Virus record (IMG/VR): IMGVR_UViG_3300036846_000885
Location: 1-37,307 of that record
Direction: 5' to 3' (one strand)
Length of the DNA stretch: 37,307 nucleotides
Origin: a virus
The notes beneath the pieces are model-generated. The model had not been told where the DNA came from. It did not search any database and saw only the letters and a list, made by a program, of their open reading frames with translations. Below are positions 1 through 37,307 of the stretch, piece by piece. Position 1 is the first letter of the stretch, and each line of letters opens with the position of its first letter. The translations under genes and the position numbers were made by a program.

Positions 1-24
1 TATGCCTTGATAACCGGCGGTTAT

Positions 25-552
25 ATGTCGCGAGAAGATTTTGACGACATCACCGTAACCGCAGCGCGCCATATCGCCGAACGAGCCTGGGCCCGGATTG
101 AGCATATCGAACAGTCGGCAAAAAGCAGCGCCCAATCGCCACGCTCAATCGAACAAGCCAAGCATCAAATTGGTCGTGGTGCCGCTGATACTGCCAAGCA
201 GGTCCGCAAAGGAACCGTGCGACAGAAGGATATCCGAGGGCAAGTTGACTTCAACGCGATGGGGCATGCTGCTCGCGCAGGGCGCGCAAGCCCGCTGTTT
301 GCTGTGTTTGCCAATGCCGTCGCCGACAATCTGAAGCACACCCTGCAGACCGATAGCGATGCCGAGAAACTAGCCGAGATCGAGAAGGCGCTAAGCCAGA
401 TCAGCATGCTGGAAGATTGGGAATCGCTGCGGCGGCTCGATGTCGAATTACTCAATCTCGGCAAACGAACCGAAGCATGGCGGGAGCGCCTGACTCCATC
501 AAAGGAAAAGGTCGTGCAGTTGAAACGCCTGGAGGGGGGAAGGGGGGGCTAG
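25..552 (+). CDS. Unknown 175-aa helical protein
   Basis: The product is a charged, Gln/Ala-rich, largely helical soluble protein with no signal peptide or membrane segment. I do not recognise its family. The C-terminal half (about residues 115-165) has heptad-like Leu/Ile spacing and could be a coiled coil. The ATG at 25 is preferred over an in-frame TTG at 7. The next gene starts three bases after its stop, so the two are probably co-transcribed. It opens a short plus-strand operon (25-1663) that runs head-on into the late operon. No function can be assigned. Confidence 0.7.
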   Translation: MSREDFDDITVTAARHIAERAWARIEHIEQSAKSSAQSPRSIEQAKHQIGRGAADTAKQVRKGTVRQKDIRGQVDFNAMGHAARAGRASPLFAVFANAVADNLKHTLQTDSDAEKLAEIEKALSQISMLEDWESLRRLDVELLNLGKRTEAWRERLTPSKEKVVQLKRLEGGRGG

Positions 553-555
553 GCA

Positions 556-1053
556 ATGATCAAGTTGCGCGGCATCCCTCCCAAAATGCTACCCATCATA
601 TTAGAAGTTCACGGCGATGTGTTTGATGAAGCTCGCACGCTTCTCAGGCACAAGAACTTCGTAATATACGAAGAAGCGCTATACCGTGCCCGCAGACTGA
701 AGCATCGTAAGGATATGCAGTGGCCTGCCATATTTGAGGAATTGAAGGTCAGCTTCCCGCTCGACGTGATTACGATTTCTTGTGCCACGTTCCGCGAGGC
801 GGTAAACGCCAAGATCAATCCGTTGCCCACCATACGGCACGTAAGAGACTATCTTGAGAAGATGAACGGCAATGAAACCGCGGGCTTAAGTTTTGTTCAT
901 TGGAAGCGGGACGTTACCGAGCGAAAGATTGTCGCTCGCCGACACACCGCAACCGGATTCGAGAACTCTGCCGATCAGTTGCAAGTCGCGATGGATCAGG
1001 CAGTGCAAATCGCGCACCACGCAACCCAAAGCGGCAGCGATGACGATGTCTAG
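556..1053 (+). CDS. Unknown 165-aa protein
   Basis: A soluble, basic, helical protein of unrecognised family. The start is supported by a strong purine-rich stretch (the G-rich 3' end of the preceding gene) a few bases before the ATG. Residues about 25-60 are rich in Arg/Lys with alternating hydrophobics and might bind nucleic acid, but no diagnostic motif is visible. The C-terminus is acidic (SGSDDDV). The next gene overlaps its last codons, pointing to translational coupling within the 25-1663 operon. Confidence 0.7.
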   Translation: MIKLRGIPPKMLPIILEVHGDVFDEARTLLRHKNFVIYEEALYRARRLKHRKDMQWPAIFEELKVSFPLDVITISCATFREAVNAKINPLPTIRHVRDYLEKMNGNETAGLSFVHWKRDVTERKIVARRHTATGFENSADQLQVAMDQAVQIAHHATQSGSDDDV

Positions 1054-1279
1054 CTACCGCAGCCACGCCGATCAGATCCGCGGCCTATTAAAGATCAAAG
1101 CGCATGTACCGGACGCTGAGATTGAAGAGCGGCCCGGTGATGTCCCCGTGCTGAAACGAGGCGACCGGGAAGTTTGCTATGCCGTGGGCGGGTATGATCT
1201 ATGGATCGAGGGTTCGCCTAAGGCATTTAATCTCGACGTAAAGCGAGCGGCTGGCTTATTGAAGTCATCGATGAATTAA
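1040..1279 (+). CDS. Unknown 79-aa small protein
   Basis: A small soluble protein beginning MTMSSYRSHADQ; the second ATG (1046) is an equally possible start. It overlaps the last 14 bases of the preceding gene in another frame. The mid-section (EVCYAVGGYDLWIEG, about residues 46-60) looks like a short beta-rich core, followed by a basic tail. No family is recognised. It belongs to the same small plus-strand operon. Confidence 0.6.
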   Translation: MTMSSYRSHADQIRGLLKIKAHVPDAEIEERPGDVPVLKRGDREVCYAVGGYDLWIEGSPKAFNLDVKRAAGLLKSSMN

Positions 1280-1339
1280 ACCGGGACCGGGGAGCGCTAC
1301 CTCCCCGGACCCACCACCAGCGCCTGTGAGGAGGCACCA

Positions 1340-1663
1340 ATGGCTATCGTTATCTCATTAATGGTTGGCGGCTTCTTCGTGATGGTCCTTATAGCTTGGG
1401 ACAAATCATCTTCATTGAACGTGATTCGGGAACCCATAAAACCGCTCCCGCCAGCACCAAGAAGCTATAAAATCTATCTTGCCACATTAGCCATCGTCAT
1501 CCTTGGCGGCCAGCTTCTAGGTATGCTGCCGTCAGCAATGACCGAGCCGGAACCAATCCTTTCTGCCAGCGAACTGCAGAGGCATATATTCGGCGACCCC
1601 AGCATCCCGGTTCCGCCTCGACCACCGCCGCCCTGCATCCCACCAAAATGCCGCGAGATCTAG
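1340..1663 (+). CDS. Two-TM protein with LQxxIFG tail motif
   Basis: A 107-aa membrane protein with hydrophobic segments at about residues 3-20 and 47-65, a Pro-rich linker between them and a Pro-rich tail. A good Shine-Dalgarno (GAGGAGG) lies just before the ATG. The tail carries SELQRHIFGDP (about 77-87), closely matching two motifs in the ejection protein encoded head-on next to it (1664-4171). Two TM segments plus a soluble tail would fit a holin or an inner-membrane partner of the ejection apparatus; both are inference. Its stop codon abuts the stop of the convergent late operon with no intervening base. Confidence 0.7.
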   Translation: MAIVISLMVGGFFVMVLIAWDKSSSLNVIREPIKPLPPAPRSYKIYLATLAIVILGGQLLGMLPSAMTEPEPILSASELQRHIFGDPSIPVPPRPPPPCIPPKCREI

Positions 1664-4171
1664 TTACTGCAATGCTGCTGGGTTCGGCGCGTTCTGCTGC
1701 GACGGCCCCATCAGAAGGTTGCCGAGATAGGGACCGCCCAACCGCCGCAGAAGCGCATTCTCGGCGGGATGCAGGCCAAGCCGAGAAACGCGCCCAGCCT
1801 GACCGATAGCAATCGTCGGAGCGACGACGTATTGCAAAAAATGCTGGAGTTGATCCGGGTTCATAAATCCGAGCCCAACAGCACCCGCGCCTTCGCCCAG
1901 GCCAAGCATTCTGGCCATCGCCAATTCACGCCCGGTGCCGCTGCTCTTTAAGTCCTGAAGCGGCCCATGCAGGACACGTGCGAGAGCATCCAACTCGCCG
2001 TTGCCGCCCCGAAACAAAGGATCAAAGTTTGGGTTTTTTGCGGTGCCCTGAATGCGATTCGCCAATGCAGTATAGCTAGCGTCGGCAGCATCTCCGGTTC
2101 TAACGACCAGCGGCTCTACCGTTTTAATCACTTTCCAGAAGTACCGACCGCGATTGAAATCATCGACTGCCTGCTTGGTCGCCGCGGTTGCACCGGGATA
2201 AAGCGCCGGATCTGCGGTACGCGAAGCCGCATCCTGTAAAGCGTTGCGTACCTCCTGCGCGTAAGAACTTTGCGCTCTATCGCCCGTATTAATCAGCCTA
2301 TCGAGGTCGCTGTTGTAAGAAATCAGATTATGCAATTGATCGCCCGGTAATTTACCGCCGTTGTTAGCCATAACGTTCTGAATGTGATCAATTAAGTTAG
2401 TGATCGGTTTAACTTCATTTGCCGTTGCCGATGAATGAAGATTAGCAAGAGTGTCGAAAAATGTCTTATCGACATTGGGATCTACCGTAACTTGCTGGAT
2501 CTTATCCATCAACTGACCCGCGTTAGCACGAGCCATTTTTATCGTGCCGAGGCCAATCGCGTTGGTTTCCGGAATGCCCATATTGCGGGTGAGAATGCGC
2601 GAGATGTTCGCCTTGTCAGCGGCCTCCTTTGTCGCGGCACCGCTAAACGGCAAATACTGGGTATAGCTCTCCAGCTTCTTGGCGAGCCCCCCCATAAGCT
2701 CCCCTGCGCTCAACTTAAACCCGAGGTTTTCGGCTTCTTGCTTAACAGCATTTGTTGCTTGCGACACCAAGGCACCAGTGCCCGAAACCGCGCCGCCGAG
2801 CAACCCGCCACCGAGCGCGCCGCTTGCAAAATCGTGCGCCCATTGGCTCGGATCGAGGCCGCCGCCGGTCAGCATGTTTTGAAAACCGCTGGTCGTCGCC
2901 CAATCGGCAATCGGCTTGGCAGCACCCTTGAACATCGGCAGCGCGACATCGGCCACCGGGCCAACCGCGCGACCGACGAGGCCACCAACCCCGCCAACCG
3001 GCAATGTTCCCAGGATCTCGCCCCCGATCTCTCCGGCCTTAGCGTAAGGGCTGCCCTTGTATTGCTCTTTATACGCCTCGGTCTGAGCCGCCAAATCTGC
3101 ACGTACAGCAGCGGACTTCTCCGGCGTATAGCCACGCAGGCGATTCATCTCCGCATAGAGCGGCACATTCTCGGTCAGATACTTATCGATGTTCTCGAGG
3201 GTCGTCCCGACCGTGCGCACGCCCTGTCCGAGGCCCGAGCCGGCTTCCTGCAGGGTCGGTAGCTCGAAAGCGGGATGCTCGCTCCTGAGCAACGGGTTAT
3301 CCATCGCGGCAAAAGAGGGCGAATAATCCCGCTGCAACCAATTATCGGATGACGGTTTATCGAGCGTGAATTGACGTGCTAGCCAGCCCGGCGGCTGGGC
3401 GGCTGGAGCAGGCACAGCGGTAGCCGCTGGTTCACCGCCCAGGGTCAGCGGCGCATTGTCACTTTCGGTTGGCGCAGGCGAGGAAGCTGGGGTCGTGGTT
3501 GGCGAGGGTGGCGGCCCAAATATATGCGTCTGCAGGTCACCCGTCTCACTCGCTGGGATAGCCTGCGCAGGCGGCGGCTGTGCGGGCGGAGCCGCCGCTG
3601 CTGTCTTGGGAGCCGGGCCAAAGATCGCTTCCTGTAGATTGACCTGCGGTTGGCTCTTCGACGGCATGTCGCCCCCCGCTAGCTGAACCGCTTTGCCGCT
3701 CCGGTAATCGACGCCGCTAATAGGATTGACGCCAGCCCACTCAAAATGCATCGGGTCGCGGTTGGCGGGCGACCAATCGCCACCCCAGGTTAGCCCCCAC
3801 TTTGCAGCCAATTCGCTGACATTGGGCGGCAGGTTGGTCTTGCTAGTCCGCCATGGGTTATCGGCAGGGTTGATGTCGATTGCATTGCCAAAGGCGTGCT
3901 CACTCAGGCCGCCACCACCCGCTTTTCTGCGGTTGCTATAGCCGCCAACGCTGGTGAGCGGATAGCCGAGATCGGCGAGGTTGCCGAGAAAACCCCGGAA
4001 GCTATCGGCTGCCGCCTTGTTGACCGTAACGGTCCTATCGGTCCCCGGTACTGGAACTTGCACCAGATTCGCGCCGGGGCCACCAAACAGGCCCGGCTGT
4101 CTCTCGGCAAGGTTCGCCGAGCCGGGAATACCGCTCCACCAGGGTTGCGAAGGATCAGAGGGATCAGCCAT
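1664..4171 (-). CDS. Ejection protein with N-terminal M15 peptidase
   Basis: An 835-aa multidomain virion protein at the P22 gp16 position, last of three ejection-type genes. Residues about 40-150 form a peptidase M15 (VanY/extensin-like) domain: GGYSNRR, then LSEHAFGNAID with His92 and Asp99 as zinc ligands, then DPMHFEW with His142. Such enzymes cleave peptide cross-links in peptidoglycan. A Pro/Ala-rich linker (about 170-290) follows, with two LQxxIFGP motifs (near 179 and 213), then a long Ala/Gly-rich helical region typical of internal virion proteins. The ATG at 4171 overlaps the upstream stop (TAATG); a GTG seven codons earlier is less likely. The presumed role is wall penetration during DNA entry. 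It may also double as lysin, since no separate endolysin was found. Confidence 0.85.
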   Translation of the reverse strand: MADPSDPSQPWWSGIPGSANLAERQPGLFGGPGANLVQVPVPGTDRTVTVNKAAADSFRGFLGNLADLGYPLTSVGGYSNRRKAGGGGLSEHAFGNAIDINPADNPWRTSKTNLPPNVSELAAKWGLTWGGDWSPANRDPMHFEWAGVNPISGVDYRSGKAVQLAGGDMPSKSQPQVNLQEAIFGPAPKTAAAAPPAQPPPAQAIPASETGDLQTHIFGPPPSPTTTPASSPAPTESDNAPLTLGGEPAATAVPAPAAQPPGWLARQFTLDKPSSDNWLQRDYSPSFAAMDNPLLRSEHPAFELPTLQEAGSGLGQGVRTVGTTLENIDKYLTENVPLYAEMNRLRGYTPEKSAAVRADLAAQTEAYKEQYKGSPYAKAGEIGGEILGTLPVGGVGGLVGRAVGPVADVALPMFKGAAKPIADWATTSGFQNMLTGGGLDPSQWAHDFASGALGGGLLGGAVSGTGALVSQATNAVKQEAENLGFKLSAGELMGGLAKKLESYTQYLPFSGAATKEAADKANISRILTRNMGIPETNAIGLGTIKMARANAGQLMDKIQQVTVDPNVDKTFFDTLANLHSSATANEVKPITNLIDHIQNVMANNGGKLPGDQLHNLISYNSDLDRLINTGDRAQSSYAQEVRNALQDAASRTADPALYPGATAATKQAVDDFNRGRYFWKVIKTVEPLVVRTGDAADASYTALANRIQGTAKNPNFDPLFRGGNGELDALARVLHGPLQDLKSSGTGRELAMARMLGLGEGAGAVGLGFMNPDQLQHFLQYVVAPTIAIGQAGRVSRLGLHPAENALLRRLGGPYLGNLLMGPSQQNAPNPAALQ

Positions 4172-5988
4172 TAGGGAACCGCTACCGACCACGAGCGGTC
4201 AGGGTTCTGGGTGATCCAGCCTTGGTTCTTGGCGTAAGTAAAATTCTTCTGAAACTGCGCCGCTGCGGCTGGGTGATCTTTCTGGATCTTCGCGACCATC
4301 TTCTGCTGCGCCTCAAGCCCCGCACCGTCAGCCATCCAGAAGATGCGCGGATCGAATCGACCGCCGGTCGCTTTGTCTACGCCGTTCCAGTTATTCTTTG
4401 CCCACTGAGCATATTGGCTATCACCCCAGCCTTGTTGTTTGGCTTGCTCCCAGGCGCGGCTCTGCGCTTCGAGCGCATGCTGCCCGCCAAGCAATGCCGA
4501 GATTAACAGTTGGTTGCCTTCACGAGACAATGCCGCCCCAGGTGTCGATAGCTCCGATAATTGCTGGCGAGCATCCGTAGGATTGCCGCCTAACTGATCC
4601 AGCATGCGTCCTGCAAGAAGGCTCGAATCTTTCTTGAAAGCTTCCTGCGCCCCTTGGGCATCGTTGACGTTCAGCGTGTCGGTTGCGCCGGTCGCGACAT
4701 GCAGACGCTGCATCGCCTGACGCCATGTGCTTGCCTGATCGGCCCCCATTCCCGGCGTCCAGCCCGGCACGTTCAATTCCGAGCGCATATCAGTCAAGAG
4801 CGCCTTGGTCTGCGGTGCCTGCGTGACCGCCGTCGTCAAAGCGGCGAGTTGCCCGGACCCCAGAGCCGCTTGTTGCTCTTGGGTTTTTACCTCTCCCGGC
4901 GAGGGCGGCACGCCAAGGCCGCCACTAGGTGGCAGTTGTCCGGTAGGCGCGCGTTGGGTCTGTGGCGGCGGCGGCTGAAGATAAGGCGGCGGCGTCGGAG
5001 TAGCCGGCGCAGGTGCGGCTTGCGGCGGCGCTGGAGGCCCACCCGTGCGTGTTGTCGGTGCCGGGGCTGTTGCCCCACCGCCCGGTGCCGTAGGTGCGGG
5101 AGCGGCTTGCGGCGGCGCTGGAGACACGGCAACCCCACCCGGTGGCGGCGCTGCTGCCTGCGCACGCAGCACAATCGCCCGCTGCTCTGGAGTGAGCGCT
5201 TGCATAAGCAGTGGATTACTTGCCAATAGCGGAGCCATGTCCCCAAGCCGCACCTGCACCGGCTGGTTGCCGATTATCAGGTTGACAGGCTGGTTCTGCT
5301 CGGCAGGCGACATCCCCAGCTGGATTGGCACGCCGGGCGTCGGATAACTGACGCCCCCCGGCGCGCGTGGATTAACCTGTGTTGGTGTAACGAAACCACC
5401 CGTCGAAAATGCGCCGTAGCCGGGCGTCTGCGCCTGCAGCATCTCGCGCGTGTGCTGGTTGGCGTAGTAGCCGCCGATCACGAGATTGCTGGCGTCACCG
5501 TTTGGGCCAATCTCCGCTAGCTGCCTGTCTAGATTGGCCTGCATGTCCGGAGACAGTTTTGGCATGTTCTTGGCGGCCTCCATCACCTGAGCGCCGGTCA
5601 CAGGCGGCCCCTTGCCCTGCACTGCTAGCTGCGCCTGGGCATAGAGCGGCGACAAAGACGCCTGCCGAGCCTCGACGCCCGCCATTATCCCGGCAACGTC
5701 CTGCGCCCTGCCGATCCCTTGCGCGCCAACTGCTTCGCCCGCCTTCTGCATCGTCGGCCCGGCGAACATCCGCGCATCAGGATCGCGCGCTACATCCGCA
5801 TTGAACGCGCCCATGTTCAGAGTGCCGGTCGTCGGGTCGATGTTCCGGTTGTAGATCTCGCCGACCGCCTCCTGCGCGCGGTACTGCCGTGCCGCGGTCA
5901 ACGCGTTGACGGTCTGCCCGAATTGCTCAAACGGGTTCGGCGGGTTCGCCAGCCGGTTAACGAGCGCGCCAGTGCCGGAATCGGACAT
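4171..5988 (-). CDS. Putative internal virion/ejection protein, 605 aa
   Basis: It occupies the P22 gp20 position between two other ejection-type genes. The N-terminal about 200 residues are Ala/Gln-rich and helical (NPFEQFGQTVNALTAARQY near residue 18). Residues about 280-370 are an extreme Pro/Ala/Gly linker (for example PAPPQAAPAPTAPGGG), and the C-terminal about 200 residues are helical and Trp/Gln-rich. No enzymatic motif is seen. The start has a Shine-Dalgarno (GGGAGA), and the stop overlaps the start of the peptidase-bearing gene. The role as a channel-forming ejection protein is inferred from gene order and composition. Confidence 0.75.
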   Translation of the reverse strand: MSDSGTGALVNRLANPPNPFEQFGQTVNALTAARQYRAQEAVGEIYNRNIDPTTGTLNMGAFNADVARDPDARMFAGPTMQKAGEAVGAQGIGRAQDVAGIMAGVEARQASLSPLYAQAQLAVQGKGPPVTGAQVMEAAKNMPKLSPDMQANLDRQLAEIGPNGDASNLVIGGYYANQHTREMLQAQTPGYGAFSTGGFVTPTQVNPRAPGGVSYPTPGVPIQLGMSPAEQNQPVNLIIGNQPVQVRLGDMAPLLASNPLLMQALTPEQRAIVLRAQAAAPPPGGVAVSPAPPQAAPAPTAPGGGATAPAPTTRTGGPPAPPQAAPAPATPTPPPYLQPPPPQTQRAPTGQLPPSGGLGVPPSPGEVKTQEQQAALGSGQLAALTTAVTQAPQTKALLTDMRSELNVPGWTPGMGADQASTWRQAMQRLHVATGATDTLNVNDAQGAQEAFKKDSSLLAGRMLDQLGGNPTDARQQLSELSTPGAALSREGNQLLISALLGGQHALEAQSRAWEQAKQQGWGDSQYAQWAKNNWNGVDKATGGRFDPRIFWMADGAGLEAQQKMVAKIQKDHPAAAAQFQKNFTYAKNQGWITQNPDRSWSVAVP

Positions 5989-6000
5989 GACACCGTCTCC

Positions 6001-6813
6001 CTAGCTGGGAACAAATTCATCTACCGGGGCTATTCCACCGGAGAATGAGGGAGTATCGCCAATCGTCGAGCCGCCCCCTCGACCGAGCAGAGACTGCGTC
6101 AGGAGCGCGTTGCTAAGACTGCTACCCGCGCCGGTAAAACCCGCCCCCTGCAGGTTCGCCGCCGCCTGCTGCGCATTCGCCACCCCCGTCGCCGTGCCGG
6201 TGATCGCATTGGCCAAGGTATTGCCGGTGCTGGTGCCCACGGTCCCCGCCGCCGCCCCCAATTGCGTCGCCGACGAGGTTAGTTGATTGGCCGCGTTGAG
6301 GCCGGGATTCATCAAATTCGCCAGCATGTTGAAGCGGTTATTCTGGTTCGCCCAATAATTCGACAGATAATTGTTGCCAAAGGTATTGGCGAGATTCTCG
6401 GCGTAGCCGATGGCCCCCTTCTGCGCCGCGCCGCTGATGCCCAACCCTTGCGAGGCTGCCGCGTTCTGCGCCGCGTTAAGCCCTTGTTGCAGCGTAAACT
6501 GGTAGCCCGGCAATTGGCTGAGATCGGTGAGGCTGGGCATCTGGCCCAAGGCACCAGCGCCGACCTCGTTGCCCAGTTCCGCCATATAGGTTTCGCCGAG
6601 ATTGATCGGTTGCGCCTCAATCCCCTGCGCGCGGCCAAAGGCATCATGCAATTCGCCAAGACTAACCTGCTGCTCTTGCAAGGCCGCCTGCGTTGCCTCG
6701 CGCTGAGCGGCGGCCTGCGTCGCCGCCGCTTGCTCTGCGCCCGATGCCGCGGTCGAGCCGCCGATGATGCTGCCGAGGCCGCCTGCCAGACCGCCGATTA
6801 TTGCCCCCACCAT
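6001..6813 (-). CDS. Putative DNA-ejection protein (P22 gp7 position)
   Basis: A 270-aa Ala/Gly/Gln/Asn-rich protein. The N-terminus (GAIIGGLAGGLGSIIGG, about residues 3-19) is a glycine-zipper hydrophobic stretch that could insert into membranes. An amphipathic Ala/Gln helix follows (about 20-60). The remainder is small-residue rich (SQGLGISGAAQKGAIGYAENL region, about 135-155), as in internal virion proteins released into the host. It starts four bases after the acetyltransferase stop. Its position as first of three consecutive ejection-type genes matches P22 gp7. Sequence similarity to gp7 itself is weak by eye. Confidence 0.7.
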   Translation of the reverse strand: MVGAIIGGLAGGLGSIIGGSTAASGAEQAAATQAAAQREATQAALQEQQVSLGELHDAFGRAQGIEAQPINLGETYMAELGNEVGAGALGQMPSLTDLSQLPGYQFTLQQGLNAAQNAAASQGLGISGAAQKGAIGYAENLANTFGNNYLSNYWANQNNRFNMLANLMNPGLNAANQLTSSATQLGAAAGTVGTSTGNTLANAITGTATGVANAQQAAANLQGAGFTGAGSSLSNALLTQSLLGRGGGSTIGDTPSFSGGIAPVDEFVPS

Positions 6814-6817
6814 GTGG

Positions 6818-7288
6818 TCAGTCCTCCGGAATCAGCATCTTTGAAAACCACGCTTCAATTGGCGTGTAACCCAGCGCCACGAACAACCGCGACGAGTCAT
6901 TGTGCAATTTGCTGCCCGCATAGATCCGCTTGACGCCGCGCCGCCGTAACTCGCGCTCAACCGCTTTGAATAGCCGCACTCCGCCAAACCGGCCCCGCGC
7001 TTCTGGCATAATCCAGAAGATATCCATCTGCGCTTCCAGCGTCGATTTATAGTGCAGACCCGCCGCCACGAGCATGATCGAATAGCCGACCAGCCGTCCG
7101 TTCTGGCGCATCGTCACCGTCGAGAGCGCCCCCTGTGCATCAAGCTCACGGTAGCGTTGGTAATCGGGATCGAGCGGCACGACCTCGCGATCAAGCGCAA
7201 GCTCCTCCCAATGGCGCTGCCACAGCGGTTCGATTTCGCCGCCTAAAAGATCGCTCAAGCTCTCGACCTGAAACGATACGTGTTCCAC
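6818..7288 (-). CDS. GNAT N-acetyltransferase
   Basis: A 156-aa GNAT-fold protein. The central strand MDIFWIMPEARGR (about 88-100) plus FGGVRLFKAVEREL corresponds to the acetyl-CoA binding loop and helix. The pyrophosphate loop RGRFGG deviates slightly from the usual R/QxxGxG/A. The C-terminal HNDSSRLFVALGYTPIE (about 129-145) is the typical GNAT tail. It would transfer an acetyl group from acetyl-CoA to an unknown substrate. It lies head-to-tail with the 2OG oxygenase, two bases apart, inside the structural operon. A target among the virion proteins is possible but only inferred. Confidence 0.85.
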   Translation of the reverse strand: MEHVSFQVESLSDLLGGEIEPLWQRHWEELALDREVVPLDPDYQRYRELDAQGALSTVTMRQNGRLVGYSIMLVAAGLHYKSTLEAQMDIFWIMPEARGRFGGVRLFKAVERELRRRGVKRIYAGSKLHNDSSRLFVALGYTPIEAWFSKMLIPED

Positions 7289-7290
7289 GG

Positions 7291-7857
7291 CTACTCCGTG
7301 AATATGTCGATCAGCAGATGCACGCGGTCGTCGGCGCTATTGTTTTCCGCCGCATGCACTTGTTTGTGGTTGAACCACAAAACATCACCCGTCTTCGCCT
7401 GGATCGTCTCGTCACCACAGTGAAACAGACATCCCGGCATAGCCTGCACTACCGCGTGAAAGCGCAAGCCGCCACCCGTCGTTGCATAGTCGCCGTAGTT
7501 GTCGGCATGCGGCAATATCCTGCCGCCCATCGGCAAGCGCGCGATGATGACGCGCCCGAGGCTCAATCCCTGATATCGCCGCATCAAGTTAAAGCAGATA
7601 TCATGCGCCTGAGGCAGTGCGTGCCACGCCTCATACAAGACAAGGTCAAGATCGTTGTAGACCGCCGCCGGATCATCGAGCTTGTCGCGGTGCCGCTCCT
7701 CACGCGAATACCGCAGCAGGATATCGTCCATGCCGGGAAATGGCGTGTTTACGACTTGGGTGCGATATGTGTAGCGGTTCCACAGATCCGGCCTTGTCTG
7801 CAACACCATGCGCAGCGGCTCTGCGTCCCAGGTGCCGACATGCATAAAATTTCTCAT
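7291..7857 (-). CDS. 2OG-Fe(II) aspartyl/asparaginyl hydroxylase-like
   Basis: A 188-aa single-domain dioxygenase of the aspartyl/asparaginyl beta-hydroxylase (cupin) type. The iron-binding facial triad is visible: His117 and Asp119 in ILPHADNYG, and His168 in KQVHAAENN. Arg178 in DDRVHLLID is suited to bind 2-oxoglutarate. LRFHAVVQ (131-138) matches the conserved core. The family hydroxylates Asp/Asn side chains or free substrates. Its ATGA start overlaps the upstream stop. With the acetyltransferase behind it, it forms a two-enzyme modification cassette among tail genes; the substrate is unknown. Confidence 0.87.
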   Translation of the reverse strand: MRNFMHVGTWDAEPLRMVLQTRPDLWNRYTYRTQVVNTPFPGMDDILLRYSREERHRDKLDDPAAVYNDLDLVLYEAWHALPQAHDICFNLMRRYQGLSLGRVIIARLPMGGRILPHADNYGDYATTGGGLRFHAVVQAMPGCLFHCGDETIQAKTGDVLWFNHKQVHAAENNSADDRVHLLIDIFTE

Positions 7858-8099
7858 GGGATACCCGCCGCCGCGAGGCGCTGCTTGATCGTCTCGACCT
7901 CGTCATGCACGTAATTTAGGTGCGAGAAGAGGCCGAACAGAAACCGAAAGCTGAGCGCCGTCAGATTGCCGTCCTCGTCGAGAAACGGGCTCATCGGGGC
8001 GATCATGCCCTGCGGCACATAGGTGTCTTCTGCGGCGGCGCGCCCGGTGGCCATACGCTCTTCTCGCTCGCGCGGGACTTGGCGTCCAGGGTCACTCAC
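7854..8099 (-). CDS. Small structural-module protein, 81 aa
   Basis: A short soluble protein with a disordered N-terminus and a C-terminal part (SPFLDEDGNLTALSFRFLFG, about 40-59) resembling small phage proteins found next to tail genes, ending in a helix. The start chosen is the GTG at 8099, which overlaps the upstream stop (GTGAGTGA); an internal ATG at residue 16 is an alternative. The stop overlaps the oxygenase start. Function unknown; a structural accessory or chaperone role is guesswork. Confidence 0.65.
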   Translation of the reverse strand: MSDPGRQVPREREERMATGRAAAEDTYVPQGMIAPMSPFLDEDGNLTALSFRFLFGLFSHLNYVHDEVETIKQRLAAAGIP

Positions 8100-8367
8100 G
8101 GCAGTCTCCCTGCATGGCGACGTTGCCGTTATTGTCCAAGAGCCGCCAATAAGTAGCGCTTTCCGGCAAGGGCGGTTCGTTGCCGCGAAACAGATCGCGC
8201 ACGATGTGCTCGCCCGCATCGCTGCTGGCGACGCGCTCACCATCGGCGGACACCTCGCAGGCTATCGGTTTCTCGCCTTTGTAAAACACCAGCTTTGCCA
8301 GCGAGCCGGCACAGCGCACCGTTTCGTGCTCGAGGCGGCGCTCCAATGAAGTACTACGCTGGATCAT
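8092..8367 (-). CDS. Unknown 91-aa protein in tail module
   Basis: A small soluble protein with an N-terminal charged helix (MIQRSTSLERRLEHETVRC) and a beta-rich remainder. The start ATGA overlaps the stop of the gp10-like gene, and its own stop overlaps the next gene, so it is embedded in a translationally coupled chain. No family is recognised. It lies where P22 encodes its tail needle but is far too short and lacks heptads. Confidence 0.65.
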   Translation of the reverse strand: MIQRSTSLERRLEHETVRCAGSLAKLVFYKGEKPIACEVSADGERVASSDAGEHIVRDLFRGNEPPLPESATYWRLLDNNGNVAMQGDCRE

Positions 8368-9809
8368 GTGCCCTCGGGAAGAACGTCAATATAAGCGCCC
8401 TGGAGCGCGCATTCGCCCGCCCCGCTCCATGTCAGACGATAGACACGGTCACGGGCATAGCCGAGCCGCCGCCATTGATATTGACCATTCATCGCATTGC
8501 CGATGGTCTGGTTGACAGGAGTGCCAAAACTCTGCCCGGCATCGTCGGACCAATCGAGCGCCACGGTATCGGGGGACAAGGAAGCTCCCGCCATCGAGGC
8601 CGAAAACCGCGAATGATGAATGCGCTGCCCGTCCTGCTGCACATGCATCCATGAGCGCTGCCGGGTGATGGGCACGCCAACATCCTGATAGAAATTGCGG
8701 TGTAACTGGAAGAGGCGCGGCGCGCTACGGTCGCCGACTAGAACCGCATTGGGATTGCTGCCGCCACTGATGGCACCCCAACCCGCCATGCAATAGGGCA
8801 ACCACGCATTCACGAGGCCGCCGTAGGTGCGCCGATGCCACAACTTGGTCGAGGCATCGTAGGCCCACCACGCATTGCCGGTCGGAAAATAAAACCCGAT
8901 GGTTTCGTGCCCGCCAAGCTGAAAACTCATACCGACTGCGTCGCTCAGCGTCGCATATTTCGACCATTCGTCCTCGACCGCAAAGGTGCTGACCCGCTTG
9001 GCGCTGTAGCCCTCGCCGCGCATGCACATATTGCGGCCCCAGCGATCCTGAGACAGCCAATAGACGGCATTGTCGGCGACGACGGCGGAATAGGTAGCGA
9101 CGCAACCCTGTTGCAGAATGCTGTTCGGCATGCGGGCGAAAGGGAAGGTCGCCCCGCCGGCGTTGAACCAGATTTCCGTGGTGCTGTTGCCCAATAGCCA
9201 GATATTATCGTGCAGGCACACCGCGGTGACCAAATGATCGTTCCAGCCTGCTTTGGCCGCAAAATAAGTCGGGTCAAATGGGGTCACCACATTTGATGTC
9301 GTCGTATAGAAATTCGCCGTTCCCGGCTGCGTAAAGATCAAAAACGTGTCGATGAAATCAATACGCGGACTACCGTAAAACGCTGGGTCGCTAATCTGCA
9401 CCAACGATCCCGGCACGCTAAGCGAAGTCAACGGCACCATATAGCCGTTAGGGCTGCCGTCTACGATAACCAAGGTTGTGCCGTTGTCGCACATGCTGAC
9501 CGGGTTGCCGCTATTAGTGGCCAGCGTGCCGACATGATCGTGCGATGTGCCCGAGCCATGCCAGTTGATGATGTCCTGCCCGAAAACGGCAATGACATGA
9601 CCAAGCGAGGTATTATAAAGGCCGCGGCAATAGCCCGAATAAGTGCTGGTGAAATCGGCGATGACGGAAAGACCGGGGCCGGGATAGTCGGTCACCGGAA
9701 ACGGCGAATCCTGCGGGTTCGTTTCGGGATAGAGGTTGATGCACACTTCCGCATTGGCGATAGGGGAACGCGCCTGATAGCTGCCGCCGGCAAGCGGGAT
9801 CTTAGCCAT
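8364..9809 (-). CDS. P22 gp10-like tail accessory/DNA stabilization protein
   Basis: A 481-aa protein with the features of the P22 packaged-DNA stabilization family (gp10). It starts [20 protein letters not shown], has early INLYPE (about 24-29), and carries the diagnostic block GNSTTEIWFNAGGATFPFARM followed by LQQGCVATYSAV and AVYWLSQD. Successive beta-rich repeats suggest a propeller-like fold. In P22 this protein assembles on gp4 to close the portal channel after packaging. It overlaps the coiled-coil gene upstream by eight bases and the 91-aa gene downstream (ATGA). Length is close to P22 gp10 (about 470 aa). Confidence 0.88.
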   Translation of the reverse strand: MAKIPLAGGSYQARSPIANAEVCINLYPETNPQDSPFPVTDYPGPGLSVIADFTSTYSGYCRGLYNTSLGHVIAVFGQDIINWHGSGTSHDHVGTLATNSGNPVSMCDNGTTLVIVDGSPNGYMVPLTSLSVPGSLVQISDPAFYGSPRIDFIDTFLIFTQPGTANFYTTTSNVVTPFDPTYFAAKAGWNDHLVTAVCLHDNIWLLGNSTTEIWFNAGGATFPFARMPNSILQQGCVATYSAVVADNAVYWLSQDRWGRNMCMRGEGYSAKRVSTFAVEDEWSKYATLSDAVGMSFQLGGHETIGFYFPTGNAWWAYDASTKLWHRRTYGGLVNAWLPYCMAGWGAISGGSNPNAVLVGDRSAPRLFQLHRNFYQDVGVPITRQRSWMHVQQDGQRIHHSRFSASMAGASLSPDTVALDWSDDAGQSFGTPVNQTIGNAMNGQYQWRRLGYARDRVYRLTWSGAGECALQGAYIDVLPEGT

Positions 9810-10437
9810 GCGGCAACCGCTCCTCGATCTCCTTGATGCGCTGCATCAGATGCCCGAAATACGCCATCGGCGCGTAGTCCTTGCGATTGCTCTCCCGGTC
9901 AGACCCTTCAGCAACCTTGCGCACATAGGCCAGTTCCGCGCGCAGACCTATGACCTGCCCCAAGAGCGTCTGCTCGACCGCGGCCAATCGCTTGTGATCC
10001 TTCTCCAGCGCCGCGAAATCCTCCTGCGTCGCGCTGTCGGGCTGCTGCTCGAGGCGGGCAATGCGGCGCGCGAGGTCGTCATGGTCGATACCGAGATCGG
10101 CGTGCATCTGGTCGATGCGCTCAACCGCCGCCTCCAGGGCACGCCGTAATTGGTTGAGCGTCACCAAGACCGCGCCCATGCTGGAGAGCGGCGCATATTC
10201 GCGCTCGTTACGCTGACGTGCGTGCATCGCGGTGAGATGTTCCAGCGCCGTCACGCGCTCTTCCAGCCGCCCCAGGCGCATCTCCAGGCCGACCGCCGCG
10301 GCATCGGGCTGCAAGGCTTGCGCCATCGCGCGCTCGACCCAGTCGGCCAGCGCAGCGAAATTTTGATTTAAATGATCAGAAGTGAGTTGATCACCTTTCT
10401 TCCAAACGACGAGGCTGTGGCCGTTGAGATGGCTCAC
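9802..10437 (-). CDS. Coiled-coil virion protein, 211 aa
   Basis: After a short N-terminal segment with [16 protein letters not shown] (about 16-31), a signature I associate with phage tail proteins, the chain is a long heptad-repeat coiled coil (about 50-205) interrupted by a repeated [12 protein letters not shown] / [12 protein letters not shown] motif (about 98 and 190). I chose the GTG at 10437; an ATG at 10521 lies deeper in the HNH gene. Even from the GTG it overlaps the end of the HNH gene by 47 bp, which suggests the endonuclease gene landed on its 5' end. It could be an elongated connector or needle-like component; this is inference. Confidence 0.7.
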
Positions 10438-11089
10438 GCGGCGCTCGCTTTGAATTGCGCTTGTTGTTGGCTTGCGCTTTTCGCGTAGCCCATACGCAGT
10501 TTTCTGGAGAATAAGGCCCATCGTTGTTTATGCGTTCGATAGTGAGGCCCGCGCGGTATGCCGGCCCCATATCGCGCCAAAATACCGCGAAATCTTCCCA
10601 CGCCTCGCAGACAGCGATGCCACGCCCGCCATAATTCGGATAACTCTTCTGCTTTGGATTCTGGCATCGTTGCCTCATGGCCATCCAAACCATGTGCGGC
10701 TTGGTATCCGCTAGACCGTGCTTGGTTACACGTTGGCGCAACAACTGGTCGCGGACGCATCCGCAAGATGCATATTTTTTCAAGTCGCTGTGAGAAGCGC
10801 TGCCGGTTTTGCCGCAATCGCAGCGGAAATTCCAATACCGCAGCTTGGCCGATTTGCCCAAAACCAGCCGCATACCAAATCGCTTGCCAATAAGTGCTAG
10901 GACACGGACGCATCCACATGATGTTGACCGCCCACTTCTAAGCCGATGCCCATCGACCACACGCTCGACGCCGCAAACACAACGACACAGCCATTGAAAC
11001 TGATTGTGCTTGTTGCGCTCCGCAGATTCCAGAACCAGCCAGCGACCATAAAACTGGCCAGAAAGGTCTATATGGGATTTCTCTTTCAT
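10391..11089 (-). CDS. HNH-type homing endonuclease-like protein
   Basis: A 232-aa protein with two Cys-rich modules, CRCVCG...STSCGC (about 35-59) and CDCGK...ASCGC (about 89-111), then [20 protein letters not shown] and the nuclease-like block [12 protein letters not shown]...[20 protein letters not shown] (about 152-204). This order is that of free-standing phage HNH/homing endonucleases. The tail is basic and Pro/Arg-rich. It sits between the gp4-like adaptor and the coiled-coil gene, breaking an otherwise P22-like order, and its end overlaps the downstream gene. It probably cuts alleles lacking the insertion. Confidence 0.85.
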
Positions 11090-11095
11090 CCCTTA

Positions 11096-11914
11096 TCATG
11101 ACAGCACCGGATAAGAAACTCCAGCAGCCAATTCGGGGTAGAAGCCCCCCATCGGATTCTTCAACCGCGTGCCGGGTCGCAGCGATTGCGGCATGCCGAG
11201 CGGCTGCAATGCAAAGTTGGTCTGGCGCATTGTGTTGAGCGAGGCTCTCGCCGCCGCCGCCAACCCTTGATCCGGCGGCATCTTGTAGTTGACCATCAAC
11301 CTCAGCGCGAGGTTGTAGATAATCGCTTCCTGGGTTTCGGGCGGGACAAATTCCTCAATGTCGTTGCTGACCCCGCTGCCGGTGACAAAGTCCAGCTCCT
11401 GTTGCCAAGCGATGTAGAGCGAGAAATTGTGCTGCACCGGGATCGGCCAGATGTAAAGTATCGCCAGTCCCTGATATACGATTGGGTCGTAATAGATCGC
11501 CGCCGGCCAGGATTGCAGCGATTTCAAGCTGATGCGGTCGTATTCCTGGCGGCTGCCGAGAATGCGCATCGGGAAGTCGATGGGGGCCGTGTTCGGCGCA
11601 CCGCCGACCTCCTGCCGCAAATAACAACTTTGGATGTTGGCCGGGCGATAGGTTCCTGGGATGGCGAAATCGGGCACAGGCGGACCCGGCAGCAACGGCT
11701 GGTCAGGCCCTATGGTATAACTCTGCTTGCCAATCGTCAGCGGGAAGATGTCCCAATCCAGGCGAAACACCAGCCAGCGCTTTTGCCGCCACTGCTGCAG
11801 CATGAGCTTGAGCGCGGTTTGCGCATCGGCAGTGTCCTGCGGCAGAGCGGTCTGACCGACCCCCAGGACACCCGAGACGCGCAGCGCGTAGGCGATGGCG
11901 TCCGAGACAAGCAT
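11096..11914 (-). CDS. P22 gp4-like head-to-tail adaptor
   Basis: A 272-aa protein of the portal-attached adaptor (tail accessory) type. The N-terminal helix carries VSDAIAYALRVSGVLGVGQ, followed by ADAQTALKLMLQQWRQKRWL (about 29-48). Then comes the short beta motif QSYTIGP and a C-terminal helical part. P22 gp4 binds below the portal and starts head completion. Gene order matches P22 (coat, gp4, gp10), apart from the small genes and the HNH insertion. Its start overlaps the preceding stop (TGATG). Confidence 0.83.
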   Translation of the reverse strand: MLVSDAIAYALRVSGVLGVGQTALPQDTADAQTALKLMLQQWRQKRWLVFRLDWDIFPLTIGKQSYTIGPDQPLLPGPPVPDFAIPGTYRPANIQSCYLRQEVGGAPNTAPIDFPMRILGSRQEYDRISLKSLQSWPAAIYYDPIVYQGLAILYIWPIPVQHNFSLYIAWQQELDFVTGSGVSNDIEEFVPPETQEAIIYNLALRLMVNYKMPPDQGLAAAARASLNTMRQTNFALQPLGMPQSLRPGTRLKNPMGGFYPELAAGVSYPVLS

Positions 11915-12159
11915 CAGGAGCCGTTGCGCTGGTCCTGAATCTTGCGGATGCCTTTGTCGATGCTGCCGCGGCTGCTGCCGGTGCGCCCATAGGTGCCGCA
12001 GGGGCTGGCGGGCTTATCCATGTCCGATGCGCCGGGCATGCCCTCGCGCCCTGGTCCCGCGTCATAGGCACCGCCGCCGCGGCGCTGGCGCTCGCGGCTT
12101 TCGGACACCGCATCGCGCTTGGTCGCGACGCTGTGATCGCCTCGTCTATCGTTTGCCAT
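11914..12159 (-). CDS. Unknown 81-aa charged protein
   Basis: A hydrophilic, Arg/Gly/Ser-rich protein, probably disordered (MANDRRGDHSVATKRD at the start). The ATG at 12159 has an excellent Shine-Dalgarno (GAGGAGGAAG), which rules out the longer frame beginning at 12183. The stop is fused to the adaptor start (TGATG). Position between coat and adaptor suggests a minor capsid-associated role; no family is recognised. Confidence 0.65.
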   Translation of the reverse strand: MANDRRGDHSVATKRDAVSESRERQRRGGGAYDAGPGREGMPGASDMDKPASPCGTYGRTGSSRGSIDKGIRKIQDQRNGS

Positions 12160-12160
12160 G

Positions 12161-12493
12161 CTACTTCCTCCTCTTTGTGCCAAGGCCGCGCTCGTCGAGC
12201 ACCTCGTCCAAGACCTGCCGCATAACTTCGCGCATCATGGTCGCCAGGGGATCGCCACCCGAGAGGGCCGGAGACGAGGACACCGGAGGCCGCTGATGCA
12301 CCTCGCTCGGCACCGTGTCCCAGCCGTCCTTCATGTGCCTGTCATGCTCTTCGGGGCTCTCGACGATCTTCGTTCCGCCATCGGCATGATAGAGCATACG
12401 CGGGTAATCGGCTCGCCCCAGATTGCCCGGCCTGGGTTCGGCTGGGATACCGAGGCCTAGCCTATTGGCACCGTCAGGTTTGGGGTCGCTCAC
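12161..12493 (-). CDS. Small coat-proximal protein, 110 aa
   Basis: It starts with GTG behind a G-rich Shine-Dalgarno (AGGGGG). Residues about 30-62 contain YPRMLYHADGG...ESPEEHDRHMKDGWDTVP. This resembles a short module I recall from proteins encoded beside phage capsid and tail genes (a YPKMLYHPDG... GW pattern). The C-terminus is a charged helix (REVMRQVLDEVLDERG). It lies directly downstream of the coat gene. The function is unknown; a capsid-associated or decoration role is plausible. Confidence 0.65.
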   Translation of the reverse strand: MSDPKPDGANRLGLGIPAEPRPGNLGRADYPRMLYHADGGTKIVESPEEHDRHMKDGWDTVPSEVHQRPPVSSSPALSGGDPLATMMREVMRQVLDEVLDERGLGTKRRK

Positions 12494-12502
12494 GCCAGCC
12501 CC

Positions 12503-13738
12503 CTATACGATATCGGCCACCTTCACCACCCATTCCGGCCTGACCAAGAGGCTCCCGAAGAGAATATCGAGCCGCGTGATGAACTGGTCCGACATGACGG
12601 CGTAGTCGGTGACCATGCGCAGGCTGATGCCATCATACGTCTCGCGCGCCGCCTCGTGAACGCCGCGGGGCAGCTCTAGCTCCGCGGTGGCCAGCGTGAC
12701 CGCCTCCGAGTAATAGGCGAAATTCTGGCGGAAGACTGAACTGGCAGGCGTAGCAAAGACGATGTTGGCACCGGCTGCGGGCGAGGCCGTCACGGTCTGG
12801 AACGGCACCGGCAAGGTCGGCGGCGGCGGCGAGGGGTTGGTCGCGGGCGGTGTGATCGGCGGGTAGATCGGAATCGTCGTCGCGCCCGCCAGCACCGGAG
12901 CGGTAACCACGAACTGCGCCAGGGTGCCGTTATTGGCCTTGGTGACGCGGTTGACGCTGTTGACCCCGGCGATGGTCAGGATCTCGCCGCCGGTCAGCGG
13001 CCCCGCCAAAGCCGTCACGGTCAGCACACCGCCGGTCTGGTTGGCCCCCGCGACTGTCGGCGGCGCACCGTAGGCTCCCGTGGTGCGCGTGATCACGGTC
13101 TGATCCATCCCCCAATCAAAGCCCAGCGTGTCCACGGTGATCGTGCCGCGGATGTACTGGTCCGAGATCTTGGTCTGCGGGTTGAAGAGTCCCATGAGGC
13201 TCGTCACGGTGCGAGCCTGGGTCAGCGGGTCGAGCACAATGAACCTGTCGTTGCGCGGTGCGCCGGCCTTGTCCAATACCGCCCCCGCCGCGAGCCAAGT
13301 CCCGGCGGTGGGGCTGATCATCGCGCCGCCGGTATCGGTATTTTGCACAAAGTTGGCGGCGTTATTGATATTCAGCATGACCGAGTTGGCGACGCCGCCG
13401 GCCAAGGTGTTGACCGCGGGTGCCAGGATGCGCTGCGAATAATCGTCGAGCGAGAGGGCGCGTTCCGCCGAGGAGAACGACACATCGACGCCCATTTGGG
13501 TCGCCAGCACCAACTGAGTGCTTTGCTCGTTGGTGTTCTGCGGCACCGCGGTGGGGCCGGTTCTGAGCGTGTAGTCGTTAGGCAGCCGGATGCGCAATTG
13601 CGAGCCAATCTTCGCCCCGGCGCGGCCAAATTCTTCGTCGAACTGGCGTCCGATGGTGCGCAAAAACCAATTGCTGTTACGAAACAGGCGTAACGCCTCA
13701 CGCGTAACGACATCAATCGTAAGGAGTGTATTGGGCAC
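12503..13738 (-). CDS. P22 gp5-like major coat protein
   Basis: A 411-aa P22 coat-family protein. I chose the GTG at 13738 (VPNTLLTIDVVTREALRLF) because GGGGGA lies 8-9 bases upstream and the family typically begins MANTLLT..TREAL; a GTG eight codons earlier is an alternative. Conserved blocks include GAKIGSQLRIRLPNDYTLRTG, GVDVSFSSAERALSLDDYSQ and LAPAVNTLAGGVANSVM. A Pro-rich, immunoglobulin-like or I-domain-type insertion (about 230-340, PPITPPATNPSPPPP) precedes the C-terminal VMSDQFITRLDILFG. It forms the HK97-fold shell. The scaffold gene is about 3.5 kb upstream rather than adjacent, because the accessory island lies between them. Confidence 0.88.
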   Translation of the reverse strand: MPNTLLTIDVVTREALRLFRNSNWFLRTIGRQFDEEFGRAGAKIGSQLRIRLPNDYTLRTGPTAVPQNTNEQSTQLVLATQMGVDVSFSSAERALSLDDYSQRILAPAVNTLAGGVANSVMLNINNAANFVQNTDTGGAMISPTAGTWLAAGAVLDKAGAPRNDRFIVLDPLTQARTVTSLMGLFNPQTKISDQYIRGTITVDTLGFDWGMDQTVITRTTGAYGAPPTVAGANQTGGVLTVTALAGPLTGGEILTIAGVNSVNRVTKANNGTLAQFVVTAPVLAGATTIPIYPPITPPATNPSPPPPTLPVPFQTVTASPAAGANIVFATPASSVFRQNFAYYSEAVTLATAELELPRGVHEAARETYDGISLRMVTDYAVMSDQFITRLDILFGSLLVRPEWVVKVADIV

Positions 13739-13795
13739 GAGCGGAATCCCCCGAAGAGACACGGTTGAGATATCCGCGCATTAGCCAGCGCAGGT

Positions 13796-13862
13796 GGCGC
13801 AGCGTTGTTTAGCCGGACGCAGACCCGGCGCAGCGTTGTTTAGCCGGACGCAGACCCGGCGC
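13796..13862 (+). repeat. Two perfect 31-bp tandem repeats
   Basis: A 31-bp unit starting GGCGCAGCGTTGTTTAGCCG occurs twice in direct tandem (13796-13826 and 13827-13857), followed by five bases of a third copy (GGCGC). The repeat sits in the leader of the coat gene, 58 bp before its start codon. Perfect identity suggests a recent duplication or a functional repeat. Confidence 0.9.
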
Positions 13863-13929
13863 ATCCCAAGGGCAAGCCCCCAGGAAGACCGCCGAGAATA
13901 ATCAACCGTTGCGATTTGTCAAAGGTTGA

Positions 13930-13945
13930 TGTTTCACGTGAAATA
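13930..13945 (+). promoter_or_regulatory. parS-like palindrome
   Basis: The 16-mer TGTTTCACGTGAAATA matches the widely conserved chromosomal ParB-binding site TGTTTCACGTGAAACA at 15 of 16 positions, and the central TTTCACGTGAAA is a perfect palindrome. It lies in the intergenic region between the coat gene and a divergently transcribed gene at 13990. It could recruit host ParB. It also overlaps a potential -35 region (TTTCAC, 16 bp before TATAGT), so an ordinary operator is the main alternative. Confidence 0.6.
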
Positions 13946-13952
13946 CTGTGAG

Positions 13953-13963
13953 GTATAGTATAC
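13953..13963 (+). promoter_or_regulatory. Palindrome/-10 element for the 13990 gene
   Basis: GTATAGTATAC is a perfect odd-centred palindrome that includes a plausible -10 box (TATAGT, 13954-13959) for the plus-strand gene at 13990. With TTTCAC of the parS-like site as a weak -35, spacing is 16 bp. The assignment is by eye only. Confidence 0.4.
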
Positions 13964-13989
13964 AAGCGAAGCGACCCGGAGGTGTCCCG

Positions 13990-14322
13990 ATGCGCTATTC
14001 CCACCGTAATCAAATGAGCCTGTTTGAGGGCCTGCAGGCCCGCGACGAAGGGATGGGGCAGGCCTACGAAAACAACAAGGAGTGGATCGATGCCGCGCTA
14101 TTCGTCGTCAGCCAGCACGCGCCCTGGCACTGCGAGTTCATGGCGGAGGAGTTCAAGAGCTATCCGGGGATCGGCATCCCCAAGAGCAGAGAAGCCTGGG
14201 GCGTCCTGACCCGCCGGGCGAAAGAGGAAAAGATCATCGTGGGAACCGGGCGGTACGCGCAGTCCGCAAGCGCCGCCAACCACGCGCACCGCTACGAAAT
14301 CTACCGCAGGCTCAATCCCTGA
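13990..14322 (+). CDS. Small winged-helix-like phage protein
   Basis: A 110-aa protein, the only plus-strand gene inside the late operon. The ATG at 13990 follows GGAGGTG; an upstream in-frame GTG at 13948 overlaps the promoter and is unlikely. The pattern LQARDEGMGQAYENNKEWID, then HCEFMAEEFKSY, then REAWGVLTRRAKEEKIIVGTG resembles a small winged-helix-type protein I recall from phage early and accessory regions, with a wing-like beta turn near residue 85. DNA binding is inferred. It may regulate the surrounding island, whose control sequences abut it, and is followed by a strong GC hairpin. Confidence 0.65.
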   Translation: MRYSHRNQMSLFEGLQARDEGMGQAYENNKEWIDAALFVVSQHAPWHCEFMAEEFKSYPGIGIPKSREAWGVLTRRAKEEKIIVGTGRYAQSASAANHAHRYEIYRRLNP

Positions 14323-14327
14323 AACGA

Positions 14328-14350
14328 CCGGGGCGGTGAGATCGCCCCGG
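14328..14350 (+). terminator. GC hairpin after the 13990 gene
   Basis: CCGGGGCG (14328-14335) pairs perfectly with CGCCCCGG (14343-14350) across a seven-base loop, six bases after the stop of the plus-strand gene. No T-tract follows, so it is either a weak intrinsic terminator or a pause/RNA-stability element. Confidence 0.5.
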
Positions 14351-14412
14351 CCATCCCCTGGAGCTTGAGCAAGGCGACGAGCGGCCTAGCGAGCATCCAA
14401 GTCGTGCGGCAT

Positions 14413-14437
14413 CCCTAGGGAAAACACCCTAGGGAAA
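14413..14437. repeat. Paired CCCTAGGGAAA repeats
   Basis: CCCTAGGGAAA occurs at 14413-14423 and 14427-14437, start-to-start 14 bp. Each contains an eight-base palindrome (CCCTAGGG). They lie immediately downstream of the His-Pro-Ile repeat gene and could be protein-binding sites or a folded 3' end. Confidence 0.6.
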
Positions 14438-14440
14438 GCA

Positions 14441-15028
14441 TCAGTCCCCGGACGGCGTCGGGACGGGCACCTCTGGCACCCCAATCACAACCCAGCCGGT
14501 TTTTTCGGTCCAGCCATAGGTCCACTCGATCATCTTCTCGCGCTCCGGACTGTCGGGCGGCAGAAAGATCGGTGGGGTTGGAAACGGCTCGTTTGCGCCG
14601 CCCCAGATCCCCAAGGGGGGAGGAGGGATGACAATAGGGTGACTTGGCACCCCAGGCTCGACCGCATCCGGTGGAATAACGATGGGATGCGTCGGAAACG
14701 GATCGGTCGGCCCCCAGATCCCGGGAGGCAAGTAAATCGGGTGCTCTGGCTTGCCACCACCAAGGCTACCCGGCGGAATCACGATGGGATGACTTGGGTA
14801 AATCGGGATGTAAATGGGGTGCGTCGGCACACCATCAGCAATACTGTCGGGCGGAATGATAACGATGGGATGCGCCGGAACCGGCGGGATGGGATGCGCC
14901 GGATAGGCTGGCGGCCCACCAGGGCTGATGGGGTGACTCGGATGCGGCCCGCCCGGCATCGGCCCGCCGCCGATCCCAAGCCCGCTGTAGTACATCTCGC
15001 CAACAAAGGTTACAGGTATGCCCGCCAT
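14441..15028 (-). CDS. His-Pro-Ile repeat protein
   Basis: A 195-aa protein built almost wholly of Pro/His/Ile/Gly repeats. Eight xHPI units (PSHPI, PAHPI, PTHPI, PEHPI) recur every 8-26 residues between about 30 and 145, usually followed by xxPP, with interspersed GIWGxxxPFP segments. A C-terminal Trp-rich module (EWTYGWTEKTGWVVIGVPEV, about 168-187) follows. There is no signal peptide, membrane segment or enzymatic motif. Regular Pro-rich extended repeats suggest a fibrous or metal-binding (His) protein. I have an impression of related sequences in rhizobial phages but cannot verify it. It lies in the accessory island between scaffold and coat genes. Confidence 0.75.
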   Translation of the reverse strand: MAGIPVTFVGEMYYSGLGIGGGPMPGGPHPSHPISPGGPPAYPAHPIPPVPAHPIVIIPPDSIADGVPTHPIYIPIYPSHPIVIPPGSLGGGKPEHPIYLPPGIWGPTDPFPTHPIVIPPDAVEPGVPSHPIVIPPPPLGIWGGANEPFPTPPIFLPPDSPEREKMIEWTYGWTEKTGWVVIGVPEVPVPTPSGD

Positions 15029-15071
15029 TTTCTCGTCTCCTCAAAGTTGAACGCGTCGGAAACTACTCAGC

Positions 15072-15872
15072 TTAGCCTGAACGGCGACGCCGCCACAGGG
15101 CAGTAAAGCCAAACGTCATCACGGCGGACCCCAGCACCAGCAGCGAGGCCGGCTCCGGAATCGGCGGCGGAGGCGGCGGTGGTGGGGGCGGCGGTGGCGT
15201 CGTTGTGGTCACGTTGACGAGGCCGGTGTTCGTCCAGCTTGTGTCGAAAAACGTCACATGGTCGGTCCCGGTGCCGTTCTCGGCAAACGGGAAGATGATA
15301 TCGCCTTTCGCGAAGCTGCCGATGAAGTTGATCTCGTCCTTGCCCTGGAAGGCTTGGTTAACCGAGAACGTAAACACGGTCAGCGAGTTGGGCGTTGTAA
15401 TGCTGTTCGCATTGTAGGCTGTGGTGATATTACCCGCGTTCAGAGAGTTGTCGCAGGCGACGCATCCGACAAACGTGTAGAGGTCAGATGACCCCGCCGT
15501 TGAGAACGTCCCGCTAACAGTACCCGTGGGGGTGACCGTCACCGGGGTCGCGGGCTGGCTATCGAACAGATAGGAGCCACTGGTGATCGTCGGTGCGGGT
15601 GCCCCGGTTGGCACCGCGATATAGACGGTCAGCGGCTGGCTGATGTTCTGCCCGCCAACGTCCTGAATGCTGAACGCCGTGCTGTTGTTCAGCAAAACAG
15701 GGTCCGACCCCGTGGCGACGCTGCTCGTCACATGGAACGAGGTGGGATCGATATAACTGATCCCGTTTATGATCACGTCGGCATGTGCGGCGGGGATGCC
15801 AAAGGCGAGGGCGGCTGCCGTCGCTGGCGAAGCCAGCATGCGAACTACGTTCGCGAGCAAAGTGCGTTTCAT
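15072..15872 (-). CDS. PEP-CTERM sorted surface protein 1
   Basis: A 266-aa secreted protein. The N-terminal signal peptide (basic MKRT, hydrophobic core, cleavage after PAAHA about residue 31) is followed by a beta-rich Ser/Thr/Gly domain. It ends with a 12-proline run (226-237) and a canonical PEP-CTERM signal: IPEPASLL (238-245), a TM helix and the basic tail WRRRRSG. Such proteins are processed by a bacterial exosortase, which would have to come from the host. The start ATGA overlaps the stop of the 91-aa gene, giving translational coupling. Finding it inside a virion operon is highly unusual. Confidence 0.9.
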   Translation of the reverse strand: MKRTLLANVVRMLASPATAAALAFGIPAAHADVIINGISYIDPTSFHVTSSVATGSDPVLLNNSTAFSIQDVGGQNISQPLTVYIAVPTGAPAPTITSGSYLFDSQPATPVTVTPTGTVSGTFSTAGSSDLYTFVGCVACDNSLNAGNITTAYNANSITTPNSLTVFTFSVNQAFQGKDEINFIGSFAKGDIIFPFAENGTGTDHVTFFDTSWTNTGLVNVTTTTPPPPPPPPPPPPIPEPASLLVLGSAVMTFGFTALWRRRRSG

Positions 15873-16144
15873 GACCGTGATCCCTCTTTGTGCTGCTCAA
15901 GCCATGCGGCGGCGCACCAGAACCAAAGCGCCACATCGGCTTTTGTGCTTTCCCGGCGCGCCTCATAGCCGAGCGCCTGACTCGCGGCCATCCACCCCAC
16001 CTCCCGCGGGTCATCGGCCTCGAGCGATGCGAGCAGCGCTCGCAACCGCGCAAGCAGCGGGGCAGGCGTGCCATCATCGGCGGCGAGCCAAGCGATAGCT
16101 CCCCGCAACGCGTGCAGATGCTCGTCCGGCACGGGCGCGCTCAC
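15869..16144 (-). CDS. Unknown helical protein between PEP-CTERM genes
   Basis: About 91 aa, Ala/Leu/Trp-rich and helical (LHALRGAIAWLAADDG, ARLRALLASLEADD, VALWFWCAAAWLEQHK). The start is uncertain: GTG at 16144 is chosen, with GTG at 16153 an alternative, and neither has a strong Shine-Dalgarno. The short gap to the upstream PEP-CTERM gene allows coupling. The stop overlaps the start of PEP-CTERM protein 1. No family is recognised. Being locked between two exosortase substrates suggests a shared function, but this is inference. Confidence 0.55.
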   Translation of the reverse strand: MSAPVPDEHLHALRGAIAWLAADDGTPAPLLARLRALLASLEADDPREVGWMAASQALGYEARRESTKADVALWFWCAAAWLEQHKEGSRS

Positions 16145-16158
16145 AAGAGCCACTTGGC

Positions 16159-16848
16159 TTAGCCCGACCGGCGACGCCGCCACGCGACAAATCCCAGCGA
16201 GGCCAGCATTGTTCCGAGCATTCCCAAAGTACCCGGCTCCGGAACCGCCGTCTGAAAGATCGTGTCGGTTATCCCAGTCAGGTTGGTGCCCGCCGTCGTA
16301 TTCGTGACCGTTTGGGTGATGCTCAGATTTGAAAGGTTGGGGACGACGGCTTGCAGGACCGGACAAGTAGAAGCTGGGTCTGTGGCACCGCTGGCGAGGG
16401 TTGCCCTAAAACAGTTGAGGCTGATATCGCCACCTCCCACAAGATTCGTGTGGGCGCTGAGGCCATTCAAAGTGATGTCCTCTTGGAAGGCTGAGATGAG
16501 GTCGGTGCTTCCCGGCGCGACCGCGACCGAATAGTTGATGTTGCCGGTGGCAAGCCCGCTGACTTCGCCTTGGAACTCTACAGTGACCGAATTGGCAGTG
16601 ACGTTTATGGTGAACTGGGCGTTGCCCGCTTGGCCGGTGATCGCGCCGCCGACGCTTGCGCTGCCGAAGATCTTGTCACCTACCTGCACGCAATTGCCGC
16701 TTGACAGGCCTGCCAGATTGGTAGTGCCACCTGACGCAAGCGGAGTGGTTGTAGTGCATGATGGTGCTGCGGCCTGAGCTGAAGCTGCCGAAAGCAAACC
16801 GATGCCAGCCAGCAAAGCGACATGTGTTGCCTTCATCTTCCGGGCCAT
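16159..16848 (-). CDS. PEP-CTERM sorted surface protein 2
   Basis: A 229-aa secreted protein. The ATG at 16848 follows AGGGGAGG; a TTG seven codons upstream is less likely. The signal peptide (MARKMKATHVALLAGIGLLS, cleavage near SAQAAA) precedes a beta-rich domain with a C...GNCVQVGDKIFG pattern typical of PEP-CTERM proteins. The C-terminus is VPEPGTLGML (202-211), a TM helix and WRRRRSG, the same last seven residues as PEP-CTERM protein 1. Host exosortase would anchor or process it. It heads the island operon, just after an AT-rich promoter-like region. Confidence 0.9.
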   Translation of the reverse strand: MARKMKATHVALLAGIGLLSAASAQAAAPSCTTTTPLASGGTTNLAGLSSGNCVQVGDKIFGSASVGGAITGQAGNAQFTINVTANSVTVEFQGEVSGLATGNINYSVAVAPGSTDLISAFQEDITLNGLSAHTNLVGGGDISLNCFRATLASGATDPASTCPVLQAVVPNLSNLSITQTVTNTTAGTNLTGITDTIFQTAVPEPGTLGMLGTMLASLGFVAWRRRRSG

Positions 16849-16923
16849 GACGAATCCTCCCCTAACCAACTTACATCAATTCGCCATGCAAAAAACGCGC
16901 CCCTAATAAAATCAAAGAGTTAT

Positions 16924-16944
16924 GACGTCTTAATTTAAGATATC
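16924..16944 (-). promoter_or_regulatory. AT-rich promoter region with 21-bp dyad
   Basis: The 16849-16984 gap is strikingly AT-rich against a GC-rich genome. At 16924-16944 a 21-bp dyad has half sites GACGTCTTAA and GATATCTTAA matching at eight of ten positions around a central T. On the minus strand TTGTCG and TTAAAT, about 17 bp apart, could be -35 and -10 boxes. It probably gives the PEP-CTERM genes a private, regulated promoter. Confidence 0.5.
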
Positions 16945-16984
16945 GTAAGATTTTCCGACAAACCCTCCGAAAACTTTACACGTC

Positions 16985-17224
16985 CTAGCCCGGTCTGGCC
17001 TCGCAGTCGCGAACCATCTGCATGACTCGCGCCGGAGGTTCAGAGACAGCAAACCCCCGCGGTCCCCCGAGATACAGAATGCTGCCGGTGCCGGGCGCGA
17101 CATGCTCCCGATACCCGGCAACCGGCCTGACGACCCGTATGATGTCTGCGCGCAGTACAAAAAATTCGCTGCCATCAGGCGAATGGAGCGCCAGAACGCA
17201 GGCCGCCACGAGGCTCGCGAACAC
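16985..17224 (-). CDS. Small FlbD-like protein
   Basis: 79 aa from a GTG that follows the scaffold stop by one base (TGAGGTG); a longer start inside the scaffold gene is possible. The arrangement LHSPDGSEFFVLRADIIRVV, then GSILYLGG, then SEPPARVMQMVRDCE resembles the small FlbD family (a beta-rich core, an 'F-L-N-x-D-x-I' strand and a C-terminal helix), related copies of which I recall from phage structural operons. Function in phages is unknown. It is the last gene of the conventional head module before the accessory island. Confidence 0.6.
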   Translation of the reverse strand: MFASLVAACVLALHSPDGSEFFVLRADIIRVVRPVAGYREHVAPGTGSILYLGGPRGFAVSEPPARVMQMVRDCEARPG

Positions 17225-17225
17225 C

Positions 17226-18053
17226 TCACCGCGAGATCCGCGAACGGCGCTCGTCACGGTCGCGCCTGCGGATAAACTCAGCCATCGAGACGCGGTTGTC
17301 GTCGAGCGGGCGCTCGGCGGCGCGGCTGGTGCCGCCCACCGGGCGATACGGTTCGGGAGCGCGGCTCACCGGGACGGTTGCCCCATTCCCGGCCCCGTTG
17401 CCAGCACTCGGCGCGAGCCGCGCCAACTCGTAGGCCATCGCGCCATAGGGCAAATTCAGAATGCGCGCGGCGTTGTCGAGGTTCTTCGCCAATTCGCGAT
17501 AGACCCGGTGCGCGTCGGGGATCTGCGTCACGATCGCCAGGGCGTCGGGCCGGTCGCCCCAGCCCACTGCCTTCAGCGCTGAGACGGCGTCGTCCATCGC
17601 GGTGCCGTATTCCTGCTGGCCATTCTGAAAGAGTGAATTGCACTGGCGGTTGAACTCCTCGGCGACCTGCTTCTCGCCCAGTTCGCGCCGGGCGCGTTCG
17701 TAGGGATCTTCCTGGCCGGGCGGCCCCGGGCGCTGTCCTTGGCTCGCCTCTCGGCGGATCCGCTCGAACTCACCTAAGACTTGGTCGCGCTGGCGCTGCG
17801 CCTCGAACTTCTCTCGGGTCAGCCGGTCGATGCGCATCTGCTGCGCGAGGCGCTGTTCTTCGACCGTTTGCTCCCCGGCAGGCGGGGGCGGCTCTCCGGG
17901 CTCGTCCGGACCCGCTGGAGGGGCGGAAGGCTCTTCGGGCCTCTGAGGGGCGGGTTCCTCTCTAGGCCGCTCTACGGGCTCCGGAGGGGGTTCTACGGGT
18001 GCCCGTCTCGGCTCCTCGGGCGGCTCGGCGTCGGCCCGGATGCGGTCAGACAT
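17226..18053 (-). CDS. Putative scaffolding protein
   Basis: A 275-aa, highly charged protein without hydrophobic core. Residues 10-60 are an Pro/Glu-rich disordered arm. Residues about 62-140 are a long charged helix with coiled-coil character (QQMRIDRLTREKFEAQRQRD). A helical region follows, and the tail is basic (RRRDRDERRSRISR, last about 14). A basic C-terminal helix is the coat-binding element of P22 gp8 (about 303 aa), and the gene lies between portal and coat as in P22. Sequence similarity to gp8 is not evident, so the call rests on position, size and composition. Shine-Dalgarno AGGTGA precedes the ATG. Confidence 0.78.
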   Translation of the reverse strand: MSDRIRADAEPPEEPRRAPVEPPPEPVERPREEPAPQRPEEPSAPPAGPDEPGEPPPPAGEQTVEEQRLAQQMRIDRLTREKFEAQRQRDQVLGEFERIRREASQGQRPGPPGQEDPYERARRELGEKQVAEEFNRQCNSLFQNGQQEYGTAMDDAVSALKAVGWGDRPDALAIVTQIPDAHRVYRELAKNLDNAARILNLPYGAMAYELARLAPSAGNGAGNGATVPVSRAPEPYRPVGGTSRAAERPLDDNRVSMAEFIRRRDRDERRSRISR

Positions 18054-18056
18054 GGC

Positions 18057-18251
18057 TCACCTCTGAAACGGGTGCGGCAGGTCGTCCTCGTGCTCTTGGG
18101 TCCATTCCTCGGGATAATCCATCGAGCCCGGCTTGCCGTATTTGGTCGAAATGTAATGCTCTCGCGTCAACGGAATGCCCGCGCCCTGCATCAGGTCGAG
18201 GATCGGGTCCATCTCCGCCAGCTTGTCCCAATTGGGTGCCTCGTCAGACAT
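18057..18251 (-). CDS. Unknown 64-aa acidic protein
   Basis: A small acidic soluble protein (MSDEAPNWDKLAEMDPILDL at the start, DYPEEWTQEHEDDLPHPF near the end). Its ATG overlaps the end of the 541-aa gene (ATGTCTGA), and the scaffold ATG follows its stop by three bases, so all three are translationally linked. No family is recognised. Confidence 0.65.
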   Translation of the reverse strand: MSDEAPNWDKLAEMDPILDLMQGAGIPLTREHYISTKYGKPGSMDYPEEWTQEHEDDLPHPFQR

Positions 18252-19869
18252 TCTGCTCCTCCATCATGCGCCTGTGCCATTCCGGCACGCGGATGCCGCC
18301 CGCCTTCTGGATCACCGAATCCATCGCCATGTCGCGCGGCATAAAACCGTGCCGCGCCGCATAGGCACCTCCGAGCGCCGCCTCGTGCGCCGCCTTACCA
18401 ACGGGATGCACAAACTCGCCGGTTGCCTTGTTGATCTTTTTGTGCTCGGCCTGCCATAAATTGCGGATGGTTTCCCACACCACAGATTGTACCTCGCGCG
18501 GTAAGTAACGCCTACCTTCAAGTTGAGATATGGTATCCGCTGCGCGCCGGTAGGCATCCGCATGCAAACCGTAAAGACCCTGCGCACCCGTGTAGTTGGA
18601 AGCACTGCCGCTGCTGCCTAATCCCTGCGCCACCTTACGGTGCGTGCCGCCCAATGGCAGCATCAGATTGGCGTTGATGGCGTGCGTGTCGGCGGTAAGG
18701 TCGGCGTGGTGCTTGGGCAGGTAAGCCGCCGCATCCGGCGAGACGATATTATTGTAGAAACTGCGCACCTTGTGCTTCGCACCGAGCGCCCGCGAGATCG
18801 TCGGCAGATGGTCGTTCGATTCAATCGCCTTCACCGCGTTGGTGATGCTGCCCATATCGCCCCACGCCGCCGTCGCGTCCTTGGCTTTATCGCCTTCTCC
18901 CGCCTTGGCGCGGTATCGCTGCCCGCTCGGCGAGATAATGTCGTAACCGCGATCCGGCGAATGCATCTCGTCCATCGCGCGAATGAACATTGCCTTCTGC
19001 TCGGGATGCACCAGTTCGCGATAGCTCTGCCCGACCGCCATCGGCGAGAACTCGCGACCCTTTTTATGCGTCCCGCCGTGCAATACCAGCTCCAGCGCGC
19101 CTTTGGTGTCCTCCTCGCGCGCATCCACCATCTTCTGCATAAAGCTATGCATCTGCGGCGTGATCTTCGTATCTTGATGCTTGGCGTGTGTGTTCAGCAC
19201 GCGCTCGGCCAACGACACGTTCTGGTCCCAGTCCTTTTGTGGTGACAATGTAGCGATGACCGCCGCGGCCTGCCGCTTCGTCACGCCAAACCGCTGGCCC
19301 ATGTCGCCCGCCAGCCGGTTGGCACCGCGATACCAGTCTGCCGCCTTGTCGCGCCACGGCTCGTTCGCCACTCGCTTCCACAACCCGACAATGTTGTCAT
19401 GCGCATGCTCGATAAAGCGTTCAAGCACCGCGGCGTGCCCCAAGCCATTCGTGTCGATGAACGGATATTCGTTGCGGATCAGATCGGCATGCTTGCCCAG
19501 CGTATCGACAAGCGCGTCCTGTGCCCGCGCATGATGCTGCGGCCCGACATGGTTCTCGCCCATTCCCTCGGGCAGCATGGCACCGCGGTTGATCGAGAGA
19601 TTGTTCGTCTCATGTGGATCATAGGTCAGCTTCGCGCTGGTCGGGATGCGTGTCGAAACGCGATCCTCCAACCCTTCGCGAGAGCGCGGGAAGGCCTCCG
19701 GCAATCCGGACGGTTGCTGCGAAGGAGGCGGTGCTGCCTGCGGTGACATCAGCGGGTTGTCGGCGGGGGCGGGTGGCCCAGCCGGCCCGCGCAGAAGGTT
19801 TGCCGGAGCGGATGGCGGCGGCCCCGCAGCCGGTCCACCCCCTCCTTGCAATAGCGGATTATCGCTCAT
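18244..19869 (-). CDS. Unknown 541-aa protein, possible nucleic-acid enzyme
   Basis: Residues 1-60 are a disordered Pro/Gly-rich arm with two NPL[LM] motifs. A folded region of about 470 residues follows. Its conserved-looking blocks are DWYRGANRLAGDMGQRFG (178-195), AAAVIATLSPQKDWDQNVSL (201-220), KVRSFYNNIVSP (367-378) and LTADTHAINANLMLPLGG (391-408). The order 'A-ALSPQxxW-xN ... FYxNI ... T-DTHA' looks like a helix-hairpin-helix base-excision architecture (a catalytic D/H near the end), but this is a recollection-level comparison. An internal virion enzyme or a polyvalent protein are alternatives. It lies between portal and scaffold and overlaps both neighbours. Confidence 0.75.
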   Translation of the reverse strand: MSDNPLLQGGGGPAAGPPPSAPANLLRGPAGPPAPADNPLMSPQAAPPPSQQPSGLPEAFPRSREGLEDRVSTRIPTSAKLTYDPHETNNLSINRGAMLPEGMGENHVGPQHHARAQDALVDTLGKHADLIRNEYPFIDTNGLGHAAVLERFIEHAHDNIVGLWKRVANEPWRDKAADWYRGANRLAGDMGQRFGVTKRQAAAVIATLSPQKDWDQNVSLAERVLNTHAKHQDTKITPQMHSFMQKMVDAREEDTKGALELVLHGGTHKKGREFSPMAVGQSYRELVHPEQKAMFIRAMDEMHSPDRGYDIISPSGQRYRAKAGEGDKAKDATAAWGDMGSITNAVKAIESNDHLPTISRALGAKHKVRSFYNNIVSPDAAAYLPKHHADLTADTHAINANLMLPLGGTHRKVAQGLGSSGSASNYTGAQGLYGLHADAYRRAADTISQLEGRRYLPREVQSVVWETIRNLWQAEHKKINKATGEFVHPVGKAAHEAALGGAYAARHGFMPRDMAMDSVIQKAGGIRVPEWHRRMMEEQNV

Positions 19870-20228
19870 CCCCGCCCCATCATCGCCTGCAGCAAGCCCA
19901 TCTGATCCATCTGTTCAGGCTCACTGACGGCGCTTCCTAGGCTCATCAAGCTTTTCGGGTCGCCCGCCTGCGGATTGCCCTGCTGCAACAGCGGCACATT
20001 CGGAGCCAGCAGTGGGTTTGTCTGGCGCGGCGTACCCGCATTCCACGGCTGCGCCATCGCCAGACGCTGGATCTGCTCCGCGTAATTCTGCTGCCGCTGC
20101 GCGAGAAACTGCTGCCAGCGCTCCGACTGGCTCGGCGGCGGGTTCTGAAATAGCTCGAAATGCAGCGGGTTGGGTGGCCCATAGGGGCTCGGCGTGCCCG
20201 GCTGGGTCGGCGGGTTGGGTCCGGGCAT
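19866..20228 (-). CDS. Pro/Gln-rich disordered protein, 120 aa
   Basis: Mostly disordered: an N-terminal Pro-rich arm, a Gln-rich helix (ERWQQFLAQRQQNYAEQIQR, about 36-55), then TNPLLAPNVPLLQQGNP and a Met-rich C-terminus. It overlaps the 541-aa gene by ATGA and follows the small TM gene by one base. It shares NPLL motifs with several neighbours. It may be a minor internal virion protein; this is inferred. Confidence 0.65.
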   Translation of the reverse strand: MPGPNPPTQPGTPSPYGPPNPLHFELFQNPPPSQSERWQQFLAQRQQNYAEQIQRLAMAQPWNAGTPRQTNPLLAPNVPLLQQGNPQAGDPKSLMSLGSAVSEPEQMDQMGLLQAMMGRG

Positions 20229-20387
20229 CTAGGGAATCCCGCGCGCCAGAAACACGGCTAGCCCCAACAAGGCCACGCAGACAAAGGCCAGCCAATTGGC
20301 CGCCCACGCCCACGGCGCTGCCGGCGGGCTGAACGCCACCAGCCACAGCACCATGAACACGATGAATAATATCTCGATAACCAGCAT
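20229..20387 (-). CDS. Small two-TM protein, holin-like
   Basis: 52 aa beginning MLVIEILFIVFMVLWLVAF, with hydrophobic segments at about 2-19 and 29-48 joined by SPPAAPWAW. The ATG at 20387 is preceded by a G-rich stretch (AGAGGGGG, about 8 bases off); a GTG at 20462 would add a polar arm. Size and topology fit a holin or a membrane anchor, but location in the packaging/head section rather than beside a lysin argues for caution. Confidence 0.6.
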   Translation of the reverse strand: MLVIEILFIVFMVLWLVAFSPPAAPWAWAANWLAFVCVALLGLAVFLARGIP

Positions 20388-20403
20388 GTCAGGCCGCCCC
20401 CTC

Positions 20404-20577
20404 TCATCGTGTTTGGTGTCCGCATCGCGGGCAGCGTGGATCGTCGGTTGTGTTGTCGTCACAATACGAACAATAGCGTGTCACGGGTGGCTGGCGATTG
20501 CGAGCAGGCACACGAGGAGTCCTATCGCCAAGATTATTTCTGGCTCGTGGCGTTGAAACATCGGCTTTCCTTTTCAT
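20404..20577 (-). CDS. Small zinc-ribbon protein
   Basis: A 57-aa frame starting MKRKADVSTPRARNN and ending in a CxxC...CxxC ribbon: YCSYCDDNTTDDPRCPRCGH. The Shine-Dalgarno (AGGGG) is only three bases before the ATG, so it may instead start at the GTG 20484 (VTRYCSYC..., 26 aa), which overlaps the stop of the TM micro-gene (20481-20561). The CPRCGH motif makes a real zinc ribbon likely in either case. Function unknown. Confidence 0.5.
   Translation of the reverse strand: MKRKADVSTPRARNNLGDRTPRVPARNRQPPVTRYCSYCDDNTTDDPRCPRCGHQTR
20481..20561 (-). CDS. Micro-ORF, single-TM peptide
   Basis: A 26-aa frame: MFQRHEPE, then the TM segment IILAIGLLVCLLAIA, then SHP. It has a well-spaced Shine-Dalgarno (AAGGAAAGCCG before ATG) and its TGA overlaps a GTG start for the zinc-ribbon frame. 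It is nested in another frame of the longer zinc-ribbon reading, so only one arrangement may be real. A small membrane peptide is plausible; no function can be given. Confidence 0.4.
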   Translation of the reverse strand: MFQRHEPEIILAIGLLVCLLAIASHP

Positions 20578-20583
20578 CGGCCC

Positions 20584-21075
20584 CTATTGTCCGTAGCCCG
20601 GGATCACTGGCTCCTGCCGCCGGGCTTGCAGCAGTTGCGCCAAGGTGGCCGGCCCGCCCGGGGCCGCGCCCGTCAAATACGGCATCAGGTTGAACGAGCC
20701 CGGCTGCGGTGGCGGTGCCATCGGCGTCCCCGGTGCCATGCCCGGAATGCCCTGTTGCATGCCCGGCATGCCCATTATTCCACCGGGGCCACCGGGACCA
20801 CCGGGGCCGCCGCCCGCCATTCCACCGAGGCCGCGCTGCGCCATCAGCAGCTGCAACAGCTGCGGGTTCATCCCGCCTGCCATCAGCGGGTTAGCGCCGA
20901 TACCGGGAGCCTGACCCATCGCCCCCGGCATCGCGCCCCCAAGCCCCGGTTGTTGTGGTATCCCGCCCGGGATTACGCCCCCTGGCATTCCGGGCATGCC
21001 GCCAGCACCGCGGTTCTGCATCAGATGCAGAAACAGCATGCGCTGCTGCGGTGACATTTGTTCCCAAGGCGGCAT
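20584..21075 (-). CDS. Collagen-like Gly/Pro/Met-rich protein
   Basis: A 163-aa protein. Residues 1-20 are a polar helix (MPPWEQMSPQQRMLFLHLMQ). Residues about 22-125 are low-complexity Gly/Pro/Met, including GGMPGMPGG, GGPGGPGGPGG and GIPGMAPGTP, with a Gln/Leu segment MNPQLLQLLMAQRG between them. The C-terminus is GGPATLAQLLQARRQEP. It begins right after the portal stop (TGACATG). It is probably an extended or disordered virion component; Gly-X-Y runs are too irregular to call a collagen triple helix. Confidence 0.7.
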   Translation of the reverse strand: MPPWEQMSPQQRMLFLHLMQNRGAGGMPGMPGGVIPGGIPQQPGLGGAMPGAMGQAPGIGANPLMAGGMNPQLLQLLMAQRGLGGMAGGGPGGPGGPGGIMGMPGMQQGIPGMAPGTPMAPPPQPGSFNLMPYLTGAAPGGPATLAQLLQARRQEPVIPGYGQ

Positions 21076-21076
21076 G

Positions 21077-23464
21077 TCATCCCCCTAATGGATTGTTGCC
21101 GTTAGCCGGCGGCGGCAGTCCCGGCGGAGACACGGGCGACAAGGCCGCTGCCATGCCCAAGGCCCCCGGCGGCGGCGCGGCCCCCGGCGGCGTCCCCGGC
21201 ATCTGCTGTCCTTGCAACCCGCTGTTGATCGCATCGGCCTGCATCGCGTCCTGCATCGCCATCTGGCTGACCGGGGCCATGCCAACTTGTTGCAGCGCGT
21301 CCTTCACCATCTGCATGATCAGGACGCGCACCTCTTGCCCATCGACATAAGGCGAATCGGTGTCCCTCATCGACATCAAGGCACCCATGCGCTTGGTCAC
21401 CGCGTCATAGGCGTCGATATCGACCCGCTCGTCCGTCGCCTGCCGCTTCATCTTCTCGACGGCGAGCTGCTCCGACACCAGCGCGACATGCGCCTGCAGC
21501 CCTTGCACCTGCTGCGACAGGGCTTGCTCCTGCGGACTCGGCCCCTGCCCCAAGGCCTGCGGCGGCACGAGGCGCTGCAGCCGCTCGGCCAGCTCCTCGG
21601 CCATCGGAAAATCGGCGGCCTTGAACAACAGATCGCCCGTCACATTCAACAGAGCCGGTGCTGTAGCGATGATCTGCGTGAAGGCATCAAACGCCTGCTG
21701 CCGGCGCGTCGCGTAAGCCGGGCCGACATCGGCCTGCACCTCGTAGCGCCCCACCGATGGGTTGAAGATCCGCACCACCGCCGCGGCCATCGCCTGGGTC
21801 GGCGAGGGCGGCGCGATCCCGCCGGCCTGCTGCGGCGGCTGCGGGTTGGGCTGCGTCTGCAAGGCCTGCGGCTGCCGCGGGTCAAGCTGCACCCGGTCCA
21901 CCGTGCCGTCCGGTGCCACGATGCGCAGCACACGCGGCGTGTCGTAAACTTTCGGGATCAAGTCGATCAGGATGCGCCCGGTAAACCTGATCGCGATGGC
22001 GAGATTGTCGATGTAGTGATAGGTCGCCGTGTCGCCTTGGCGCTGCCGCAATGCCAAGGCCTTCCCCGAGCTTTCGCTCATCTGGTCGCGCTGGCCCATT
22101 GTCGGCTGATACTGGCCCGAGGCGAACATCAGATCCTGCTGCGCCGCCTGCATGCCCATGACATAGGCCTGCGCCATCTGCGGCGGTTCCTGGCGCTGCG
22201 GCGGCGGCAATTGCTGCCCCTGGTCGTCGCGGGCATTGAACGGCAAGACGCTGTGGTTCTGCGTGTTTGCGGTGTCCCAGTATTGCTGGAACGATTCAAT
22301 CGATTCCGCCGCGGCGATGTATGGCGTCTTCGATTGCAGCGCGACTTGCTCCACGGCACTGCTGGCCCAATAATTGTAGATCCGCTGCGGGTCTTTCAGC
22401 GCGCGTACGTGCCCCTTACGCTCGAGCCGGCCTTCAATAACCTCTTCCTCGCCAATGACCCGCACGAGCGGAATGTATTTGCCCACTTCATTCTGCCGTT
22501 CGACGATCTCGCCGCCAACGATCTTCATCCACTGCAATTGACGCCGCCGCACCTTTCTCCGCCGCAGCGACATGCGGTCAAGCTCGTCGAACGAGCGGTC
22601 GTCCGACAGATCGCTCTCGTGCAAGGTCGAGCCGTCCTGCAGCAGGTGCAGCGTGTCGTCGTCTTCGACGATGCGAAAATACTCGGCGACGCGCACATGA
22701 TCTTCGTCGAGCCAGCCGCCTTCGATAATCGGTCCCATCGAGGATTGAGGGATGCGCTCGCGATATTCCGGGTATCTGCTCTCAAACTCATCGCGCGGCA
22801 CGTCATCGACGACAAAGGCCCAGCGCGCGTCCGCGCCATCCGCCTCTTGGATGTCCGGATCGAGATAGACGCTCATGGCGTCGCGCACGCGCTGAATGCG
22901 GCAGCCTTGCTCCATGCTGCCGTCTTCCTCGTACTCGGTGACGACGCGCCACCAGCCGATGCCGCCATGCACTTGGTGCGTCGTCGCCGTGTCGTAAGCA
23001 ACCGAGGCGTTGCTCATGTACTCGATATGCCGCACAACGCCTTCGTATACGTCGGCGCTGGCCTTAGTAGCCTCATCGCTGACCGGGTTGATGCGGATCT
23101 GCGGTTTGTTTTGTTTCGCGTCGTTGACGATCTGCAGGCAATGCTGCCTCGTCTTGTTGACCGTTAATGATGGCTTGTCGCCGCGGTCGGAGTACATCGT
23201 GGCGGGCCATTGCCAATGATTGTCCGAATCGCCGTTCACAAATTTCAGATCGTCGTTGAACTGAGCGCGGAACTGACCTTCCCAGTCCATGACGCGGCGG
23301 AATCTCTCCCGCGCCTCGTAAAGGATGTCGTCGTCGTCCTCCCAGCCTTGGCCATAGACCTCGCGCGCCATCTCGTTGCGAGGACGTTCGCCTACCCGCG
23401 GCGCTGGATCTCGATGGGCGTCGGTCCCCCTAAGCCCCGGATTTGGTCTAGCAGCAGAACGCAT
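21077..23464 (-). CDS. P22 gp1-like portal protein
   Basis: A 795-aa P22-type portal (P22 gp1 is 725 aa). Recognisable blocks: FNDDLKFVNGDSDNHWQWPA (about 68-87), KPSLTVNKTRQHCLQIVND, then PQIRINPVSDEATKASADVY (about 120-140), YLDPDIQEADGADARW, and a late RGDTAT/YHYIDNLAIAIRFTGRILIDLIPKVYD wing region. The C-terminal about 100 residues are Pro/Gly-rich and end in NPLGG. The ATG at 23464 has the Shine-Dalgarno AGGGGAAC. It forms the dodecameric DNA channel and docks terminase; TerL lies 0.5 kb upstream. Confidence 0.9.
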   Translation of the reverse strand: MRSAARPNPGLRGTDAHRDPAPRVGERPRNEMAREVYGQGWEDDDDILYEARERFRRVMDWEGQFRAQFNDDLKFVNGDSDNHWQWPATMYSDRGDKPSLTVNKTRQHCLQIVNDAKQNKPQIRINPVSDEATKASADVYEGVVRHIEYMSNASVAYDTATTHQVHGGIGWWRVVTEYEEDGSMEQGCRIQRVRDAMSVYLDPDIQEADGADARWAFVVDDVPRDEFESRYPEYRERIPQSSMGPIIEGGWLDEDHVRVAEYFRIVEDDDTLHLLQDGSTLHESDLSDDRSFDELDRMSLRRRKVRRRQLQWMKIVGGEIVERQNEVGKYIPLVRVIGEEEVIEGRLERKGHVRALKDPQRIYNYWASSAVEQVALQSKTPYIAAAESIESFQQYWDTANTQNHSVLPFNARDDQGQQLPPPQRQEPPQMAQAYVMGMQAAQQDLMFASGQYQPTMGQRDQMSESSGKALALRQRQGDTATYHYIDNLAIAIRFTGRILIDLIPKVYDTPRVLRIVAPDGTVDRVQLDPRQPQALQTQPNPQPPQQAGGIAPPSPTQAMAAAVVRIFNPSVGRYEVQADVGPAYATRRQQAFDAFTQIIATAPALLNVTGDLLFKAADFPMAEELAERLQRLVPPQALGQGPSPQEQALSQQVQGLQAHVALVSEQLAVEKMKRQATDERVDIDAYDAVTKRMGALMSMRDTDSPYVDGQEVRVLIMQMVKDALQQVGMAPVSQMAMQDAMQADAINSGLQGQQMPGTPPGAAPPPGALGMAAALSPVSPPGLPPPANGNNPLGG

Positions 23465-23506
23465 GTTCCCCTACAATCGCTGCGTTTGCTGTTTGTACGA
23501 AACTGG

Positions 23507-23535
23507 GGCGAAGCCGGGTGGCTCGCCTCTTTTTT
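23507..23535 (+). terminator. Intrinsic terminator, plus strand, antisense to late operon
   Basis: GGCGAAGCC (one bulged A) pairs with GGCTCGCC across a four-base loop (GGGT), directly followed by TCTTTTTT. This is a textbook Rho-independent terminator for plus-strand transcription. It lies in the gap between portal and the 92-aa gene, both on the minus strand, so it would stop antisense RNA. In the minus direction it has no T-tract. Confidence 0.65.
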
Positions 23536-23812
23536 ATGCGTGTCCCATGTGTGGGGTAAGCATCAAGCGCACAGCGCTCTCGACGAGCCTCTGAAGCTTC
23601 TGCCGTGAATAGTCCCGACCGCAGATCGTGCAGATCGCCGCCGCGGTCCACAAGCCAGTGCTGTGATTGACGACGATAGCGAAATAGGAAACTTGCCGCT
23701 CTAGATCCTGGCCGCAGACCGCGCAATCGAGCACCGGCAGGAGATGGCTGTGCATCCGCGGCTCGGCAGCGAGCACCTCGGCGGGCGTGAACAATTCGGT
23801 CTGCAGCCTCAT
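23534..23812 (-). CDS. Zinc-finger-like 92-aa protein
   Basis: Carries two CxxC pairs, CAVCGQ (about 30-35) and CTICGRDYSRQ (about 61-71), separated by a beta-rich stretch (QVSYFAIVVNHSTGLW), then a helix (KLQRLVESAVRLM). This is a treble-clef or zinc-ribbon arrangement. It is translationally coupled to the 62-aa gene (ATGA). Position between TerL and portal suggests a packaging role, but no family is recognised. Confidence 0.7.
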   Translation of the reverse strand: MRLQTELFTPAEVLAAEPRMHSHLLPVLDCAVCGQDLERQVSYFAIVVNHSTGLWTAAAICTICGRDYSRQKLQRLVESAVRLMLTPHMGHA

Positions 23813-23997
23813 GGCACTCGCCCGACATAGCCGAGCCAGTAGTCGCTGTGACCGTAGGTGCCGGATGGCCAGCGATCCTGATGCAGCGGCAAGCCGCCGT
23901 GGTCCGCTTCACCTGCGGCGAGCGCTTCGGCATGCGGCGCGCAAACCGCATCGGGCTGGTGCTCGGTGCCGCAATTGCTGCAGCGACGCTCGCTCAC
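23809..23997 (-). CDS. Small Cys/His protein, 62 aa
   Basis: Starts with a GTG fused to the TerL stop (GTGA). MSERRCSNCGTEH gives one CxxC pair; later Cys/His residues (VCAPHAEA) could complete a metal site. The C-terminal half is aromatic (GTYGHSDYWLGYVG). It lies directly behind TerL and is probably co-translated with it. Function unknown. Confidence 0.65.
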   Translation of the reverse strand: MSERRCSNCGTEHQPDAVCAPHAEALAAGEADHGGLPLHQDRWPSGTYGHSDYWLGYVGRVP

Positions 23998-25289
23998 AAT
24001 CGCATCCAGTTGGTGTTGGCGCGCTGACGCGGCTCGATGACGAGGCGCTTCGGCAATGGTGCCTTCGGATAGGTGGCGCGCGCGGCCTCCTGCATGGCTA
24101 CTGCGGCATAACGCAACGCATCGCTCCCGTGACTCGCTGCATCGTGGAGCGGTTGTCTGCTGAACTGCCCGTTAAGATCCAGCTCATATCGATAGTGTCG
24201 CAATGCTTGCACGCCGTCACTGCAAGCCTCTCGGTCAAACCACATGTTGGGGAAAATTGTTCTAACAGCGTTGATACCATCGGCGACTGACAGCTTGGGC
24301 ACAATGCGGACGTGCCATCCGGCAGCGCGTGCGAGTTCTTCGATGCTGCGTCCGGTGCCGAGCGATTTGGCTTGTGCGTCATGCGGCAACCACAGCGTGT
24401 TGTAGAGATAGGGCTTCGCCTGCATCAATTTCAGATAGTCACCAAAGGGCCGCTGGCTGTCCTCGAGGTAGTCGATGCAGCGCACTTCACCTGCGATGTG
24501 CTGGATGAACCAGATTGCGGTGAGATCCTGCCATCCGAGATCGACATACACCGACACCGGCTTGGTGGTGTCGTAATGGACCTTGGTGATGCGTCCCTGT
24601 TCGGTGGCGTCGCGCAATTCGCGGGCGTAGATCGCGCCATCGAGCGTCAGGCGGCACTCGCCGAGCCAGATGTGCTGGTAGGCGTCGGGATCAACGTGCT
24701 TCAGGTGCTCCATCTCATCTTTGAGCACCGCGGGGAACCAAGGGTTGTCATGGTAGTTCAGCTTCACCACCGCGGCATTGGGTGGCGGGTGCCGGACAAA
24801 GCGCTCGTAGGTTGCGTCGGTTTCGAGTTCCGGGTTGAACGTCAGGATAATCTCGGAGCCGTCTTTGCGGATCGTCGGGATCAGCGTTTCCCACGAGCTG
24901 TTGCTGACGGTCTGCGCTTCCTCGACCCAGACTTTGTCGATGCCCTCGAGGGAGCGGATGCGGGTGATGTTGTGACGCAGACCCTCGAAAATGAACTCGC
25001 TGCCGTTGATGCCGCGGATCGTGTTGACACCCACGGTGAACTTGTCTTCGAGCCCGAGGCGCAGGATGACATCGACGAGGAGGCGGTGCACGCTATCGCG
25101 CATCGAGGACTGAAACTCGCGGCAGCACAGGATGCGCAGCGGCTGTGCGGCAGCCTGGGCGAGGAGGTAGAGCGCGACACCGTGCGACTTGCCGGCACCG
25201 CGGCCACCATAAAATACTTTGTACCGCGCCGGCTTGAGCAGCGCGGCCATCGGACGCGAGAGTTGCGCGTTAACAACCGTCTCGGCCAT
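23994..25289 (-). CDS. Terminase large subunit
   Basis: A 431-aa ATPase/nuclease packaging motor of the Terminase_3/PBSX type. Walker A is GGRGAGKS (28-35), Walker B with catalytic Glu is KVWVEEAQ, and the coupling motif is in ILTFNPE. The C-terminal RNase H-like nuclease acidic residues appear in VYVDLGWQD, LPHDAQAKS and ASHGSDALRYA. The ATG at 25289 is chosen over a TTG three codons earlier. It overlaps the small terminase gene by 20 bp and precedes the portal, the standard packaging order. Confidence 0.93.
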   Translation of the reverse strand: MAETVVNAQLSRPMAALLKPARYKVFYGGRGAGKSHGVALYLLAQAAAQPLRILCCREFQSSMRDSVHRLLVDVILRLGLEDKFTVGVNTIRGINGSEFIFEGLRHNITRIRSLEGIDKVWVEEAQTVSNSSWETLIPTIRKDGSEIILTFNPELETDATYERFVRHPPPNAAVVKLNYHDNPWFPAVLKDEMEHLKHVDPDAYQHIWLGECRLTLDGAIYARELRDATEQGRITKVHYDTTKPVSVYVDLGWQDLTAIWFIQHIAGEVRCIDYLEDSQRPFGDYLKLMQAKPYLYNTLWLPHDAQAKSLGTGRSIEELARAAGWHVRIVPKLSVADGINAVRTIFPNMWFDREACSDGVQALRHYRYELDLNGQFSRQPLHDAASHGSDALRYAAVAMQEAARATYPKAPLPKRLVIEPRQRANTNWMRL

Positions 25290-25680
25290 CGTCGGCAATG
25301 CTCAGCGAGATGGGCTCGTCGTGAGTGTCACTGCCATTCGGCGTGATGGTGATGGTTTCAGATTCGTGACGATCATTAGCGGCGTCGATGATTTCGAGGC
25401 GGACGGTCAGTCCACCGCCTTCACCGAGGGCGAATTGCGCGGTGAGTGAGTTGTCGCGTTTGGGTAGAGCGCGTTCGAGGATTAGCTCAGCGGCCTTGAG
25501 GCGGATAGCGATAGGGGCTTCGGGATCGCGCACAACGCCTATCGTGAACTCGACCATTTCCGGCGAGACTTTGCGGCATTCAGCAATAGATTTAACGACG
25601 GAGGCAGCATAGCGAGGGGTTTTGTGCCCGGGCTTAAAGTGTGTGAGGTTGGCAAGCTGGGCCGGCTGACCGTTTGGCAT
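25270..25680 (-). CDS. Putative terminase small subunit
   Basis: A 136-aa protein. The N-terminus LTHFKPGHKTPRYA (about 12-25) resembles the FKPGQSGNP-type lead of TerS-like proteins. A helical region follows (MVEFTIGVVRDPEAPIAIRL, about 42-61; KAAELILERALPKRD). The C-terminus is acidic and polar. It overlaps TerL by 20 bp, the normal TerS position. It would recognise the packaging site, probably in the adjacent gene-free control region. The call rests on context plus a weak sequence pattern. Confidence 0.7.
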   Translation of the reverse strand: MPNGQPAQLANLTHFKPGHKTPRYAASVVKSIAECRKVSPEMVEFTIGVVRDPEAPIAIRLKAAELILERALPKRDNSLTAQFALGEGGGLTVRLEIIDAANDRHESETITITPNGSDTHDEPISLSIADDGRDGC

Positions 25681-25699
25681 ATCTCACGCTAGCATGTGA

Positions 25700-25867
25700 C
25701 TAGGACTTGTCTTTGGCGGCCTTGCGTCCCTCGCTCATCGCGATGGCTTTCGCTTGGGCGGGACTATCGACCTTTGGTCCTTTCTTGGATCCGCTGCGCA
25801 ATTTACCTTCGGAGTATTCGCGCATGACTTTTCCCACCTTCTGCTGCGCCTTTTTGGGGAGGGCCAT
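25700..25867 (-). CDS. DUF6496-type small basic protein
   Basis: 55 aa, very basic. MALPKKAQQKVGKVMREYSE (1-20), then GKLRSGSKKGPKVDSPAQA, then IAMSEGRKAAKDKS match the small DUF6496 family (pattern KVMxEFxxGxLxSGSKKGPKVxxxxQAxAIAxSE). The ATG at 25867 has GGAG seven bases upstream; a longer upstream frame would cross a hairpin and is rejected. It is the first gene of the late operon. A nucleic-acid-binding role is suggested by charge only. Confidence 0.78.
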   Translation of the reverse strand: MALPKKAQQKVGKVMREYSEGKLRSGSKKGPKVDSPAQAKAIAMSEGRKAAKDKS

Positions 25868-25886
25868 GGGGAGGCTCCGAAGGGGA

Positions 25887-25916
25887 CCCGAGCCGGGCAT
25901 CGCAGACCGGCTCGGG
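25887..25916 (-). promoter_or_regulatory. Perfect 10-bp hairpin in late leader
   Basis: CCCGAGCCGG (25887-25896) and CCGGCTCGGG (25907-25916) pair perfectly over a ten-base loop. On the minus strand this lies 20 bp upstream of the start of the first late gene. Possible roles are an attenuator, an RNA-protection stem or part of a packaging site. Confidence 0.6.
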
Positions 25917-26015
25917 GAGTGTCGTTGAAGGGGTTCCCGCCAAGGAACCGAGCATGAGGCTAGCGCGGAAGTCGAGGTCATTCAAAGCGGTTTTTTTGTC
26001 TGCTGTATCGGCGAA

Positions 26016-26040
26016 CCTTCTTCCCTAAAGGGAAGGAAGG
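26016..26040. other. Second hairpin in control region
   Basis: CCTTCTTCCCT (26016-26026) pairs with AGGGAAGGAAGG (26029-26040) apart from one bulged base, with a very short AA loop. It lies between the long hairpin and a solitary GTATCG box (26005-26010). Confidence 0.5.
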
Positions 26041-26049
26041 AGAACGGAC

Positions 26050-26087
26050 CAGCAAGAATATACCCCCCGGAGAGGGTATTCTTGCTG
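26050..26087. terminator. Long hairpin after the helicase gene
   Basis: CAGCAAGAATA-TA-CCC pairs with GGGTATTCTTGCTG, giving a 14-bp stem with a two-base bulge and an eight-base loop. It is about 140 bp downstream of the helicase-like stop on the minus strand and has no T-tract either way. It may be a factor-assisted terminator or a DNA structure used in packaging or replication. Confidence 0.5.
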
Positions 26088-26136
26088 CTTTCGATCCACT
26101 TGAAAGGGGCGGGATCATTGGGGATTTTCGATTTTC

Positions 26137-26201
26137 GTATCAGTCGTATCGCGCTGTATCGAAACAGCCCGATACGATAGCGGCTGTATCGCAGTCGATA
26201 C
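26137..26201. promoter_or_regulatory. Cluster of GTATCG/CGATAC boxes
   Basis: Six boxes in 65 bp: GTATCA 26137, GTATCG 26146, GTATCG 26156, CGATAC 26170, GTATCG 26186 and CGATAC 26196. Neighbouring boxes are mostly 9-10 bp apart, about one helical turn, and the last pair forms a perfect inverted repeat with a four-base spacer. A seventh copy is at 26005. This looks like cooperative binding by one protein (regulator, TerS or replication initiator). Confidence 0.7.
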
Positions 26202-26225
26202 GAAGGGGGTTAGAGTGTTGGAATA

Positions 26226-27713
26226 TCATTCGTTTTCGAGGATTTGGCGGCCTTTGTTGGTCAGGCTCCATTTTCCGCCCTTTCTGGGTTGGATGATGAG
26301 CCCATCGCCTGACAGGGCGGCTATAGTTCTCTGAACCTTTGGCCGGAGAGGTTCGCCGGCATCGTTGAACCAGCCGGCATGGCGAGCGAGGTCGGCGAGG
26401 GATTGGTCGGGATTGGCGTTGATGAGACGCAGAATCCTGTCTTCGTTGTCGGTTCGCTCGGAGCGATGGAAATTGGATTCTTCCTCGGAAACCGGATCGG
26501 CGACGACAGTCATGAAATTACGGTTAAAACTATCGATAAATCCGGTTTGGACGGGTCTGAGGCGATAGGAGAGGGGGGCGAAATCAGGGCCGCGGATTTT
26601 GCCTTGCCAATGCAAAGTTGTGATTTCCTGATCGGCGGACCACAACGTCAAATTAGCGTCCAACTCGTTTAAAAACGCACCGCCGCCTCTGGGCAGGAGG
26701 TGATCGCTGGCGGCGTTTTTGGTGGGGTGGGAGAGGGCGAGGACGGCGGGATTGCCTTGGACCTGGGTCAAGAGACGCATGGTGCGGGCATAGGTGCCGG
26801 CCAGGACGTTGTCGTTTTCGTCGTCGCCAGGAAAGAAGGATGCGGCAGTATCGAAGATAATGAGTGAGAAGGCAACCCCCAAGCCGTTGATTTCACTAAG
26901 AAGGCTGGCGGCCTCAATTTCATTGAGGGGGAAGGCGGCGGGCAAAAAATAAGGGAGATCCTGGGGTGTGAGATTAAAGGCGGCGCACATACCGAAGAGG
27001 CGCGCCTTGATATCTTCGACGTTTTCGCCCGCGACGTAGAGGACGTTGCCTTTTTTGGTGATAAGACGCCCGATGGTGCGCCCGGCGTGGATCATGCAGG
27101 CATGCAGGAGCCAGACCGCGGTTTTGCCGTGGCCGGTGGGGGAGGTGCAGGCATAGAGGGAGCCGCGCTGGAGGATCCCCTCGATGAGCCAATCGGGCAT
27201 CAGGAAGCTGTCCATGAGTAGTTTGGCTGGCTTGATGCGACCGGTCTGGGGTGGGACCGCTTCGGAGATGCGGCCCCAAAAGAGGGCGCTAGTCTCCTTG
27301 AGAGGAGCGCCGTGTTTAAGGGCGTCCACGAGGTCTTCGCAGGCAATAATAATTGTGCGACGTTGTGCGGTATCGAAGACGATGCGGGCGTAGTCCTTGG
27401 CGTTTATCAGTGTCACCGCCGATTGGGCAAGTGCAGCGATGTATTCTGAGGCATTGATCGAGCCGAATAGTTCATCGTCGTCGAACCGGTTATTTAGGGT
27501 CACGGGGGTAGCGGGCCTGCCGCCGCTGATCAACTCGCCGATTGCGGCATAGATATGAGCGTTAACGCCGTTGCTAAAATGGTTGGGCGTGAGAAAACCG
27601 GCGACCTGGGCATAGGTACGGTTGTCGCACAAGATGGTGCCGAGGAGGCCTTGCTCGGCTTCGATATTGGCGGGTAGCGGGCGCATGCGGGGGCGGATTG
27701 GGGTGACGCTCAT
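26226..27713 (-). CDS. DnaB-N / RecA-fold helicase-like replication protein
   Basis: A 495-aa protein with three parts. Residues about 12-125 form a DnaB N-terminal domain (LPANIEAEQGLLGTILCD, FLTPNHFSNGVNAHIYAAI). Residues about 165-365 form a RecA/RepA-like ATPase with Walker A SPTGHGKT (191-198, first Gly replaced by Ser), Walker B SLIIFDT (283-289) and LALSHPTK. The C-terminus (about 425-495) is winged-helix-like (DRILRLINANPDQSLADLAR). It resembles phage replicative helicase/RepA hybrids. The ATG at 27713 overlaps the upstream stop (ATGA); a GTG-type start 12 codons earlier is less likely. Confidence 0.85.
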   Translation of the reverse strand: MSVTPIRPRMRPLPANIEAEQGLLGTILCDNRTYAQVAGFLTPNHFSNGVNAHIYAAIGELISGGRPATPVTLNNRFDDDELFGSINASEYIAALAQSAVTLINAKDYARIVFDTAQRRTIIIACEDLVDALKHGAPLKETSALFWGRISEAVPPQTGRIKPAKLLMDSFLMPDWLIEGILQRGSLYACTSPTGHGKTAVWLLHACMIHAGRTIGRLITKKGNVLYVAGENVEDIKARLFGMCAAFNLTPQDLPYFLPAAFPLNEIEAASLLSEINGLGVAFSLIIFDTAASFFPGDDENDNVLAGTYARTMRLLTQVQGNPAVLALSHPTKNAASDHLLPRGGGAFLNELDANLTLWSADQEITTLHWQGKIRGPDFAPLSYRLRPVQTGFIDSFNRNFMTVVADPVSEEESNFHRSERTDNEDRILRLINANPDQSLADLARHAGWFNDAGEPLRPKVQRTIAALSGDGLIIQPRKGGKWSLTNKGRQILENE

Positions 27714-27877
27714 GGGAGTGGTTTCGCGGTAAGAATGACGCGCAGCCATTCGCGGATTTCTTCGACGGACAGTTCCGCATGATTAACCAAGCATTCCAAA
27801 AGAAAGCGGGTCGAGCGCGGTAGCGGCGGCGGGTTATCGACAACCAACCTGACCACCGGCTTTAATTCGTCTGCCAT
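27710..27877 (-). CDS. Small 55-aa protein upstream of helicase
   Basis: Starts MADELKPVVRLVVDNPPPLP and ends in an amphipathic helix (AELSVEEIREWLRVILTAKP). The ATG at 27877 has GGGA about eight bases upstream; an in-frame ATG at 27901 lacks one. It is translationally coupled to the helicase gene (ATGA) and may be its partner or loader. No family is recognised. Confidence 0.65.
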   Translation of the reverse strand: MADELKPVVRLVVDNPPPLPRSTRFLLECLVNHAELSVEEIREWLRVILTAKPLP

Positions 27878-28017
27878 GGAAGATTCCCATCCCTTTCCCA
27901 TCCAGAGGAGGATGATGCGGAGCGGCCAGACCCTGCCAGTGGATGGGGGGACTAGCCTGGGGTGATCTACCGGGTCATGACTCCCGGCGGGCCGCCCCGC
28001 ACCTGTAGGTTAAATGG

Positions 28018-28554
28018 TTATTGGGGCGAGGTGCTATCCCCCGGGCCTGTGTATTGCGGGGATAACCGGAAAGGAATGCCCCACTCAGCGATCTGGAGCA
28101 GCGCCTCTTTGAGGCTGCGGACGATGGCGATGGTCATGCCCGCCTCGATGAGGCGCGGAAACATCTCCTCCTGGCCGATGTAGTAGCGCGCGGTCCCCAG
28201 CTTGGTGCGCCCGATATATGACTTCGACAGCTGGCCGCCGGGGCGCTTGAGTTCGAGGCCATAGAGGCGGCCAGCGTAGAGGATCATCACATCGGGCCAG
28301 CCGCGTTTGAGGCCCATGCGAGAATACTTGGCCTGCTGCTGCGGTGAGAGATGGGCGGCCCCGGCAGGATAGCAGGCCCACTCGGCGGGGCGTAGGAGGT
28401 ACTGGTCGAGGACGCGCGCGAGCTGCTGGTGCATCACCGCTTCGAGCGGCTGGCGGTTGCGCAGCCGAAAGGGCTTCTTCGCCGGAACCGGGAAGAGATC
28501 GCCGCCGGCCTGAGGGGAGGCCCGCTGAAGGGCCTTTATGCGCCCAGCCACCAC
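28018..28554 (-). CDS. VRR-NUC domain nuclease
   Basis: A 178-aa PD-(D/E)XK nuclease of the VRR-NUC type. SRMGLKRGWPDVMILYAGR (78-96) supplies the acidic Asp in GWPD, and YGLELKRPGG (98-107) supplies the ELK catalytic pair. The C-terminal helix contains LKEALLQIAEWG. Phage copies are usually stand-alone and linked to replication or junction processing. It begins with a GTG overlapping the small TM frame. It lies between the repressor and helicase genes on the minus strand. Confidence 0.87.
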   Translation of the reverse strand: MVAGRIKALQRASPQAGGDLFPVPAKKPFRLRNRQPLEAVMHQQLARVLDQYLLRPAEWACYPAGAAHLSPQQQAKYSRMGLKRGWPDVMILYAGRLYGLELKRPGGQLSKSYIGRTKLGTARYYIGQEEMFPRLIEAGMTIAIVRSLKEALLQIAEWGIPFRLSPQYTGPGDSTSPQ

Positions 28555-28682
28555 AGCACCATCCAGACCAGACAGAGGCCTCCAGCGGCCCCGCAGAGCG
28601 CCCCAGCGGCATCCTCTAGGACACTGTGCCGAGAGCGGCGGCAGCGGGTGACCTGCAGGAGATAGAGGGGGCGGCTAACCAC
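28536..28682 (-). CDS. Possible 48-aa single-TM protein
   Basis: A GTG-initiated frame overlapping the repressor stop (GTGGTTAG) and running into the nuclease start. The N-terminus is basic (TRCRRSRHS, about 12-20). The C-terminal half is hydrophobic with a Trp cluster (GLCLVWMVLWWLGA, 35-48). The double overlap fits a real coupled gene, but there is no ATG, no clear Shine-Dalgarno, and GC-rich frames often stay open by chance. Confidence 0.38.
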   Translation of the reverse strand: MVSRPLYLLQVTRCRRSRHSVLEDAAGALCGAAGGLCLVWMVLWWLGA

Positions 28683-28941
28683 GGCGGCGGCCTCGCGGCG
28701 GGTAGATGTCGGGGCGCAGCTCGTGGCGCGGAATGCCGGTCACGTCCTCGACCACGAGCACCCGCTCGGCTGGGACACGATTCCATTTCGACACCGCGCC
28801 GCGGGTGATCCCGAGGGCCTCGGCGATCCGCGAGATCAACCCTCTTTCTGTCCGAATTTTGCCCATCGCATAGGGAGCCTTGCGCTTCATTCCTTTGTAT
28901 ACCACGGGGCAGCGAGGGGTGGAAAAAAAGTTGAGCGTCAT
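28675..28941 (-). CDS. YdaS/Cro-like HTH repressor
   Basis: 88 aa. The C-terminal half is a helix-turn-helix of the YdaS/Cro type: SRIAEALGITRGAVSKWNRV (45-64), PAERVLVVEDVTGIPRHEL, RPDIYPP. The ATG at 28941 follows AGAGGA at good spacing; longer reading frames would run into the promoter. It is transcribed divergently from the early operon at 29011 and faces the palindrome ATGGTTACCAT, its likely operator. It is the best candidate for the switch regulator. Confidence 0.85.
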   Translation of the reverse strand: MTLNFFSTPRCPVVYKGMKRKAPYAMGKIRTERGLISRIAEALGITRGAVSKWNRVPAERVLVVEDVTGIPRHELRPDIYPPRGRRRG

Positions 28942-28945
28942 GCAC

Positions 28946-28986
28946 TTTTCCTCTTGCACTATGGTTACCATGGGTATACATATAGG
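28946..28986 (+). promoter_or_regulatory. Early promoter/operator, copy 1
   Basis: TTGCAC (28954-28959) as -35 and TATACA/TACATA (28975-28982) as -10 flank the perfect palindrome ATGGTTACCAT (28961-28971). It lies 25-65 bp before the first early gene and is shared with the divergent repressor. A near-identical copy lies at 31613-31656. Confidence 0.75.
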
Positions 28987-29010
28987 CCATCGAATTGGAG
29001 ATGACAAGAG

Positions 29011-29217
29011 ATGACCCAGGCGCTTCGCAAACACTCCCCCGGCTACTACCGGATCACCTTAAGCGATGATCGGTTTGGTCAGATTCACCGTGTTGGTCGC
29101 GAATGGCGCGCCGAGGTTCGCGAGATCGATGGCACGCTAGTGCGGTTCGCAGGCTACTGGCGCTCGCTGAAAGACGCGACCGAGGAACTGACCTCTCTCA
29201 ACCCGCTGGATCTGTAG
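29011..29217 (+). CDS. First early gene, 68-aa unknown
   Basis: A small basic, beta-rich protein: SPGYYRITLSDDRFGQIHRV (9-28), then WRAEVREIDGTLVRFAGYWR (33-52), ending in a helix. It is first in the rightward operon directly under the copy-1 promoter, with a GGAG upstream of the ATG. The alternating pattern suggests a single small beta-sheet domain. No family is recognised. Confidence 0.7.
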   Translation: MTQALRKHSPGYYRITLSDDRFGQIHRVGREWRAEVREIDGTLVRFAGYWRSLKDATEELTSLNPLDL

Positions 29218-29227
29218 GAGACAAGCG

Positions 29228-29443
29228 ATGACCAAGTGGCACATTGCAGACGAGCACAACGACTACCGCCCGATATGCGGCAGGCAGGGTGACCCGACCG
29301 TGCCGGTGACCGAATGGATGAAGCGCATAGCCAGCGACAAGTGCGGCCATTGCGCGAAGCGCGAAGACGAGCAGCGCCGCGCCGCAGCCTACGCGGAAGC
29401 CAACGCGAAGTGGCCGCTGCCGTTGAGCGAGGAGAGCAAGTGA
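29228..29443 (+). CDS. Small Cys-rich early protein, 71 aa
   Basis: Contains CGRQGDP and CGHCAKRED, three Cys plus His residues that may bind zinc. The C-terminal half is a charged Ala/Glu helix. A GGAG precedes the ATG, and the stop is fused to the next start (TGATG). Function unknown; part of the early operon. Confidence 0.68.
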   Translation: MTKWHIADEHNDYRPICGRQGDPTVPVTEWMKRIASDKCGHCAKREDEQRRAAAYAEANAKWPLPLSEESK

Positions 29444-29646
29444 TGTCAGTGCGCCGGGGTTGGATGTACAACCACAAGCACTTCACCCAGACCACCACGG
29501 AGCGAGGCGGTATTCGCTACTTCATCGATGGCAAGCCAACCAAGCGGGCCGACTGGTACGCGGCTTGGTACTCGGCGAAGGCAACCGAAGCGCGCGCGAC
29601 CAGCGATGTCGCCTGCAACTTACTGATCGAACGGAGCGAGCGATGA
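29443..29646 (+). CDS. 67-aa early protein with IERSE tail
   Basis: Starts MSVRRGWMYNHKHFTQTTTE, with a basic aromatic core and a helical second half (YAAWYSAKATEARATSD). It ends in LLIERSER, encoded by the repeated ribosome-binding cassette that also serves the next gene. It is coupled on both sides (TGATG and ATGA). No family is recognised. Confidence 0.68.
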   Translation: MSVRRGWMYNHKHFTQTTTERGGIRYFIDGKPTKRADWYAAWYSAKATEARATSDVACNLLIERSER

Positions 29647-30200
29647 CCTGCAACACATGCGGCGGGTGGGGCGACTACCCGGTCGCCGGCCCCTATCCCG
29701 AGCATACGATCACCCACGAACCATGCCCGGAGTGTGCAATGACATTCAACGTAACGATGCGCTTTTGGGTTAGGTACGCCGACCGGCGCTACCATCCGGA
29801 TTCTCCGCCCGCGGACGACATTTTCGACTGGGGCGAGTGCGTGAGCGAAAGCGAGTGCCGCGCGATCTTCTTGGCCTCCCATCCGCATGCCTACATCGTG
29901 CGCGAGCAAGTGATCGAGAGGAGCGAGTGATGGCCACCTGCGAGAACTGCGGCGGTGAAGGCGGCTGGACCCACACCGACTACGGAAGCCGTTGGGACGA
30001 TTACGCCTGCGATTGCGAAGAAATCTGGGAGCCATGCCCCGACTGCGGCGGCACTGGCTTGGTCTACGGCGACGAGCCGCAGCAGCTCAGCGAAGATGAC
30101 CTGATCGAGCGGAGCGAAGACCATGTTTGCTGTCCTTATCACCAAACAGGCGGCGATCTCCGCAACAGTTGCGGCGGCGACCTGATCGAGAGGAGCGAAG
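29623..30200 (+). repeat. Four TGATCGAnnGGAGCGA cassettes
   Basis: A 16-base element with two variable positions occurs at 29624-29639, 29911-29926, 30102-30117 and 30183-30198; the second and fourth are identical. Each contains GGAG. The first three sit 6-8 bases before an ATG and act as Shine-Dalgarno sites. Read in frame they encode (L/V)IERSE. Copies 3 and 4 are exactly 81 bp apart (27 codons). Confidence 0.85.
29643..29930 (+). CDS. DnaJ-type zinc-motif early protein, 95 aa
   Basis: Begins MTCNTCGGWGDYP and has CPEC at about residue 28, a CxxCGG...CxxC pair like half a DnaJ-type zinc finger. The middle is aromatic (MRFWVRYADRRY) and the end (VREQVIERSE) comes from the repeat cassette. 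The following gene begins with the same zinc motif, so the two are probably duplicates that diverged. Function unknown. Confidence 0.7.
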   Translation: MTCNTCGGWGDYPVAGPYPEHTITHEPCPECAMTFNVTMRFWVRYADRRYHPDSPPADDIFDWGECVSESECRAIFLASHPHAYIVREQVIERSE

Positions 30201-30268
30201 ACATCGACAACAACGACGGCGAATTGTCGCCCGAGGACGAGCGCCTAGCAGAAGGACTGAAACGATGA
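29930..30268 (+). CDS. Zinc-motif early protein, possible read-through fusion
   Basis: 112 aa starting MATCENCGGEGGWTHTD, with CDCEE and CPDCGGTG, giving a DnaJ-like CxxCGG/CxxCGG zinc region within residues 4-44. From about residue 57 the frame continues through two repeat cassettes (DLIERSED at about 58 and 85) separated by a Cys-rich spacer, then an acidic tail (SPEDERLAEGLKR). The second half looks like an ancestral spacer or small gene read through after loss of a stop. In another frame, a 20-codon ATG frame (30123-30185) follows copy 3. Confidence 0.65.
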   Translation: MATCENCGGEGGWTHTDYGSRWDDYACDCEEIWEPCPDCGGTGLVYGDEPQQLSEDDLIERSEDHVCCPYHQTGGDLRNSCGGDLIERSEDIDNNDGELSPEDERLAEGLKR

Positions 30269-30459
30269 CCTACGATGTCTATTACTACCGCGGCGACGAC
30301 CGCCTGCCAGACTACGACACAAACGTCAGCGAATATTATGTCGAGACGCTACCGAAACATCTGCGGCCCGGTGAGACGGCATACGCTCGCTGCCATAGCA
30401 ACTCAGCACTGGATTATGTCGTCACTCCGACCGGCTGCTGGCACCCGAGGAGCAAGTGA
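30265..30459 (+). CDS. Unknown 64-aa early protein
   Basis: A Tyr-rich small protein: MTYDVYYYRGDDRLPDYDTN (1-20), then YVETLPKHLRP and TPTGCWHPRSK. Its ATGA overlaps the previous stop, and its TGA overlaps the next ATG. Not recognised. Confidence 0.67.
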   Translation: MTYDVYYYRGDDRLPDYDTNVSEYYVETLPKHLRPGETAYARCHSNSALDYVVTPTGCWHPRSK

Positions 30460-30824
30460 TGGCACGTTACATCGTAATAGATAACTGTTCTGGCTACATT
30501 TTTGGCGATACGGCTGACATCTGCGGGCGCACTCTGTCACTGGGCGATCAGGATGAGGACTTTATCGCCGCTTGCCGCGCAATCGACGAGAGCGTGCTGG
30601 AAACCGGGCGCGCCTATACGGTCCTGGGCTACCACAACCCGCGCCTGCTGGCGGCCAACGAGGGCGGCTATCTCGTCTATCGCGCCGACATCGACGGCAG
30701 CGAGGCAGTGCCGGTCATCGACGACGGTCAGGATCGGGAGTTGATCGCCGCCGTCGAGCGCGATTGCCGCTTGGTCGCGATTGTCCGCTGCGTTGAAGTC
30801 GAAGAGAACGTGTCATGCCACTGA
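30459..30824 (+). CDS. Unknown 121-aa early protein
   Basis: Starts MARYIVIDNCSGYIFGDTAD and contains repeated beta-like segments (AYTVLGYHNPRL, GGYLVYRADIDG, LVAIVRCVEVEENV). Acidic stretches (GDQDEDF) lie between. The ATG at 30459 follows GAGGAGCAAGTG; a GTG three bases upstream is also possible. It overlaps the exonuclease gene by 10 bp. It is probably a single-domain accessory protein; the family is not recognised. Confidence 0.68.
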   Translation: MARYIVIDNCSGYIFGDTADICGRTLSLGDQDEDFIAACRAIDESVLETGRAYTVLGYHNPRLLAANEGGYLVYRADIDGSEAVPVIDDGQDRELIAAVERDCRLVAIVRCVEVEENVSCH

Positions 30825-31609
30825 CCGCTGAACAACACGCACGCCGTGACGGCAAGGTCGGCGCATCCTTCGCGCCCCACCTAATGGCCGGCGATCAAAA
30901 CAAGATGGTGCAGGAATGGATGCGTCTTGTCGGGCATCCCGACTATGCCCCCGAAGATCTCTCGCGCAACTGGCCGGTGCAATTCGGCTCTTTCATCGAG
31001 CCGTTCGCCCTCGACTGGCACGTTATGAAGACCGGCAAGCTATTGACGCATTTGGGCGAATGGGTGTCGCATCCGGAATTGCCGCATGTCGGCGCGACGC
31101 TGGACGCCTACCGCCCGGACGACGCCACCGTTATCGACTGCAAGGCTCCGGGCGCGCATCGGAGGCTCGATGATGTGTTGGCATTTTACCCGTCGCAATT
31201 GGTTGTGCAGCGGGCCTGCATGAAGGCCGACGCCGCCGCACTCCTCATCGTGCATGGCGGGGCTGAGCCAACCGAGTACACCGTCACCTGGGACGAGGAT
31301 TACGAGCGCGAAGTGTGGGCGCGCGTCGCGTGGTTCTGGAACTGCGTCGAGACATTGCAGCCGCCGGGGCCGCTGCCAAAGGCGAAAGATCCAGTATCGG
31401 CGGCGCGTATCGTGGACATGAACGGCAACAACGAATGGGGTTTTTTCGCTCGTCAATGGCTGGTGAACAAGCAGGCCGCCACGGATTTTAATGCGGCCTC
31501 TAAGACCCTGAAAAGCTTGATGGAACCGGACGTGTCGAAAGCCTTCGGACACGGCATCCAAGCCACCCGCGCTCGTAATGGCGCGATCACGATCAAAGAA
31601 GGAAGGTAA
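30815..31609 (+). CDS. YqaJ-type viral exonuclease
   Basis: A 264-aa lambda-exonuclease/YqaJ-family nuclease. GASFAPHL (16-23), GSFIEPFALDW (58-68), then HVGATLDAYR with Asp97 and VIDCKAPG with Asp108-Lys110 supply the metal-binding core; Asp-Cys-Lys replaces the usual Glu-x-Lys. FYPSQLVVQRACM (about 123-135) matches the helical YxxQ motif. It would resect double-stranded DNA 5'-3' to give 3' tails for the ERF annealing protein at 32265. It is the last gene of the first early operon. Confidence 0.87.
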   Translation: MPLTAEQHARRDGKVGASFAPHLMAGDQNKMVQEWMRLVGHPDYAPEDLSRNWPVQFGSFIEPFALDWHVMKTGKLLTHLGEWVSHPELPHVGATLDAYRPDDATVIDCKAPGAHRRLDDVLAFYPSQLVVQRACMKADAAALLIVHGGAEPTEYTVTWDEDYEREVWARVAWFWNCVETLQPPGPLPKAKDPVSAARIVDMNGNNEWGFFARQWLVNKQAATDFNAASKTLKSLMEPDVSKAFGHGIQATRARNGAITIKEGR

Positions 31610-31612
31610 CCA

Positions 31613-31656
31613 TTTTCCCTCTTGTCTTATGGTGAGCATGGGTATACATATAGGCT
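31613..31656 (+). promoter_or_regulatory. Early promoter/operator, copy 2
   Basis: Matches copy 1 closely: CTCTTG/TTGTCT as -35, ATGGTGAGCAT at the operator position (perfect palindrome in copy 1), then GGGTATACATATAGGC identical to copy 1. Over 27 bases (31629-31655) 25 are identical. GGTAACCAT, the other orientation of the operator half, lies just upstream at 31605-31613. It drives the second early operon from 31683. Confidence 0.75.
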
Positions 31657-31682
31657 CTGGACTGGAGAACAGGAGCCTCAAG

Positions 31683-31871
31683 ATGAATAGAAAATCGGCG
31701 ATTCGCTCATTGATCGCGTATCTCGACCACATCGGCGAGATGTATCCCTGCAAGCATGGGCATATGAATTGCGCGATCCGTCGCGAGGGTGTCTGCCTCG
31801 ACGAGCTTCTCAGCTTATTTCCGCAGTATGCCGAAATGTCGCGCGACGAGTTGCTCGGAGAAAAGTTATGA
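31683..31871 (+). CDS. 62-aa protein, first gene of second early operon
   Basis: MNRKSAIRSLIAYLDHIGEM (1-20), then YPCKHGHMNC and a helix (LDELLSLFPQYAEMSRDELL). The Cys/His cluster could bind metal. The start has GGAG about eight bases upstream and lies about 30 bp after the copy-2 promoter. The stop overlaps the next ATG (ATGA). Not recognised. Confidence 0.68.
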   Translation: MNRKSAIRSLIAYLDHIGEMYPCKHGHMNCAIRREGVCLDELLSLFPQYAEMSRDELLGEKL

Positions 31872-32089
31872 GCCTCATTAACCGCATTAAATCCCACCCG
31901 CGCGTATTGGCATTAGAAGGCAGGGAGGAGGGCTTTGAGGACTGGTTCGTTGAATTGCATTACGGCTGGCGGTGGGCCGGCGACATGCTGCCAACCCACT
32001 GCTTTGGTGCCGGCACACTCAGTGAGGCGATGCGGGAAATCCGCAACGCCGTCCCTTGTTATTGCGAGAAATGCAGGGAGAGCAAGTGA
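31868..32089 (+). CDS. Unknown 73-aa early protein
   Basis: Starts MSLINRIKSHPRVLALEGRE. The central WFVELHYGWRWAGDMLPTHC is aromatic, and the end has a CYCEKCRESK Cys cluster that may bind metal. It is coupled to both neighbours by overlapping stop and start codons. No family is recognised. Confidence 0.66.
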   Translation: MSLINRIKSHPRVLALEGREEGFEDWFVELHYGWRWAGDMLPTHCFGAGTLSEAMREIRNAVPCYCEKCRESK

Positions 32090-32268
32090 TGGCCACCGAC
32101 CCGTTTTTCGCGCTCAACGACAAGCTGAACGAACTGCAGCTAGAGCTTTGCCGCCGCGCATGGCCGGAAGATACGTTCGAGCGCATCAACCGCGCCACCG
32201 ATTTCCGCGCCGCTCTGTGGGACGCGATCTGCGCCTACCGCGATTCATACATGGAAAAGCCACTATGA
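32089..32268 (+). CDS. Unknown 59-aa early protein
   Basis: A small helical protein: MATDPFFALNDKLNELQLEL (1-20), then WPEDTFERINRATDFRAALW. It begins at TGATGG, fused to the preceding stop, and its TGA overlaps the ERF start. A possible partner of the annealing protein, by position only. Confidence 0.66.
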   Translation: MATDPFFALNDKLNELQLELCRRAWPEDTFERINRATDFRAALWDAICAYRDSYMEKPL

Positions 32269-33017
32269 ACGACACAACCTCGACCTACCCACCTGAGATT
32301 GCCAAGGCCATTATCGCGGTCAAAAAACAGGTGAAACAACTCGGCACCGACGATCGCAACCCGCATGGCGGCTACTCCTATGTGAGCGTGGACAAGTTCT
32401 ACGACAGCATTGGGAAACCGATGGCCGAGGCCGGCTTGGCATTGCTGATCGACGAAACGGGAAGCGATGTTAAAGAGGGCAGCAGCGGCAAGCCGTGGCT
32501 GTTCGCTCAATACAGCCTTTCGTTTTTGCACGAATCGGGCGTGGTGTCGGACCCGCTGCGCCGCTCGCTGGCCTTGCCGATCAGCGGGCCGCAGGCTTAC
32601 GGGGCGGCACAGAGCTACGTCGAGAAGCAATTTTTGCGTCAGGTCTTTAAAATTCCAATTGGCGAGAAAGATGCGGACTCGATTGCGCCAGAGGACACCC
32701 CGCCAAAAACCGACAAGACGGCTGCCTCTAAAGCCGGCCCCTCGCCGGAGCCCAACAAGTCGCGCTCGCTCAACAACAAGCCGCACCCCATCCCGGTCAT
32801 CAACGCCGACTGGATCAAATGGGGTGGCCAGTTCGTCGCCGCCCTCAACGAGGCGCAGACGCGCGATGAGGTGGAGCGGTGGATCGTCACGAACGAGGCT
32901 CAGCTTAACGGCTGCGAGGCCGAGCACCCAAAAGCCTATATGCGGGTCAAGGACAATATCGCCACCGCCCGCAGGCGGTTGCCCGATTTCATGCAGCCCG
33001 ACGACGATGAGCGTTAG
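32265..33017 (+). CDS. ERF-family single-strand annealing protein
   Basis: A 250-aa ERF recombinase. The N-terminal core (about 1-130) contains YPPEIAKAIIAVKKQVKQLG, PHGGYSYVSVDKFYDSIGKP and SGPQAYGAAQSYVEKQFLRQ (about 108-127), equivalent to the ERF 'GSAxTYxxRYxL' segment. The C-terminal third is a Lys/Pro/Ser-rich linker followed by a charged helical domain. ERF proteins anneal complementary single strands in phage recombination and repair. It pairs with the YqaJ exonuclease under the other promoter copy. The ATG at 32265 is favoured over longer reading frames because it overlaps the previous stop. Confidence 0.88.
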   Translation: MNDTTSTYPPEIAKAIIAVKKQVKQLGTDDRNPHGGYSYVSVDKFYDSIGKPMAEAGLALLIDETGSDVKEGSSGKPWLFAQYSLSFLHESGVVSDPLRRSLALPISGPQAYGAAQSYVEKQFLRQVFKIPIGEKDADSIAPEDTPPKTDKTAASKAGPSPEPNKSRSLNNKPHPIPVINADWIKWGGQFVAALNEAQTRDEVERWIVTNEAQLNGCEAEHPKAYMRVKDNIATARRRLPDFMQPDDDER

Positions 33018-33039
33018 CCGCCTTCATCCGGGGCGGCGA

Positions 33040-33276
33040 ATGTTCCGCTACACAATAGCGGGAGAGGCTGCCCGCGGACAAAGCTGGGAGGTCACCGGCT
33101 TGGTCGAGGTCATGCCCGGTGGATTTGACGCTGCCATCCTTGTGACGTTGCGCGAGATGTTCCAGCAATTAACCAATGGCGAGGCGGTATTCGGCAAACC
33201 CGGACTTGGCTGCGACGGCCCCTATGCGATCACCAAGTACCTGCTTGAGTTGGACGAGCCATGCGAACCGTGCTGA
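33040..33276 (+). CDS. Small conserved-looking phage protein, 78 aa
   Basis: MFRYTIAGEAARGQSWEVTG (1-20) followed by AILVTLREMFQQLTNGEAVF and GKPGLGCDGPYAITKYLLEL. The closing 'GKPGxGCxGPY' pattern recurs in small proteins I recall from rhizobial and caulobacter phages. An in-frame ATG at 33007, overlapping the ERF stop, would add 11 residues. Function unknown. It overlaps the next gene. Confidence 0.66.
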   Translation: MFRYTIAGEAARGQSWEVTGLVEVMPGGFDAAILVTLREMFQQLTNGEAVFGKPGLGCDGPYAITKYLLELDEPCEPC

Positions 33277-33686
33277 TGCGCCGCATCGGCGGGGCATTGT
33301 GGCCCGCCGACGAGAAAGCCGCGGAGGCGATTCGCCGGCTAAGGGTCAGGGAGCCTGTCGCGGTGCGGATCATGCGGAGCCGCAGCGCGGCCCAGAACAG
33401 CCTCTACTGGCGGGTACTGAACCGGGTCATTGAGGCCACCGGGCGCTGGCGCACCGCCCAGGAACTGCATTTGGCGCTCAAGGTGGCCACCGGGCATGTC
33501 GATGTCGTCGGGCTCATTGATGGGCGGCGCGTGCTGGTGCCGCAATCAACCTCCTTTGACGCCATGACCCAGGACGAGGCGCAGGCGTATTATGACGCCG
33601 CGTTCAAGGTTATCGCCGAGGAGCTAATGGGGGGCCTGTCGGTGGATCAGTTGCTTGAGCACGCCGCCCCGGACATCGCGGCATGA
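33261..33686 (+). CDS. DUF1367-like phage protein
   Basis: 141 aa. MRRIGGALWPADEKAAEAIR (6-25), then RSRSAAQNSLYWRVLNRVIE (about 39-58) and VPQSTSFDAMTQDEAQAYYD (about 92-111) match the DUF1367 (NinB-neighbour) layout: a 'GGALxPAD' start, a helical middle, a 'SISFxxMD' end. These phage proteins lie with NinB and recombination genes. It overlaps neighbours at both ends. Confidence 0.74.
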   Translation: MRTVLMRRIGGALWPADEKAAEAIRRLRVREPVAVRIMRSRSAAQNSLYWRVLNRVIEATGRWRTAQELHLALKVATGHVDVVGLIDGRRVLVPQSTSFDAMTQDEAQAYYDAAFKVIAEELMGGLSVDQLLEHAAPDIAA

Positions 33687-33898
33687 ACCGTGACGAGGCC
33701 ACCCGCCGCCTTGCTCTAGGAGCCGCCAGGAAGCCCGTGGAGCGCATCTCCTTTCCCGGTGCCTCCGAGTGCCGGTGGATCGTCAATGACGGCCCACGGG
33801 GCTCCGCAGCGCCCCTCTGGTGCGCCAAGCCGGTGCAGGACGGCTCACCCTATTGCCCGAGCCACCACAAGCGCTGTTACATCAAGCGAAGCTCGTGA
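33683..33898 (+). CDS. GcrA C-terminal-like mini-protein
   Basis: 71 aa. SECRWIVNDGP (29-39), PLWCAKPVQDGSPYC (44-58) and PSHHKRCYIK (59-68) match the zinc-binding C-terminal domain of the alphaproteobacterial cell-cycle regulator GcrA: Cys30, Cys47, Cys58 and His61 are the likely ligands. The N-terminal helix-turn-helix of full-length GcrA (about 170 aa) is absent. It could interfere with the RNA polymerase contacts of host GcrA. It is the last gene of the second early operon, and its stop abuts that of the convergent fibre cluster. Confidence 0.75.
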   Translation: MNRDEATRRLALGAARKPVERISFPGASECRWIVNDGPRGSAAPLWCAKPVQDGSPYCPSHHKRCYIKRSS

Positions 33899-34111
33899 TC
33901 AGCCTGCGCTCGGGTATTTCCTGTACGGCACCTTGTACCCGCCGCGGCTGACATTATCGAGCGGCTTGTACTCGTTGGTCGGCGCGTTAGCCAAACCACG
34001 GGCGGGCCACCTGTCATCGTACAGACGCTCGGCGAGGTCGCAGGCGCGGCGAAAATTGGCCGCGTTGCCGTCGCTCTTGTAGTCGCTGTTGCGGTAGCTG
34101 TAGCTAGCCAT
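33899..34111 (-). CDS. Unknown 70-aa basic protein in fibre cluster
   Basis: Tyr/Arg/Asn-rich: MASYSYRNSDYKSDGNAANF (1-20), then DLAERLYDDRWPARGLANAP and NEYKPLDNVSRGGYKVPYRK. It is the last gene of the minus-strand fibre cluster, overlaps its neighbour by a base, and shares a convergent junction (TGATCA) with the GcrA-like gene. Function unknown. Confidence 0.66.
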   Translation of the reverse strand: MASYSYRNSDYKSDGNAANFRRACDLAERLYDDRWPARGLANAPTNEYKPLDNVSRGGYKVPYRKYPSAG

Positions 34112-34395
34112 TAGCGCTGCCCTCCCGTGTGTGGGCCTGCCGCCGGCTGCACCTGCGGTTGCTGTGTCATATGCGGCTGCGCCGGCTCTGTTGTCGAGCC
34201 GATCAGCGGGATCAGCCGCTCGAGGTTCGCCTCGATGGCGGTTAGCCGCTCCTCGACGCTCTTGGGGCGCTGGGGCTGGTCATGTGAAGTCTGGATGGTC
34301 TGCTGGCCCCGTGCCGGGTCGGCGTGCTGTGCCTCCTGCGGCGGCGTCGCGGGCTGCTGTTGCGGATGCTGTGCGTGATCAGTTGTCTGTGCCAT
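34111..34395 (-). CDS. Gln/Pro-rich protein with central coiled coil
   Basis: 94 aa. The ATG at 34395 follows AGGAGAAAC. Flanks are disordered (AQHPQQQPATPPQEAQ and QPHMTQQPQVQPAAGP). SVEERLTAIEANLERLIPLI (about 51-70) is a short trimer-like coiled coil. It lies behind the tail-fibre genes, which suggests a fibre-associated or assembly role; this is inferred. Confidence 0.68.
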   Translation of the reverse strand: MAQTTDHAQHPQQQPATPPQEAQHADPARGQQTIQTSHDQPQRPKSVEERLTAIEANLERLIPLIGSTTEPAQPHMTQQPQVQPAAGPHTGGQR

Positions 34396-34588
34396 CGGGT
34401 TTCTCCTGTGATGATTGAACGTCAGGCGGATCAGGCGTGTTGCCCTCGGCCAACCACGCCTCGTACTCGGCACGATCCCGGTTGGCAGGATCGGGCGGGA
34501 TGTACGCCGAATCCTCGACGCGCAAGATCGTCTCCGAGATCGTACCGGGTTGCGCCATATCCCAGAGCTGTTTGTAGTCCGCTGCCAT
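34379..34588 (-). CDS. Fibre-assembly-type small protein, 69 aa
   Basis: MAADYKQLWDMAQPGTISET (1-20), then ILRVEDSAYIPPDPANRDRA and EYEAWLAEGNTPDPPDVQSS. The 'I-P-DPANRDxxEYxAWLAEGNTPxPxD' pattern is typical of small proteins encoded right behind phage tail fibres (tail fibre assembly-like). Its start follows the fibre stop by three bases (TGACATG). Confidence 0.76.
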   Translation of the reverse strand: MAADYKQLWDMAQPGTISETILRVEDSAYIPPDPANRDRAEYEAWLAEGNTPDPPDVQSSQEKPDGTDN

Positions 34589-34589
34589 G

Positions 34590-36902
34590 TCAGAGATCCG
34601 CCGATGCAGTGAAGGGCGCGGTCACACTCGACATTCCGGCGGCTCCCGCCGTTGCGTAAAATTTGACAGACCCGGGATATGCCACTGCCGCTAGACCTGA
34701 GGCATTACTGTAAGTTACCGTTCCAAATGCTACCGTTGGTGCGGCCCGCATAGTGCTCGGCAAAGTAAGCTGCTGCGAAAAGAATGAAGACGCGGACGGC
34801 ACCTGATTGTAATCAAGCGTGCCCGTGTAATAAAACCGCTGGCACCGTCGCAAATCGTCGCCGGGATCGACCTTCTCCAACGGCGTCGCGACGCTGCCGA
34901 TCTCGAGCTGCACGCCCCATAGCTGGATCGAGCCGGATTGCACACCGATCCCGCCGTTGCTCATGTAAAAATTACACTGGCTGACATCGTCCCCGTTGGT
35001 GCCCAATGTCTTGCCACTCGTGGAGGGCACTGCAATCGTCACGGTGTACCTCTGCCAGCCTGTGCTGAGCGTCAGAGTGGTTACCGCGCCCGTCACCGTC
35101 GCCGATGGCGAGCCGCCAGTGCCGAATACCTGATCGACCGCCACCCCCAGCTTGAGCGCACCGGCAGAGCATTTCGCCCACAATGACACGGTAACAGTCC
35201 TGCCTCCGAGACGGCGCACTCCCTCGATTAATTGGAATAAAACAGACAATCCGCTAGCAGTGCCAGTAAACGCATTTTGAAGAAAATAGACCGCAGCCTC
35301 GTCACCGATTGCCGCCCTGTCGACATCAACGAGACTGCCTCTCGACACGCTATCCGTATCAAGACTGAAATAGAGCTTCCAGCGATCTAGCGTGTAGCTA
35401 TTTCCGGCTGTTGTGAAAGGTCCGTTGCCGCGCTGCGCCACGTTCATCATCGCGTTCTGGATGAGGTTGCGCCCGACGTTGTTGAATGCCGGCGCAACCG
35501 CTGGCGTGATAGCGCTCTGCACGAAAGCGGTGGTCGCAATCGAAGTGTCGTTGTCACCAAACCCAGGAGTAACAGCCCGAGCGTCACCCGTAAAGACAGG
35601 TGCAGCAATCGGAGCATATGATGCCAGCGATGCGGTTGTTGCGTAGCTGCTCAAGGTGCTGGTCAATTGCTGCAGCGGCACCGCTTGCAAATTCGCCGCC
35701 GCGTTTGCATTAAGGGTCACCGTCGCCCCTGCGCCAGACATCGTAAGGGGGCCAGTCACCGTGACATTGCCCGCCAGCGGGACGTAATTGCCGAGCGTGC
35801 TGTTGAGTTGCTGCAAGGGCACGGCTTGCAGCGCCGTCGCGGCGTTAGCGTTGAGGGTCAACGCGCCCGTGAGAACGCCGCCGCCGAGCGGCAGTACCGG
35901 CAGCCAACTGTGCGACAGACCTTGGCGTCCATAGAGTTGCCCATCGGCTGGCGATTCGGGAAACGCGGTCTGCGCCAGCACCCATTGGCGCGTTGCCGCC
36001 TGCATGGCTTGCGTCGGGTCGGCATTGAGAAGAAGGGCACCGGAGAGTTGCCCGCCTGTGAGCATCAGGTAACGCGCGTCGGCTTGCGGGGCCGTCAGGC
36101 CGCCTGCGTGGATCACCTGAAACTTTCCGGCAAATGTCGAATAGATCAGGTTGTCGCCATTGAAAATCGTTAGCCCTTGAATGCCGGGAATTGGTTGTGA
36201 AATCACAACACCGGCGGGGACGACCGTCGTCGCGATCCACGAAAATTCATTCTGGTGCGTTCCGGGTTGCGTCAGATCCGGCGTGTTGTTGTCGGCGTTC
36301 CATGTGCCCTGATAGAGCGACTGCGCGGCGATCTGGTCGAGCACCCACGTCATGTTGGCCGCGCCATAGGGAGCCTGCGGCACGGCAGGAAGATTGACGA
36401 TACTGTTGCCACCCATGTTGAGCTGGCCCTGCATCGTTCCGCCGCTCAAGGGCAGAAACGTGCCCGAGGCCGAGGCGATGGCCACCCATTGGCCGGTCTG
36501 CCGGCCCCAGGTCTGGCCGGCAGGCGCGGCAGGCACCTCGGGAACTCCCGAGGTCGATACCATCATGTCCACATAGCTCATCGTCGCGGCCTGGGTGGGC
36601 TGCGTCGGCAGGCCGCTGAGGAAGAGCGGCCCGGTCATCGTGCTCCCGGTTTTGACGACAGAGAGATTCGCGACCGCCGTATTCGCAGCGTCCTGCACAT
36701 AGGGCGGCACCAGCGACGGCAAGAGGCTCTCGATGCTCTCCTTAACCGAGGGATCGATCAGCTCGGCGAGCGGCACCGTGGTGAAGTAGGGCGCGACATA
36801 AACCAGCCTCGGGAAGTCCCAACTATCAGGGATGCTGACAAACGGCACCGCGCCTGTCGGCACCGTCTGCGGTGCCCGGAACTCCGGTGTTGCTGTGGCC
36901 AT
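34590..36902 (-). CDS. Tail fibre / receptor-binding protein
   Basis: A 770-aa fibre. The N-terminal about 75 residues (PETVP-type TVPTGAVPFVSIPDSWDFPR) are the presumed virion anchor. Then come repeats of the 'GxLxLxxxPTQxxQAATxxYVD' type: GPLFLSGLPTQPTQAATMSY, GQLNMGGNSIVNLPAVPQAP, GALLLNADPTQAMQAATRQW. Two near-identical LNANAAxxLQAVPLQQL segments are about 140 bp apart. The C-terminal about 290 residues start with a GRNLIQNAMMNVAQRGNG/YTLDRW block, a carbohydrate-binding-like tip. It probably adsorbs to host polysaccharide. It lies outside the main late operon with its own small genes. Confidence 0.87.
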   Translation of the reverse strand: MATATPEFRAPQTVPTGAVPFVSIPDSWDFPRLVYVAPYFTTVPLAELIDPSVKESIESLLPSLVPPYVQDAANTAVANLSVVKTGSTMTGPLFLSGLPTQPTQAATMSYVDMMVSTSGVPEVPAAPAGQTWGRQTGQWVAIASASGTFLPLSGGTMQGQLNMGGNSIVNLPAVPQAPYGAANMTWVLDQIAAQSLYQGTWNADNNTPDLTQPGTHQNEFSWIATTVVPAGVVISQPIPGIQGLTIFNGDNLIYSTFAGKFQVIHAGGLTAPQADARYLMLTGGQLSGALLLNADPTQAMQAATRQWVLAQTAFPESPADGQLYGRQGLSHSWLPVLPLGGGVLTGALTLNANAATALQAVPLQQLNSTLGNYVPLAGNVTVTGPLTMSGAGATVTLNANAAANLQAVPLQQLTSTLSSYATTASLASYAPIAAPVFTGDARAVTPGFGDNDTSIATTAFVQSAITPAVAPAFNNVGRNLIQNAMMNVAQRGNGPFTTAGNSYTLDRWKLYFSLDTDSVSRGSLVDVDRAAIGDEAAVYFLQNAFTGTASGLSVLFQLIEGVRRLGGRTVTVSLWAKCSAGALKLGVAVDQVFGTGGSPSATVTGAVTTLTLSTGWQRYTVTIAVPSTSGKTLGTNGDDVSQCNFYMSNGGIGVQSGSIQLWGVQLEIGSVATPLEKVDPGDDLRRCQRFYYTGTLDYNQVPSASSFFSQQLTLPSTMRAAPTVAFGTVTYSNASGLAAVAYPGSVKFYATAGAAGMSSVTAPFTASADL

Positions 36903-37103
36903 CTATTCTCCCCCCTCGGATTTCGGGCCGCGCTTCGGGAACGGTAAAGCGGGCGCTGCTGGCCGCTGCGCCTCGTCAAGCGCGATCTTGAGCCGGTTCG
37001 CCACCGGCAACGCGATCTTCATCGGCATTTCATACAGGGCGGCCTGGAGGATCTGCCAATCGCCGGGCGGCAGGCTGATGGTGAGCGGCGGTTCTTCTGG
37101 CAT
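36903..37103 (-). CDS. Unknown 66-aa protein upstream of tail fibre
   Basis: MPEEPPLTISLPPGDWQILQ (1-20), then AALYEMPMKIALPVANRLKI and a Pro/Lys-rich acidic tail. It is first in the fibre cluster and two bases from the fibre start. The 'AALxELPxKxALPVxxxLxxQ'-like middle is a pattern I have seen near phage fibre genes but cannot name. Confidence 0.68.
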   Translation of the reverse strand: MPEEPPLTISLPPGDWQILQAALYEMPMKIALPVANRLKIALDEAQRPAAPALPFPKRGPKSEGGE

Positions 37104-37194
37104 AGGCCCCCCGGGCCATGATATGAAGGCGGGGCCGGGAAGGGTTACAGGCCCATTCCCCGCCCCTGATCACAGGGCCTGGATGAGAGGCACC

Positions 37195-37307
37195 ATGACT
37201 GTTCCCAAAGTAGCACGAAACCAGCAATCGGGCGAATATCCCTCTCTGCCGCAACCCTTATCGGATGCGGTCGATATGGTGTTCAATCGCCTCGCCACGC
37301 GGCGCAC
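37195..37307 (+). CDS. Gene cut by window end
   Basis: Starts with ATG after GAGAGGCACC and reads MTVPKVARNQQSGEYPSLPQ, then PLSDAVDMVFNRLATRR to the edge. If the window ends are joined, the frame continues T-M-P and stops at base 10, giving a 40-aa protein 14 bases before the gene at 25. As a partial frame no function can be given. Confidence 0.5.
   Translation, partial: MTVPKVARNQQSGEYPSLPQPLSDAVDMVFNRLATRR

What the first reader, a model, noticed from the sequence alone, without database searches (positions are those of the whole stretch)
15072..16848. Two PEP-CTERM exosortase substrates inside a phage structural operon
Both 15072-15872 and 16159-16848 encode signal peptides, beta-rich bodies and full PEP-CTERM tails (IPEPASLL / VPEPGTLG, TM, WRRRRSG). 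They share the last seven residues and bracket an unknown 91-aa gene. PEP-CTERM sorting is a host surface/extracellular-matrix pathway, and I know of no P22-like head module carrying its substrates. Inference: the phage uses host exosortase to place proteins on the surface, for receptor masking, superinfection exclusion or matrix change.
Basis: partly seen in the sequence, partly recalled or inferred. Interest (0 to 1): 0.85.

Follow-up and report, generated by a model that had tools for sequence, protein, structure and literature searches.

The report
Phage-borne PEP-CTERM surface proteins
This soil phage carries, among its capsid genes, two secreted proteins bearing the C-terminal tag that certain bacteria use to sort proteins to their surface slime, and dozens of other viral contigs, many from unrelated phages, carry such proteins too; they may let phages rework the host's outer layer late in infection.

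Summary
Both ORFs encode a signal peptide, a Thr/Ser/Gly-rich body and a C-terminal PEP-CTERM tail. PEP2 (16159-16848) passes the TIGR02595 and PF07589 cut-offs; PEP1 (15072-15872) is borderline. They lie between the scaffold-like and P22-type coat genes, on the structural strand. The shared last seven residues are a recombination scar: in two other phages the same tail-plus-next-gene DNA follows PEP1.

It is neither a chimera nor unique. PEP1 recurs (67-86% identity) in phages with other packaging modules; its body is under purifying selection (dN/dS about 0.1). A DNA pattern for VPEP[AG]xLALLG hits 65 IMG/VR contigs (reversed-peptide control: 0); the PEP gene shares the strand of nearby portal (27/27), terminase (24/25) and coat genes (16/16). 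In one ~42-kb phage group 8 of 11 near-full-length records carry one. The families queried are absent from INPHARED phages. No exosortase was found in the 21 phage records tested.

Best reading: late, Sec-exported proteins that borrow host exosortase to reach the envelope or exopolysaccharide. What they do there (exclusion, matrix change, decoy) is inference. The host is unidentified, so its exosortase is untested.

The parts
15072..15872 (-). PEP1: exported 266-aa protein; signal peptide about residues 1-31, conserved body 32-222, polyproline spacer, PEP-CTERM tail
   Evidence: ORF; TIGR02595 15.9/19.7 bits, PF07589 18.3; homologues in L003, L004, L005, L142; dN/dS about 0.1 in body
15081..15161 (-). 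PEP-CTERM domain of PEP1 (IPEPASLL...TM...WRRRRSG)
   Evidence: TIGR02595 match
16159..16848 (-). PEP2: exported 229-aa protein, four cysteines in the mature body, PEP-CTERM tail
   Evidence: ORF; TIGR02595 26 bits and PF07589 24.1 bits, both over cut-off; 37% relative with its own PEP-CTERM in myovirus contig L172
16165..16245 (-). PEP-CTERM domain of PEP2 (VPEPGTLG...TM...WRRRRSG)
   Evidence: TIGR02595 30.2 bits
15869..16144 (-). 'mid': 91-aa companion gene; follows PEP1 directly in L003 and L004, follows PEP2 here
   Evidence: tblastn 59% over 71 aa (L003), 84% over 25 aa (L004); no match in any other held phage
16157..16183 (-). 27-nt repeat at the 3' end of PEP2, homologous to the PEP1-mid junction of L004
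   Evidence: blastn 93% to 15070-15096; the L004 match runs across the stop codon into mid
15070..15096 (-). 27-nt repeat at the 3' end of PEP1
14441..15028 (-). proline-rich repeat protein; similar-looking proline-rich ORFs lie beside PEP1 in L004 and in the same slot of L025
   Evidence: ORF; resemblance by reading only, no significant tblastn match
16985..17257 (-). 90-aa gene upstream of PEP2; homologue lies between mid and portal in L004 (52%)
   Evidence: tblastn
17226..18053 (-). scaffold-like gene (by position and conservation), upstream border of the cargo slot
   Evidence: homologue precedes the coat gene in nearly all P22-like relatives
12503..13762 (-). P22-type coat protein, downstream border of the cargo slot
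   Evidence: PF11651 101 bits, phrog_283 200 bits

Best explanation
PEP1 and PEP2 are genuine phage genes: late-expressed, Sec-exported PEP-CTERM proteins that use the host's exosortase to be released from the inner membrane and delivered to the outer surface or exopolysaccharide. They are exchangeable cargo that unrelated soil phages load into their packaging/head gene modules. Once there, the beta-rich bodies most likely occupy or modify the host's envelope or exopolysaccharide, so that the producing cell and its debris no longer capture phage (exclusion or anti-readsorption). Shown: tails, export signals, position and strand, recurrence in unrelated phages, purifying selection, DNA-level mosaicism. 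Inferred: late timing (from operon position), exosortase processing, surface location. Least certain: what the bodies do. I put about 0.9 on 'real phage-encoded PEP-CTERM proteins' and about 0.35 on the exclusion/anti-readsorption function.
For: Domain models. The PEP1 body is 93%, 90% and 72% identical in L003, L004 and L005, with dN 0.06-0.2 against dS 0.6-2, although terminase and portal genes of L003/L004 match other PHROG families than the window's: the gene moves between phages and is kept. L004 order TerL - proline-rich - PEP1 - mid - 16985-like - portal; L003 order PEP1 - mid - second PEP-CTERM - ... - TerL - portal. 65 contigs from the VPEP[AG]xLALLG pattern, 0 from the reversed control; same strand as portal 27/27, TerL 24/25, MCP 16/16. 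In the L161-type group 14 of 35 records, and 8 of the 11 of 38 kb or more, match TIGR02595. PEP2 family beside head and tail-sheath genes in L172, next to a second PEP-CTERM protein resembling a beta-helix. The scaffold-coat slot of a relative (L018) carries another exported cargo, a GH26-type glycosidase (PF02156 29 bits, cut-off 20.2). Literature: PEP-CTERM definition and EpsH model PMC1569441; a PEP-CTERM protein acting in floc formation PMC9850573; T5 Llp as precedent for phage proteins that stop readsorption to infected cells and debris PMC9586334.
Against: Host unknown, so no exosortase could be looked for; none is encoded in the 21 phage records tested. PEP1 misses the PF07589 cut-off. 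Only 1 of 23 closer coat-protein relatives and 0 of 50 more distant ones has a PEP-CTERM, so the cargo is dispensable in this clade; in L021 it lies on the opposite strand to the head genes. T5 Llp is made early, not late (PMC9586334). No fold match with statistical support.
Confidence: 0.5

Rival explanations
1. Matrix cargo: the exported proteins act on the host's exopolysaccharide (bind, loosen or reorganise it) to help progeny leave or spread in biofilm, rather than to block adsorption.
For: PEP-CTERM proteins work with EPS in floc formers (PMC9850573); the same slot in L018 holds a secreted GH26-type glycosidase; beta-helix proteins lie beside PEP-CTERM genes in L161, L120 and L172; the low-confidence PEP1 model aligns best with carbohydrate-binding modules, Z about 6.
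Against: No catalytic domain in PEP1 or PEP2; a Z of 6 is within the background for unmatched models; of the GH26 and beta-helix neighbours only the one in L172 has a PEP-CTERM tail.
Confidence: 0.25
2. Exosortase decoy: abundant phage substrates saturate the host exosortase and so stop the host's own PEP-CTERM proteins and EPS assembly; the bodies matter little.
For: Tails are the common denominator of at least six unrelated body families; two substrates in one cassette (window, L003, L005).
Against: The PEP1 body is under strong purifying selection (dN/dS about 0.1) and is better conserved than its tail, the reverse of what a decoy predicts.
Confidence: 0.1
3. Membrane-anchored, unprocessed proteins: the tail serves only as a C-terminal inner-membrane anchor, independent of exosortase.
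For: Exosortase of the host could not be tested; the PEP1 tail is weak against PF07589.
Against: The Pro-Glu-Pro motif, which an anchor does not need, is kept in all PEP1 homologues and in the other families, which were however found by that motif.
Confidence: 0.1
4. Host DNA picked up by chance or an assembly chimera, without function for the phage.
For: Sporadic in the window's own clade.
Against: Independent contigs from several metagenomes show the same families inside structural modules on the same strand; purifying selection; PEP1 not found in GTDB genomes (pattern-based, two patterns).
Confidence: 0.04

Closest known systems
Bacterial PEP-CTERM proteins (TIGR02595 / PF07589) of the exosortase EpsH/XrtA system
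   Same: Signal peptide, body without other membrane segments, PEP motif, transmembrane stretch, basic end
   Different: Encoded by phages inside packaging/head modules; the phages tested carry no exosortase; bodies form phage-recurrent families
PepA, flocculation-associated PEP-CTERM protein (NF033554)
   Same: PEP2 aligns over its C-terminal half (33 bits, E 5e-8)
   Different: Far below the curated cut-off of 80 bits; the tail alone scores 26 bits in TIGR02595
Phage envelope proteins for superinfection exclusion (T5 Llp, TP-J34 Ltp)
   Same: Phage-encoded exported proteins destined for the host envelope
   Different: Those are lipoproteins; these carry an exosortase tail; Llp is early, these lie among late genes; no exclusion tested here
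P22-like head module (PF11651 coat, phrog_156 portal)
   Same: Gene order portal, scaffold-like, coat as in PAE2 and phiAX1
   Different: In PAE2 and phiAX1 the gene before the coat gene adjoins it; here 3.4 kb of cargo lies between

Membership tests
PEP-CTERM exosortase substrates (TIGR02595/PF07589) | C-terminal homology domain over curated cut-off (PEP2) | tested here: met
   TIGR02595 26 bits (16), PF07589 24.1 (20.7)
PEP-CTERM exosortase substrates (TIGR02595/PF07589) | C-terminal homology domain over curated cut-off (PEP1) | tested here: inconclusive
   TIGR02595 15.9 by hmmscan, 19.7 by genome scan (cut-off 16); PF07589 18.3 (cut-off 20.7)
PEP-CTERM exosortase substrates (TIGR02595/PF07589) | Pro-Glu-Pro motif, transmembrane stretch and basic cluster at the extreme C-terminus | tested here: met
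   IPEPASLLVLGSAVMTFGFTALWRRRRSG and VPEPGTLGMLGTMLASLGFVAWRRRRSG
PEP-CTERM exosortase substrates (TIGR02595/PF07589) | N-terminal signal peptide and no other membrane segment | tested here: met
   Hydropathy only: peaks at N-terminus and C-terminus, none between
PEP-CTERM exosortase substrates (TIGR02595/PF07589) | Cell encodes an exosortase (PF09721) and EPS genes and has an outer membrane | not testable with these tools
   Host unknown; both genome scans returned nothing. Exosortase not in the phage records
PEP-CTERM exosortase substrates (TIGR02595/PF07589) | Cleavage at the tail by exosortase | not testable with these tools
   Needs experiment
PepA flocculation protein (NF033554) | Score over curated cut-off of 80 bits | tested here: not met
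   PEP2 33.1 bits
Superinfection-exclusion lipoproteins (Llp/Ltp type) | Lipoprotein signal (lipobox cysteine) | tested here: not met
   No lipobox in the PEP1 or PEP2 signal region (AAHA-DV; AQA-AAPSC), read
Superinfection-exclusion lipoproteins (Llp/Ltp type) | Blocks adsorption of the same phage | not testable with these tools
   Needs experiment
Carbohydrate-binding module fold (CBM3/27/35) | Fold match well above background | tested here: inconclusive
   PEP1 model mean pLDDT 57.8; best Z 6.5, rmsd 2.8, 106 residues; no Foldseek match with E below 0.03

The most novel reading that the evidence does not exclude
Several unrelated lineages of soil tailed phages have taken up exosortase substrates as late cargo, so that host exosortase is a commonly exploited pathway: phages use it to re-coat or remodel the host's envelope and exopolysaccharide around lysis.
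Probability: 0.45. Interest if true: 0.85.

Novelty: new variant of a known kind. Interest (0 to 1): 0.72.

Why it matters
PEP-CTERM proteins were described in 2006 from bacterial genomes and few have a known function. No paper in the searched open library reports phages encoding them (subscription papers and database annotations were not covered). If phages recurrently keep such genes in their late modules, then exosortase sorting is part of the phage-host interplay, and small phage proteins under selection become handles for asking what PEP-CTERM proteins do at the surface and in the matrix. It also predicts that these phages infect exosortase-bearing bacteria, which can be used for host assignment.

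Tried and rejected
Assembly chimera: rejected by independent contigs with the same genes in other phage modules. Finding the host: the PEP1 alignment and the coat-protein alignment against GTDB contigs gave nothing (pattern-based, so no proof of absence); plasmids gave no PEP1 and only a distant coat match; relatives cannot be drawn for a virus record; an E. coli record could not serve as centre; no tRNA in the window. Fold searches of PEP1 and of the large family C0 gave no supported match; the CBM-like and barrel-like rows listed there are at background level. The promoter scan of the slot gave nothing above chance for the PEP genes. PEP2 relatives by single-sequence search of IMG/VR: none; one was found later through the pattern scan. 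The idea that the shared WRRRRSG marks matched substrates was dropped in favour of recombination. An exosortase decoy as main function was marked down because the body is more conserved than the tail.

Full report
Observation. PEP2 (16159-16848) passes both curated PEP-CTERM models; PEP1 (15072-15872) sits at the threshold of TIGR02595 (15.9 bits by hmmscan, 19.7 by genome scan, cut-off 16) and below that of PF07589. Hydropathy shows one peak at each end and none between; both are rich in Thr, Ser, Gly and Ala and poor in Lys and Glu. The window is a whole 37.3-kb IMG/VR record with terminase, portal, P22-type coat, head-closure, ejection, endolysin and tail-fibre genes, a DnaB-type helicase and Erf/RecE/NinB-type recombination genes. 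No integrase turned up in the ORFs scanned, which were not all.

The slot. In P22-like relatives the scaffold-like gene is followed by the coat gene after gaps from almost nothing to 2.3 kb; in the window the gap is 3.4 kb. In the isolates PAE2 and phiAX1 the gene before the coat gene adjoins it. So the PEP genes sit in a cargo slot. One of 23 nearer relatives (L021) has another PEP-CTERM protein in the slot, on the opposite strand; 50 more distant ones have none. L018 has a GH26-type glycosidase with a signal peptide there (PF02156 29 bits); L010 and L025 have short ORFs there that look exported or lipoprotein-like by reading. Exported cargo may therefore be a theme of this slot, as judged from a handful of genomes.

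PEP1 elsewhere. PEP1 occurs at 86, 84 and 67% identity in three other viral contigs and as a partial match in a 66.6-kb one. These phages have other packaging modules: L004 has terminase - proline-rich ORF - PEP1 - mid - 16985-like - portal (phrog_2662); L003 has PEP1 - mid - another PEP-CTERM protein - ... - terminase - portal (phrog_146); L005 is a 111-kb contig with two PEP-CTERM genes end to end. The PEP1 body evolves under purifying selection (dN/dS about 0.1), the signal peptide is diverged, and DNA similarity begins near the mature N-terminus. In L004 and L005 the PEP1 gene has a higher GC3 than most neighbours, in line with recent transfer.

The shared tail. A 27-nt stretch over the 3' ends of PEP1 and PEP2 is 93% identical, and the window's PEP2-end-plus-mid DNA matches the PEP1-end-plus-mid DNA of L004 across the stop codon. 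The seven shared residues are thus best read as a recombination product; the tail end and the following gene travelled together. 'mid' was found only in the three phages that have PEP1 with it.

How general. A DNA pattern for VPEP[AG]xLALLG, which neither window protein matches, hits 65 IMG/VR contigs; the reversed peptide hits none. In all listed cases the motif begins 22-33 residues from the C-terminus. Bodies cluster into a 39-contig family (C0), a 9-contig family that includes L003's second protein, a 5-contig family that includes L021's, and small ones; PEP2 has a 37% relative in L172. Hallmark genes lie close by in many, and the PEP gene is on their strand: portal 27/27, terminase 24/25, coat 16/16. 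The contexts include SU10-type coat phages (L178), P22-portal phages with a phrog_334 coat (L120, L161) and a myovirus (L172, tail sheath phrog_205). A few hits, such as L133, look like bacterial DNA, so not all 65 are proven phage; several are near-duplicates. In the L161-type group 14 of 35 records match TIGR02595, and 8 of 11 records of at least 38 kb. The families queried (PEP1, PEP2, C0, L003's second protein) have no match in INPHARED, so here the phenomenon has been seen only in uncultured phages. C0 pairs have dN/dS of 0.09-0.34 for the closer pairs, and the C0 model (mean pLDDT 76) shows a signal helix, a beta-rich body and a C-terminal helix at the PEP-CTERM stretch.

Mechanism. Known: PEP-CTERM proteins are thought to enter the inner membrane by their signal peptide, to be held by the tail, and to be processed by EpsH/exosortase (PMC1569441); some act with exopolysaccharide in flocs (PMC9850573). 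The phages tested have no exosortase of their own, so if the tail works it works through the host. Position among late genes makes late expression likely but does not show it. A protein delivered to the outside shortly before lysis could stop re-adsorption and superinfection, as T5 Llp does by another route (PMC9586334), or act on the matrix. The purifying selection on the body speaks against a pure decoy. I hold exclusion/anti-readsorption slightly ahead of a matrix role; the data do not separate them.

Limits. Host and exosortase untested; IMG/VR contigs are of mixed completeness; the pattern scan samples one consensus only and gives no base rate; GTDB scans rely on two short peptide patterns each; no expression data; literature search limited to the open library held.

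Noticed in passing
L018:3555-4697: A secreted GH26-type glycosidase lies between scaffold-like and coat genes of a close P22-like relative, on the structural strand.
   Followed up: partly
L161:700-1803, L120:4055-5137, L172:7789-8922: Right-handed beta-helix proteins (Pfam Beta_helix in L161 and L120; by reading in L172) lie next to PEP-CTERM genes; the one in L172 has its own PEP-CTERM tail.
   Followed up: partly
window 14441-15028; L004:7268-7816; L025:7159-7776: Proline-rich proteins with HPSHPI-type repeats lie in or beside the cargo slots of unrelated phages; no Pfam match for the L004 one.
   Followed up: no
L178:1538-1765: A 75-aa protein with one hydrophobic stretch overlaps the stop of the PEP-CTERM gene, just upstream of terminase; no family match, could be a holin-like partner.
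   Followed up: no
L063-L066: Coat-protein relatives (58-60%) in IMG/VR contigs whose numbers suggest isolate genomes; their hosts would help place the phage group.
   Followed up: no
window 10391-11089; homologues in L007, L008, L010, L014, L015, L019, L020, L021: An HNH-endonuclease gene occurs at varying positions within the structural modules of these relatives, in line with homing-type mobility.
   Followed up: no
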